Below, piece by piece: positions 1 to 47,790 of a stretch of DNA of 47,790 bases. The notes under the pieces are model-generated. The model was not told where the DNA came from and ran no database searches. It saw only the letters and a list, made by a program, of their open reading frames with translations. Every line of letters starts with the position of its first letter. Within the stretch, counting starts at the first letter, position 1. The position numbers and the translations under genes were made by a program. Source of the stretch: Pseudanabaena sp. (GTDB lineage: Bacteria > Cyanobacteriota > Cyanobacteriia > Pseudanabaenales > Pseudanabaenaceae); contig QBMK01000019.1 of the NCBI GenBank assembly GCA_003249035.1, positions 14,013 through 61,802 of the forward strand, read 5' to 3'.

Positions 1-60
1 TTTACGCTCAAGCCCACCCCTGGGAACTAAGGCACGAAAATTAAATAACATGTGCATATA

Positions 61-112
61 AACCCCCAAATAGGTTCGGCGGGCTTCGCCCGCCGAACCT
101 ATTTGGGGTTTT
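61..112. repeat. Long hairpin (20-bp stem) upstream of the DUF3386 gene
   Basis: Bases 64-83 and 89-108 are perfect reverse complements around the loop CTTCG. The stem extends outward through AA/TT after one bulged C. The outer arm begins AACCCC and the centre reads GGGCTTCGCCC, features seen in other hairpins of the window. No gene is visible in bases 1-249 apart from this hairpin. It may terminate transcription entering from the left or be a dispersed repeat. Confidence 0.8.
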
Positions 113-249
113 ATTAAATTATCATTCCTAAAGAGAATGTATAACACAAAGCGCAGCGCCCACTCCTCCCTAAAATATCATTTTTTCAGGGCTGGCAGAA
201 AGTAAAATATAAATATAATCAACACCTTACTTTATACATTTAACAAAGC

Positions 250-966
250 ATGGTTACTGCAGCACCTAATACTCAATCCGATACTAGCGCCCGTGACCTA
301 TTTCAGGCGGCTTACGAAAATCGTTATACATGGGACAGCAATTTCCCAGGATTGACTGCCAATGTCTCGGTTGCGATTGATGGCGTAGCCCGTTCTGGTA
401 AGGCTCGCATTAATCCCGACCTAACTGTCGAAGTGAGCATGGACGAGCCAATTCTGATCGATCGCACCACTCGCACTCCCAGCGGTGAAGAAAAGACGGT
501 TTCCGTTGACGAAGGTCAGGAATGGCTATACAACCAACTGCGTGATGTGGTTACGCACCGCAAGCGTAAAACCTTTGAAGAAGCTCATGGCAAATCAGCA
601 TTTAACCTTGGTGCATCCGATGAATCGGGAGCCGTAGAAATTTTAGTTACTGGCGACTCAATGGGCTCGAACTACAAAGTCCGTGGCAAGGAGATATCGA
701 TGGTCAGCCGCGTCATGGGACGGATTGGTTTTGTGATTAATCACCTCGGGCATCTCGATACTGGCGAAGGCTATATTTCTTCGCTCTATACTGCGGTGTT
801 CCGCAATCCGATGAATGATGAAGTTGTGCGTCAGGCTCGTTTTGAAGATGTCTACGAAAAGCTGGGTAATTACTATGTGATGACCAAACAAATCGTTCAG
901 TCTAATGAGCAAGGTCAAACCAAAAACTATGAAATTACCTTTAGTGATATTCAACTACTAGGCTAG
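250..966 (+). CDS. DUF3386 family protein
   Basis: This 238-residue protein matches my memory of the cyanobacterial DUF3386 family, including the opening region around SARDLFQAAYENRYTW and a C-terminal half rich in beta-strand-like segments such as YEITFSDIQLL. There is no signal peptide or membrane segment, so it is probably cytoplasmic. Its molecular function is unknown. It starts at ATG 250 and ends just before a 16-bp hairpin at 972-1012 that probably terminates it, so it looks monocistronic. Family assignment is fairly confident; any role would be a guess. Confidence 0.85.
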   Translation: MVTAAPNTQSDTSARDLFQAAYENRYTWDSNFPGLTANVSVAIDGVARSGKARINPDLTVEVSMDEPILIDRTTRTPSGEEKTVSVDEGQEWLYNQLRDVVTHRKRKTFEEAHGKSAFNLGASDESGAVEILVTGDSMGSNYKVRGKEISMVSRVMGRIGFVINHLGHLDTGEGYISSLYTAVFRNPMNDEVVRQARFEDVYEKLGNYYVMTKQIVQSNEQGQTKNYEITFSDIQLLG

Positions 967-971
967 AGCTC

Positions 972-1012
972 AATCTCACAGAAACCTTGCTTAGTGAGGT
1001 TTCTGTGAGATT
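972..1012 (+). terminator. Hairpin downstream of the DUF3386 gene
   Basis: Bases 972-987 and 997-1012 form a perfect 16-bp stem with a 9-base loop, six bases after the stop codon of the DUF3386 gene. It is followed by TTAAAC rather than a long T run, so it is a reasonable but not textbook terminator. Its right arm ends five bases before ATG 1018, which argues against that ATG as the start of the next gene. Confidence 0.65.
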
Positions 1013-1068
1013 AAACAATGAGATTAAGAGCCTTGCCTGCCAAGTTAATAATAACGTTGAAAACAATT

Positions 1069-1887
1069 ATGCGCGCCGATCTGGAACAATTATTGATTTC
1101 GGAAGCCGAACTGTTGGAATTGACTGGGTTTGATCGGCAGAAAGTTTTGCCATCAATTGAGTTGACCCCACAACAGATCAGGAAGCAACAGGCGATCGCA
1201 TTGGGAATTACAGCGATCAACTTCATCTCGTTTTCCAGTATTTTTTTGCCGCCACTTCGGATAGCGGGAATTATCTTATTGATTAGTCTGACATTGGGGG
1301 CGATGGGTTTAGCGATCGAATTTGCTGAAGTAACTCTTCTTTTCTTTTGCGTGGCTTTAGGGGCAGTTATCTATTCGCTGTATATTTTGTCAGGAGCACC
1401 CTTAGGTATAATCTTGCTATGTCTCGGATTTGCTGTTGCTAGCGGATTTTTGGCTTTATTGCTCACAAAATTAGTTATTCAACAGTGGCGAAAGTCAAAA
1501 AATTCTCACCGACAGAGTGGTGTTCCCAAAGTTATTGTGCGCCTATTTGCAGAAGTTGATAAATGCAATAAGACAGTGCGAGATATTGATGTATTCGATC
1601 GGTTACAAGATGCTGGAAACTCGATCAAATTGGAGTCTAGGGAATCATCGATCGCTGCTTTGAGAATGACACGCAATGACATTGTGCGGGCGTTGAAAAC
1701 TGAACGGATTTTACGAGAAAATCCAGACTTTCATCCCGATCGCTTTGATATTGATTTAAATGCTTTTGAGGCTATTCAAATTAATGAGCGGGCAAAGGAA
1801 TATGGACGTATTTTTGATTCAACCATACAAATAGCGATCGATGTCCAGAAGGCGATGGCTGAATTGCAAGAATCAACCTCATTTTAG
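1069..1887 (+). CDS. Hypothetical membrane protein with four hydrophobic segments
   Basis: From ATG 1069 the product is 272 residues. The open frame extends back to ATG 1018, but that codon sits against a 16-bp hairpin with no room for a ribosome site, so the MRADLEQ start is preferred; neither has a strong Shine-Dalgarno. A cytoplasmic N-terminal stretch is followed by about four hydrophobic helices in the first half, then a charged soluble C-terminal half with heptad-like segments. I do not recognise a characterised family. A conserved cyanobacterial membrane protein is the best description, and MITE copy 1 begins two bases after its stop. Confidence 0.7.
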   Translation: MRADLEQLLISEAELLELTGFDRQKVLPSIELTPQQIRKQQAIALGITAINFISFSSIFLPPLRIAGIILLISLTLGAMGLAIEFAEVTLLFFCVALGAVIYSLYILSGAPLGIILLCLGFAVASGFLALLLTKLVIQQWRKSKNSHRQSGVPKVIVRLFAEVDKCNKTVRDIDVFDRLQDAGNSIKLESRESSIAALRMTRNDIVRALKTERILRENPDFHPDRFDIDLNAFEAIQINERAKEYGRIFDSTIQIAIDVQKAMAELQESTSF

Positions 1888-1889
1888 TT

Positions 1890-1996
1890 TAATCCCAAAT
1901 CACAAAATGGCGTAGCCATTTTGTGATTTTAAAACCCTTACTGGGTTTGGATTTTAATGCCCAAATGTGTGATGACACTTTTGTTAATTGGTATTA
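1890..1996 (+). mobile_element. MITE-like element, copy 1
   Basis: One of four copies of an element of about 107 bp. In order it has a terminal TAAT-CCCAA, a palindrome with 15-bp arms (1897-1911 / 1915-1929) reading CACAAAATGGC outward from the loop GTA, a short AAACCC/GGGTTT hairpin, a second decayed palindrome (AATGTGTGATGACACTTTTG), and terminal TTGGTATTA. Copies lie at 33704-33813 (same strand), 43124-43230 and 47253-47358 (opposite strand). There is no coding capacity, so mobilisation would need a transposase in trans. Confidence 0.8.
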
Positions 1997-2268
1997 TTCA
2001 TTAGCGATCAGCTATCGAGATATTGAAAGAAAGTGCTTATACTTCAGCATCTGTTGATGGTTTCTTTAGGGAGATGCACTGCTTTGCTGCGGCATATCTT
2101 GCTTCTGAGCTTTGGGAACAGTTATAACTTCTCAGGCAGAATTAATCATTCTCTTATTTTCACATCAGGATGGCTTCAGGGAAAAGGTTAATACTGATTT
2201 CAAGACAAAAAGAACTAGTTCATTAATTAGTTCTTTAAGAGAAAAATTCTATATCGAGAGATAAAACC
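1997..2268. other. Non-coding interval upstream of a small exported protein
   Basis: No convincing gene. The only structure noticed is a 9-bp inverted repeat, AAAGAACTA (2209-2217) with TAGTTCTTT (2228-2236), about 30 bases before the next start codon, which could be a leader hairpin. The start codon is preceded by the purine-rich stretch GAGAGATAAAACC. Confidence 0.4.
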
Positions 2269-2622
2269 ATGAAAAAACTACTTCTAGCCTTCTTGCCCGC
2301 ACTCTTGCTCTCTGCAACAGCTGTAGTCCCTGCAGTCAAGGCTCAAGATGCTATGCAAATGCCTACTATAGAAGTAAAAATGAAGATAACTTTGACACCT
2401 TTCAATCTTGCCTATTTGGCTCATCAAGGGTTTCTTGAAAGCCAAGGTATCCCAGATTCTGATGGTCTAATGAAAGGTTTTAACGATGGCTCGATCACTG
2501 CAGCTCAGGTTGTAAAGGCAGCAGTTAACGACAAGCGATTGCCTGCTGCATTCTTGACAAACGATTCTTATATCTCCGCAGTTAAGCAACAGCTATTTCT
2601 CCTTACTCTCGCAGCACGTTAA
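2269..2622 (+). CDS. Small exported hypothetical protein
   Basis: This 117-residue product begins with a clear Sec signal peptide: MKK, a hydrophobic core of about 15 residues, and a probable cleavage near VKAQDA (about residue 25). The mature part is roughly 90 residues with no cysteines and no motif I recognise. An upstream GAGAGAT about 10 bases before ATG 2269 is a plausible ribosome site. It stands alone between two non-coding stretches of more than 350 bases. It is probably periplasmic, with function unknown. Confidence 0.75.
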   Translation: MKKLLLAFLPALLLSATAVVPAVKAQDAMQMPTIEVKMKITLTPFNLAYLAHQGFLESQGIPDSDGLMKGFNDGSITAAQVVKAAVNDKRLPAAFLTNDSYISAVKQQLFLLTLAAR

Positions 2623-2778
2623 GCTTAATTAAGATTTACGAAAGATGCAGAGATTAAGGTGTCCGGCTTTTGATTGATTGATAAGATCGATCTGTGATGA
2701 CAAAGAAATAGTCGGGAATCTATGCATTTATAGTTTTCTTATACTACTCCCATGCCAGTCTAAAAATAGGCGGTAAAG

Positions 2779-2827
2779 CCCAAGAATTAGTGGGGCGGCG
2801 CGGCGCGCCACCCCACTAATTCTTGGG
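2779..2827. repeat. GC-rich hairpin, 17-bp perfect outer stem
   Basis: Bases 2779-2795 and 2811-2827 are perfect reverse complements starting CCCAAGAATTAG. After one mismatch the stem continues five more pairs through CGGCG-type sequence to the loop GGC. The arms begin CCC and end GGG, as in several other hairpins here. There is no T run directly adjacent, so a dispersed repeat is as likely as a terminator. Confidence 0.75.
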
Positions 2828-2843
2828 TGGGAAGGGAGTAACT

Positions 2844-2892
2844 AGAAAAACTTTTAAAAAGCTTGCTTTACATCCATTTTAAAAGTTTTTCT
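2844..2892. repeat. AT-rich inverted repeat, 16-bp arms
   Basis: AGAAAAACTTTTAAAA at 2844-2859 pairs perfectly with its reverse complement at 2877-2892 across a 17-base loop. It lies just after the GC-rich hairpin, upstream of the glycoside hydrolase gene. Role unknown. Confidence 0.65.
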
Positions 2893-3033
2893 GTATGGCT
2901 TACAGTCCTTATAAAGCGTTTCCCATTCTAGTGAAGTACGGGATTGTTTCCCCCATTCTGTACCTTCCGGCTAAAAAACGCTATAAATTGCGCAGACTTC
3001 GTAAAAACAGAAACTATACAGTAAGGATATGTA

Positions 3034-5677
3034 ATGAATCCAGAGCAAGCTAGGCTAGTAGAAACTAGAAATGGGAAACCTTGGAAGCAATGGGGTTCGT
3101 ATCTCAGTGAGCGCCAATGGGGAACTGTTCGTGAAGACTATAGCTCCTCTGGAAATGCTTGGGACTATTTCTCGCACGATCAATCCCGATCGCGTGCCTA
3201 TCGGTGGGGTGAAGACGGCATTGCTGGCATTTCTGATGACCGTCAGTTGCTATGCTTTGCGATCGCACTCTGGAATGGAGCCGATCCAATTATTAAAGAA
3301 AGACTGTTTGGGTTAACTGGTCGCGAAGGCAATCATGCCGAAGATGTGAAGGAGTGCTACTTCTATCTAGATAATACGCCCACGCATTCTTACATGAAAT
3401 ATCTCTACAAGTATCCTCAAGCTGCTTTTCCATACGAACAGTTGATAAATGGAAATAAAAATCGCGATCGCAACGAGCGAGAATTTGAGTTATTGGATAC
3501 GGGAGTATTTGATAGCGATCGCTACTTTGATGTGATGGTTGAATACGCTAAAAATTCCCCTCAGGATATTACGATCCAAATTAGCATTACCAACCACGCG
3601 CCCGACGCACAGACGATCCATCTGCTGCCATCACTATGGTTTCGGAATACTTGGGCTTGGGACAATAGCCAGAAACCCGCACTTAAGGCGCATTCTTTCG
3701 ACATGATTGAGGTAAGTCATGAGCAACTAGGACAAATGTGGCTCCATTGTCCAGAGAGCAAAGAATTACTATTTACCGAAAATGAAACCAACTATCAGCG
3801 TCTTTTTGGAACTGGGAATAGCTCTCAATATGTGAAGGATGGCATCAATGACTATATTGTCAATGGTGAAGCATCGGTAAACCCACAACAACAAGGTACA
3901 AAGGCGGCGGCTCATTATGAGCTAGCGATCGCGGCGAGAGAGACTAAAGTTGTCAGATTGCGATTGAGCGATATTGCACCAGATGTAATTGTTTTGGGAT
4001 CGGAAGCCGAAATCGTGGCAACAAGACTCCTCGAAGCCAATGAGTTTTATCAGCAAATTTCACCGTTTGCGATGTCGGATGATATGCGAAATGTGCAGAG
4101 ACAGGCTTTTGCAGGAATGTTATGGAGTAAGCAGTATTATTAATTACTACCTCGTAAAACCTTGGTTGGAAGGCGATCCAGCTACGTCCACACCGCCAAG
4201 CGATCGCCTTAAGGGTCGCAATGCGCGATGGTTCCATTTAGAATCTGAAGATATTCTTTCGATGCCAGACAAATGGGAATATCCTTGGTTTGCAGCTTGG
4301 GACTTAGCTTTCCATGTGATTCCCATTGCGATGATTGACCCAGATTTTGCTAAGCGACAGCTTGATTTGATTACTCGTGAGTGGTTCATGCATCCAAATG
4401 GGCAAATCCCAGCCTATGAGTGGGATTTTGGCGATGTTAATCCTCCTGTTCATGCGTGGGCGACCTATCGGGTTTATAAGATCGAGCAGAAGATGTATGG
4501 CAAAGGCGATCGCAAATTCTTGGAGCGCGTTTTCCAAAAACTTTTACTAAACTTCACTTGGTGGGTGAATCGAAAAGATCGCAATGGTAGGAATGTCTTT
4601 GAAGGCGGCTTTTTGGGATTGGACAATATTGGCGTGTTCGACCGCAGTGCGGAACTCCCTACAGGCGGCTATATTGAGCAAGCCGATGGGACTAGCTGGA
4701 TGGGTATGTATTGCTTAAACATGCTAACGATCGCCTTAGAACTCGCCAAAGAGAATCATGTTTATGAGGATATTGCTACGAAATTCTTTGAGCATTTTCT
4801 TTACATTGCTGACGCAATGAATAAAGTCGGTGAGAAGCATACGGAGCTTTGGGATGAGGAAGATGGTTTTTACTACGATGTTCTCAATCTACCTACTGGC
4901 AGTCAGTTAAAACTAAAAGTGCGATCGCTTGTTGGGTTGATTCCTCTCTTTGCTGTGCAAACTTTAGATCCCGAACTGCTCGATCAATTGCCTGAGTTCA
5001 AAAATAGGATGCAATGGTTTATAACCCATCATCCAGAGTTAACTCAAAATGTTGCTTGTATGGAAACCTGTGGGATGAGATCTAGGCGCTTACTTGCTAT
5101 CTGCTATCGCGATAAGCTTCAACGCATTCTAGCTAAAATGTTAGATGAGAGTGAATTCTTAGGCGATTATGGCATTCGCGCTTTATCTAAGTTCCATAAA
5201 GAGCATCCCTATATTTGGAAAACAAATGGTAGCGAATATAGAGTTGATTATGAACCTGCGGAATCTTCAAGTAGCCTATTTGGCGGAAATTCTAACTGAC
5301 GGGGCCCAATTTGGATGCCTGTTAATTATTTGATTATCGAATCTTTACAGAAGTTCCACCATTTCTATGGTGAAAGCTTTAAGATTGAGTATCCTACTGG
5401 TTCAGGAAATTTGATGACTTTGAGTGATGTCGCCGCCGAGCTATCCCAACGTTTAATTAATATCTTTGTAAGAGACGAGCATGGCGATCGCGCTGTAAAT
5501 GATTCGCAAAATGGTAAAAAGTCAAGATTCGATACTGATACTAACTGGAAAGATTTAGTGTTGTTCTATGAATATTTTCATGGTGATAATGGCTCAGGGA
5601 TTGGTGCTAGCCATCAAACAGGCTGGACAGGGTTGGTGGCAAAACTAATTCAACAATCAAGCGAATATTCGGATTGA
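3034..5677 (+). pseudogene. Broken MGH1/GH63-like glycoside hydrolase (glucosidase)
   Basis: Three successive open segments read as one protein of about 880 residues of the MGH1-type glycoside hydrolase family, predicted to hydrolyse alpha-glucosides or glucosyl-/mannosylglycerate-like substrates. Segment 1 (3034-4143) holds the N-terminal domain and stops after GMLWSKQYY. Segment 2 resumes one base out of frame near 4135-4150 with [13 protein letters not shown] and carries the catalytic barrel, including [18 protein letters not shown] and [20 protein letters not shown]. It ends at TGA 5297-5299 in GGNSN[15 protein letters not shown], where the family as I recall it has Trp. Segment 3 (5300-5677) finishes the C terminus, with [19 protein letters not shown]. 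Two independent lesions indicate a pseudogene, unless either is a sequencing error. The ORF open from 3989 is only the shifted frame, not a separate start. Confidence 0.88.
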
Positions 5678-5679
5678 GG

Positions 5680-5722
5680 ACTAAACAGGAGAATGGAGCC
5701 AAGCTCCACTATCCTGTTTAGT
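5680..5722. terminator. Hairpin after the glycoside hydrolase remnant
   Basis: ACTAAACAGGA (5680-5690) pairs with its reverse complement at 5712-5722, and inner bases ATGGAG/CTCCA pair with small mismatches. It begins three bases after the stop at 5677 and ends 60 bases before the convergent small gene, so it can serve both strands. Confidence 0.55.
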
Positions 5723-5781
5723 GAGTGTTGAGTCCGAACCAAGTTCTGAGTCCACCACCGAAGCAATCGCATAGCGATTTA

Positions 5782-6006
5782 CTACTTTTTCCCTGATGAT
5801 GGGCTGATGATCACGCGAATGAGAACGGCAAAGGCGAGAATGATGCTAACTGTTGGGTTGCTGACGATCGCAGGAATGGTGTTAGCGTCAATGGGTGTTG
5901 ATGTAGGTGTGGACTCGATCGCAGTTTGTTTGTTATTTGTTGGTGCGGTATTTGCTTGGGGGACTTGGGCGATCGCTTGAGTTGCGACTTGTTTTTGGAC
6001 TGACAT
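5782..6006 (-). CDS. Small hypothetical single-pass membrane protein
   Basis: The 74-residue product has a polar N-terminal half rich in Thr, Pro, Asn and Gln (TAPTNNKQTAIESTPTSTP) and one C-terminal hydrophobic segment (TVSIILAFAVLIRVIISP) followed by SSGKK. That looks like a tail-anchored protein with a low-complexity head. No family is recognised. GGAGCAAAAAATT precedes the ATG on the minus strand, a fair ribosome site. Low-complexity composition leaves some doubt that it is a real gene. Confidence 0.5.
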   Translation of the reverse strand: MSVQKQVATQAIAQVPQANTAPTNNKQTAIESTPTSTPIDANTIPAIVSNPTVSIILAFAVLIRVIISPSSGKK

Positions 6007-6109
6007 AATTTTTTGCTCCGAATTAAACTATGCCAACACTATGAAATATGTCTGCTTGACTGACTTTGCGCGATTTGCGTGACTTGCTTGTTTTTACAGC
6101 TAGAGATTA

Positions 6110-6174
6110 AGATCTCCGACTTTTTTGGTGCTATCAAAGGGAATCTGCAAGTTCACCAAAAAAGTCGGAGATCT
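6110..6174. repeat. 21-bp perfect inverted repeat upstream of the first NACHT gene
   Basis: Bases 6110-6130 and 6154-6174 are perfect reverse complements (AGATCTCCGACTTTTTTGG and its partner) separated by 23 bases, ending about 107 bases before the NACHT start. Because the preceding gene is divergent, this is a shared regulatory interval rather than a 3' end, so an operator, leader structure or repeat is more likely than a terminator. Confidence 0.75.
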
Positions 6175-6281
6175 GCGCTGTTACAGTTTGCCTGTGCTTG
6201 GATAATCTTGGTTTTTACAACTAATTTTTTGCGTGACTTTAAAAAATGCCAAAATAGCTTTTAGACGATTGAGGTTTAGCA

Positions 6282-8534
6282 ATGTCAAGATCGCTACAGG
6301 CTTCTGAGGTGGGTATTAAGCAGATTAGAAAAGCGATGAAGCAAGGCGGTTTCTCTCAAAAGGCGCTTGCTGAATCTCTAGGTATTTCGCGATCAGTAAT
6401 TACGGTTTTGTTTCGGGGAGAAGCGATCGATCGAGCAAATTTTGAGGAGTTGTGCAAATTTCTAGAACTGGATTGGCGCGATATCAGGGGTGAGGATGTT
6501 GTTAGTGACGATCTCAATCGCCTAGTTCAAGAGGTGAAGCAAAAAATTGCGGCGGATGTGACGGAGCGATGTGGGACGATGCGGGTGTTGGATATGACGC
6601 AACCTGTCGATCTGGATCGGATTTATACCGATGTGAATATCATTAAGGATGTGACTGGGCGGCGGCGGATTGGTTATGACGAGGTGATGGAGGTATGTAC
6701 TCGCGAGCATTTTGATCGGTTTTTAGTGGGGACGATTAAAGAACGGGTAAAGGGTTTTGAAGCGGTTGAAGAATTTCAAAAGTTGGTGGTGTTGGGTAAA
6801 CCAGGGGCAGGGAAAACCACATTTATGAAATATTTGGCGATGTCTTGTCTCGGTGATCGGTTTCACGGAGAACTTGTGCCGATATTTGTGACTCTGAAGG
6901 CTTATGCGGAGGAGAGGGGACAGCCATCGCTAGAGAATTATATTTTGACGGAATTTCAAAAGCGGGAGGTGGCGGCGGATGTGGTGAAGCGCTTACTCAA
7001 GGAGGGGAGGGCGTTGATCCTGTTGGATGGATTGGATGAGGTAAAACTGGAGGATGATCGCCGTGTTAAGCAGGATATCGATCGCTTTTCGCGGGATTGG
7101 CTAAAAAATCGGTTTGCGATTACCTGTCGGATTGCGGCGCGAGAATATCAGTTTGAGAAGTTTACAGAAGTTGAGGTTGCGGATTTTGATAATGGGCAGA
7201 TTGAAACTTTTGTGAATAATTGGTTTCGGGAGAGGGATGAGTCAAAGGCGGAACGGATGTTAGAGAGGTTAGAGGGTAATGAACCTGTCAAGGAATTGGC
7301 GAAAAGTCCTTTGTTATTGACGCTGTTGTGTTTGGTATTTGGTGAGCGTAACGACTTTCCGCCGAAGCGATCAGAATTGTATAAGGAAGGTTTGGAAGTA
7401 TTGATGAAAAAGTGGGATGCGAAGCGGAATATTGAACGGGAGATAATTTATAAGCATCTGTCGCCACAAAATAAGGAGGATATGCTGGGACAGATTGCTT
7501 TTAATACCTTTGTGAATAGCGAATATTTCTTTCGACAAGAGGATTTGCAACGTCAGATTAAGGACTATATCTGCAATCTTCCTGAAGCTTCAGCAGATCC
7601 TGATGCGTTACGGCTAGATAGTGAGGTGGTGCTAAAGGCGATCGAGCATCATCATGGGTTGTTAGTGGAAAGGGCGAGAAATATTTATTCTTTTTCCCAT
7701 TTGACTTTTCAGGAATATTTTGCGGCACGAGAAATTGAGAGGGAAAGGCATTTTGAAATATTGATCGAGAATATTGCTAATCCCAGATGGAAGGAGGTGC
7801 TTTTTCTAACTTTGGAGACTCTACGGAACGCTAGTTATTTACTCCTAGAAATTAAAAATGCAATTGATTCAAGAGTAGGTAATGATCCAAAGGTACAGGA
7901 TTTTCTACAATGGTTAGAGGAAAAATCATCCTCTGTATCGACACCTTATGAATCTTTTGTGGTTAGGGCATTTTACTACTACCTCGCCCTCAGTTTTGAA
8001 TACAACCTAGTGTTAACAACAGATCCAAATTTTGATTACAACAATTTCGCGCTCAGTGTTGAATATCATCTAGCTGAAAAACTTGACTCTAATTTTGATT
8101 ACAACATCTGTCCCAATCTTAAGTTAGATGATGCTCTTAAAGTCGTCCTTGTTCGAGCTATGGGTAAACCAAGTATTCCTCTAAGCACTACTCTCAATGA
8201 TGTGCTTAAAATCACTGATGATAGCACATTGAAGAATCGACTTCAGGATCTACTTGACCGACTTCCCGAAGAATGGAGCATTAAAAAGTGGAAGACATCT
8301 GACGACGGAAAATTATGGATTCGAGATCTACGTTCAATCATGATTAATTGTCGCAACATTGGTCATGCTTTAGACTCTCAGCAAATACAATTATTGCGGC
8401 AACATTACGCTTCTAATTTATTCCTTTTGGAATGTCTTAATACTAAGTGTTATGTTGACATAAAAACCCGAAAAAATATCAAAGAAACATTGTTACAGAC
8501 CTTCAAAGGGGTTGAGAGAGAAATATCGACATAG
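6282..8534 (+). CDS. HTH-NACHT STAND NTPase
   Basis: This 750-residue protein is a signal-transduction NTPase of the STAND class. Residues 10-70 form an XRE-like helix-turn-helix (FSQKALAESLGISRSVITVL). Residues about 165-480 are a NACHT module with Walker A GKPGAGKTT (172-180), Walker B ALILLDGLDEV (244-254), SPLLLTLLC (342-350) and FSHLTFQEYFAA (471-482). Residues 567-608 hold two imperfect repeats (ALSFEYN..NFDYN / ALSVEYH..NFDYN). Residues about 670-740 resemble the helical domain that closes many cyanobacterial NACHT proteins. Bacterial NACHT proteins include antiphage sensors, so a defence role is plausible inference. All nucleotide-binding motifs look intact. It converges on the phosphatase at 8569. 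Confidence 0.9.
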   Translation: MSRSLQASEVGIKQIRKAMKQGGFSQKALAESLGISRSVITVLFRGEAIDRANFEELCKFLELDWRDIRGEDVVSDDLNRLVQEVKQKIAADVTERCGTMRVLDMTQPVDLDRIYTDVNIIKDVTGRRRIGYDEVMEVCTREHFDRFLVGTIKERVKGFEAVEEFQKLVVLGKPGAGKTTFMKYLAMSCLGDRFHGELVPIFVTLKAYAEERGQPSLENYILTEFQKREVAADVVKRLLKEGRALILLDGLDEVKLEDDRRVKQDIDRFSRDWLKNRFAITCRIAAREYQFEKFTEVEVADFDNGQIETFVNNWFRERDESKAERMLERLEGNEPVKELAKSPLLLTLLCLVFGERNDFPPKRSELYKEGLEVLMKKWDAKRNIEREIIYKHLSPQNKEDMLGQIAFNTFVNSEYFFRQEDLQRQIKDYICNLPEASADPDALRLDSEVVLKAIEHHHGLLVERARNIYSFSHLTFQEYFAAREIERERHFEILIENIANPRWKEVLFLTLETLRNASYLLLEIKNAIDSRVGNDPKVQDFLQWLEEKSSSVSTPYESFVVRAFYYYLALSFEYNLVLTTDPNFDYNNFALSVEYHLAEKLDSNFDYNICPNLKLDDALKVVLVRAMGKPSIPLSTTLNDVLKITDDSTLKNRLQDLLDRLPEEWSIKKWKTSDDGKLWIRDLRSIMINCRNIGHALDSQQIQLLRQHYASNLFLLECLNTKCYVDIKTRKNIKETLLQTFKGVEREIST

Positions 8535-8568
8535 GATTGACGATTTAAAATTTCCTGTTGTCCCCAAC

Positions 8569-9318
8569 TTATACATCCATCCATCCAAAGTGACGTAATC
8601 CATCTAAAATCCCAGCAGCATATCTTCTGTTGGAAAGATATAGATTGTCTCTCTTGTTTGCCTCATACCATGCTATAAGCTCAGGTCTAGCATTCCCTAC
8701 AATTATTCCAAAAGTGTTTTCGGCGAAAAGTGTAATGTCATTACCAGAATCTCCACATGCAACAGTTCGATCACAGGGCAACCCTAGCGCCTCTCGAACA
8801 TAGCTTAGGGCTTTTCCCTTACCACTTCGCTCAGGCAACACATCAACGTCCTTATCACTACTATAAATAACCTGTGCCTTGATATTTTTCGCATTAAGTT
8901 CCTGCTTCAAATCCGCCAAAATGGCTTTGTATTCGGGCTTTAGAAGAAAGCTAACTTTAAAGTCACCTTGTTCTGATTCGGGTTGAAGCTCTAACTCTTT
9001 GTACTCACATGCGATCTGACTAACTATTTCTACATCCCAATCTTCCGAAAGATGAGTTGCCCAATTACTATCCATTTGTTTGTCAGCAGTATAAATCTCC
9101 GACCCAACAGAAGTTATAAGTCTATCTGGTGGAAGCAAATCAACCTCTGATTCTAAATCTTGATATAATTTGAGAGATCGACCTGTCGCATAAACTAACT
9201 TGCTTCCATAGTTATCTCGGTGTTTCTTAAAGAAATTATTGAATTTTGCAAGACTAAGGAAAGCTTCAGGGTGAACAAGTGTAGAATCTAAGTCTGTGAC
9301 TATCAAAAAAGGCTTCAT
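8569..9318 (-). CDS. Sucrose-phosphate phosphatase (HAD superfamily)
   Basis: This 249-residue HAD hydrolase is close to the length of stand-alone cyanobacterial sucrose-phosphate phosphatases, which convert sucrose-6-phosphate to sucrose for osmoprotection and storage. Motif I is TDLDSTLV with Asp9 and Asp11, motif II is YATGRS (43-48), motif III is the Lys of RSGKGKAL (165-171), and motif IV is GDSGND (189-194). The C-terminal RRYAAGILDGLRHFGW also fits the family. It is cytoplasmic and has no sucrose-phosphate synthase neighbour in the window. It is wedged, in opposite orientation, between a NACHT gene and an orphan NACHT tail fragment. Confidence 0.87.
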   Translation of the reverse strand: MKPFLIVTDLDSTLVHPEAFLSLAKFNNFFKKHRDNYGSKLVYATGRSLKLYQDLESEVDLLPPDRLITSVGSEIYTADKQMDSNWATHLSEDWDVEIVSQIACEYKELELQPESEQGDFKVSFLLKPEYKAILADLKQELNAKNIKAQVIYSSDKDVDVLPERSGKGKALSYVREALGLPCDRTVACGDSGNDITLFAENTFGIIVGNARPELIAWYEANKRDNLYLSNRRYAAGILDGLRHFGWMDV

Positions 9319-9392
9319 TCTAGTCTATTTTTAACTATTTACTTACTTAATATAAATAATATTAACACTCTAAAAACAGAAAAGCTTGGCTT

Positions 9393-9659
9393 TTGGTACT
9401 TAAGTTTGGTAATGACCGAGATGAGTTATATCAATGGTGGAGGAATCATGGAGAGGAGTGGACAAAGGAACTGCGACAGGTTTGTATCGATCGTCGCAAT
9501 ATCCGTCACGATTGGCAATTTACTAAAGAGCAGAAAGAACTTCTCAATCAATATTATGCAGCCAATCTCCTCCTTGTCGAGTGCATGAACCGCAGCTACG
9601 TCAGCAAACAAGTCCGCGAAGAAATCGAATCAACGATGCTGTTGCCAAGTAAAAAGTAG
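9393..9659 (+). CDS. Orphan NACHT C-terminal helical domain fragment
   Basis: The 88-residue frame (TTG start; the real start is uncertain) consists only of the helical domain that ends cyanobacterial NACHT proteins. Its WW(x)4-5EEWTKELRQ, DWQFTKEQKELLNQYYAANL and EIESTMLLP segments line up with the last 75-80 residues of the NACHT protein at 30347-32800 (DWSKKLRTL, EWQFSENQINLLRTYHDANK, QIESTLLLP) and more weakly with the one ending at 8534. No NTPase or HTH is encoded upstream; that space holds the opposite-strand phosphatase. It is most likely the remnant of a truncated NACHT gene, though a free regulatory module is possible. Confidence 0.65.
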   Translation: MVLKFGNDRDELYQWWRNHGEEWTKELRQVCIDRRNIRHDWQFTKEQKELLNQYYAANLLLVECMNRSYVSKQVREEIESTMLLPSKK

Positions 9660-10048
9660 AAAGGCAAAAGGAAAAAATTATCGCCACATTTTCCTTTAGG
9701 GGTTAAGCATTTGCACCACAATCTTTAAACCCATCACAGAGACATCATTCCGCAAATGCTTAACCCTCTTCGCTTTCATAGATAAATCGTCCCTGCGTTG
9801 CGAGGTTTAGGGAAGAGTATTCCCAAATGAAGGGAATCCGTAAAATCATAAATCTCTGCGGGAATGCTTTGCCCCTACAAGATTTTGGAATTATTTAGGC
9901 AATCTCAGCAAGCATAAAAACTTTCTTTAATGTTGCCCAAAAGAAAAAAGGCATACCCAATATATTTTTTGAAAATTTAAATAGATTTTTGATTAGTTCT
10001 GTGTAATAATTGTAGATCGCACTTTTAAGTAATCTCACAACTAAAAAA
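9660..10048. other. Non-coding interval with inverted repeats and a probable dispersed repeat
   Basis: No gene is visible. AAAGGAAAA (9667-9675) pairs with TTTTCCTTT (9689-9697) just after the orphan NACHT fragment. GGGTTAAGCATTTGC (9700-9714) pairs perfectly with 9752-9766. Bases about 9780-9890 contain phrases such as AATCCGTAAAATCATAAATC and GGGAATGCTTTGCCCCTAC that resemble repeats I recall from other cyanobacterial intergenic DNA. The last 100 bases lead into rpmG and probably hold its promoter, but no clear -35/-10 pair was found. Confidence 0.45.
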
Positions 10049-10243
10049 ATGGCTAAAAACAAAGGTGTCCGTCTCGTAGTTACATTAGAGTGCACCGAAT
10101 GCCGCACTAATGCTAACAAGCGATCGCCTGGTGTGTCTCGTTATACGACCATGAAAAATCGTCGTAATACAACCGCAAGATTAGAACTCAAAAAGTTCTG
10201 TCCTCATTGCAACTCTCACACAGTTCACAAAGAAATCAAATAG
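10049..10243 (+). CDS. rpmG: Ribosomal protein bL33
   Basis: This 64-residue protein carries the bL33 pattern: [18 protein letters not shown], then [20 protein letters not shown] and a C-terminal [14 protein letters not shown]. Two CxxC pairs (CTEC and CPHC) suggest the zinc-binding form. It is part of the 50S subunit. It lies 34 bases before rpsR on the same strand, the usual cyanobacterial and plastid arrangement, so the two are presumably co-transcribed and end at the double hairpin at 10505-10566. Confidence 0.97.
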
Positions 10244-10277
10244 TCCATCCAATAACCCAAACCGCGTAATCCCAATC

Positions 10278-10505
10278 ATGGCAATGAACTCCTCTTTTTA
10301 TCGTAAGCGCCTCTCCCCGATCGCGCCTGCTGCCAAAATCGACTACAAAGATGTCGAATTACTGCGTAAATACATCACTGAGCGTGGCAAGATTTTGCCT
10401 CGCCGCATTACAGGTTTAACTGCAAAGCAACAGCGTGCATTGACGACAGCGATTAAACAAGCTCGTGTAGTTGCATTACTGCCTTTCATCAATAAAGAAG
10501 GTTAA
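10278..10505 (+). CDS. rpsR: Ribosomal protein bS18
   Basis: This 75-residue 30S subunit protein shows the bS18 signature [52 protein letters not shown] read in pieces along the chain, and a C-terminal LPFINKEG. Both ATG 10278 and the in-frame ATG 10284 could start it; the first gives [10 protein letters not shown]. It is the second gene of the rpmG-rpsR pair and is followed at once by two perfect hairpins. Confidence 0.97.
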
Positions 10506-10566
10506 AAAAACAAAGGACGCGATGCGTCCTTTGTTTTTTATAGAGAGACGCGATGCGTCTCTCTAT
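10505..10566. terminator. Tandem hairpins between convergent rpsR and the deacetylase gene
   Basis: Hairpin A has a perfect 16-bp stem (10505-10520 / 10524-10539) with loop GAT, flanked by A and T runs. Hairpin B has a perfect 12-bp stem (10540-10551 / 10555-10566), also with loop GAT. Both share the core GACGCGATGCGTC. Hairpin A overlaps the last base of rpsR's stop, and hairpin B ends two bases before the deacetylase stop on the other strand. The A/T flanks make this a bidirectional intrinsic terminator. Confidence 0.85.
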
Positions 10567-10568
10567 TT

Positions 10569-11540
10569 TTATAGGCACTGCTCGATTACAGCAATAACGG
10601 ATTTAGAAAGACTATCAAAGTCATATCCGCCTTCCAACCCGAATAAAATTTTTGGGGTCAGCTCTAAACAAAGCTTAGTGAATATGCCAAAGTCTTCGGG
10701 TTTCAGCAAAATACTAGCTAAAGGATCATCAGCATTAGCATCAAATCCCGCACTAACAATTAATAATTCAGGATTAAATTTTCGCAAAAACGGCATGATT
10801 TGATTTTCAAACACGGGTAAATATTCCGCGATCGCTGAACCAGATCGCATCGGAATATTCAAAATATTGTCATGATTACCCATCTCATCTTTGCGCCCAG
10901 TCATCGGATAAAACGGCGATTGATGTGTAGATACATAGGCAATATCAGGACGATCCCAGACTGCCTCCTGAGTGCCATTGCCGTGATGGACATCCCAGTC
11001 GAGGATGGCGACCCGTTGGAGATTTAACCGATCGCAAGCAGATATCGCCGCGATCGCCGCATTACCAAAAATACAGAAGCCCATACCAGATTGAGCATAG
11101 GCATGATGCCCAGGAGGACGCGCTAGCACAAAAGCAGGGCGCCCCGACTCTAGAACGACATCAACACCATCAAGCCATGCACTGACCGCCAACAATGCCA
11201 CATCATATGTTTTCGCCGAGGCGATGGTGTCTCCATCGATATAGCCCCCGCCACGCTCAGTAATTGCATGTAAAGTTTCAAGATATTTTTGAGTATGAAA
11301 ACGGCGAACTTCTTGCAAAATATCCTGTCCCGAAAGCTTTCTGGAGGCGATCGCTGTTGGTTCTTGCCAAGTTAATTGAGTTGCGATCGCCGAATTTTTT
11401 AGAGCTTCGACAATGGCTGTAAGCCGACCAGCATTTTCAGGGTGATAAACTCCAGTGTCATGATTTAGAAAGCTATCTGAATAAATTATTGGAAATTTAT
11501 TATTAAATTTTGCAGACATCGAGGCAGTGTTTGGAAACAT
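10569..11540 (-). CDS. Histone deacetylase / acetoin utilisation family amidohydrolase
   Basis: The 323-residue protein has the arginase/deacetylase fold motifs: RPPGHHA (141-147, catalytic His pair), DWDVHHGNGT (181-190, zinc ligands Asp and His), SAGFDAN (263-269, third zinc ligand Asp) and EGGYD (303-307). Such enzymes remove acyl groups from lysines, polyamines or other amines; the bacterial substrate cannot be told from sequence. An internal Met8 (MSAKFNNKFPIIYSD) may be the real start because homologues usually begin close to the IIYSD strand. It is cytoplasmic and converges on rpsR. Confidence 0.9.
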   Translation of the reverse strand: MFPNTASMSAKFNNKFPIIYSDSFLNHDTGVYHPENAGRLTAIVEALKNSAIATQLTWQEPTAIASRKLSGQDILQEVRRFHTQKYLETLHAITERGGGYIDGDTIASAKTYDVALLAVSAWLDGVDVVLESGRPAFVLARPPGHHAYAQSGMGFCIFGNAAIAAISACDRLNLQRVAILDWDVHHGNGTQEAVWDRPDIAYVSTHQSPFYPMTGRKDEMGNHDNILNIPMRSGSAIAEYLPVFENQIMPFLRKFNPELLIVSAGFDANADDPLASILLKPEDFGIFTKLCLELTPKILFGLEGGYDFDSLSKSVIAVIEQCL

Positions 11541-11670
11541 ACGTGCTTTTGCCGATCGACAAATCAGTTAATAGTTGTTGTCACCATAGAGACTAGCGTT
11601 ATACTTTTAAAATAGTGGATTTGTTTGAAATCTTTTATAGTTCCACAGTAATTTTACTTAGGGCTTTCCT

Positions 11671-12291
11671 GTGGTCAATCCCTTACAGCCAAAACAGCAA
11701 TCAGATTTAGAGATGCTAGCAGTTCCAAAAGAGCTTGCTCAATCTATGCAAGAGATCGTTAATCTCTATAAAGATCATAACAAACAAAATATAATCGAAT
11801 CTTTAGAATATCTGATCTCTACAGTAAAACTGGTTACAGACGACTCACTCTTAAATGAGCATTCCTTGGTAGATGATCCCAATGATTTGGAAACAGAAAA
11901 TGAGCAGGAGTTTCTTAAAAGTTGGAACGATATATTAAATGTGCAAGTTTACGTTGATACTGACATTTATGGTGAATTAGATACAAGACCTCCTGCCCCA
12001 GTGGAAGTAGACAATAAAAATGACAATGAGACAATAATCCAGCATAATGACGCGACTGAAGTTTATGTTCAAGCATGGAAAGAACTAGCTCAGAGCATGT
12101 CTTCTTTCCCAGATGACTTGTTTACTCGACTTTGGACGACTGCCGACATAGCCAAAATTTTGGAATGTTCTGCAAGCAGTTTGAGGAAAGCACGTAAAAG
12201 TGGACGATTACCAATTAAGGTCAAAGACTTGGTTCTGGATTGTATTTCTCATGATGGCAAACGAAGTTTATGGTTTGTGCGCCCTGTCTAA
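11671..12291 (+). CDS. Hypothetical protein with C-terminal helix-turn-helix-like segment
   Basis: The 206-residue product (GTG start) has an acidic, low-conservation N-terminal part. Residues about 160-195 (LWTTADIAKILECSASSLRK, then ARKSGRLP) resemble the MerR/excisionase type of helix-turn-helix. That suggests DNA binding, but the basic character is confined to the last 50 residues. No family is recognised. Its stop codon TAA (12289-12291) overlaps the stop of the convergent sensor kinase by two bases, so the 3' ends are interlocked and share no terminator. Confidence 0.65.
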   Translation: MVNPLQPKQQSDLEMLAVPKELAQSMQEIVNLYKDHNKQNIIESLEYLISTVKLVTDDSLLNEHSLVDDPNDLETENEQEFLKSWNDILNVQVYVDTDIYGELDTRPPAPVEVDNKNDNETIIQHNDATEVYVQAWKELAQSMSSFPDDLFTRLWTTADIAKILECSASSLRKARKSGRLPIKVKDLVLDCISHDGKRSLWFVRPV

Positions 12292-14267
12292 CTTATTGGT
12301 AACAGCACTTCAAACTCAGTACCAATCGTGACATCGCCCTTGTGATTTAGGTAAGGCGATCGCAAAACAATTTTGCCTTGATGTTGCTGGGTGATTATTT
12401 GATGGCAAATTGCTAAACCAAGTCCATTGCCGTGCTCCTGCCCCTTAGTAGTAAAGAAATTGTCAAAAATACGATTTTGGATTTCTTTGGGAATGCCCAT
12501 CCCGTTATCCGCAATCTTCACCGACACCCAATTGCGATTATCAATATTAGCGATCGCTGATGTGATTATGACCAGAGGCTGCCATGTAAGTGGCATATCA
12601 ATCAAGACATTACTCTGCTTATTACTACCCTCTTCTTTGATAAAAAGATGATCGCGTTGAATGACTAGATCGGGATGTGATTTCATATCCACCATTGCAT
12701 CCAGAGCATTACTGATCAAGTTCATAAATACTTGAATTAGGCGATCGCTATAGCCAGTAATTTTAGGCAATTCAACAAAATTTTTGACGATTTGGATATT
12801 TCTAATTCTGCCACTGAGGATCGTTAAACTACTCTCTACGCAGTCAATCAAACTAATTGCCTCAGGATTCGCATGATCCTCCATATTAGATAGAGATTGT
12901 AAAGTATCAACTAGTCTGCGTAGATACTTTGAACCCGATTGGATACTCCGCACAACTTGCGGCAAGTCTGAACGCACTAAATCCCAGTTAACTTCTTCAA
13001 GGGTTTCACTGATTATTGATGCCGATGTTCCATATTCTTTCTCATAGGTTCTCAAGATTTTCATCACTCCTTCAATATAAGTTAGGAGAGATTCTGTATT
13101 GCTATAAATCGCCGATACTGGATTCCGAATATCGTGAGATACCTCTGCCACGATTTGCCCCAGACTTGCCATTTTCTCAGTTTGGAACATTGATGTTTGC
13201 GTCTGCTCACGCAAAAGTTGGGTTGCTAATTCGTGAATATGAGACTGCTCCAATAGTAGATCGTGGACATCAAGCACAGAGTAGGTGTCAGCATCTAGCC
13301 GAACAATTACTGGCTCGTAAATTTCATCATTAGATCTTCCCAGTGCTAACTGAGAAGCCATCACAATCGATGTGTTGCCATGTAATTCCATCGTTTCTGG
13401 AGGAATTTGCTCATACATTACTCTGAGTGGTCTTTTTGTGAATAGCTCAAGAGCATAGGGACGACTCAGACATTCAAAAAACCTCCGGCGAGATAGCATA
13501 CCCACATATTTGTCTTGCTCGAAAACCATGAGCGCAGGCAGTAATGGATCAGCTTTAAAAAGCTGACGAGTGAATTCCCCTGTTTGGGATAAATCAACTT
13601 TGGTATTGTACAAATTCAACTCAGCAACTGTGGAGTCTAGAGCTAATTGACGCTTCGTATTTTTTGGTGATAAATCATTGCTCGCATCAATTACAGGCTC
13701 ATTTGCCATCACCATTAACGGAATCATCGCCATCTTGCGAGCTAATTCTTGAGTAGCTGTTTGCCTAATGCTCTTGCCCTTAATAGCGCCTTTGTCAGGT
13801 TGATACTGCTGTAATTTGAGATTGCTAATTGCAGAACTTAATGCTTCTGGCTTTAGCTCTATGTCTAAAGCCTGAGCCGCGGCTTTAAATGCTGAATCTA
13901 AATTTTCTAGAGATACCTTTGGTAATAAATCGATCGCACCTCGGCGGATTGCCCAGCGTTTCTCTACATCCTTAATTTGAGTTTGGCGAGGATTAACCAA
14001 TAAAACTTTTAATTCAGGGGCATTATCGGCAGACCATTTACAAAGCTCAGTAACAAGTAACGAAGTCCCACCAGAATATGTAATCCCAATATCAGAAATA
14101 ATGAGTTGCGGTATGGTTTGTTCTGACTGGAGTTTTTGATCAAGAAGTTTAAGTAAATCTTCAGTTTCAGAAGTAGCCCATACTTCTACATGATGCGATG
14201 ACAAGGCATTGTGCCACATCAATGATTCCTCAGCTGATAGCTGAGCTAGCAACACAGACTTAACCAC
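12288..14267 (-). CDS. Sensor histidine kinase with N-terminal receiver-like domain
   Basis: Residues 1-130 resemble a response-regulator receiver: Asp59 in LIISDIG and Lys in LLPK are present, but the usual N-terminal acidic pair is replaced by LLAQLS, so phosphorylation is doubtful. The middle holds LMVFEQDKYVGMLSRRRFFE and LSRPYALELFTKRPL, a CBS-like segment common in cyanobacterial signalling proteins. A HisKA domain follows with VSHDIRNPVSAIYSN, then an HATPase with N box NLISNALDAM, DNGMGIP and GNGLGLAICHQI. No membrane segments are apparent, so it is a cytoplasmic kinase. No partner response regulator is adjacent; the convergent HTH-like gene is a neighbour of unknown relevance. Confidence 0.88.
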   Translation of the reverse strand: MVKSVLLAQLSAEESLMWHNALSSHHVEVWATSETEDLLKLLDQKLQSEQTIPQLIISDIGITYSGGTSLLVTELCKWSADNAPELKVLLVNPRQTQIKDVEKRWAIRRGAIDLLPKVSLENLDSAFKAAAQALDIELKPEALSSAISNLKLQQYQPDKGAIKGKSIRQTATQELARKMAMIPLMVMANEPVIDASNDLSPKNTKRQLALDSTVAELNLYNTKVDLSQTGEFTRQLFKADPLLPALMVFEQDKYVGMLSRRRFFECLSRPYALELFTKRPLRVMYEQIPPETMELHGNTSIVMASQLALGRSNDEIYEPVIVRLDADTYSVLDVHDLLLEQSHIHELATQLLREQTQTSMFQTEKMASLGQIVAEVSHDIRNPVSAIYSNTESLLTYIEGVMKILRTYEKEYGTSASIISETLEEVNWDLVRSDLPQVVRSIQSGSKYLRRLVDTLQSLSNMEDHANPEAISLIDCVESSLTILSGRIRNIQIVKNFVELPKITGYSDRLIQVFMNLISNALDAMVDMKSHPDLVIQRDHLFIKEEGSNKQSNVLIDMPLTWQPLVIITSAIANIDNRNWVSVKIADNGMGIPKEIQNRIFDNFFTTKGQEHGNGLGLAICHQIITQQHQGKIVLRSPYLNHKGDVTIGTEFEVLLPIS

Positions 14268-14379
14268 ATAACCCCCAAAAAAACCAATGTTAATGAGTTC
14301 ACATTATCGGATGGTGACATGTGGCAGCAAGATTAAACAGATAATCTAGTGTTAATCAAAAGTTAATCCGAAAACACAA

Positions 14380-14416
14380 AAAACAAGAGGCAGTGCTAGG
14401 CATTGCCTCTTGTTTT
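14380..14416. repeat. Hairpin between ndhN and the kinase gene
   Basis: AAAACAAGAGGCA (14380-14392) pairs perfectly with 14404-14416, and three inner pairs follow around the loop CTAGG. It lies upstream of the kinase gene on the minus strand and downstream of the ndhN terminator. Confidence 0.65.
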
Positions 14417-14458
14417 GATTAAAAGCGATAAGCGCCAAAGCCCGCTTACCATCCCTTG

Positions 14459-14487
14459 CAAAAAAGTGCGCTTATCGCACTTTTTTT
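14459..14487 (-). terminator. Terminator of ndhN
   Basis: AAAAAGTGCG (14461-14470) pairs with CGCACTTTTT (14476-14485) around CTTAT, with extra A and T on both flanks. On the minus strand it begins three bases after the ndhN stop and ends in a T run. GCGCTTATCGC (14468-14478) could alternatively pair with GCGATAAGCGC at 14425-14435. Confidence 0.8.
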
Positions 14488-14490
14488 GAT

Positions 14491-14940
14491 TTATGCCGCA
14501 ACAGCTTTTTTGAGTGGTTCCCAGGTGACTTGGCGATCGCTGCCAACTTCGATCACGATTTTTACTCGTGGATCGCGATCGGGGATTTGGCTTAAAGTCT
14601 CAAGTTCTTCCTTAGAGAGATATTTACCCTCGATCAGCCATACAACTAAGCCCTTAGATTTTGCCGGTAAAGCATTGAGTCGAAACTGGATCGCAGGTGG
14701 GATGAAATATGTGCGTATTTCAGTCTTACCAAGATGAGCTGGACGCACACCATGAACATCAGTGAGAAAGCTACTTATATCACCTAAACCACGGGCTGTA
14801 ATGAAAAGAACTTCATAACCTGCATTCTTAAGGCGAAGTTGGTAGCGACCTTCATATCCACCTTCAGGAGGAACACGCATTGCTAAAGCACCTGCTTTTT
14901 CTAGGTCTTTGACAATTTTATCGGTTGCAATCAAGGGCAT
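14491..14940 (-). CDS. ndhN: NAD(P)H-quinone oxidoreductase subunit N (NDH-1)
   Basis: This 149-residue protein matches NdhN, a peripheral subunit of the cyanobacterial NDH-1 complex in cyclic electron flow and respiration. The match includes the LEKAGALAMRVPPEGGYEGRY opening (read in pieces), GARGLGD-type AARGLGDISSFLTDVHGVRPAHLG and a C-terminal VEVGSDRQVTWEPLKKAV region. Length fits the family. It acts on the cytoplasmic face of the thylakoid complex. It stands alone with a strong terminator at 14459-14487 and a 19-bp hairpin upstream at 14992-15034. Confidence 0.95.
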   Translation of the reverse strand: MPLIATDKIVKDLEKAGALAMRVPPEGGYEGRYQLRLKNAGYEVLFITARGLGDISSFLTDVHGVRPAHLGKTEIRTYFIPPAIQFRLNALPAKSKGLVVWLIEGKYLSKEELETLSQIPDRDPRVKIVIEVGSDRQVTWEPLKKAVAA

Positions 14941-14991
14941 GGTGACATCCTATGCTAAACGCTAAATAAAGAGCTAACAGTATTTTATACC

Positions 14992-15034
14992 TAGAAAGGA
15001 AAAGGATGCGCTTTACGCATCCTTTTCCTTTCTA
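14992..15034. repeat. 19-bp perfect hairpin upstream of ndhN
   Basis: TAGAAAGGAAAAGGATGCG (14992-15010) pairs perfectly with 15016-15034 around the loop CTTTA, ending in a run of A on the plus strand. It sits about 50 bases upstream of the ndhN start codon and 114 bases after the stop of the zinc-ribbon gene on the same strand. Confidence 0.75.
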
Positions 15035-15072
15035 AAAAATGTTCCAGAACAATTAATCAACTAAGCAAAATT

Positions 15073-15139
15073 AAACCCAAAAAGCTAAAAACTGTACCGT
15101 CCGCTGCGCGGACGGTACAGTTTTTAGCTTTTTGGGTTT
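15073..15139. repeat. 32-bp perfect hairpin with 3-base loop
   Basis: Bases 15073-15104 and 15108-15139 are exact reverse complements around the loop TGC. The arms start AAACCCAAAAAGC and end GCTTTTTGGGTTT. It lies directly after the stop of the zinc-ribbon membrane protein (minus strand) and could terminate it, though the stem is far longer than needed. The same AAACCCAAAAA outer arm recurs in the hairpin at 45393-45447. Confidence 0.85.
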
Positions 15140-15147
15140 GCCTAGAT

Positions 15148-15531
15148 TCATTCGACAACTTGGACATCTACATCTATTGTGCCTGGTGGGGTAAGCCGTA
15201 CAAATTTATTTTGCTGCTCTTGCAAAGGCTCACCGCAGTTAGGACATTGAAATTGACTCGATCTTGAGGCATTAAAAGTTGTATCGCATACAGGGCAATC
15301 TGAAGTCACAATGCTGCGTTTAATCCACCATTGCAATCCAAAAAAGGCAATTACAGGGACAACTGTAATTAGACCAATCAAGATGAAAAACGAGTTAACT
15401 AACCAGCCTAGCCCGATCGCGCTAAATGACCAGACAACAAGCAAAGTCGTTAACCAAAAACGCACACCTGACCAGCGATCGCCACCGCCGCCGCCACTGG
15501 GGAAATTATTGCCAAATGTGTAGTATCTCAT
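15148..15531 (-). CDS. Membrane protein with C-terminal zinc ribbon
   Basis: The 127-residue product begins MRYYTFGNNFPSGGGGGDR, a glycine-rich head. Two hydrophobic segments follow (about residues 25-47 and 50-68) before a soluble tail with two CxxC pairs, CPVC and CPNCGEPL, that should bind zinc. The last residues form an acidic strand. The domain layout resembles a cyanobacterial and plant-conserved family, but no function is known to me. The start codon is the ATG at 15531; a purine-rich stretch is not obvious. Probably a plasma or thylakoid membrane protein. Confidence 0.75.
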   Translation of the reverse strand: MRYYTFGNNFPSGGGGGDRWSGVRFWLTTLLVVWSFSAIGLGWLVNSFFILIGLITVVPVIAFFGLQWWIKRSIVTSDCPVCDTTFNASRSSQFQCPNCGEPLQEQQNKFVRLTPPGTIDVDVQVVE

Positions 15532-15609
15532 TAGATTCAGTCCCTGTATTTACTCTTTATTTGCATAACTGCGATCGTAACACTCTTATCTAATGTTGCC
15601 GTTCAGTCC

Positions 15610-15696
15610 TTGGGTATGGTTAACCACAAATCCAAAGATTAGAGGCGGCGCAAAGCACCGTCTCTAATCTTTGGATTTGTGGTTAACCATACCCAA
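15610..15696. repeat. 35-bp perfect inverted repeat upstream of ktrB
   Basis: Bases 15610-15644 and 15662-15696 are exact reverse complements, with further pairs toward a short loop. The arms contain GGTATGGTTAACCAC and CCAAAGATTAGAG. The right arm ends 52 bases before the preferred ktrB start (GTG 15749) and lies inside the longer open frame that begins at TTG 15671, which argues against that longer start. It sits between divergent genes, so it is not a simple terminator. Confidence 0.85.
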
Positions 15697-15748
15697 TGAT
15701 CGCTATAGAATTAATTTTGTAACTCACGGATATATTTGCGGAACCAAC

Positions 15749-17083
15749 GTGAACCCAGCTAGAACAATTTGTCTTGGTTTTGTTGCTGTCATATCAATTG
15801 GAACATTTTTACTAATGCTGCCGATATCTTCTAGTAACGGCACATGGTCAGATGTGATCACCGCTTTGTTTACCTCAACCTCAGCTGTATGTGTAACAGG
15901 TTTATCGGTAGTTGATGTCGGTAAATTTTATTCATTTTGGGGGCAACTGTTCCTAACACTGTTAGTTCAGGTAGGCAGCTTGGGCTATATGACTGCGACC
16001 ACTATCCTCTTATTGCTCATTGGACGTAAATTTAGTCTGCGTGACAAAGTGACTTTACAGTCTGCACTTGATACCAATGGTATTCGTAGCGGTCCGCAAT
16101 TAGTTAAGTCGATCATTGCCGTGACCATGCTATTTGAACTGACTGGAGTATTTGCCCTGATTCCCATCTTCAGTCAAAAGATGAGCTTTACTGATAGCGT
16201 TTGGCAAGCCATATTTCATAGCGTTAATGCATTTAATAATGCTGGTTTCAGCCTATTCACCGATAATTTGATGGGTTATGTCAATACACCAATGGTAAGC
16301 ATTATTGTTGGCTTACTGATTATCTTCGGTGGTATTGGCTATCAGGTGATCTTAGAAGGCTATCTATGGTTAAGGACAAAATTTTCACGCGATCGCGATT
16401 ACATCTCCTTTAGCCTGACTTTCTGCGTAGCCACAAGCACTACGATCGCATTGATATTATTTGGGACTATATTTTTCTGGTTAACAGAGTTTAGTAATAG
16501 CGAAACCTTAGGTAAATTGCCATTATTTGATCAGATTATCGGAGCTTGGTTTCAGTCTGTTACTACTCGCACGGCGGGATTCAATACGATTGATAATGGC
16601 AAAATGACTGTAACTGGGATATTTATCTCAATCGCCTTAATGTTTATTGGTGCAAGCCCTGGAGGCACGGGCGGAGGCATTAAAACCACTACTGCAAGGA
16701 TTTTGGCTAGTTGTACAGGGGCAGCATTGAAGGGACGCGATCAAATCAATTTATATAAGCTACAAGTACCAAATGGTCTGATTTTAAAAGCTGTTGGTGT
16801 TGCTGTAGGTTCATTATTTACCGTAATTTTTTCGACAGGCTTACTATCCTTAACCGATCGCCATATGGGTTTTATAAATATCCTATTTGAAGCAACTTCA
16901 GCTTTTGCTACAGTTGGCTTATCAACTGGCGTCACCTCATCTCTATCCTCAGCTGGCAGAATCGTGATAATTGCCACAATGTACATCGGGCGGGTAGGAG
17001 TATTACTATTGATGGCAGCAATCTTTACTGATACCCGTCATAGTCTCATTAAATATCCTCAGGAGTCGATGCTAGTTGGATAG
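15749..17083 (+). CDS. ktrB: Potassium uptake membrane subunit KtrB (TrkH/KtrB family)
   Basis: From GTG 15749 the product is 444 residues beginning MNPARTICLGFVAVI, which matches how KtrB homologues begin. The open frame reaches back to TTG 15671 but that part runs through a hairpin arm. It has the four repeated pore modules of the family, each with a selectivity-filter glycine: SAVCVTGLSV, NAFNNAGFSLF, TTRTAGFNTI and SAFATVGLSTG. It forms the Na+-dependent K+ channel-transporter in the plasma membrane, gated by the KtrA ring encoded 73 bases downstream. In Synechocystis the Ktr system serves osmoadaptation. A third subunit, KtrE, is not in this window. Confidence 0.9.
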   Translation: MNPARTICLGFVAVISIGTFLLMLPISSSNGTWSDVITALFTSTSAVCVTGLSVVDVGKFYSFWGQLFLTLLVQVGSLGYMTATTILLLLIGRKFSLRDKVTLQSALDTNGIRSGPQLVKSIIAVTMLFELTGVFALIPIFSQKMSFTDSVWQAIFHSVNAFNNAGFSLFTDNLMGYVNTPMVSIIVGLLIIFGGIGYQVILEGYLWLRTKFSRDRDYISFSLTFCVATSTTIALILFGTIFFWLTEFSNSETLGKLPLFDQIIGAWFQSVTTRTAGFNTIDNGKMTVTGIFISIALMFIGASPGGTGGGIKTTTARILASCTGAALKGRDQINLYKLQVPNGLILKAVGVAVGSLFTVIFSTGLLSLTDRHMGFINILFEATSAFATVGLSTGVTSSLSSAGRIVIIATMYIGRVGVLLLMAAIFTDTRHSLIKYPQESMLVG

Positions 17084-17155
17084 TCTAAAACAAGCAATAT
17101 GCTTTTAGACCTAAAATTTCGGATAACCAATTATTAGGAAGTTAAGGAAAATTTT

Positions 17156-17932
17156 GTGGATATATCTTCATTAAGTTTTTTTCGCAGTCTGCGCCATGAA
17201 AACAAGCAATTTGCGGTGATTGGCTTAGGTCGGTTTGGGCGATCGGTATGTTCTACCCTTGATAGATTAGGACATGAGGTCTTAGCTGCTGACAAAGATG
17301 AAGAGAGTGTCAGTCATGTTCGAGCCAATAACCTAGCGGCGCATTGTATCCAATTAGATTCGACTAATCCCCTTGCGCTTAAAGAATCTGGCATTCTCGA
17401 AATTGATACGGTGATTGTCGCGATCGGCAATTTCTTAGAAGAGAGTATTATCACTACTCTAAATGTGAAGGAAGCAGGAGTGAAGCATGTTGTTGCCAAG
17501 GCTTCATCAGAAATACATGGCACATTGCTCAAAAAAGTTGGCGCGGATCTTGTGGTTTATCCTGAAGCCGAAATGGGAAGAGCTTTGGCGCGATCGCTTA
17601 CTCAACGAGGCATTTTAGAACGCTTTGAACTCGACCCTGACAATAGTATTGTCGAAGTGATGGTTCCTGAAGAGTTTGACGGCAAAACGATCCAAGATCT
17701 AAAGCTACGTGGTCACTATGGCTTAAACGTGATTGCCGTCAGCCACGATCAAAAGTTTGAAATTAACCCCGATCCAACCCAAAAACTGTTTAAAGGATCG
17801 GCGATCGTCGTGATTGGTAGCAACAAAAATATTAGTAGACTTCCAATTTCTTGCGATTTGTTCAATAACGATGGGACGTATGTAACAACTCAGTTACCGT
17901 TACATCAATCATCAGAAGTAAAACTCAAATAG
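17156..17932 (+). CDS. ktrA: Potassium uptake regulatory subunit KtrA (TrkA-N/TrkA-C)
   Basis: This 258-residue cytoplasmic protein has an N-terminal Rossmann RCK domain with FAVIGLGRFGRSV and the acidic end of strand 2 (AADKD) that binds nucleotides. A TrkA-C domain follows from about residue 155 (VEVMVPEEFDGKTIQDLKL). It forms an octameric ring that gates KtrB in response to ATP/ADP or NAD(H). It starts at GTG 17156, preceded by TTAAGGAAAATTTT, a good ribosome site. It follows ktrB on the same strand, so the pair is probably an operon. Confidence 0.92.
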   Translation: MDISSLSFFRSLRHENKQFAVIGLGRFGRSVCSTLDRLGHEVLAADKDEESVSHVRANNLAAHCIQLDSTNPLALKESGILEIDTVIVAIGNFLEESIITTLNVKEAGVKHVVAKASSEIHGTLLKKVGADLVVYPEAEMGRALARSLTQRGILERFELDPDNSIVEVMVPEEFDGKTIQDLKLRGHYGLNVIAVSHDQKFEINPDPTQKLFKGSAIVVIGSNKNISRLPISCDLFNNDGTYVTTQLPLHQSSEVKLK

Positions 17933-17935
17933 AAA

Positions 17936-18074
17936 AGGTGACGCGCTATCGTCCAAACCGATTGGTTTGGACGAAAAACTTCTTCACCTCATTGTTGTAA
18001 ATAAAGCCAAAGACTTTAAGACTAAAAATAAAAGCCAAGATAGAGTTGCGACGCAACTCTATCTTGGCTTTTAT
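17936..18074. terminator. Two hairpins after ktrA, the second with 23-bp arms
   Basis: The first hairpin is CGTCCAAACC (17950-17959) with GGTTTGGACG (17964-17973), enclosed by AGGTGA/TCACCT. The second is a near-perfect palindrome, 18028-18050 with 18052-18074, centred on TTGCGACGCAA. It contains TAGAGTTG/CAACTCTA, which recurs in the hairpin at 46627-46679. They lie between convergent ktrA and the lipoprotein gene ending at 18116, so they can stop transcription from both sides. Confidence 0.75.
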
Positions 18075-18115
18075 ATATTAACTATAGTGGCTATTGCTAT
18101 AGCTTTGATGCAGGA

Positions 18116-18685
18116 TTATTGTTTGACCAATTTCACTGGCTGACCATCAGCTTGCAGTTCTTTACCATCTGCAGACAAAGTATAAGGCTGTTCTGGAGGC
18201 GCTTGGGCAGGTTTCTCGCCATTAACAGATTCGACTTGAGAAACAACCTTGCCATCTTTGATTGAGATTTTGCCAGCAGTCTTAATTTCTTGCACTTCAT
18301 CTTTAGTAGAGACTGCTTTGAGAGTAGCTTCAAAAGTACCTTCGGGCTTAATCGTCCATTTACCTGTAACAGATTTAACGCCCTCTTTTTCAGCATCAGC
18401 TAAAACTTTAGGGTCTAATACGACTACATATTCGCCTGCGACCTTGTCAAGACTAGCTGGGGTAGTGGGGCTTTTGTCGGGTGTAGCTTCAGGAGTTTTT
18501 GCTGTAGGAGGTGCTGATGCTGCGGTAGTAGGACTTGCTGTTGCTGTTGCAGTAGCTGCTGCTGTAGGCGTTGCCGCAGTCTCTTTTGGTGCTGGTTGTT
18601 GACAAGCGGACAGAACCGCAACACAACTAACGGCGATCGCAGCGAGGAGACTTTGCTTTAAGGAGTAGTTGAGTGATTTTTTCAC
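18116..18685 (-). CDS. Lipoprotein of unknown function with Ala/Thr/Pro-rich linker
   Basis: The 189-residue precursor has a lipoprotein signal with lipobox LSAC (Cys28). A linker of about 50 residues made almost only of Ala, Thr, Pro and Ser follows, then a globular domain of roughly 110 residues (GEYVVVLDPKVLADAEKEG onward) rich in Lys, Glu and beta-strand patterns such as GKWTIKPEGTFEATLKA. It is anchored to a membrane on the periplasmic side. No named family is recognised. The layout, lipobox plus disordered tether plus small domain, parallels the cyclophilin lipoprotein at 19776. Confidence 0.75.
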   Translation of the reverse strand: MKKSLNYSLKQSLLAAIAVSCVAVLSACQQPAPKETAATPTAAATATATASPTTAASAPPTAKTPEATPDKSPTTPASLDKVAGEYVVVLDPKVLADAEKEGVKSVTGKWTIKPEGTFEATLKAVSTKDEVQEIKTAGKISIKDGKVVSQVESVNGEKPAQAPPEQPYTLSADGKELQADGQPVKLVKQ

Positions 18686-19045
18686 GATTAGTTTAGAGAG
18701 GTAATTGTCGGTAAGTAACAGGTGGAAATTTTGTCTTGAGCCACTTGTCTAATCAAGATACTCTACGCATCATTTCTTAGCAAATCTTTTGGAGCATAAC
18801 TGAATTGCGATCGCGCTCGACCTTAAGAATTGGTATGTCTAAAAACTCTCGTTATCATCGCTAATGGTCAATAAACCGAAATATCAAAACTAATTTTGGG
18901 ATTTGCAGGGCTGTAGGTACAGAAAATCCCAAAGTTGGTGTCGCTCAAGAGAATAGCGGATTACCTGAAGTTTACACATACTAGAGACTGCAAGCCGCTA
19001 TATACTGTTCCTTTACATAGTAATTTTTCAATATTATTTCAACTG
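18686..19045. other. Non-coding interval upstream of ycf4 with a nested hairpin
   Basis: This divergent interval holds no convincing gene. TTTGGGATTT (18895-18904) pairs with AAATCCCAAA (18924-18933) around a loop that itself contains CTGTA-GG-TACAG (18911-18922), so a two-tier hairpin could form about 110 bases before the ycf4 start. A longer in-frame reading from 18935 exists but lacks resemblance to Ycf4. Confidence 0.5.
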
Positions 19046-19603
19046 ATGGTAACTTCAAAATCTCAATCCAATGTTCTGCGATATGACATTGTCGGGTCAC
19101 GACGCTTTAGTAACTATTGCTTTGCGGTTATTGTTGCCATAGGTGCATCGGGCTTTTTGCTAGCAGGTATATCGAGTTTCTTAAAGATTAATTTGTTGCC
19201 ATTTTCTGATCCCCTACAGCTGGAATTTGTGCCTCAAGGTTTGGCGCTTTCCTTTTATGGAGTAGCTGGCACTTTGCTAGAGCTATACCTGCTATATGTG
19301 ATGGCGATCGATTATGGTAGCGGCTACAACGAGTTCGATCGCACCATTGGCAAGGTCACAATTTTTCGGCGCGGACGTAGCAAGAGTAAAAACCTCGAAT
19401 TTACATACAAAATTGCTGATGTGCAAGCAATACGTGTCGAAATTCGCAACGGCTTGAGTCCGAAAAGAGCCTTATATTTGCGAGTTAAGGGAAAGGGAGA
19501 GCTTCCGCTGTCAGAGGTTGGTCAACCAATTTCTTTAACCGTCCTCGAAGATCGGGCGGCAGAAATCGCCAAGTTTTTGGCAGTTCCACTTGAAGGTTTA
19601 TAA
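19046..19603 (+). CDS. ycf4: Photosystem I assembly protein Ycf4
   Basis: From ATG 19046 the product is 185 residues, the usual Ycf4 length. An upstream in-frame start at 18935 would add 37 residues absent from the family. It has two membrane helices in the first half (YCFAVIVAIGASGFLLAGIS and FYGVAGTLLELYLLYVMAI), then the soluble domain with SGYNEFDRTIGKVTIFRRG, VQAIRVEIRNGLSPKRALYL and PLSEVGQPISLTVLEDRAAE. Ycf4 is a thylakoid factor that scaffolds photosystem I assembly. It appears monocistronic. Confidence 0.95.
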   Translation: MVTSKSQSNVLRYDIVGSRRFSNYCFAVIVAIGASGFLLAGISSFLKINLLPFSDPLQLEFVPQGLALSFYGVAGTLLELYLLYVMAIDYGSGYNEFDRTIGKVTIFRRGRSKSKNLEFTYKIADVQAIRVEIRNGLSPKRALYLRVKGKGELPLSEVGQPISLTVLEDRAAEIAKFLAVPLEGL

Positions 19604-19671
19604 CTAGATTAAGATGGGGTACTTTGCACCGCATCTCACCTAAGTAGCTAGACACGATTAATATAAATCCT

Positions 19672-19713
19672 CAAAACCTGTACCGCCTACTGTGCTCACA
19701 GTATAGGTTTTGC
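19672..19713. repeat. Bulged hairpin between ycf4 and the cyclophilin gene
   Basis: CAAAACCT pairs with AGGTTTTG, and TACTGT with ACAGTA around GCTC; the left arm carries about eight unpaired bases between the two stems. It looks like a decayed relative of the perfect hairpins elsewhere, and is followed by GGGTTTTT. Confidence 0.5.
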
Positions 19714-19775
19714 TTTTGGGTTTTTAATTATGTTGAGTTACTCCTACAATTTAGAAAAGTTATCAATGGTTAAAC

Positions 19776-20546
19776 ATGTTGCGTTGGATTCTTAGTTGTT
19801 TTTTAGTAGTGAGTGTTTTACTCACAAGTTGCACAAATGGCGGTAGCGTCTCCGCAAGTGCTTCCCCGACCGCTTCAGCCACTTCTTCACCTACTGCAAG
19901 CAGCAAGCCTACAGAGATTGCTACTAGCCCAGCATCGCCTAAGCCTAGTGCCAGTCCCAATTCTTTAGAAGCGGCGTTAGCTAAATTTGTACAGCTTAAA
20001 GGTCCAGCAACAGTAGAGTTAAAACTAAAATCTGGAACTGTTAAAATCGAGCTTGATGGGACTAATGCACCACTTACCGCAGGAAATTTTGCTGATTTAG
20101 TTAAGCGCGGACTGTATAACGGGCTAACTTTTCATCGGGTAGTTAAGGAGCCAACGCCCTTTGTCGCCCAAGGTGGCGATCCGCTTGGAAATGGGACAGG
20201 AAATTTCACAGATCCTGTAACATCTCAGCCTCGTTATATCCCGCTCGAAATTTTGCCCGATGGCGCAAAACAACCAGTTTATGGAGAGATTTTACCGCCA
20301 ACTCAGAAACCCAAGTTACAACATAAAAAGGGCGCGATCGCGATGGCACGATCTCAGTCTCCTAACTCAGCGTCTTCTCAGTTTTATCTTGCCCTTGATG
20401 ATATTTACTTTCTCGATGGTTCTTACGCTGTATTTGGCTATGTAACCGAAGGAATGGATTTAGTCGAAAAAATTCAAGCTGGCGATCGCATTGAATCGAT
20501 AACGATCACTAAGGGTGAAGAAAATCTTAAGCAACCCACTCCATAA
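19776..20546 (+). CDS. Cyclophilin-type peptidyl-prolyl isomerase, lipoprotein
   Basis: The 256-residue precursor has lipobox LTSC (Cys19), a tether of about 45 residues rich in Ser, Ala, Thr and Pro, and a cyclophilin domain from about residue 78. The domain shows AGNFADLVKRGLYNGLTFHRVV, FVAQGGDPLGNGTG (both read in pieces), AMARSQSPNSASSQFYLAL and FLDGSYAVFGYVTEGMDLV. The catalytic region is FHRV with the downstream QGGDP; the SQFYLAL stretch corresponds to the substrate-binding SQFFI of other cyclophilins. It should catalyse proline isomerisation at the periplasmic face or in the thylakoid lumen. A good terminator follows at 20550-20585. Confidence 0.9.
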   Translation: MLRWILSCFLVVSVLLTSCTNGGSVSASASPTASATSSPTASSKPTEIATSPASPKPSASPNSLEAALAKFVQLKGPATVELKLKSGTVKIELDGTNAPLTAGNFADLVKRGLYNGLTFHRVVKEPTPFVAQGGDPLGNGTGNFTDPVTSQPRYIPLEILPDGAKQPVYGEILPPTQKPKLQHKKGAIAMARSQSPNSASSQFYLALDDIYFLDGSYAVFGYVTEGMDLVEKIQAGDRIESITITKGEENLKQPTP

Positions 20547-20549
20547 TCA

Positions 20550-20585
20550 TTAAAAAAGAGTCTGTATTTGCAGGCTCTTTTTTAA
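20550..20585. terminator. Bidirectional terminator, cyclophilin / small exported protein
   Basis: TTAAAAAAGAGTCTG (20550-20564) pairs with CAGGCTCTTTTTTAA (20571-20585), one G-T pair, loop TATTTG. A and T runs flank both sides between convergent genes. Confidence 0.85.
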
Positions 20586-20593
20586 TCTAATTT

Positions 20594-21001
20594 TTATCTA
20601 ACGCGAATGATCCTTTGCTCGACAATATAGCGATCGCCAAGGTTTACATTATAAAGATTTGGATTATAGACTGATTGATTTGTCATAGGACAATTAGTAG
20701 GATAGTTAGCTCTTTGGGCATTCGGATAGTGCCATGAATTGCCATAATTTTGACTTGGCACCATTTCACGAACAATCACTCTAGAGCCAACATTGGGTTG
20801 GTAGTTGTGGTTATATGTTCGCTGGTAAAAATTGCGATAAACGGGCTGCTGGATATTAGAACTATAAGATTCGTAGGTTTGATAAGTATTTATTGAGGGG
20901 CGTGATTCAAATCCTATACCAATAGATACATCAGCAAGTGTCGATCCTGCAAATGTAGTCATCGCTCCAAGTGTAGCGATCGCTGTCATGGTTACTTTCA
21001 T
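20594..21001 (-). CDS. Exported hypothetical protein rich in Tyr, Asn and Gln
   Basis: The 135-residue precursor starts with a signal peptide (MKVTMTAIATLGAMTTFAG, cleavage near STLADV). The mature part is unusually rich in Tyr, Asn, Gln and Ser (for example FYQRTYNHNYQPNVGSRVIV) and ends GDRYIVEQRIIRVR. It has one Cys. No family is recognised. The composition suggests an extended or self-associating cell-surface or periplasmic protein. The 5' end faces the Hsp70-like gene, 70 bases away and divergent. Confidence 0.65.
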   Translation of the reverse strand: MKVTMTAIATLGAMTTFAGSTLADVSIGIGFESRPSINTYQTYESYSSNIQQPVYRNFYQRTYNHNYQPNVGSRVIVREMVPSQNYGNSWHYPNAQRANYPTNCPMTNQSVYNPNLYNVNLGDRYIVEQRIIRVR

Positions 21002-21071
21002 CAGTTAATGCTCCTTGAGATTTCAGGACACAACATAGAGCCGTCTACATCTACTCTAACTCAAGCCAAAC

Positions 21072-22679
21072 ATGACTGTTATTGCAATTGATTTTGGAAC
21101 CAGTAATACAGCGATCGCAATTCTCGTTTCAGTCAACGATCGCGATATTGCCACACCAAAAACTTTGAGCTTTGATCATATCTCTAATGGGTTTGAAACG
21201 AATGGGGGAAAGGCTTGGCTAGTGCCGAGTTTAGTCTATTTACTAGGCTCTGAGACGGGCTATGGTGAATTCCTATTTGGACAACAAGCGCGATCGCAAT
21301 ATTTATTAGAACATCAATCAAGGCGATTATTCCAAGGATTTAAGCGGGATATAGTCGCTAGTTTTCGAGCGCCTGCAAGGGAAATTGATGGCAAGCTCTA
21401 TGATGCTGAAGGGATTGCCGAAGCATTTTTGATGGAACTATGGCAGCGCCTAGCATTGCAGAATATCCAGCCAACAAAATTAATTTTTACGGTTCCCGTT
21501 GGTGCATTTGAGGCATACCTTAACTGGTTTTGTAACTTTGCCGAAAGATTAAAACTCCCTAACTTCCAAATCGTCGATGAATCCACTGCCGCCGCCTTAG
21601 GCTATGCGATCACGCGGCCAAACGCACTGGTATTGGTGATTGATTTTGGGGGTGGGACGTTAGATTTGAGTTTAGTTCGCACTGCGCCGATCTCTAACGC
21701 CACGAGTCATAAACAGGTGACAAAAGCTGAAGCGATCGCAAAATCTGATGCCTATATTGGGGGGATTGACATTGACCGATGGATTGCCGAGCATTTTTTG
21801 CGGCAATTAGGAACTACGCGATCTCAGATTGAGGATATTCACTGGCTAAGTATTTTGGAACTAGCAGAACAATTTAAAATCAAATTGTCAGTGGCTCAGG
21901 AAGTCAAGGGAATTTGGCATGATGAGAATATGATTGCTTGCGAACTGCGACTTAATCAAGACGAACTAGCGGAAATTCTCGAGCAAAATCAGATGCTTGA
22001 GCAGTTGCGCGAAGCAATTGATGAAGTCCTAACCATTGGGCTAAATCGGGGCATTAGTAAAGCGGCGATCGAGCAAATTCTGTTAGTAGGTGGTAGTTGC
22101 CAGATTGTGGCAATTCAGCAATTGATCGTTTCCTATTTCGGCAAATCCAAAGTCAAGTATGGCAAACCCTTTGAAGCCGTCGCTCATGGCGCTTTAGTTC
22201 TAGGTCAGGCGCTCGAGATCGAAGATCATCTGCGGCATAGCTATGCGATTCGTCTTTGGGAACCTTATTTGCATCAATATTCTTTCTATACGTTGTTTGA
22301 GAAAGGAGCAAAATATCCTTGCCAACGCGCTGAGCCATTAATTTTGCAAGCAGCGATCGCTGGTCAAACCGAAATCTGGTTAGATATTGGTGAAGTTGCT
22401 GATGTTTCACAGGCCGAAGTCACCTATGACAATTCTGGACGCATGACTAGCAGTCAATTGTTAAAGCAATCTGATTTTCGATCGCTAGTTGCAAATAGAC
22501 AAAAGTCAGATGTTGATCGAGTTTGTATCGCTAGACTCGAACCTTCAGGACAGTTAGGTAGCGATCGCATTGCTGTTGATTTTGAAATCGACGATCGCCG
22601 TGTTTTGATAGCGACTGTTAGCGATTTGCTCACTGCTCAGGTGCTAATCGACAGACAGGCGATCGCCAAATTAGAATAA
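21072..22679 (+). CDS. Hsp70 family protein (DnaK-like, short)
   Basis: This 535-residue protein has the actin/Hsp70 ATPase signatures: phosphate-1 loop IAIDFGTSNTAIAI at the N terminus, phosphate-2 VLVIDFGGGTLDLSLVR and the adenosine motif ILLVGGSCQI. It lacks a standard DnaK substrate-binding domain and lid; the last 150 residues are a divergent C-terminal region. Such proteins are common in cyanobacteria as stand-alone Hsp70-like ATPases whose clients are unknown. No grpE or dnaJ partner is adjacent, although a J-domain gene lies 2 kb downstream. A 20-bp hairpin follows the gene. Confidence 0.87.
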   Translation: MTVIAIDFGTSNTAIAILVSVNDRDIATPKTLSFDHISNGFETNGGKAWLVPSLVYLLGSETGYGEFLFGQQARSQYLLEHQSRRLFQGFKRDIVASFRAPAREIDGKLYDAEGIAEAFLMELWQRLALQNIQPTKLIFTVPVGAFEAYLNWFCNFAERLKLPNFQIVDESTAAALGYAITRPNALVLVIDFGGGTLDLSLVRTAPISNATSHKQVTKAEAIAKSDAYIGGIDIDRWIAEHFLRQLGTTRSQIEDIHWLSILELAEQFKIKLSVAQEVKGIWHDENMIACELRLNQDELAEILEQNQMLEQLREAIDEVLTIGLNRGISKAAIEQILLVGGSCQIVAIQQLIVSYFGKSKVKYGKPFEAVAHGALVLGQALEIEDHLRHSYAIRLWEPYLHQYSFYTLFEKGAKYPCQRAEPLILQAAIAGQTEIWLDIGEVADVSQAEVTYDNSGRMTSSQLLKQSDFRSLVANRQKSDVDRVCIARLEPSGQLGSDRIAVDFEIDDRRVLIATVSDLLTAQVLIDRQAIAKLE

Positions 22680-22704
22680 GTAATTTCCGAGCCCAGCGTA
22701 GTTA

Positions 22705-22745
22705 TAACAAAACAAAAAATGGCTAAGCCATTTTTTGTTTTGTTA
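22705..22745. terminator. 20-bp hairpin between convergent Hsp70-like and DUF928 genes
   Basis: TAACAAAACAAAAAATGGCT (22705-22724) pairs perfectly with 22726-22745 across one base, so the functional loop is probably the central CTAAG. The A and T runs fit a bidirectional terminator, and its right end adjoins the DUF928 stop at 22746. Confidence 0.8.
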
Positions 22746-23762
22746 TTATTTGACTGTTGATTTTGTAGCATTGGTATTTAACATTCCAATAAAAGCATCA
22801 AAATCCAAGTTTCTATTAGAGGCAAATCCAGTCTTCAAAATTTCATTCATTGCATTTCTAGTCTTGAGATCGTCGGGTTTAAAGTTTAACCAACGCATAT
22901 AACCATCGATCGCATCAAACCAATATCCAGATTGAGCATAAATCTTGGCGCGATCGAGGACAGTCAAAGTTCGCATCAAAGACTTTTGGAGTGTTCCCTC
23001 AGGCGGAGTATAGACAATCCAGCCGCTTGCGTTAACTTTTTGATCTTGTAAAACGATCTGCCAACGATAGGGCTTAGATGGCTTTAAAGAAACAGAGGCT
23101 GGTAACTTGAAGCTAGATAAACCACTCTGCATTTTCAGATTGGTCTGAAAAATAGTGACTGACTTAGCATCGTCTTCTGAAGTGATGCTAAGCCGCACTA
23201 AAAAATTATTTTTAGTTCTATCAGTATTAATTGTTGAAGGATTGCTTGAGAGATTATCAATTTCTGATTGCGATGCTTGAGTTCTCTGCACGTACAGATA
23301 CCAATAAAGCGTAGGTTGGGGACTCGCTGTTCGTGCCCCATCTTCTGGCGTAATCAATACCAGAAGAGGTAGTTCCCGTTTTTTGAATAATGGCGGTTGG
23401 CTATTTCCAGGTCTAATGCTACCTCTAGCAGCACCACCTCTCTCTTCTCGATTCACAAGACGCGTAGCGCCACCAATGCTGGCTGTTTTCGGTAAACCTA
23501 ATCCAAAATTAACTTTTCTAGACTCTGTAAATGGCTGAGTTTGAGCGATCGCATCTGACGGCAAAAAATAGTTTTGTATTGTCAAACTCAAATAACTACA
23601 GGTCAAGATTGTCAATGTAATACCGAGATGAGTATGCCAACTTAGCGTATTTATTGTGGCAGTCACAGAGTTACTTTTGGGAATAGGTACTTTGCATCTC
23701 ATAAATTTTGGAGCTGAGCGAGTAAAATGGCTAACAAGTATTTGCTTAGTAATAGCAGTCAT
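22746..23762 (-). CDS. DUF928 domain protein
   Basis: The 338-residue protein has a hydrophobic segment at about 46-64 (LGITLTILTCSYLSL) acting as an uncleaved anchor or signal. The DUF928 region from about residue 130 includes PLLVLITPEDGARTASPQPT, LYWYLYV, PYRWQIVLQDQ and WIVYTPPEG. DUF928 proteins are exported cyanobacterial proteins of unknown role. The first 20 residues before MRCKVPIPKS may not be translated. It ends against a terminator shared with the Hsp70-like gene. Confidence 0.8.
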   Translation of the reverse strand: MTAITKQILVSHFTRSAPKFMRCKVPIPKSNSVTATINTLSWHTHLGITLTILTCSYLSLTIQNYFLPSDAIAQTQPFTESRKVNFGLGLPKTASIGGATRLVNREERGGAARGSIRPGNSQPPLFKKRELPLLVLITPEDGARTASPQPTLYWYLYVQRTQASQSEIDNLSSNPSTINTDRTKNNFLVRLSITSEDDAKSVTIFQTNLKMQSGLSSFKLPASVSLKPSKPYRWQIVLQDQKVNASGWIVYTPPEGTLQKSLMRTLTVLDRAKIYAQSGYWFDAIDGYMRWLNFKPDDLKTRNAMNEILKTGFASNRNLDFDAFIGMLNTNATKSTVK

Positions 23763-23830
23763 AACATATGAGCATCACTTTATCTAAATCAAATGAATGA
23801 TGGGGATATTGGTATATTTGTAGCGATCGC

Positions 23831-24742
23831 ATGACTAAAGAATTAATGTTTAAGTTCGTCCAAAAAATCGCTGGTTTAGCAATTTACACAGGTATATGTC
23901 TGGGTGTAGTTGGCGCGACATCACCAGTATTAGCTGAAGATAGTAGCCTCGGTATTGTCATGCGACGCGGACATCTGCGGGTGGGTATCGATGCCGCGAT
24001 TGGGGGACCTTATATGTTTTGGAATGCTAAGACCCAGTTTTACGATGGGTTTGAGCTAGAAATTATCCAAGAAATCGCCGCAAGGTTAAACATTGAGCCA
24101 CGTCCAATTAATATTCCTTGGACAACCCAGCCTGAAAATTTGGCTTCACGACAAGTTGATATTCTGCTCAGTGCAAGGGAAGAAGGAGCTTTAGAAACAG
24201 GAGATACTAAGGGCAAATTTATTGAAACTACCGCTTATTATCGAAGCGCCCAACGCTTGCTGATTCGAGCTGACGGAACTCAAATTAAGTCTTTGCGAGA
24301 CATGATCGGCAAGCGAGTTGGGGTTGTGGCAAATAGTGGTGGTGCGGCGATCGCCGAAACCTATAATAAAAATAGAGGCAATGCCATTCGCCTTTTTTCA
24401 TCACGAGATCTTGATCGCATGGTGATCCAATTACGAGATCGCCAGCTTGATGCAATGATCCTTGATGAACCTGTGGCAGTATGGCAAGTACGCAACAATC
24501 CCAACTTTATAATTGTTGGGGAGCCGTTAATTCCAATTCGTCTAGTTGCGATCGTCAACAAAGATGACATATCACTTAAAAAAGCTGTAGATAAGGCTTT
24601 AACAGAGATGCGTCAAGAGGGTAAACTCGAACAAATACTTAAGAGGTGGAACCTGTGGGAAAGCCAGAAAACTTTAAAATCAACAAAGGTCTTGCCAGTT
24701 ACGGTATTAGCGATCATTACGCCATACTCGGCTTACCAATGA
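23831..24742 (+). CDS. Family 3 extracellular solute-binding protein
   Basis: The 303-residue precursor has a signal peptide ending near VLAEDSS (about residue 36). A periplasmic binding fold follows: GIVMRRGHLRVGIDA, FYDGFELEIIQEIAARLNI, DILLSAREEG, LRDMIGKRVGVVANSGGA and LDAMILDEPVAVWQ. This is the amino-acid/polar ligand type; the ligand is not predictable. No permease or ATPase is adjacent, so it may work with a distant transporter or as a sensor input. The usual family end is near EQILKRWNLW; about 25 further residues read into the start of the next gene, which overlaps by about 88 bases. Confidence 0.83.
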   Translation: MTKELMFKFVQKIAGLAIYTGICLGVVGATSPVLAEDSSLGIVMRRGHLRVGIDAAIGGPYMFWNAKTQFYDGFELEIIQEIAARLNIEPRPINIPWTTQPENLASRQVDILLSAREEGALETGDTKGKFIETTAYYRSAQRLLIRADGTQIKSLRDMIGKRVGVVANSGGAAIAETYNKNRGNAIRLFSSRDLDRMVIQLRDRQLDAMILDEPVAVWQVRNNPNFIIVGEPLIPIRLVAIVNKDDISLKKAVDKALTEMRQEGKLEQILKRWNLWESQKTLKSTKVLPVTVLAIITPYSAYQ

Positions 24743-25539
24743 CCACTGATCCCGCGCAGATTCGCAAAAAATTTCTCAAGCTAGCGAAGATTTTGCATCC
24801 TGATGTATTTGGCAGAAATACCGAAGAGAAAGAGAGTGCTACTAAATATTTCTCGAAGATGGTCAGTCCAGCCTATCAATTGCTGAATAGCGATCGCGAA
24901 CGTGGCGAATATTTAGCAACTTTGAGAATGTTTGCCCAAGGGAGAAAGCAAAAAGATGAAACACCCACTCTCAGCTCGGAATTAGCTCAAAAGCTCTATC
25001 GTATTCCCCACGAAATCACCTATAAGCAATATGTTGAGCAAGTTTCGCCTAAGCAGTATGAAACCCTCGATTCGATTATGGAATACACCGCTACTCTCAG
25101 CGAGTTAAACCTTGTATATTTGCTTACTCAAACTAGTCTTAGTTTTAGTTCAGGAAGTAGTACAGCATCTTCGTTTGACAATCAGACTACTATAGCCGAG
25201 GCAGCACCTGTGGCTAAACCTGCTCAATCCCCAGCACTGCGCAACCTGAATATGGCAGAGCTATTTATCAACAAGAAGCAATGGTCTGAGGCGAGTAAAG
25301 AATTGCTCAGCGCCGAAAAACTCGATCCAAATAATGCCAAGGTCTATGCGCTTAAGGGTTTAGTCCAAATGAATCAAAATGCGGCAGCGATCGCCAAGGC
25401 TAGCTTTCAAAAAGCGCTTAAGCTCGATCCGAAGGAACCAACTGCCCTCAAATTCATTAATCAGGTGAGCGTGACGACTAAACCACCAGAAAAGCAACCA
25501 GAAAAGAAAGGTGGGCTATTTGGTTGGGGCAAAAAATAA
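24655..25539 (+). CDS. J-domain protein with C-terminal TPR repeats
   Basis: From GTG 24655 the product is 294 residues; the frame opens at GTG 24646, but AAGAGG at 24641-24646 fits a ribosome site only for the later start. The J domain at about 15-85 contains DHYAILGLP, IRKKFLKLAKILHPD with the HPD motif that stimulates Hsp70 ATPase, and YQLLNSDRERGEY. A variable linker precedes two TPR-like repeats at about 205-280 (AELFINKKQWSEASKELLSA, LKGLVQMNQNAAAIAKASFQ) and a Lys/Gly-rich end. It is a co-chaperone and overlaps the upstream binding-protein gene in another frame, suggesting translational coupling. Confidence 0.82.
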   Translation: MGKPENFKINKGLASYGISDHYAILGLPMTTDPAQIRKKFLKLAKILHPDVFGRNTEEKESATKYFSKMVSPAYQLLNSDRERGEYLATLRMFAQGRKQKDETPTLSSELAQKLYRIPHEITYKQYVEQVSPKQYETLDSIMEYTATLSELNLVYLLTQTSLSFSSGSSTASSFDNQTTIAEAAPVAKPAQSPALRNLNMAELFINKKQWSEASKELLSAEKLDPNNAKVYALKGLVQMNQNAAAIAKASFQKALKLDPKEPTALKFINQVSVTTKPPEKQPEKKGGLFGWGKK

Positions 25540-25558
25540 TTCTTATTTCTTTCCAATC

Positions 25559-25605
25559 AAAATATTTGGTTGTGCGGGACTTCGTCCCGCACAACCAAAT
25601 ATTTT
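25559..25605. repeat. 22-bp perfect hairpin with TTC loop
   Basis: Bases 25559-25580 and 25584-25605 are exact reverse complements, with core GGGACTTCGTCCC. It lies 20 bases after the J-domain gene stop and about 120 bases before the DUF1517 gene, so a terminator is plausible; the adjacent run is TTTTG. Confidence 0.8.
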
Positions 25606-25729
25606 GCTATTGTCATAATTTGCAAAAAAACGGTGATATTCTTAGCTGATTGCAGCAGAAGTGTCAGTCATCAAAGAAATTACTAGAATATGACTACTCC
25701 TAACAGATATTAACCTAACAGTGATTAAT

Positions 25730-26806
25730 ATGTCTAAGACAAAGCTTCAGTTCTGCGCTGCTACGTTACTGACATTCACAATGGTTCAGTCGATCGAGTT
25801 GGGTTTTAACGATCGCAAACTAGATACATTCTTGCTTAAAGATCAGCAAGTCTATGCAAAAAGTAGCGCTGGTCGAAGCGGCGGCGGTTCTTTCACCCGT
25901 TCAGCGCCTTCAAGTTCCAACAGTTCTAGTAGTTCTAAGTCATCAAATCCATCTAAATCATCACCCGCTCCATCTAACCCTTCCGATGATCGCGATACAT
26001 TAACTAACCCTAGCCAACCATCATCAAATAGACCCTCGACTATCGTTGCTCCTGTAATTATCAATAATTCGACGAATAATCCATCCTATGATCCTTATCG
26101 ATCCACAACTTCCACATCGTCGAATGGGATGTCTTGGTTTGTCTGGATAATAATTTTATTGATTGTTTTTGCGATCGTCTACTTTATTATTCGGGCGATC
26201 ATGATGCGTTCTAAACAGATTGGAGTAGGAAATGATTTAGGGAATGAAACCTTTACGGTTAGCAAACTCCAAGTTGCACTCTTTGCCCAAGCCCGTGAAG
26301 TCCAATCCCGATTGACAAAGTTAGCTCTTGAAATTGATACTGATTCTCCAGAAGGGTTGATGACCTTGATGCAAGAATCGGCACTTGCCTTAGTGCGTAC
26401 CCCCGAAAATTGGACACATGTTTCATGCAGTTCACAATCAGTGCATCGAGACAAAGCTGAAGAAGTCTTTAATAAACTGTCTATAGAAGAACGTACCAAG
26501 TTTAGCGAAGAAACATTAGTGAATGTCAGGGGCAGAGTTTCTCAGAGATCGTCAGCGATCGCTTCTCCAGATAAAGACCCATCCGCTTATATTGTGGTGA
26601 CGCTATTGATTGGAACTGAACACGATCAACCTCTATTTGGTGAGATCAGAAATACGCAAGAATTACGCCAAGCATTAGAAGCGATCGCTTCGATCCCAGT
26701 TAGTCATTTATTAGTATTTGAGTTGCTTTGGAGTCCGCAGGCAGATACAGATAGCCTTACTTACGATGAGTTACTAGAGGAATACAGCAACATGACTCAA
26801 ATCTAA
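25730..26806 (+). CDS. DUF1517 domain membrane protein
   Basis: Starting at ATG 25730 (an in-frame GTG lies 9 bases upstream) the product has 358 residues. It has an N-terminal signal or anchor (LQFCAATLLTFTMVQSI) and the sequence SAGRSGGGSFTRSAPSS that is typical of DUF1517 proteins. A Ser/Pro/Asn-rich linker follows, then a membrane helix at about 140-160 (WFVWIIILLIVFAIVYFII) and a soluble C-terminal domain of 180 residues with VALFAQAREVQSRLTKLAL. The family occurs in cyanobacteria and chloroplasts with function unknown. A hairpin overlaps the stop codon and a terminator follows. Confidence 0.82.
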   Translation: MSKTKLQFCAATLLTFTMVQSIELGFNDRKLDTFLLKDQQVYAKSSAGRSGGGSFTRSAPSSSNSSSSSKSSNPSKSSPAPSNPSDDRDTLTNPSQPSSNRPSTIVAPVIINNSTNNPSYDPYRSTTSTSSNGMSWFVWIIILLIVFAIVYFIIRAIMMRSKQIGVGNDLGNETFTVSKLQVALFAQAREVQSRLTKLALEIDTDSPEGLMTLMQESALALVRTPENWTHVSCSSQSVHRDKAEEVFNKLSIEERTKFSEETLVNVRGRVSQRSSAIASPDKDPSAYIVVTLLIGTEHDQPLFGEIRNTQELRQALEAIASIPVSHLLVFELLWSPQADTDSLTYDELLEEYSNMTQI

Positions 26807-26873
26807 TTGCGCTTACCGCAATTAGATTTGATATCCAAGTAAAAGAGGGCGGCGAGAAGAGCCGCCTTCTTTT
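26798..26873. terminator. Two hairpins between convergent DUF1517 and ABC ATPase genes
   Basis: CAAATCTAATTGCG (26798-26811) pairs with 26817-26830 and includes the DUF1517 stop codon. AAAAGAGGGCGGC (26841-26853) pairs with GCCGCCTTCTTTT (26861-26873) with one G-T pair and overlaps the ATPase stop on the minus strand. A and T flanks make the second a good bidirectional terminator. Confidence 0.8.
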
Positions 26874-27843
26874 ATTCTTTATGGCGCGAAGCTTTTATTT
26901 GATCGATAAAAAACTCTTCGAGAGTTTGGCGGGCTAGCTCGATCGCGATCGCCTTTGCCCCAATACTAGCAATATAGGTCAAGAACTCTGGTAAATCCTT
27001 AGCTAGCTGACCATGCCAAGTATCATTTTGGAAAATTAAATGCTCTAACCAAGGTTTTAACTCCGCCTCAGTGCCACCGTGACCACTGACCTGATAGGAC
27101 TGCTCAGTTCCTAGTAACTCATTTAAGGTTCCCATCGCCACTAGTTCGCCTTTGTTGAGAATGCCAATGCGATCGCAGATTAACTCTACATCCGACAAAA
27201 TATGACTGTTGAAAAATACAGTTTTACCCTGATTTTTGAGCATCAAAATAATTTCACGCACCTGATACCGCCCAACGGGATCAAGCCCAGACATAGGCTC
27301 ATCGAGAAACACAATTTCGGGATCATTGATGAGAGCTTGTGCTACGCCAATTCTCTGCACCATGCCTTTAGAGTATTGGCGCAATTGCTTTTTTCGAGCC
27401 ACTGACTGTGATAAACCCACAAGATCTAGCAGGTCAGCTATGCGTTGACGGCGTAATGTGGGCGCAACTCCAAACAAACTGCCAATAAAATCGAGTAGTT
27501 CCCAGCCAGTCAAATAGTCGTAGTAATAAGCATTTTCAGGCAAATAGCCGATTGACTGCTTAGCCGTGCGATCGCCTAGAGGATATCCTAAAATTTCACC
27601 AGTTCCCGCTGTGGGCTTCACAATACCCAACAAAATTTTTAATAATGTGGTTTTGCCTGCCCCATTGGGACCTAACACACCAAATGTTTCGCCTTGGCGA
27701 ATGGTTAATGAAAAATCCTGTAAAGAACTAATTTTTTGATTTAACCAAAAGCCAGTGCGATAAGTTTTGCTCAAACCTTCCGCCACAATAGCGTTGCGCT
27801 GAATAATCTGTTTCTGGGATTCATTAGTCAATACTTCTACCAT
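26872..27843 (-). CDS. ABC transporter ATP-binding protein (ABC-2 type)
   Basis: This 323-residue protein has the full ABC ATPase set: Walker A LGPNGAGKTTLLK, signature LRQYSKGMVQRIGVAQAL (SKGM in place of LSGGQ), Walker B PEIVFLDEPMSGLDP and switch His in FNSHILSDVE. A C-terminal extension of about 90 residues follows the NBD, as in exporters of the CcmA/DrrA/NatA type. It is cytoplasmic and membrane-associated and needs an ABC-2 permease, which is not present on either side. A second such ATPase lies at 29169. The substrate is unknown. Confidence 0.9.
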   Translation of the reverse strand: MVEVLTNESQKQIIQRNAIVAEGLSKTYRTGFWLNQKISSLQDFSLTIRQGETFGVLGPNGAGKTTLLKILLGIVKPTAGTGEILGYPLGDRTAKQSIGYLPENAYYYDYLTGWELLDFIGSLFGVAPTLRRQRIADLLDLVGLSQSVARKKQLRQYSKGMVQRIGVAQALINDPEIVFLDEPMSGLDPVGRYQVREIILMLKNQGKTVFFNSHILSDVELICDRIGILNKGELVAMGTLNELLGTEQSYQVSGHGGTEAELKPWLEHLIFQNDTWHGQLAKDLPEFLTYIASIGAKAIAIELARQTLEEFFIDQIKASRHKE

Positions 27844-28108
27844 AGCTGCCGATCAAAGCTGCAAAGTTCATTCTTAAAACACTATTTTAACGTCAGTTAG
27901 GGTTGATTGAAAAATGGAGATAATCTTCATGTATATACATTAATTTAGTTTCTGAGATTGCGCGGCGATAGGGGCTATCGCAGAAATCTTTTAGAAGCAA
28001 TGTTATGGTGCATTCAAGGGAAAGATAAAAATCGTTACTTACCAAATAGATGTGGATCTATTGATAACCTATACAATAGAAAGAAAAAAGGCTAGATAGC
28101 GCCCAGCA

Positions 28109-29155
28109 ATGAGTAATATTTTTTTGCTGCCACCAAACCTTGATAAGAAAGCGCGTTTTGCGGCTTCTTGGGAATATTTGCTAGAAAATATTCAAGAGTT
28201 AGGGCAGGATTTCGTTGACTTTTTAACACAGAGATCGGGTAAGCCAAGTTCAACTTTTATTAAAGCTGTTAGCTATCCTTTCTTTACGTCAGGCATTCAG
28301 CCTGACATACTTTTGGAATGTCAGGATTTTGATGTTATCTGCGATCATCGTTTAGAGAGCGAGTTAAACAAGCTTTCTCTGGACAAATTATTCGTTTTGG
28401 CTAAGTCTCAGCCAAAGAAGTCTTATATAGCAGTGATTAGCAATAGTTATTGCCTAATCGAACCTGAGGTTTTAGCAGGGGAGTCTGCAAAACAGCATTA
28501 TCTCCAACCCTATGATGATATGAATTCATCTATGCCATATTTTTGTTGGCAAGATATATATGCTCTAGTAGCCCAAAAAAAACAACGCATTGCCCATGAG
28601 TTTGCTGAGTATATGCATTTCATGGATATGCAACCTTGGCAGCATAGTGAATGGGGCAATCTGTTTCTTAATCCTGACGTGGCAAAAAGTTTTAGCCAGC
28701 AATGGGAGAAAACAATCAATTATTTTCAGGAAATGGAGATCAATGCGAAACTCACTGGCTACAGTGCGTTAGAGGTTATTTACCCCTTACCTTGGTTGCA
28801 ATTACTCTATATTCACGTATCAAGAACAGTAGCTCATAGTGATTTGCAATCTGTAAGCCCCTATCTTGTCGCAACAATTTGGATTAAGGGAGATGCAAAA
28901 AATCAGATTCAAGCTTTTCATGGCATTTCCGATCGCATTGTGCTTCCTAGTAAAAATGATATTACTGTCGAGATTAGAGCAAGTTTGGCAGATGCTCTTT
29001 GGGCAAGCAAATCTGGTAGCCGCCCCAAACTGGCTGCTACATATTACACATCGCTCGATCGTCTTGTAGCATTAGAGTCTAGGCTGATGCAGCAAAATTT
29101 GATGGCTTTTGCTGAGGCAGTCTTTAACCATGCTAAAGCCATTGGTCAAAGATGA
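28109..29155 (+). CDS. Hypothetical protein, degenerate PD-(D/E)XK nuclease-like
   Basis: The 348-residue protein starts with about 40 helical residues, then SGIQPDILLECQDFDVICDH and RLESELNKLSLDKLFVLAKS, then KKSYIAVISNSYCLI. This order resembles PD-(D/E)XK nuclease-like proteins where PDI supplies the first Asp and E/D-x-K the second motif, with a following helix ending in a strand. Here the second motif reads D79-H-R81, so the catalytic Lys appears replaced by Arg. The remaining 230 residues are not recognised. It is cytoplasmic. It lies between two minus-strand ABC ATPases and 1.2 kb from a NACHT gene. A nuclease-fold regulatory protein is one reading. Confidence 0.6.
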   Translation: MSNIFLLPPNLDKKARFAASWEYLLENIQELGQDFVDFLTQRSGKPSSTFIKAVSYPFFTSGIQPDILLECQDFDVICDHRLESELNKLSLDKLFVLAKSQPKKSYIAVISNSYCLIEPEVLAGESAKQHYLQPYDDMNSSMPYFCWQDIYALVAQKKQRIAHEFAEYMHFMDMQPWQHSEWGNLFLNPDVAKSFSQQWEKTINYFQEMEINAKLTGYSALEVIYPLPWLQLLYIHVSRTVAHSDLQSVSPYLVATIWIKGDAKNQIQAFHGISDRIVLPSKNDITVEIRASLADALWASKSGSRPKLAATYYTSLDRLVALESRLMQQNLMAFAEAVFNHAKAIGQR

Positions 29156-29168
29156 GAATTGCCGGACT

Positions 29169-30074
29169 TTAACTCAGACTTTTAGTACCTTGGGTGACTT
29201 CCACGTAAATATTTTCAAGTCGTACAGGATGTCGCATGATTGAGTCAATTTTGATGCCATCAAAACATTCCAGAATTTCTTTCAGTTCCATTACCTTGGG
29301 TAGCCAAAAAGCTAAATCACGTCCATAGTAGCGATAGGTAAACCCAAGATCGATCGCTCTAGCGATCGCTAAATCTTCAGTTGGCGTGCAAATAATCGCA
29401 ATCTCTTGAGCAGGGACATGTTGACGCAGTTCTTCGAGACTCCCTTCAGCGAGCAAACTTCCCTGTTTGATAATACCAATACGCTGACAAAGACGTTCTG
29501 CTTCTTCTAACATATGTGTAGTCAATAAAATTGCCGTATCTTGACTACTCAATTTGCGAATCAATTCCCAAATTTCATAACGGGCTTCAATATCAAGTCC
29601 TGTTGTTGGTTCATCGAGTACGACTAATTGTGGTTGATGTACGAGGGCGATCGCCATACTCAGACGCCGTTGCATTCCTCCACTAAGAGTGTCAGCAATA
29701 CTTTTAGCGCGATCTCCGAGTCCTACTAGCTCTAAGCAATACTGCGCTTGTTTTCGACAAGCTGTATTACTTAGTCCATACAGCTGACCAAAAAAACGCA
29801 AATTTTCTTCGCAGGTTAAGCTCTTATAAAAAATATTTTCCTGTGGAGCAATGCCAATAAGCGATCGGGTTGCGCTTGATGCATTTTTCCCATTCATTGT
29901 CACACTGCCGCGATCGGCTTGGATCAATCCACACAAAATACTAATCGTAGTAGTTTTGCCAGCCCCGTTTGGACCTAATAATCCATATACTTCCCCTGCC
30001 TGAATATCAAAGCATAAGTCCTGCAAAACTTGCTTCTTGCCATAAGATTTACAGATTTTGCGAACTTCTAGCAC
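29169..30074 (-). CDS. ABC transporter ATP-binding protein (DrrA/CcmA-like)
   Basis: The 301-residue product has Walker A LLGPNGAGKTTTISIL, signature DTLSGGMQRRLSMAIALVHQ, Walker B LVVLDEPTTGLDIEARYE and switch His in LLTTHMLEEAE. The C-terminal 80 residues (EIAIICTPTEDLAIARAIDL onward) form the DrrA-like regulatory extension. No permease gene is adjacent. It is convergent with the PD-(D/E)XK-like gene, the stops being 13 bases apart, and a large hairpin stands 126 bases before its start codon. Confidence 0.92.
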   Translation of the reverse strand: MLEVRKICKSYGKKQVLQDLCFDIQAGEVYGLLGPNGAGKTTTISILCGLIQADRGSVTMNGKNASSATRSLIGIAPQENIFYKSLTCEENLRFFGQLYGLSNTACRKQAQYCLELVGLGDRAKSIADTLSGGMQRRLSMAIALVHQPQLVVLDEPTTGLDIEARYEIWELIRKLSSQDTAILLTTHMLEEAERLCQRIGIIKQGSLLAEGSLEELRQHVPAQEIAIICTPTEDLAIARAIDLGFTYRYYGRDLAFWLPKVMELKEILECFDGIKIDSIMRHPVRLENIYVEVTQGTKSLS

Positions 30075-30199
30075 TGAATTTGTATCTTTTTAAAATGATG
30101 CCTAAAGTATAGCAATCGACATCACAAAACTACCAAAGAAGAGAGAGTACTTTGCTCAGTTTTTTTCGTTAGTAGTTTTAGCAATAAATGATCCAACTA

Positions 30200-30300
30200 C
30201 AGCGCTTTACGCACAAACCCGAACCAATAATTTTTTTAAAAGTGTTGCAAAGCAACACTTTTAAAAAAATTATTGGTTCGGGTTTGTGCGTAAAGCGCTG
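30200..30300. repeat. 49-bp perfect hairpin with 3-base loop
   Basis: Bases 30200-30248 and 30252-30300 are exact reverse complements around AAA, a 101-base near-palindrome. The core AAAAGTGTTGCaaaGCAAC recurs in the hairpin at 45393-45447, while the outer arms (CAGCGCTTTACGCAC, AAACCCGAACC) do not. It lies between the ABC ATPase start and the NACHT stop and directly abuts another hairpin. It is far longer than an ordinary terminator and would form a strong cruciform or RNA duplex. Confidence 0.92.
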
Positions 30301-30349
30301 TAAAACGAAAAGGTGCGGCGGTAAAAGTCTACGGCATCTTTTCGTTTTA
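30301..30349 (-). terminator. Hairpin at the 3' end of the second NACHT gene
   Basis: TAAAACGAAAAGGTGC (30301-30316) pairs with GCATCTTTTCGTTTTA (30334-30349) with one G-T pair. It includes the stop codon of the minus-strand NACHT gene (30347-30349) and ends at the foot of the 49-bp hairpin. Confidence 0.7.
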
Positions 30350-32800
30350 GTACTGCAATATGCTGTACTCACCTTGAGGTAGTAATAGAGTAGATTCGAT
30401 CTGACTTTTGACTAATGGACTGACATATTCGGCATTATTTAGGCATTCGATTAAAAGCTTGTTCGCATCATGATATGTCCGCAATAGGTTAATTTGATTT
30501 TCGCTAAATTGCCACTCTTGTGAGCTTTTGCGATGTTGAACGATTAAAGTACGCAATTTTTTTGACCAATCTAAACCCTTAGCTTGCCACCACTTTGCAA
30601 AAGCTTCTCGATTTTTATATGGATCGGGAAATTTTTGCCGTAAAAACTGTAAACCTCTATTTAGATCCGGCTCAAGTGTGCAAGCTAACTCGATAACAGG
30701 ATGATTAGCAAAATATAAAGCCAAATCAAGGTTGAGAGCCAGATTAATCGTGTAATCGATATCTACCTCTGTTGCCATCGTATTGTCGATACCCATTGCT
30801 TTAGCACGAGCTCGTTCCAAAGAACGGGAATGGGCAATATCTAAAGCACGGGCGCGGTCGAGCGATCGCGTATTTTCTAAATCAATATCTAGGTACAGAG
30901 CCCGAATCGTCACCGCTTTATATGGGGTTTGGATTTGAATTGACTGTTGGTTAACCCAAGTCAGAAATGACTGCAAGAGAGGATCTTGACTCACCAGCTC
31001 ATCGATCTTTCGTTTCATCATTTTCAACATGCGATCGGGTTGTTGGGAAATGCTGACCGTCATCACGATCACGCCATGCCAACGCTTGAGATATATCCGA
31101 TCTAGTAAATAATTGTGAGCAGCTGTAGGTGCACTGTTGGCAATTCGATAGGCGGCGAGATAGTCATGCAAAGTAGTGTGAGCAAGTGAATAAATCCCTT
31201 TTGCGCATTCAACCAATAAGCTATGTTGCCACTTAAAAATCTGAAAAATCTCATCATGATCGATCTCTAATTTGGATAAGTTGGCACTAGCTGCTATGCA
31301 AGCCTGAAAGTCATCCTCAAGTTGATTATTTTGCCAAACATATCCATGTCGATCTAGCGACACGATCGCAACATAGGAAAGTAAGTCTAGTTTTTGAGCA
31401 TTGGATAAAGCTTGGTTGAGCGGACTCGGCAAGCATTTAGTCTGCGCCCATTTGGTCAATAGTAGATTTAAGATTTCCTGATAAAAGTTAGTTTTGAGAT
31501 AATCACAATTATTAAAAACAGTACAAAGATAAGTTAGGAGTAGTGGATTACTAGCTATTTCAGCTAAGGGTTGGTTTGTAGCAAGCAGTTGTTGAAACTT
31601 TTCATTTTTTTTCGGCTTTTGCGAGCAAGTAGTTTGAAACCATTTATTGATAAATGTGGTGATTTGCGTTTCTTGAAAAGGGGCAATTTCTAATGTCGAG
31701 AAAGATTCTAGGATATGACCATAGATAGGATTGCGCGTAGCAAGTACTACGCGATTCTTAGGATAGCGATCGCTAAATCTTATGATTTTGTACGCGATTT
31801 TTGCATGATGAATCTCGGGTAAGTCATCTAAACCATCCCATAGCAGTAACAGGCGTCCTTGATTTAATAGCTGTTCTAATACTGTGTTATCTGAATATTC
31901 ATCTAACAATCCATAGTTAATAATTTGTTGCTTTAACCATATCAATGGATTGCCGATATCATTTAATGAAACAAGCGATTGTAGTGGCAAAAATACAGGT
32001 AAATATTTAGGTAAAATACCGCCTGAGATACAAGCCATTGCCCAATATTTAAGTAACGTCGTCTTGCCTGAACCTAAACCACCAACTAGCAAAATTTGTT
32101 TAGATTCTTCTAAAGCTTGATTTGCAGGGATTGTGAACGGACGAATTTTGGCTAAATAAAAGCGGTCGTATTGTTCAGGAGATATGTTAGCAAAAGCTTC
32201 ATCTAGATCGAGATGCTGACTACTCGGCAAAACAGCAAAAATATTAATCTCTGTATATAAATCATGTAAATAGAGTGGAGAATTAATATCAATTATTCTG
32301 AGGCGATCGCACTGACGTATTAACGCTGTGGCGATCTTTTTACGGATTGTCTGCATTGATTTATCAAAATCAATCTCTTCAGCAACAAATAAGCTGTCAC
32401 TTACACTTTTATTGCTCTTTGCTATAACTGCATTATTATTTGAATTTGAATTTGAATTTGAATTTGAATTTGAATTTGAGATCGGTGTAGTATTGTTAGC
32501 ATTAATTACGCTAGCAGTTGATATATCTTCAGGGATTTGAATATTTGTAATGTCTTTGTTTTCTAGTGGCTTTTCTGATGATAGATCCTGAATAGAATTT
32601 ATAGAAATATTGAGCTTTTCACAAATCAAATCATAAGTACTACGATCAACAATTTCCCCGTTCAAAAAATTTTCAACTAGTTGCACTGCAAGACTAAGCT
32701 CTGTAGCTAACTGGAGGGGTGTGTATCCTCTAAGTATTATTTCATCTTGCGCTTTACTAAGGATGTCTGAAGGTACTCTTAGCATTAAGGCTGCAACCAT
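30347..32800 (-). CDS. NACHT STAND NTPase with N-terminal HTH-like domain
   Basis: The 817-residue product resembles the protein at 6282-8534. Residues 10-70 form a helical HTH-like region (ILRGYTPLQLATELSLAVQL). A low-complexity Asn-Ser stretch (108-122) comes next, then a NACHT module with Walker A GGLGSGKTT (240-248), Walker B LLLLWDGLDDL (317-327), NPLLLTYLC and SLAHTTLHDYLAAYR. A linker of short repeats rich in Arg, Ala, Leu and Asp (LDRARALDIAHSRSLERARA) leads to the C-terminal helical domain (DWSKKLRTL, QIESTLLLP). The Walker B acidic pair is DD rather than DE. The Asn-Ser stretch is encoded by a hexanucleotide repeat. Sensor of cell stress or phage is plausible but unproven. Confidence 0.88.
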   Translation of the reverse strand: MVAALMLRVPSDILSKAQDEIILRGYTPLQLATELSLAVQLVENFLNGEIVDRSTYDLICEKLNISINSIQDLSSEKPLENKDITNIQIPEDISTASVINANNTTPISNSNSNSNSNSNSNNNAVIAKSNKSVSDSLFVAEEIDFDKSMQTIRKKIATALIRQCDRLRIIDINSPLYLHDLYTEINIFAVLPSSQHLDLDEAFANISPEQYDRFYLAKIRPFTIPANQALEESKQILLVGGLGSGKTTLLKYWAMACISGGILPKYLPVFLPLQSLVSLNDIGNPLIWLKQQIINYGLLDEYSDNTVLEQLLNQGRLLLLWDGLDDLPEIHHAKIAYKIIRFSDRYPKNRVVLATRNPIYGHILESFSTLEIAPFQETQITTFINKWFQTTCSQKPKKNEKFQQLLATNQPLAEIASNPLLLTYLCTVFNNCDYLKTNFYQEILNLLLTKWAQTKCLPSPLNQALSNAQKLDLLSYVAIVSLDRHGYVWQNNQLEDDFQACIAASANLSKLEIDHDEIFQIFKWQHSLLVECAKGIYSLAHTTLHDYLAAYRIANSAPTAAHNYLLDRIYLKRWHGVIVMTVSISQQPDRMLKMMKRKIDELVSQDPLLQSFLTWVNQQSIQIQTPYKAVTIRALYLDIDLENTRSLDRARALDIAHSRSLERARAKAMGIDNTMATEVDIDYTINLALNLDLALYFANHPVIELACTLEPDLNRGLQFLRQKFPDPYKNREAFAKWWQAKGLDWSKKLRTLIVQHRKSSQEWQFSENQINLLRTYHDANKLLIECLNNAEYVSPLVKSQIESTLLLPQGEYSILQY
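32439..32480. repeat. Hexanucleotide tandem repeat inside the NACHT gene
   Basis: Six perfect TTTGAA units (32439-32474) and a seventh TTTGAG encode alternating Asn and Ser on the minus strand, between the HTH-like and NACHT domains. The unit length keeps the frame, so slippage would change only the linker length. Confidence 0.95.
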
Positions 32801-32881
32801 ATTCTATAATCCCTCTTTTGCCTACTTCATCAAAAAATTGCTTTAATTAATTCTATTATCTAATACGAGAAGTCTATTTCT

Positions 32882-33601
32882 GTGAGTTTATTAACTTTAA
32901 CGATTGATGTGGGTGCGAGTAGTATCAAAGCGATCATCTTGAGAGACGATCACACTCCAAGCTCAAAGCGATCGCTTATTAATACTCCTCATCCCGCTAC
33001 TCCTGATGTCATAGTGGGGGCATTAGTAGATTTGATCGCAAAACAAGGGGAATACGATCGGATTTCCATTGGTTTTCCGAGTGTGGTTGAACATGGGATC
33101 ACAAGGGGGGCGATTAATTTGCATCCTGCCTGGGATGGCTTTCCTTTGGCTGAGGTATTACAAAATAAATTGGGTAAGCCGATCAGGATTGCCAATGATG
33201 CTGATGTGCAGGGTTGCGGGGCGATCACAGGTAATGGGGTCGAGTTAGTAGTTACTCTAGGTACTGGGTTTGGGTCATCGCTCTTTCTCAATGGTAAGCT
33301 GCTGCCGAACCTCGAGCTAGGTCAACATATTTGGCGCGACTGCGGTACTTACGAAGATCACTTAGGTCAAGCAGCTCTCGATCGAGTTGGCGGTGAATTG
33401 TGGAATGCCAGATTGCTAGAAGCGATCGCCTCACTTTATAAGTTATTTAATTTTGACAAACTTTATATTGGGGGCGGTAATGCTCGCTTAGTTACTTTGG
33501 ATTTACCGCCGAATTTGACAAACAAAGTAGCAATAATCTCGAATGATTTAGGACTAATTGGCGGCTTAACTCTTTGGAGATCTAGCAATCCTGAAAATTA
33601 G
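32882..33601 (+). CDS. ppgK: Polyphosphate glucokinase (ROK family)
   Basis: This 239-residue protein (GTG start) carries the ROK/ASKHA phosphate loop TIDVGASSIKAIIL, GFPSVVEHG, the catalytic Asp region PIRIANDADVQG and VTLGTGFGSSL. Its length fits the polyphosphate-glucokinase branch, which phosphorylates glucose with polyphosphate or ATP; the final DKLYIGGGNARL region also fits. It is cytoplasmic and feeds glucose into glycolysis or glycogen turnover. It stands alone, divergent from the NACHT gene, and is followed about 100 bases on by MITE copy 2. Discrimination from an ordinary ROK glucokinase is by pattern memory only. Confidence 0.82.
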   Translation: MSLLTLTIDVGASSIKAIILRDDHTPSSKRSLINTPHPATPDVIVGALVDLIAKQGEYDRISIGFPSVVEHGITRGAINLHPAWDGFPLAEVLQNKLGKPIRIANDADVQGCGAITGNGVELVVTLGTGFGSSLFLNGKLLPNLELGQHIWRDCGTYEDHLGQAALDRVGGELWNARLLEAIASLYKLFNFDKLYIGGGNARLVTLDLPPNLTNKVAIISNDLGLIGGLTLWRSSNPEN

Positions 33602-33703
33602 AGACTACAATTTATATTGATTCTCCAAGTAAAACGCCAAATTGCGGCGGTGGGCAAAGCCAGCCACACAAATTTTGGGATCAATAATTTGAATGAAGGG
33701 CAC

Positions 33704-33820
33704 TAATACCAAAACACAAAATGGCGGAGCCATTTTGTGTTTTTAAAACCCTTACTGGGTTTGTTCATATACCAATTCACAAAAGTGTTGTCACACTTTT
33801 GTGAATTGGTATATGAACAA
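33704..33820 (+). mobile_element. MITE-like element, copy 2, with a 28-bp hairpin
   Basis: The best-preserved copy. TAATACC starts the element, CACAAAATGGC and GCCATTTTGTG form the first palindrome, AAACCC/GGGTTT the middle hairpin, and CAATTCACAAAAGTGT/ACACTTTTGTGAATTG the second palindrome. The element proper ends at GGTATA near 33813. In this copy the second palindrome extends into a perfect 28-bp stem (33761-33788 / 33793-33820, loop TGTC). It lies two bases from the stop of the large minus-strand gene and may terminate it. Confidence 0.85.
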
Positions 33821-33821
33821 A

Positions 33822-36800
33822 TCAGGACTGCTCAACTCCACTAAAGATATCTAATTGAAGAATAGCAGTCTCTTCATTCTCTGGACGGTCGAGGTTCACT
33901 GCTGAAACAGGAGATGCTGTCGTCATAATTTTAGTGCGGCTTTGGGATTTCCAATGAGGATAATGGAGAAGAGGAAAGGATGCGACTTTTTTGGCTAAAG
34001 CCCAGAAGAATACATAGCCAGATAACAAACGCTCAAACGAGCAAAATCTCGACTCTCTGAGCGTTTCAATAAGGTCTATTTCCGTGGAATTTTCGGACTT
34101 AGTTTCCAGTGGGTCGTCCAATTGCTCGAAAATTTGATTCGATACGGTTATGGTCTCGGATGCTCCTTGGCAATGGATCGCTGGATTGGAACTAACCAGA
34201 ACGATCTCTGGACCTACACCCAAATTGCGAATGCCGTTAGCTTGACTTGCTGTCATCAAGACCGCTTTTTCGTCATGTTGCTGCTTGGCACTAAGCTGCC
34301 CATCAGGAGCACCTAAAAATATTAAGGCTCCTCTGACAACTCGGTGACCGAAATGATGCAACATATGATCCTGCGGATTAGCACCGTGAACTTCTAACGA
34401 GGCAATTCCGTAACTGAGAGAAAATAGCTTGCTGACATAGGATTTTAATAGCTGATGAACCCAAGGGGCATCGCCAATTACCAATGTTCTTTTACCTAGT
34501 CGCGCTAAAAGTGGTCTGCCTTGGAGATATCGCAGTCCTAATGCCCAAAACCAAGCACCAAAAATATAAATTGTAATATCAAGCAACGTAATCCAAGGGT
34601 GAAGCAACCGCATAAACAGAGATTCACTCGAAATCTGGAAGGCAAGCGAGAACCAGTGAAACAACACATTGAAGATTGGGATCGTATATCCAAATGGAAT
34701 CGCCCATCCTACGGTGATAAATACATACAGCGCCTGAATACCCCAAGCCAGAGGGGCTTCGGTGACATGGAGCGCCCATTTCTCACCGCTTTGTCGTAAT
34801 TGCTGGTGTAGCGAAGACTGAATTGGGATACCCGAAGAGCTCGTTCCGACTATTTTTGTGACGTTTCGATCGAGAAAGTCATCCTTGAATCGTTCCAGCA
34901 TGAGGAGACTCTCTAGGGTCAATGTCATCCCGAAGGGGTGGGAATTTGGAAAGGTGCGCCGCATCTGTCGGGCTAAATAAAATAGCAACTCTGTTAAGGT
35001 TTGATGATTTGCGGCTGTCGATACTGTGGCAGGCTCGGCTGTCCTGCGCCCACTACCATTGATCAAGATCCTGCGACTAAACTGCTCCTCTCGAAAAGTC
35101 GGTTGCGCTAAAGGGGAACTAATGAAGCTGCTTGGTTCCCCCGTGAGGACAAAAACCTCTCCAATCACTTCTTTGCGGACGAGCAAATCGAAGGCATTCA
35201 GGACTTGCATTGTGGGAAATGTTTGCCCAGATTGGCTGATTGCTAGAACGATCGACTGACTTGCTAACCGCAGGCTCTGAAAGTCGAACTGCAATCGTCT
35301 TAGAACCTGATTGGCAGAGAGAGCCTTAATGGACAGCAGGGGAAACACTGTCTTTAGATCTTGGGCAAATCGTTCCCCCACCCATAAGCTACTCTCTACC
35401 CCAGTGATTAGAATCTCAACTGTCCTCGATACTGCGAGCTGAGGATCTAACCCATTGGCAAGCATCTTCTGTTGCTTGTCTTCAAGGTATTTTGCTTTGA
35501 CAATCAGCAGATTAAGCAGATGTTCGGCACTCTGGCGGTTTAATGATGCAGGATTTATCCATGAATCTTGAATAGTTCTTAACACATGAGGAATTTCATT
35601 GAGGTCAGTTGCGACTGGATCGGGAGATTGTCTTCGAGAATTCTGGATAAAAGGATGGTCTTGAAATATATGCCATCTACTATCAATTTCATCAGGAGTT
35701 AACTCATGTTGCTGGGTCATTGAATAAACCCTCAGGGGTTTATCACTAAGTAGAGCAATTTCTCCAGTATTTTGATTCAAGTCCAAACGCTTTGTATTTG
35801 GACTTGTTGACAAGATCGCGTCTACAGCAGATGGTTCCGAAGCGTAGATTGCATAGTCCTCCTGGTGATTAATCCCGATAGAGATAAGTTGTCCTAGGGA
35901 ACTCAAAACGATCTGATCTGGTTGTAGGGTGGAGACTGTGGCTAATCCGAAGCTGCCCCAAGCACGCTCCATAAAAAGCTGCATCGCATGATATGTATCG
36001 TTGTAAAAAAAAGAATGAATTGCCATGTTGACAAAAGCAGACAATTTATTCTCACCCCAGAGACTCATTTCTTCTTGCCAATCAAAATTCTGCACAACTG
36101 CCTTCTGAAACTTATCCAAAATGTCTGGAACAAAAATCTCTTCTGCCGTTGTCAACGATCTAATAGAAAGTCCAAAAGTCGTTTCAAATATCCTTGCCCA
36201 CTTACTTAACTCTGATTCAGATGGAGCCTGATTCGGAGCATCTTTAGATGGTTCTTGTGCACCAAATGTTTCTTTGTAGGAAGCAATAACTATTTGGTAA
36301 GCCAATCTTACAGAAGCATCCCACATGCCCTGAGTTATAAGTAAATCCATCATTCCAGCAATCTTGGGAGAATCTCCAATGGTGCTATTTGGCGTATGCA
36401 ATACCCTTTCTAGCCACAATCCTAGATTGGTAGTATCAATGGATCTACCAAAGATTTGCCAACTATCAAAGTCGCCATTATGGGTAATGCGATGATTAAC
36501 ATTTTTTTCTTTGGCAATCCACTTTCCGTTTTCAATTTGCCAAACTGTTGCAGTTCTAGCTGGCATCCATTCAAGCCAATGGGTTTCATGCCTCGAAGGA
36601 GGCGCACTGGTTCCGTATCGATAGTGCCACATTCCTAGAATTGTGGATTCTAGGGGTTTGACCCCAGAGGTATTAGCTCGCTGTCTGGCTCGAGCAAAGG
36701 AGATTTCGAGCGATCGCGTTAGATTGCTGCGCTTCTGATTGACGATTTTGTGTCCTATGAAAACAACTTGTTTGGAACGGTTACGACCTACCGTTAGTCC

Positions 36801-37664
36801 GCCTCCTGCTTGCCCACCACGAATCTCAGTTTCCGAACCCATATTCTGAAAGATATCAATGACTCTCTTGGGGAGAAGCACCTGACCATCCTCTAACTGC
36901 CGTTTTCCTATAAAGCCAAAATTCCCGCAGTAAAAGCGATCGGCGATTCCTGTTACGGCAGCCCTCAGATCGGACAAAGAACTTAAGGCAGTTAGAAGAT
37001 TAGCGATCGCAAAGCTTTGCAAAATAAATTTTCCAACAAACCCATCAATCTGTCCATAAATATCGTGAGATTGGGATAAAGTAGATATTCCAAGGAGAAA
37101 GGCAATTAAATTAAACTGCATTCCACCCAATGCTTTAACTCGTATTTTCCCAGCATGGCGATAGCCAACTGCTACCCAAGGATAAGAGTCATTTTGGGCA
37201 AAAGAAACTAAGCCAGAGCTAAATGGAATGAGAGATTTGCCAATTTTGGAGACACTTCTATTCTCTAGAATATTGGCAAAACAAATGAAGGAAAGATTTT
37301 TATCAATAAAAGCAGTTACTAGAACATGACCAAGCCCATGAATGAAAATAGCAGTATTCCAGCACAGTCGAAATAGGAAGGATAGAATCAAAAACAAACA
37401 ACATTGTTGAAGTGGAGTGAATGTTTCTATGTTTGTGAATGCGATCGCAAGAATTACAATTTCAGGTAGGGAATTCTGTAATGTCGTTTTTATTTGAGGG
37501 CGTGCCAAGCAAAAAAGGAGGTCTTTTATGGAGAAGGACACCAGCCTTTGCGAGGTAGTGGTTCTTTTATAGAAATAAACCTTTTGGGCAAATTCATTTA
37601 CAAAGATATTTTTGATTTTTCCAAAATTGTCTTTCAAGAAGTATGCCATTGGGATATAGACCAA
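33822..37664 (-). CDS. Large membrane protein: M50-like, class-II glutaminase and SIS domains
   Basis: The 1280-residue product reads as a fusion. Residues 65-240 are membrane segments resembling an M50 metalloprotease whose zinc motif is HGLGH (109-113, Glu lost), with GGMQFNLIAF (180-189) and ANLLTALSSLSDLRAA near the second motif. Residues 246-660 look like the glutaminase domain of glucosamine-6-phosphate synthase: Cys246 in CGNFGFIG, Arg282 in IRGGQAGG, Arg349 in HYRYGTSAPPS, HNGD (395-398) and Asp410. Residues 750-845 match an SIS sugar-isomerase fold, ITGVESSLWVGERFA and SQSGQT (810-815). Three or four helices (975-1045) precede a Rossmann-like tail. The nucleophile Cys would be N-terminal in ordinary enzymes, so activity would need cleavage; alternatively it is a binding domain. 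Confidence 0.75.
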   Translation of the reverse strand: MVYIPMAYFLKDNFGKIKNIFVNEFAQKVYFYKRTTTSQRLVSFSIKDLLFCLARPQIKTTLQNSLPEIVILAIAFTNIETFTPLQQCCLFLILSFLFRLCWNTAIFIHGLGHVLVTAFIDKNLSFICFANILENRSVSKIGKSLIPFSSGLVSFAQNDSYPWVAVGYRHAGKIRVKALGGMQFNLIAFLLGISTLSQSHDIYGQIDGFVGKFILQSFAIANLLTALSSLSDLRAAVTGIADRFYCGNFGFIGKRQLEDGQVLLPKRVIDIFQNMGSETEIRGGQAGGGLTVGRNRSKQVVFIGHKIVNQKRSNLTRSLEISFARARQRANTSGVKPLESTILGMWHYRYGTSAPPSRHETHWLEWMPARTATVWQIENGKWIAKEKNVNHRITHNGDFDSWQIFGRSIDTTNLGLWLERVLHTPNSTIGDSPKIAGMMDLLITQGMWDASVRLAYQIVIASYKETFGAQEPSKDAPNQAPSESELSKWARIFETTFGLSIRSLTTAEEIFVPDILDKFQKAVVQNFDWQEEMSLWGENKLSAFVNMAIHSFFYNDTYHAMQLFMERAWGSFGLATVSTLQPDQIVLSSLGQLISIGINHQEDYAIYASEPSAVDAILSTSPNTKRLDLNQNTGEIALLSDKPLRVYSMTQQHELTPDEIDSRWHIFQDHPFIQNSRRQSPDPVATDLNEIPHVLRTIQDSWINPASLNRQSAEHLLNLLIVKAKYLEDKQQKMLANGLDPQLAVSRTVEILITGVESSLWVGERFAQDLKTVFPLLSIKALSANQVLRRLQFDFQSLRLASQSIVLAISQSGQTFPTMQVLNAFDLLVRKEVIGEVFVLTGEPSSFISSPLAQPTFREEQFSRRILINGSGRRTAEPATVSTAANHQTLTELLFYLARQMRRTFPNSHPFGMTLTLESLLMLERFKDDFLDRNVTKIVGTSSSGIPIQSSLHQQLRQSGEKWALHVTEAPLAWGIQALYVFITVGWAIPFGYTIPIFNVLFHWFSLAFQISSESLFMRLLHPWITLLDITIYIFGAWFWALGLRYLQGRPLLARLGKRTLVIGDAPWVHQLLKSYVSKLFSLSYGIASLEVHGANPQDHMLHHFGHRVVRGALIFLGAPDGQLSAKQQHDEKAVLMTASQANGIRNLGVGPEIVLVSSNPAIHCQGASETITVSNQIFEQLDDPLETKSENSTEIDLIETLRESRFCSFERLLSGYVFFWALAKKVASFPLLHYPHWKSQSRTKIMTTASPVSAVNLDRPENEETAILQLDIFSGVEQS

Positions 37665-37756
37665 ATGTGGATCGTTGACAATGATAAAAACTGTGTAATT
37701 CGACTTTGTAAACTACTTTTTTGGGATCGATTAGGCTTACTTAAAATGAATAGAGA

Positions 37757-37782
37757 TAAGGGCAATTCATGAATTGCCCTTA
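37757..37782. repeat. Palindrome of the GGGCAATTCATGAATTGCCC type
   Basis: TAAGGGCAATTC (37757-37768) pairs with GAATTGCCCTTA (37771-37782) around AT. This palindrome resembles one I recall as widely dispersed in cyanobacterial intergenic DNA. It sits in the 156-base space between the large fusion gene start and a small lipoprotein. Confidence 0.75.
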
Positions 37783-37820
37783 CGATAAAATCAAGGTTTT
37801 AAGGAATTACTCTGTAAGTC

Positions 37821-38006
37821 CTATTTGCGATATCTGTCAGACTCCAAGTATTTTTCGCCAGTAGGATGAACTGGTTTAGACTTTGAGTTGTCATATTTAG
37901 CATTTGGGTTGTTATCAGTGTTGGCTTTAAGAACTTCAGTTCCGCAAGAAGCCAGACTGGATGATAAAACAAGGCTTGTAACGATCGTGAGAGCTTTAAA
38001 CTTCAT
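37821..38006 (-). CDS. Small lipoprotein of unknown function
   Basis: The 61-residue precursor has a lipoprotein signal with lipobox LASC (Cys21) after a short hydrophobic core. The mature 41 residues are hydrophilic and Lys/Asn/Ser-rich (TEVLKANTDNNPNAKYDNSK) with no recognised motif. It should be anchored in a membrane facing the periplasm. It lies upstream of the large fusion gene on the same strand, 156 bases away, so co-transcription is possible. No function can be assigned. Confidence 0.7.
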   Translation of the reverse strand: MKFKALTIVTSLVLSSSLASCGTEVLKANTDNNPNAKYDNSKSKPVHPTGEKYLESDRYRK

Positions 38007-38320
38007 GGCTTTAATCTTTTTACTAAGTGTTCAATTGGCAAATGAGAGTTAAATAAAATAGAAAATCTCAAAAACTTTTCTGCCCTTTACATAGGAAGAA
38101 AAGGCTTTGAACCAGTTTTTTATAGTGCCGATGGACTTATCCATTTCTGAATAAGTCCTATCAGATATAGAAACTATAGTGCTCGGCATAAATTTTGGCG
38201 GTAGGAAAAAGTAGGAAAAAGTAGGAATTATTCAGGCTTTATTGTAAATTTTCATAAACAAGTAGAAATTGCCCAAAAAATGAAATATTTTAGTGATATC
38301 GGTGTTGGTGCGCCGATCTA
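38007..38320. other. Non-coding divergent interval with 10-base tandem repeats
   Basis: No gene is visible. GTAGGAAAAA occurs twice in tandem (38201-38210, 38211-38220) and a third partial unit GTAGGAA follows to 38227, about 95 bases before the NB-ARC/WD40 start. These could be binding sites for a regulator or a slippage tract. No clear -35/-10 pair was identified. Confidence 0.5.
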
Positions 38321-41300
38321 ATGGCAGTTGAAATGACAGTTGAAGAGGCGATCGCGATAGCAGAAAAACATCTCAACCGTGGACGACTAACAAGAGTCCA
38401 GGAGATAGTTTTTCGTCAATCTTGGCTAGGACAGACATACTCTGCCATGTCCGTAAACGGAGATTACGATCCCAGCTATGTCAAAGATATTGGCTCGGAA
38501 CTATGGCGATCGCTTTCTAAGGTTTTAGGTGAAAAAGTTACCAAAAATAATTTGTGCCAAGTGCTGGAGCGATTCGCACAGCCCCAAAGAGAAAAGAACT
38601 ATACAAGCTGGGGTGAAGCGACCGATGTTTCTCAATTCTTTGGACGAACTGCTGAATTGGAAACCCTCAGACAATGGGTTTTGCACGATCGCTGTCGCGT
38701 GGTCTTATTACTGGGTATGGGAGGAATTGGTAAAACCTCTCTTTCAGTGAAGCTTGCCGAACAAATACAGGGAGAATTTGATTTTGTGATTTGGCGATCG
38801 ATGCGGCAAGCGCCTTCTTTCCACGAAAAGATGATGAGCTATATCAAAATACTTTCGCATCACCAAGTTACAGCATTACCTCCTGACCACCACGATCAAA
38901 TTACTCTTTTGATTGAGTACCTTCGCAAATCCCGATGCTTACTGATTTTGGATAATTTCGATACGATATTGCAGCAGGGTCAACTGACAGGTAATTACCT
39001 TGAAGGCTATGAACCCTACGGTGAACTCCTAAGGAGATTGGGAGAAACTAGTCATCAAAGCTGCGTCCTTCTCAGCAGTCGGGAAAAATCGTCTGAAATC
39101 GCCGCTCTCGAAGGTGATGATTTGCCAGTTCGCACCCTGACTTTATCTGGATTAGGAGTCGAAGCAGGACAATCAATACTTGCCCTCAAAGGTCTATCAG
39201 GATCTAATCGCGAAACTAGGCAACTAGTAGAGCGCTACGGCGGTAATCCACTAGCCTTAAAAATTGCTGCCACTTCTATTCGCGACATACATGGAGGCAA
39301 GATCGCCCAGTTCCTTGCCGATGGCATAACTGTATTTAATGGTATAAGCAATCTCTTAGAAAAACAATTCCAAAGACTCTCCACATTAGAACAGCGAGTT
39401 ATGTACTGGCTAGCTATAAGTCACGAGAAGATTTCTCTAACGAAGTTGCAATCAGCCTTCCCACAAGAATTGTCTAAGCCCAAACTAATGGAAGTACTAG
39501 AGTCTTTACATTGCAGGAGCTTCATAGAAAACATTACAGGTGGATACACGCAGCAGCCAGTTGTAATGGAATATGTGACAAATCGATTTGTTGAACTAAT
39601 CTGTCTGGAAATAGTCACAGGAGCTCCGCAATATCTGCTGACTCACGCCCTGATGCAAGCCCAAGCAAAGGAATACATCCGCGACAGTCAAATTCATCTA
39701 ATCATGCGACCTATTCTCAATCAACTTCAAATCACGCTCGGCTCCGTTAAGCAGCTAGAGCATAAACTCGGTAGGCTGATTGCAAAGCTCCAAAATGAAA
39801 AGATAGATCCCGTAGGGTACGGCGGCGGAAATCTGCTGAATTTGCTTGCTCAATTAGAAACTGATTTAACAGGATATAACTTTTCGAATCTCACTATTCG
39901 TAGCAGTGATTTACGATCGCTTAAGTTACACCGAGAGAACTTCACTCAAGCCACCTTTCAAGATTGTGTTTTTGCGGCAACCTTTGGCGGCATTACTTGC
40001 GTCGCCTATAGTCCTGATGGGCTTTCACTTGCCATCAGCGATACAAATGGGGAAATTCAGATTTGGGATGTCAGCAATGGCAAACAACTCTTTAGCTGTA
40101 AAGAGCATAACAGTTGGGTCTGGAATATTGCTTTTAGCCCAAAGGCTCCAGTTTTAGCAAGTTGTGGGCAAGATCATACGATCAAACTGTGGGACACTAC
40201 TACTGGAATATGTTTCAAAACCTTGCAGGGACACAAGAGCATTGTCACCGCGATCGATTTTAGCCCTGATGGTCAATTCCTTATTAGTGGTAGCCATGAC
40301 TACACAGTTAAAGTTTGGAATCTAGCCTTAGGAGAATGCGTACAAATTCTGGAAGGACATCATGCATGTGTGTGGAGTGCCGCTTATCATCCCACGGGTC
40401 AAATCATAGGAACGGCAGGAGAAGATAACACTGTCAAGCTATGGAATATAGCAACTGGAAGCTGCGAGCTAACCTTGGAAGGACATCAGCAGTGGGTAAA
40501 AGCGATCGCCTTTAGTCCAGCAGGACAGATACTAGCAAGTGGCAGTTTCGATCAAACTGTGAAGTTGTGGGATTTAAATACTGGCGAATGTTTGAAAACA
40601 TTGCTGGGCCATACAGGAGTTGTGACTTCGTTAGAATTTAATTCCAAGGGCGATCTCCTAGTAAGTGGAAGTTATGACCAAACTATCAAGGTTTGGGATA
40701 CAGAAACAGGAAGATGTCTAGACACGCTTAAAAAGCATACCAATCGAATTTGGTCTGTGGCTTTTGATCCTCAAGGACACTTAGTTGCTAGTGGTGGCGA
40801 TGACAATGCCGCTAGGGTTTGGGAACTCCAAACGGGAAAATGTACGAAAACTTTCCAAGGACATAGCAACGTTATTTATGGAATCGTTCACAACTGGGAG
40901 CAAAACATACTTGCTAGTGGACATGAAGACCAGACAATTAAACTTTGGGATGTAAATCTTAATACCTTGCAAACCTTAAAAACAGACCTACAGCCTTTTC
41001 GGATATTGCATGGACACAGCAACCGTATCTTCTCTGTTGCCTTTAGTCCGAACGACCAATTTCTTGCTAGCGCCAGTGCCGATCGCACCATTAAACTTTG
41101 GAATTTCCATACTGGGCAATGCCTCAGAACCTTCTATGGTCATAACAGTTGGGTCTGGACAGTTGCTTTTAGCCCAGATGGGAACTTTCTTGCTAGCGGA
41201 AGCTACGACCATACCATCAAGATTTGGGATATTCATTCTGGAGAATGTCGTCAAACATTACAAGGTCACCCTAGTTCATTACTGGCGATCGCTTTTTGCT

Positions 41301-41881
41301 CCGATGGAAAAACTCTCTTTAGTAGCGGCTATGAAAAAATCGTTAAATGCTGGGATCTTGAAACAGGCAATTGTCTTCAGACTTGGGAAGCAGATTCCAA
41401 TCGCGTTTGGACAATTTCTTTAAGCCCAGATCGTCAATACATTGCAACTGGAGGAGACGACTCATCAGTAAAACTATGGGATATTCACACAATGGAATGT
41501 CTGCGCATATTCTCTGGTCATACCAGTCAAGTACTCTTTACTCAGTTCACCCCCGATGGCAGTCGCATGATCAGCAGTAGTAGCGATCGCACGATTAAAA
41601 TTTGGAATGTAGCTACTGGAGAATGCCTTGCCACGCTTCAAGGTCATCTCCATTGGGTACAGTCGTTTAGTCTTAGTCCAGACGCTCAAACACTTCTCAG
41701 TGCCAGTTGGGATGAAACAATCAAATGTTGGGATATCGCAACAGGTAAGTGTTATAAAACTTTAAGACCTTCTCGTCCATACGAAGGCATGATTATTAAC
41801 GATGTAAATAACTTAACTGAGGCGGAGATCGGTACTTTAAAAGCTTTGGGAGCAATAGAACAAAAATTGCTCAAGGCTTAA
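38321..41881 (+). CDS. vMAP-HTH / NB-ARC / WD40 STAND protein
   Basis: The 1186-residue protein has three parts. Residues 1-85 resemble the helix-turn-helix domain of vWA-MoxR-associated proteins (VEEAIAIAEKHLNRGRLTRV). Residues 100-450 are an NB-ARC ATPase with Walker A GMGGIGKTS (132-140), Walker B LLILDNFD (207-214), CVLLSSREK and GGNPLALK (307-314). From about residue 560 to 1160 come 14 WD40 repeats ending in WD or WN dipeptides, enough for two seven-bladed propellers. It is a cytoplasmic Apaf-1-like sensor; the ligand and output are unknown, and no effector domain is evident. The last 11 bases overlap convergent cobL. Confidence 0.92.
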   Translation: MAVEMTVEEAIAIAEKHLNRGRLTRVQEIVFRQSWLGQTYSAMSVNGDYDPSYVKDIGSELWRSLSKVLGEKVTKNNLCQVLERFAQPQREKNYTSWGEATDVSQFFGRTAELETLRQWVLHDRCRVVLLLGMGGIGKTSLSVKLAEQIQGEFDFVIWRSMRQAPSFHEKMMSYIKILSHHQVTALPPDHHDQITLLIEYLRKSRCLLILDNFDTILQQGQLTGNYLEGYEPYGELLRRLGETSHQSCVLLSSREKSSEIAALEGDDLPVRTLTLSGLGVEAGQSILALKGLSGSNRETRQLVERYGGNPLALKIAATSIRDIHGGKIAQFLADGITVFNGISNLLEKQFQRLSTLEQRVMYWLAISHEKISLTKLQSAFPQELSKPKLMEVLESLHCRSFIENITGGYTQQPVVMEYVTNRFVELICLEIVTGAPQYLLTHALMQAQAKEYIRDSQIHLIMRPILNQLQITLGSVKQLEHKLGRLIAKLQNEKIDPVGYGGGNLLNLLAQLETDLTGYNFSNLTIRSSDLRSLKLHRENFTQATFQDCVFAATFGGITCVAYSPDGLSLAISDTNGEIQIWDVSNGKQLFSCKEHNSWVWNIAFSPKAPVLASCGQDHTIKLWDTTTGICFKTLQGHKSIVTAIDFSPDGQFLISGSHDYTVKVWNLALGECVQILEGHHACVWSAAYHPTGQIIGTAGEDNTVKLWNIATGSCELTLEGHQQWVKAIAFSPAGQILASGSFDQTVKLWDLNTGECLKTLLGHTGVVTSLEFNSKGDLLVSGSYDQTIKVWDTETGRCLDTLKKHTNRIWSVAFDPQGHLVASGGDDNAARVWELQTGKCTKTFQGHSNVIYGIVHNWEQNILASGHEDQTIKLWDVNLNTLQTLKTDLQPFRILHGHSNRIFSVAFSPNDQFLASASADRTIKLWNFHTGQCLRTFYGHNSWVWTVAFSPDGNFLASGSYDHTIKIWDIHSGECRQTLQGHPSSLLAIAFCSDGKTLFSSGYEKIVKCWDLETGNCLQTWEADSNRVWTISLSPDRQYIATGGDDSSVKLWDIHTMECLRIFSGHTSQVLFTQFTPDGSRMISSSSDRTIKIWNVATGECLATLQGHLHWVQSFSLSPDAQTLLSASWDETIKCWDIATGKCYKTLRPSRPYEGMIINDVNNLTEAEIGTLKALGAIEQKLLKA

Positions 41882-43079
41882 TTGTTTTCCATTGGGTTAC
41901 AGGTCTCATCGGCTTCCAGCCCAGAAAAGAACCGATCGCTTCAGCATGACTAATCGAAATTTGGGTGAGTGTACCGCCATATTTTTGCTGCCACTGAAAT
42001 AATTTTTGTTCGCCCTCAAGGGTGACCACGTTAGCCACTAAGCGCCCCTGAGATCGCAAGCTTTCCCAGCAAGTCTCAAATAGATCGGTCACCGTTGCGC
42101 CACCACCAATAAAGATCGCGTCAGGTGTGGCTAAATCCTTGAGAACCTCAGGTGCTTTACCTTTGATGATTTTTAAATTGGGAGTACCGAGGGCGATCGC
42201 ATTTTCGGCAATGAAATGAGTGCGCGATTTTTCAATCGCGATCGCTTGACAACGGGGATGACTTCGCATCCACTCGATCGCAATAGAACCACAACCAGCC
42301 CCCACATCCCATAGTAATTCTCCCGCATTAGGAGCTAGTGCGGATAATGTAATCGCTCTAACTTCTCGTTTGGTTAACTGCCCATCGTGTTGATAAGCAT
42401 CATCGGGAAGCCCTGCCATTCGCGATAAAATCTTCGCTTCAGGTTCGGGAATGCATTCCACTGCGATCGCGTTGAGGTCTGCAAATTCCGAAAAGGATTG
42501 CCATTGATTTGCGAGACTAGAAATGATACGTTCTTTTGTTCCGTTAAGATGTTCTAAGACAGTGATTTTGCTATTGCTAAAATTGCGATTGCATAGGATT
42601 TTTGCCGCAATTTGCGGAGTCTCTTTCCCAGAACTAAGAATTAGAACTTTGGCTTTTGGATAGATATATGATTGCAATAACGCCGCAGGACGACCACATA
42701 AACTCAAGGTTTCTACTTCATTTTGTGACCATCCTAGTCGCGCACAAATTAAGCTAAAAGTGGAAGGTGATGGAACAATCGAAATTTCTTCTATGGGAAT
42801 TCTTTTTAAGAGAGTAGTACCAATTCCAAACCAAAGCGGATCGCCACTAGCTAAGACACATAATGATTTGCCTCGACAATCGATGATTTGCTGAATGGTT
42901 TCTTCAATCGGAGATGCCCAAACTAATCGCGATCGCCGATCTTCTGGCAACATAGCTAAATGGCGTTCTCCGCCTACTATAATCTCGGCAGTATCAATTA
43001 GCGATCGGGCGGCTGAGCTTAGCCCTGATAGTCCATCTTCACAAACACCAATTATTGCAAGCCATTTTTGAGAAGCCAT
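41871..43079 (-). CDS. cobL: Precorrin-6Y C5,15-methyltransferase (CobL, CbiE-CbiT fusion)
   Basis: The 402-residue protein joins a CbiE-type methyltransferase (residues 1-200; WLAIIGVCEDGLSGLSSAAR, VLASGDPLWFGIG, VPSPSTFSLICARLGW) to a CbiT domain (210-400; LTKREVRAITLSALAPNAGE, LLWDVGAGCGSIAIEWM, DAIFIGGGATVTDLFE). It methylates C5 and C15 of precorrin-6Y with SAM and decarboxylates C12 in the aerobic cobalamin pathway. Length fits the fused form. It is cytoplasmic, with no other cob genes in the window. Its stop lies within the end of the WD40 gene. Confidence 0.93.
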   Translation of the reverse strand: MASQKWLAIIGVCEDGLSGLSSAARSLIDTAEIIVGGERHLAMLPEDRRSRLVWASPIEETIQQIIDCRGKSLCVLASGDPLWFGIGTTLLKRIPIEEISIVPSPSTFSLICARLGWSQNEVETLSLCGRPAALLQSYIYPKAKVLILSSGKETPQIAAKILCNRNFSNSKITVLEHLNGTKERIISSLANQWQSFSEFADLNAIAVECIPEPEAKILSRMAGLPDDAYQHDGQLTKREVRAITLSALAPNAGELLWDVGAGCGSIAIEWMRSHPRCQAIAIEKSRTHFIAENAIALGTPNLKIIKGKAPEVLKDLATPDAIFIGGGATVTDLFETCWESLRSQGRLVANVVTLEGEQKLFQWQQKYGGTLTQISISHAEAIGSFLGWKPMRPVTQWKTIKP

Positions 43080-43123
43080 TTAGTTAAATCAGTAAATTGA
43101 GAACGGGTATTACTGAAACATCT

Positions 43124-43230
43124 TTATACCAATTCACAAAAGTGTTGTCACACTTTTGTGAATTGAAAACCAAGCCCAGCAAGGCGTTTACAAGCACAAA
43201 ATGGTGGGACTATTTTGTGCTTTGGTATTA
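43124..43230 (-). mobile_element. MITE-like element, copy 3
   Basis: Reverse orientation relative to copies 1 and 2. It begins (plus strand) TTATACCAATTCAC, has the palindrome with arms CAATTCACAAAAGTGT identical to copy 2, a degenerate middle hairpin, CACAAAATGG/ACTATTTTGTG and ends TTTGGTATTA. It lies between cobL and the small membrane protein gene. Confidence 0.82.
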
Positions 43231-43271
43231 GGTGATCTTTGTTCTAGGCAACATCAGTCACAGAGATACTC

Positions 43272-43496
43272 TTAGCCAACTTCTTGATTAACTTCTTGAA
43301 GGGCTAGCTTGGGAAATAGAATCACAAAAAATCCCATCCATGCAGTGATGGGAATGGCGACAAGAATAGATAACCAGACTATTTTAAATAATAGCCAACT
43401 GCCACTAATAATCGAGATTCCAGTCAAGATAATTGACCAAGGTTGACACCACCAAGGCTTATGATTCCAGACGCTATCAGGTTTTTCTAAAGACAT
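43272..43496 (-). CDS. Small two-helix membrane protein (DUF6737-like)
   Basis: The 74-residue product starts SLEKPDSVWNHKPWWCQPWS and then has two hydrophobic helices (WSIILTGISIISGSWLLF and IVWLSILVAIPITAWMGFFV) ahead of a short charged tail. The sequence WNHKPWWCQPW followed by two membrane spans resembles a conserved small cyanobacterial family annotated DUF6737; that name is from memory. Function unknown. It follows argS on the same strand after a small hairpin, so it may share its transcript. Confidence 0.72.
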   Translation of the reverse strand: MSLEKPDSVWNHKPWWCQPWSIILTGISIISGSWLLFKIVWLSILVAIPITAWMGFFVILFPKLALQEVNQEVG

Positions 43497-43523
43497 TTTT
43501 TTTGATTCCTATATTTTAGTAAA

Positions 43524-43542
43524 GGTCGTGCTTCGCACGACC
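43524..43542. terminator. Hairpin between argS and the small membrane protein gene
   Basis: GGTCGTGC (43524-43531) pairs with GCACGACC (43535-43542) around TTC, followed on the plus strand by GTTTTTT. On the minus strand, the direction of argS, it is followed only by CTTTAC, so it is a weak terminator there. Its GTGCTTCGCAC core resembles other hairpins here. Confidence 0.55.
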
Positions 43543-43547
43543 GTTTT

Positions 43548-45293
43548 TTACATCCGTTCTAACACGCGAATACCGAGTAAATTTAAACCGAGCTTGAGGG
43601 TTTTGGCGGTGATATCGCAGAGACTCAGTCGTGAGATTCTTTCTGATTCGACCGCTTGCAATACAGGGCATTGCTCAAAAAATTGATTGAATTTCTGACT
43701 GAGTTCAAAGAGATATTGACAGAGACGATTTGGGAAGAGTTCTTCGGAAACAGCATCGATCGCTTCGGCAAATTGCAACAAATGCTTGGCTAAGACAATC
43801 TCTGGCTCTTGCGTGAGCTTGATCGCATCAGCATCCAAACTAGCAAAATTAATCTCGCCCTTACGCCCAATGCCCTGAACCCGCACATAGGCATAGAGCA
43901 TATAGGGTGCTGTATTGCCTTGCAGAGCTAGCATCTTATCAAAGCTGAAGATGTAGTTACTGGTGCGATTTTGCGATAGGTCGGCATACTTTACTGCACC
44001 AAGTCCAACGGCTTCAGCGACATCTTGTTTGAATTCATCAGATGCTTCAGGATTGCGGGTTTCGATATCAGCCCGTGCACGGGTGACTGCTTCTTCTAAG
44101 AGACTCTTGAGCGCGATCGTGTCACCCGATCGCGTTTTAAATTTCTTGCCATCATCACCCATCACCAATCCAAAGGGAACGTGAGTAGTTTGCACGGTTT
44201 CTGGAATCCAATTCGCTCGCTTGGCAACTTGGAAGACTTGAGCAAAATGTCCCGATTGACCGATATCTGTCACATAAATGATGCGCGTGGCTCTATCTTC
44301 ACGAATGCGATAACGCAGGGCGGCGAGGTCAGTGGTGGCGTAGTTATAGCCGCCATCAGTTTTCTGAACGATCAGGGGCAAGGGCTGACCATCTTTATTA
44401 CTGAATCCTTCTAAGAACACACATAATGCACCTTGATCTTCTTGAAGCAAGCCAGTTTCGCGGAGGTCAGTAACGACATCTGATAAGAACGAATTGTAAA
44501 AAGATTCACCACGTTCTTCTAATTGAATATTGAGAGTGTCATAGATCTTTTGGAACTCACGACGTGACTGTTCGCAAAGCAGTTGCCATGCGAGTTTGGC
44601 TTCAGATCCTCCTGCTTGCAACTCCACCACCGCAGCGCGAGAAATCTCTTTGAATTCAGCATCTTCGTCAAAGCGTTTTCTGGCGGCACGATAGAGTTCT
44701 ATTAGGTCACCGATCGCGATCGCATCGGCTTTAGTAAGCGCATCGGGATAAACTTCGCGTAAATAGGTAATCAGCATCCCAAATTGGGTTCCCCAATCGC
44801 CAACATGGTTAAGCCGTAGGACTTCATGTCCTTGAAATTCTAAAATTCGGGCAATGCTGTCACCGATAATCGTCGATCGCAAATGTCCGACATGCATTTC
44901 CTTTGCAATATTCGGGCTAGAGAAATCGACGATGACACGATCGGGTTTCTCGACCTTGGAGATCGCGAGGCGATCGCTTTTTTGCATTTTCGCTAATTGT
45001 GATTCTAGGTAGCTAAGTTTCAGTTTTAAGTTAATAAATCCTGCTCCTGCGATCGTCGGAGCCTCGAACATATCTTCAACTTGTAAATTTGCAATTATCT
45101 GTGCTGCGACATCTTGAGGCTTTTGTTTGAGCTTTTTGGTTAAGCCTAGAGCTGCATTACATTGATAATCGCCAAATTTGGCATCCTTAGATGGGGCAAC
45201 GGCTGGATCGTAGTTGGTATATTCCACACCAAAAGCGGCTGCGATCGCCTTAGAGAAACGAATTTTTAAGTCGGATAAAACGGAAGTGGTCAT
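43548..45293 (-). CDS. argS: Arginyl-tRNA synthetase
   Basis: This 581-residue class I synthetase has the HIGH-like [20 protein letters not shown], the [14 protein letters not shown] region, [20 protein letters not shown] and [19 protein letters not shown] (read in pieces), and an anticodon-binding helical C-terminal DALR domain ending [12 protein letters not shown]. It charges tRNA-Arg in the cytoplasm. The length is typical. The start ATG 45293 gives [17 protein letters not shown], consistent with the family N-terminal Add1 domain. It precedes the small membrane protein gene on the same strand. Confidence 0.97.
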
Positions 45294-45392
45294 GGGTTAT
45301 TTTTTTCTTTTAGCCTAGGCAGATCAATATAGCGTTTTTTAAGATCTATTCAATATTATGAGTCATGGTGATACGTGCTGGGCTTTGCGCTT

Positions 45393-45447
45393 AAACCCAA
45401 AAAACATAAAAGTGTTGCAAAGCAACACTTTTATGTTTTTTGGGTTT
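45393..45447. repeat. 26-bp perfect hairpin with AAA loop
   Basis: Bases 45393-45418 and 45422-45447 are exact reverse complements. The core AAAAGTGTTGCaaaGCAAC matches the centre of the 49-bp hairpin at 30200-30300, and the outer AAACCCAAAAA arm matches the hairpin at 15073-15139. It lies between divergent argS and the exported protein at 45568, so it is not at a gene 3' end. Confidence 0.9.
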
Positions 45448-45567
45448 GGGTTTGAAAATTGCTGTAACTAAATCAAGAAGACTGCAGGAACTCAAAAACC
45501 TCTTTTAACTTCTAAGTTTTATAGATTCAAAATGCGTAGACTGGATTAATGTAACAGTAAAAACTAT

Positions 45568-46116
45568 ATGAAAAATTTTAGGGTTAAGGCTTTTAGTCAA
45601 ATTTTCAAGCAAGTATGTTTAGGTATCGGGGGGAATGCGATCGCGCAATTAGCTCTATTTGCAAATCCTAGTTTTGCGAATGCGAAGTCGAACAACATCA
45701 CACTTAACGTTCATCCTACGGATTCGCGTGGAGCTTTTCCAATTTGTCCTAGTGAGGTTAAACTGACTCAAACACCTCGCCCCTATGCTGAGGGTGGCTA
45801 TACTAAAGATGGTTCAGCTTCTCTGGGTTGGTTAGCGAGAGAGTTTCAGGTTGAGAAAAGTGATGAGTTTAGCGTGACTTGGGTGGCGAAGTTGCAGATC
45901 AAGTATCACAACTGCAAAGCGACAGCCGGTATTACAAAATATAATGATGAGCCGTTTGAAGGGCATTCATATTTGCGGATGCGTTTTGTTAATGACAAGG
46001 TCTATTTGATTTTGGATATGACGGGGCTGAGCGATGCGAATAGGTTAACGCCTGTAATTTTGAATAAGGGTGTAAAAAATGGCAATCCAATTTGGACATG
46101 GGGAGGAACCGATTAA
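45568..46116 (+). CDS. Exported hypothetical protein
   Basis: The 182-residue precursor has an N-terminal region with a long basic lead and a hydrophobic core ending near FANPSFANAKS (about residue 37), consistent with a Sec signal peptide. The mature 145 residues contain VHPTDSRGAFPICPSEVKLT, two Cys, and strand-like segments (SYLRMRFVNDKVYLILDM). No family is recognised. It is probably periplasmic. Its 3' end converges on another exported-protein gene 42 bases away. Confidence 0.65.
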   Translation: MKNFRVKAFSQIFKQVCLGIGGNAIAQLALFANPSFANAKSNNITLNVHPTDSRGAFPICPSEVKLTQTPRPYAEGGYTKDGSASLGWLAREFQVEKSDEFSVTWVAKLQIKYHNCKATAGITKYNDEPFEGHSYLRMRFVNDKVYLILDMTGLSDANRLTPVILNKGVKNGNPIWTWGGTD

Positions 46117-46158
46117 TTTCTGTGGAGTGACAGTCTAAGTAATAGAACTTTTCTTTTT

Positions 46159-46569
46159 CTAATCTGCCCATGAAGGGGCAATTTGTTTAACATAATCCAA
46201 ACTTGCTAACTGATAAAGCACATTGCGCCAATTTTTCTGATAAGTGCTGCCAATGCACAGATATTGATTTGCCTGACAACCGATACGCCCACGACTGCGA
46301 GAGCACTGCACAGTAGGGTCAATGCGCTGTACTTCTGCTAAAGCTGATGGTGTGGCGGAAATGCAAAATTCATAGTCTATTGACTTTACGCCGCTTCCTT
46401 CTCCAATTAAGCCATCATCGGAGATGCTAGCCATATCTATGGTGATTTTATCGCGATCGTGCAATGTAACTTTGGTATCGCAGTTTCCCCAAGTTGGTGG
46501 AATGGGAGAAAATAGCAATGGGGCAATTAAAACTGGCAAAATTTTATAAGTGCTTAGAATTTGCTTCAT
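46159..46569 (-). CDS. Exported hypothetical protein with five cysteines
   Basis: The 136-residue precursor begins with a signal peptide (YKILPVLIAPLLFSPIPPTW, cleavage near TWGNC). The mature part has about 105 residues and five Cys, suggesting disulphides in the periplasm. The segments EFCISATPSALAEVQRIDPT, RSRGRIGCQANQYLCIGST and WRNVLYQLASLDYVKQIAPS are distinctive but I do not recognise a family. It is convergent with the exported protein ending at 46116. Function unknown. Confidence 0.65.
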   Translation of the reverse strand: MKQILSTYKILPVLIAPLLFSPIPPTWGNCDTKVTLHDRDKITIDMASISDDGLIGEGSGVKSIDYEFCISATPSALAEVQRIDPTVQCSRSRGRIGCQANQYLCIGSTYQKNWRNVLYQLASLDYVKQIAPSWAD

Positions 46570-46626
46570 AAATAAAAACAGGGCGGGTCTAACGAAATAT
46601 GGCTATAGCCATTGTAATTAAGACAT

Positions 46627-46679
46627 AAATCCCAAAATAGAGTTGTGACGCTTCGCATCGCAACTCTATTTTGGGATTT
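46627..46679. repeat. Hairpin with 19-bp outer stem
   Basis: AAATCCCAAAATAGAGTTG (46627-46645) pairs perfectly with 46661-46679, and shorter pairs close around TTC in the core GCTTCGC. TAGAGTTG/CAACTCTA is shared with the hairpin at 18028-18074. It lies between the exported protein and the first fluoride channel gene, both minus strand. Confidence 0.8.
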
Positions 46680-46748
46680 GGGTTTTGTCCTAACGTCTTT
46701 GGCTATAGCTATACTTGCTCATTCAAATGCTGGTACTTAACCAATGAT

Positions 46749-47162
46749 TTAAGATTCCGACTTTCTAGCACTTGCTCTTGCTAATATGACCCCGATTTGG
46801 ATGCCAATCATGCCAGCGATCGCACTGCCAACAAGATAGAAGAACAGCGCTGCGATATCGCCATTTTCTAAGAAATCTCTTGATTCCAAGCTATAGGTTG
46901 AGAATGTAGTATAAGCACCGCAGAAACCTGTTGTAGTCATCAGTCGGATTTCAGGAGAAATGATCCGAATATTCTCGACTGCTACAGTAAGGATATAAGC
47001 GATTAATACGCAGCCAGACACATTAACAAAGAATGTGCCATAAAACTCAAACCCCTTCCCAAAAATAACTTTCACACCTTCGCCGACATAAAAACGGGTC
47101 AGTGCCCCAAAAATTCCTCCAATCGCTACTGCAAGAGAAAACTTGCCCTTCAAAAAATCCAT
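46749..47162 (-). CDS. crcB: Fluoride channel CrcB/FluC, copy 1
   Basis: The 137-residue protein has four hydrophobic helices and Fluc motifs: GGIFGALTRFYVGE, the pore Asn in FFVNVSGC, and GFCGAYTTFSTYSLE, which contains the Phe-box and the TTFST stretch. Fluc exports fluoride across the plasma membrane as an antiparallel dimer. A second, related gene lies upstream on the same strand at 47385, so the two may form a heterodimer or two homodimers. MITE copy 4 separates them. No fluoride riboswitch was found in the 222-base gap. Confidence 0.93.
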   Translation of the reverse strand: MDFLKGKFSLAVAIGGIFGALTRFYVGEGVKVIFGKGFEFYGTFFVNVSGCVLIAYILTVAVENIRIISPEIRLMTTTGFCGAYTTFSTYSLESRDFLENGDIAALFFYLVGSAIAGMIGIQIGVILARASARKSES

Positions 47163-47252
47163 TGCTTCTTTCCGTAAGAATTAATCATTTGTATTGAGTA
47201 ACATCCATTTACTCCAAGCCACTTCATCTGTATTGAGAAGGGAGCAAGACTC

Positions 47253-47358
47253 TTATACCAACTCCCGAAAGTGTCGCCCACACTCGGCAGTTAAAAAGCG
47301 AACCCAGTAAGGGTTTTAAAATCACGAAATAGTAACGCCATTTCGTGATTTGGTATTA
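47253..47358 (-). mobile_element. MITE-like element, copy 4, between the two crcB genes
   Basis: Reverse orientation. It begins (plus strand) TTATACCAACTCCCGAAAG, has GAACCCAGTAAGGGTTTT in the middle and ends TTGGTATTA-like, TTTGGTATTAC. The GTG-type palindrome is decayed (CCCGAAAGTGTCGCCCACAC), while the other palindrome ATCACGAAAT/ATTTCGTGAT is intact. It fills most of the space between the tandem fluoride channel genes. Confidence 0.8.
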
Positions 47359-47384
47359 CTTCTTTGGGAGAGTTGCTAGAAGTA

Positions 47385-47774
47385 CTACTTCACAAAAAAT
47401 TTGGCGATCGCTACACCTAATAGCACTGCGACTATGCCTAAAATTGCACTTCCAGCCCAATAGAAAGCTGTTGCTGTCGCTTGCTTGTTCCGCCATAGAG
47501 TGAGAGTCTCAAACCCATAGGTAGAGAACGTGGTAAAAGAACCTAAAAATCCCGTTCTAATTAGTAAATCTAATTCGGTAGGATAGCCTGTAATTCCTTT
47601 TGAAATCGCAAAAAAGAATCCCATCGCTAAGCATCCAGTTAAATTAATTCCAAATGTTGCATAGGGAAACTTATTGCCAAATTTAGCTTTTATCCATTCT
47701 GTAATGTAAAAACGAGACAATGCTCCAGGGACTGCACCTGAAGCGATCGCGAAAACGTTAGTTATATCTGACAT
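47385..47774 (-). CDS. crcB: Fluoride channel CrcB/FluC, copy 2
   Basis: The 129-residue four-helix protein shows AVPGALSRFYITE, FGINLTGCLAMGF with the pore Asn, and GFLGSFTTFSTYGFET, the Fluc filter segment. It differs enough from the neighbouring copy to suggest paralogues rather than a recent duplication. The start ATG 47774 is 16 bases from the window end, so any upstream riboswitch or promoter is outside view. It is upstream of the other crcB on the same strand. Confidence 0.93.
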   Translation of the reverse strand: MSDITNVFAIASGAVPGALSRFYITEWIKAKFGNKFPYATFGINLTGCLAMGFFFAISKGITGYPTELDLLIRTGFLGSFTTFSTYGFETLTLWRNKQATATAFYWAGSAILGIVAVLLGVAIAKFFVK

Positions 47775-47790
47775 TAGTTTAGTTAAGGAA

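Follow-up and report, generated by a model that had tools for sequence, protein, structure and literature searches.

In GlmS-type enzymes the key cysteine of the glutaminase works only at the start of the chain. Class II amidotransferase propeptides ahead of that cysteine may reach a few tens of residues, and we take GltB to be a further member of this class with a cut propeptide. According to the part of PMC9140057 available to us, the propeptides of PurF/GPAT are only a few residues long, Ntn precursors cleave themselves, and the Ntn enzymes acid ceramidase and NAAA are self-cut at Cys143 and Cys126, respectively. We describe here a cyanobacterial protein family whose long members carry a whole membrane domain ahead of a glutaminase-like cysteine.

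The window (the entire stretch of DNA analysed, 47,790 nucleotides from a Pseudanabaena sp.) carries on its minus strand an open reading frame of 1280 residues with a TTG start (33822 to 37664), present as a single copy in its own genome; the start and the first ~45 codons are doubtful because the first methionine of the nearest relative, L002, falls at about window residue 45. The family is without a Pfam match, cyanobacterial, and rare. Once a match in genome G019 had been rejected as an ordinary GlmS and dropped from the count, 18 of 388 genomes of the class were carriers, one with a broken copy (G048/L008), and all 18 have a canonical GlmS as well; a draw of 386 genomes from the phylum, overlapping the class draw, held 3 carriers (the genome of the window, G048, and G302), and phyla beyond the cyanobacteria were covered by a peptide-pattern scan sensitive to close relatives. 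Single-protein sequence searches of Pfam, NCBIfam, and PDB gave no match or weak GlmS matches, and the PDB profile searches one chance-level match each; neither PADLOC nor the plasmids searched matched the protein, and no description of the family was found in the literature searched, a coverage that leaves most subscription journals outside.

Sequence comparison supports a relationship between GlmS and the protein from residue 246 onward. A canonical GlmS profile, built from 15 of the 18 loci (three were dropped by the start-motif pattern), matched window residues ~557 to 824 at 83.9 percent (E 7.7e-6). In a further profile comparison with canonical GlmS the second half of the glutaminase reached 96.2 percent (E 2.3e-9); the first 215 glutaminase residues, compared without the divergent member L033, reached 25.9 percent (E 7.3e-4) with cysteine aligned on cysteine, and a longer first-part comparison only 13.4 percent (E 0.0021). 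NCBIfam matches were weak but recurrent, PRK00331 in 21 of 22 cores (best E 1.3e-7) and TIGR01135 in 20 of 22 (best E 9.8e-7), the window protein itself scoring 13.3 bits against TIGR01135, far below the curated cut-off of 418.05. Together with the profile comparison these matches bear out the GlmS-type order of glutaminase and SIS domain that a preliminary description, made from the DNA alone, had proposed; the positions it gave for HGLGH, Cys246 in CGNFGFIG, Arg349, HNGD, and SQSGQT were likewise correct.

The class II glutaminase-like domain would run from residue 246 to ~675 (35640 to 36929, minus strand, the right border being approximate), and its key residues are preserved too widely for chance, as had been claimed. 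All 21 scorable rows have the putative nucleophile Cys246 (36927 to 36929). Arg349 (36618 to 36620), which aligns to GIGHTRWATHG of cyanobacterial GlmS and presumably occupies the position of GlmS Arg73, is shared by 21 of 22 rows, as are the His, Asn, and Asp of HNGD 395 to 398 (36471 to 36482), the Gly being present in 22 of 22. HNGD, left unaligned by hhalign, would correspond by motif to Asn98-Gly99 of GlmS. The one assignment in this domain that did not hold is Asp410 as the glutaminase aspartate: it is kept in only 8 of 22 rows, with Glu in 10. Asp431 (36372 to 36374), in GDSP within GDSPKIAGMMDLL, is conserved in 21 of 22 and is the better candidate for the counterpart of what we take to be Asp123 in E. 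coli GlmS numbering, again on a motif reading that hhalign left unaligned. The three putative glutamine-binding residues Arg349, Asn396, and Asp431 are thus each kept in 21 of 22 rows and altered in the same one, L033 from G302, which lacks His395 and Asp398 as well yet retains both the membrane domain and the cysteine. Of the residues whose conservation across homologues had been proposed as a check, Cys246 holds throughout and Arg349 and Asn396 hold with this one exception, a single case of the homologue without the Arg/Asn/Asp set that had been named as a refutation; the cysteine can evidently outlast the other residues.

The full-length structure model was poor (pLDDT 40.9) and its SIS part alone was used. 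This part predicts an SIS (phosphosugar-binding) fold for window residues ~678 to 917 (34914 to 35633, minus strand) with a phosphate-binding loop at SQSGQT 810 to 815 (35220 to 35237), of which Ser812 and Gly813 are present in 21 of 21 scorable rows and Gln811 in 19 of 21. Human GFAT-1 was the top PDB match both in VIA-align (Z 15.3, 196 residues aligned, 3.5 Å) and, for the full model, in Foldseek (E 6.9e-5, with TM-scores of only 0.14 and 0.24). The best 50 VIA-align matches listed pair the region with GFAT and numerous phosphosugar isomerases at Z 12.5 to 15.3. The first SIS half, clear by fold, is weak by sequence profile (7.6 percent, E 0.0046); a clear Pfam match to PF01380 was absent, 2 of 13 members being listed with a best E of 0.052. 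Beyond this domain lie a likely transmembrane hairpin of two hydrophobic stretches in a Kyte-Doolittle scan (residues 971 to 1044; 34533 to 34754) and a conserved C-terminal region (residues 1058 to 1280; 33825 to 34493). The latter had been read as a Rossmann-like tail, but profile comparison of the C-terminus with the second SIS half of GlmS gave E 0.26 and the half was not found; nor was the catalytic Lys of the GlmS C-terminal tail identified in the window protein.

Residues 60 to 245 (36930 to 37487, minus strand) form a membrane domain that looks like a dead membrane protease, perhaps of the site-2 type. Its HGLGH at 109 to 113 (37326 to 37340) resembles HExxH, and the loss of the protease Glu noted in the preliminary description is general: the motif reads HGxGH, with Gly110 at the position of the catalytic Glu, in 15 of 15 such domains. 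His109, His113, and Asp232 (36969 to 36971), a candidate third metal ligand, are invariant in the same 15; Glu134, 21 residues past the motif, is also invariant; and Asp232 stands 14 residues from Cys246 in every case without an indel, while residue 245 between them varies (Tyr in 10, Asn in 4, His in 1). Four pairs gave a dN/dS of about 0.24 to 0.36 for the domain, indicating purifying selection. Comparison of the domain model with 867 PDB chains placed the site-2 protease mjS2P (3b4r, itself carrying HELGH 54 to 58 and D148) nominally first with Z 6.6, 121 residues aligned, and 4.5 Å, a score inside the chance range for helical bundles; since VIA counts scores within 1 of each other as ties, two unrelated folds, a flagellar stator protein (Z 5.9) and ferroportin (Z 5.8), rank level with it. 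Foldseek returned nothing for the model at E 0.001, ferritins and receptors coming top, and site-2 protease was absent from the best 50 matches of each Foldseek list, being listed by the VIA second look only; a viral fold library also gave nothing at E 0.001. By sequence, none of the 15 members matched Pfam M50 at E up to 10 with filters on, and hhalign against the host M50 groups gave 1.4, 0.4, and 17 percent (unrelated controls, 0.2 and 2.7). The domain did not occur by itself among 13 matches in the 388 genomes; an apparent standalone copy of 198 residues in G223 was rejected, its gene being cut by the contig ends.

The family comes in two architectures, long and, without the membrane domain, short. 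Our tree holds 14 long and 7 short proteins; it excludes the broken copy G048/L008, the 5′-truncated L027, and repeat fetches of the same genes, and includes L013, a short protein (745 residues) close to a contig end. In all 7 short forms the first ATG, GTG, or TTG of the open frame is the codon immediately before the cysteine, which is thus codon 2 (MCGNFG...); the initiator Met of a Met-Cys start would be removed. Uniting all short proteins in one clade is rejected (p-AU 7.45e-71), as is monophyly of the derived clade's four long rows (p-AU 0.012); of the 4 changes that the tree demands for the short state, well-supported branches impose at least 3. The tree by itself does not separate loss from gain, but every one of the deepest clades is long, and the trees of membrane domain and core are concordant (4 of 4 starred groups match), so that repeated loss is the simplest history: the membrane domain was probably lost several times, leaving Met-Cys each time. 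Internal initiation in the long forms, which could also have put the cysteine second, was rejected: the codon before the cysteine is not a start codon in any of the 14, and although 6 of them have a start-like codon 9 to 12 codons upstream (12 codons were scanned), none of these places the cysteine at position 2. That several separate changes divide long from short forms, every short one beginning Met-Cys, argues strongly, if indirectly, for Cys246 as a nucleophile at the chain's N-terminus and for a cut of the long form at the 245/246 bond. The earlier idea that the cysteine must be released thus gains support from seven Met-Cys relatives scattered over more than one clade.

We propose, with a probability of a little under one half (about 0.47), that the long form is the inactive precursor of a membrane-anchored, GlmS-like glutamine amidotransferase. 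The membrane domain, lacking the catalytic Glu, would be a propeptide of unusual length. A cut at 245/246, in all likelihood the work of the Ntn cysteine, would leave Cys246 exposed as nucleophile at the new N-terminus; the glutaminase would then free ammonia from glutamine and hand it to a phosphosugar in the SIS domain, and the C-terminal hairpin would tether the processed enzyme to the membrane. Self-cleavage is the more economical route, Ntn precursors being known to cleave themselves. Against the proposal stand the variability of residue 245 and the example of G302, where the cysteine persists without the other glutaminase residues. A more elaborate version we offer tentatively and consider rather doubtful: a former intramembrane protease would now serve as a regulated membrane propeptide that keeps the GlmS-like zymogen against the membrane until a membrane signal, or one from STAND or two-component proteins, permits self-cleavage at the cysteine and so turns on local ammonia transfer to a sugar phosphate.

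The same evolutionary evidence for a required N-terminal cysteine would be expected if another protease, perhaps an intact site-2 protease or a rhomboid of the host, made the cut on a signal, the pseudoprotease domain being a docking or recognition module. The host genome has four Peptidase_M50 matches, three of them above the cut-off, and the parts of the literature available to us report that Synechocystis requires a site-2 protease for stress acclimation (PMC4284730) and that M50-related pseudoproteases such as EGY3 exist (PMC9355673). This account is unlikely, though first among the rivals: it requires a second player, and while each of the 9 further carriers examined has M50 proteases, nothing in our data ties them to the gene. 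Release by the protease-like region itself, the other route put forward in the preliminary description, would hardly proceed by ordinary metalloprotease chemistry, given that Gly replaces its Glu in every case. It would have to act through an unusual general base at its own C-terminal junction, for which the invariant His109, His113, and Asp232 and the junction at a fixed 14 residues could be cited; with the invariant Glu134 lying as far as 21 residues past the motif, we regard an active metalloprotease as very improbable.

Alternatively, the long form might never be cut, its buried-cysteine glutaminase fold binding glutamine or a phosphosugar as a non-catalytic sensor that signals through the membrane domain. 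Several relatives' genes adjoin kinase and response-regulator genes, and a STAND-like WD40 gene adjoins the family gene at three loci; Pfam, applied to the neighbours in G115 and G282 (the others were read by eye), confirmed a Tll0287-like hybrid kinase, a kinase-ParA protein, and a SulP-STAS-cNMP protein in the former and an RsbRD-STAS protein in the latter. G302, whose architecture is intact without the glutaminase residues, would also fit a sensor. We rank this account next after cleavage by another protease and again think it improbable, since Arg/Asn/Asp persist in 21 of 22 members and Cys in 21 of 21, and repeatedly recreating Met-Cys makes little sense if the cysteine need not be N-terminal. 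Short forms without the front part might further suggest that two separate genes have been joined by a chance reading or an assembly error, but 14 of 15 membrane domains are in frame with the core, the fifteenth (G223) reads into the cysteine motif at a contig edge, and spacing is constant and selection purifying in the tested pairs; such an artefact, contradicted by the relatives, deserves hardly any credence.

If the proposed precursor is real, a membrane pseudoprotease propeptide would be a further way of activating Ntn enzymes, and the carriers would possess a membrane-bound relative of GlmS alongside the housekeeping enzyme; with its naturally occurring long and short forms, the family lends itself directly to asking if an Ntn cysteine has to be released. 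With GlmS/GFAT (TIGR01135) the window protein shares the order of glutaminase and SIS, the Cys, Arg, Asn-Gly, and SQSG loop, and its best structural match, GFAT-1; it differs in its membrane front domain, glutaminase insertions, and hydrophobic hairpin after the first SIS, and in that the second SIS half and the C-terminal GlmS tail are not recognised. With site-2 proteases and other M50 proteins, including the pseudoprotease EGY3, it shares HxxxH in a predicted helix and a later conserved Asp, whereas the family has Gly for Glu throughout, no Pfam M50 match, and the domain at the front of an enzyme. We know of no membrane pseudoprotease in the front part of acid ceramidase or NAAA, which belong to another Ntn family and are lysosomal; what they have in common with the window protein, so far as the excerpted source describes them, is a long segment ahead of the Ntn cysteine and self-proteolysis, the latter proposed here. 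PurF/GPAT, in the same partial account (PMC9140057), likewise carry residues before the Ntn cysteine that are removed autocatalytically, but where class II amidotransferase propeptides are short, the one proposed here would comprise about 200 to 245 residues of membrane domain.

The studied gene, an open frame of 1280 residues with a TTG start on the minus strand (window 33822-37664), occurs once in the 4.55 Mb genome. A Pfam search with the 1280-residue protein gave no family match, and NCBIfam returned solely GlmS models, all sub-threshold. Compared with a reference profile of 15 canonical cyanobacterial GlmS proteins (each E-value referring to a single comparison), the protein is collinear with GlmS, specifically i) window ~557-824 lies on GlmS 151-375 (83.9 percent, E 7.7e-6); ii) the second half of the glutaminase matches at 96.2 percent (E 2.3e-9); and iii) the first 215 residues match at 25.9 percent (E 7.3e-4; a longer stretch 13.4 percent, E 0.0021), Cys aligning with Cys and Arg349 with the Arg of GIGHTRWATHG. 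Profile comparison did not recover the second SIS half of GlmS (E 0.26). When residues 81-1280 were modelled, the overall quality was low (pLDDT 40.9); window ~678-917, among the better parts of the model, is as modelled an SIS domain. Human GFAT-1 ranked first in both Foldseek (E 6.9e-5, TM-scores 0.14 and 0.24) and VIA-align (Z 15.3, 196 aligned, 3.5 A), followed, among the matches listed, by numerous phosphosugar isomerases as well as SIS regulators, bearing out the SIS domain that the preliminary description had placed after the glutaminase.

The glutaminase residues named in that description were Cys246, Arg349, Asn396 and Asp410. Across the homologs Cys246 is present in 21 of 21 scorable rows, and Arg349, His395, Asn396, Asp398 and Asp431 each in 21 of 22; Asp410 occurs in 8 of 22, and Asp431 should take its place in the list. 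The sole exception at the five other positions is a long form from genome G302 (L033 817-4551), which keeps the membrane domain and the Cys, and is probably, to judge by these substitutions, a natural dead glutaminase.

Aligned relatives take two forms, long with a membrane front and short starting MCGNFG; there are seven short proteins (L005, G066, G161, G197, G276, and two in G115, which also has a long copy). An Ntn cysteine acts only when N-terminal, and Ntn precursors cleave themselves (PMC9140057). The codon preceding the Cys is a non-start codon in 14/14 long forms and the first start codon of the open frame in 7/7 short forms, which together point to a cut between residues 245 and 246 of the long form, most simply an autocatalytic one. 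We infer this cut, as we do the activity, substrate and topology.

Short forms are interspersed with long ones in the phylogeny of 21 cores, which requires 4 changes, at least 3 of them forced by well-supported branches, and a single clade of short forms is rejected (p-AU 7.45e-71). The core tree by itself does not distinguish gain from loss of the membrane front; its deepest clades are long throughout, and all four starred groups in the N-domain tree match it (6 of 11 inner branches there being open). We consider it far less likely that this domain was joined several times at one and the same residue than that it was lost several times. Methionine aminopeptidase is expected to take off an initiator Met preceding Cys, and thus each loss of the N-domain would yield an N-terminal Cys.

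In 15 N-domains compared, HGxGH, Asp121, Glu134, Lys177, Gly181, Asn185, Asp232 and Gly239 are invariant, and Asp232 lies exactly 14 residues before Cys246 in every one. Gly occupies the catalytic Glu position in all 15, confirming the loss of the protease Glu noted earlier, and the front domain would therefore be a pseudoprotease. The N-domain is under purifying selection, looser than that on the glutaminase (dN/dS 0.24-0.36 vs 0.07-0.25 in four pairs, most dS near saturation). No Pfam M50 match to the front domain was found in 15 members, and hhalign gave weak values against the host M50 groups, 1.4, 0.4 and 17 percent, where controls scored 0.2 and 2.7. Residues 60-262 were modelled with pLDDT 68 and pTM 0.68, and this model gave no significant Foldseek match in the PDB; on re-alignment of the 867 best chains, the site-2 protease 3b4r (HELGH 54-58, Asp148) was nominally first (Z 6.6, 121 aligned, 4.5 A), which by the tool's own criterion is a tie with a flagellar stator protein (5.9) and with ferroportin (5.8). 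The aligned range ends with model 181 on chain 156, and Asp232 would fall on Asp148 if ungapped there. Since the motif had pointed to this family beforehand, descent from site-2 proteases is likely, though not proven.

Relatives turned up in cyanobacteria only: a close-relative scan across all phyla of the genome collection found 7 loci, and draws from the class gave matches in 7/194 and then 19/388 genomes. One of the 19, in G019, is an ordinary GlmS and was dropped, leaving 18 carriers of 388. The distribution is patchy, since no own-genus member other than the host, among those listed in the 388-genome search, has the gene. Canonical GlmS exceeds the cut-off in 18/18 carriers as well, so the family protein is probably not their housekeeping GlmS. 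The copy in carrier G048 is broken (L008 5641-7646; L120 6635-8622): an apparent Tll0287-like sensor kinase start, recognised by eye, reads straight into mid-core, as if a deletion had taken out the intervening part, and a frame break follows downstream. Separate frames matching the GlmS isomerase half alone (profile ~234-604) occur in G276 (C147), G282 (C481) and G048 (C77), each with canonical GlmS elsewhere.

The window gene is flanked by a convergent ROK-family gene and a divergent WD40-repeat gene (38321-41881, plus strand) with a P-loop region that we read from its sequence as STAND-type; a NACHT protein lies farther along. Genes with the same N-terminal domain (L106 12431-15997, L114 779-4411, L109 12835-14139) were found near family members: a homolog adjoins one in G115, one small ORF intervenes in G263, and a shorter gene lies ~6 kb away in G066, making 4 of 24 neighborhoods scanned (window included, G223 counted twice) and, for genes beside a family member, three distant genomes including the window's. 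Matches to this domain number 5, 6 and 5 in the three genomes counted; it was chosen after the adjacency was noticed, and we claim no probability. In a derived clade the family gene sits within an operon-like array, with neighbors confirmed by Pfam in G115 (Tll0287-like hybrid kinase, kinase-ParA fusion, SulP-STAS-cNMP protein) and G282 (RsbRD-STAS protein) and like neighbors recognised by eye in others (e.g. G161, G197, G276, G207); this setting suggests a signalling context. Elsewhere in the window, two adjacent CrcB-family genes (46752-47162 and 47388-47774, minus strand) are possibly a two-subunit fluoride channel, and a 348-residue ORF (28109-29152, plus strand) without a Pfam match is flanked on both sides by what look by eye like ABC-transporter ATPase genes.

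Hydrophobic stretches at 971-998 and 1024-1044, in a region that aligns in the short forms too, would retain the enzyme at the membrane once cut. The evolutionary evidence gives good support to our central claim, the predicted processing at Cys246. We conclude that the product of the studied gene is real, and represents a rare, coherent and new variant among GlmS-like amidotransferases.
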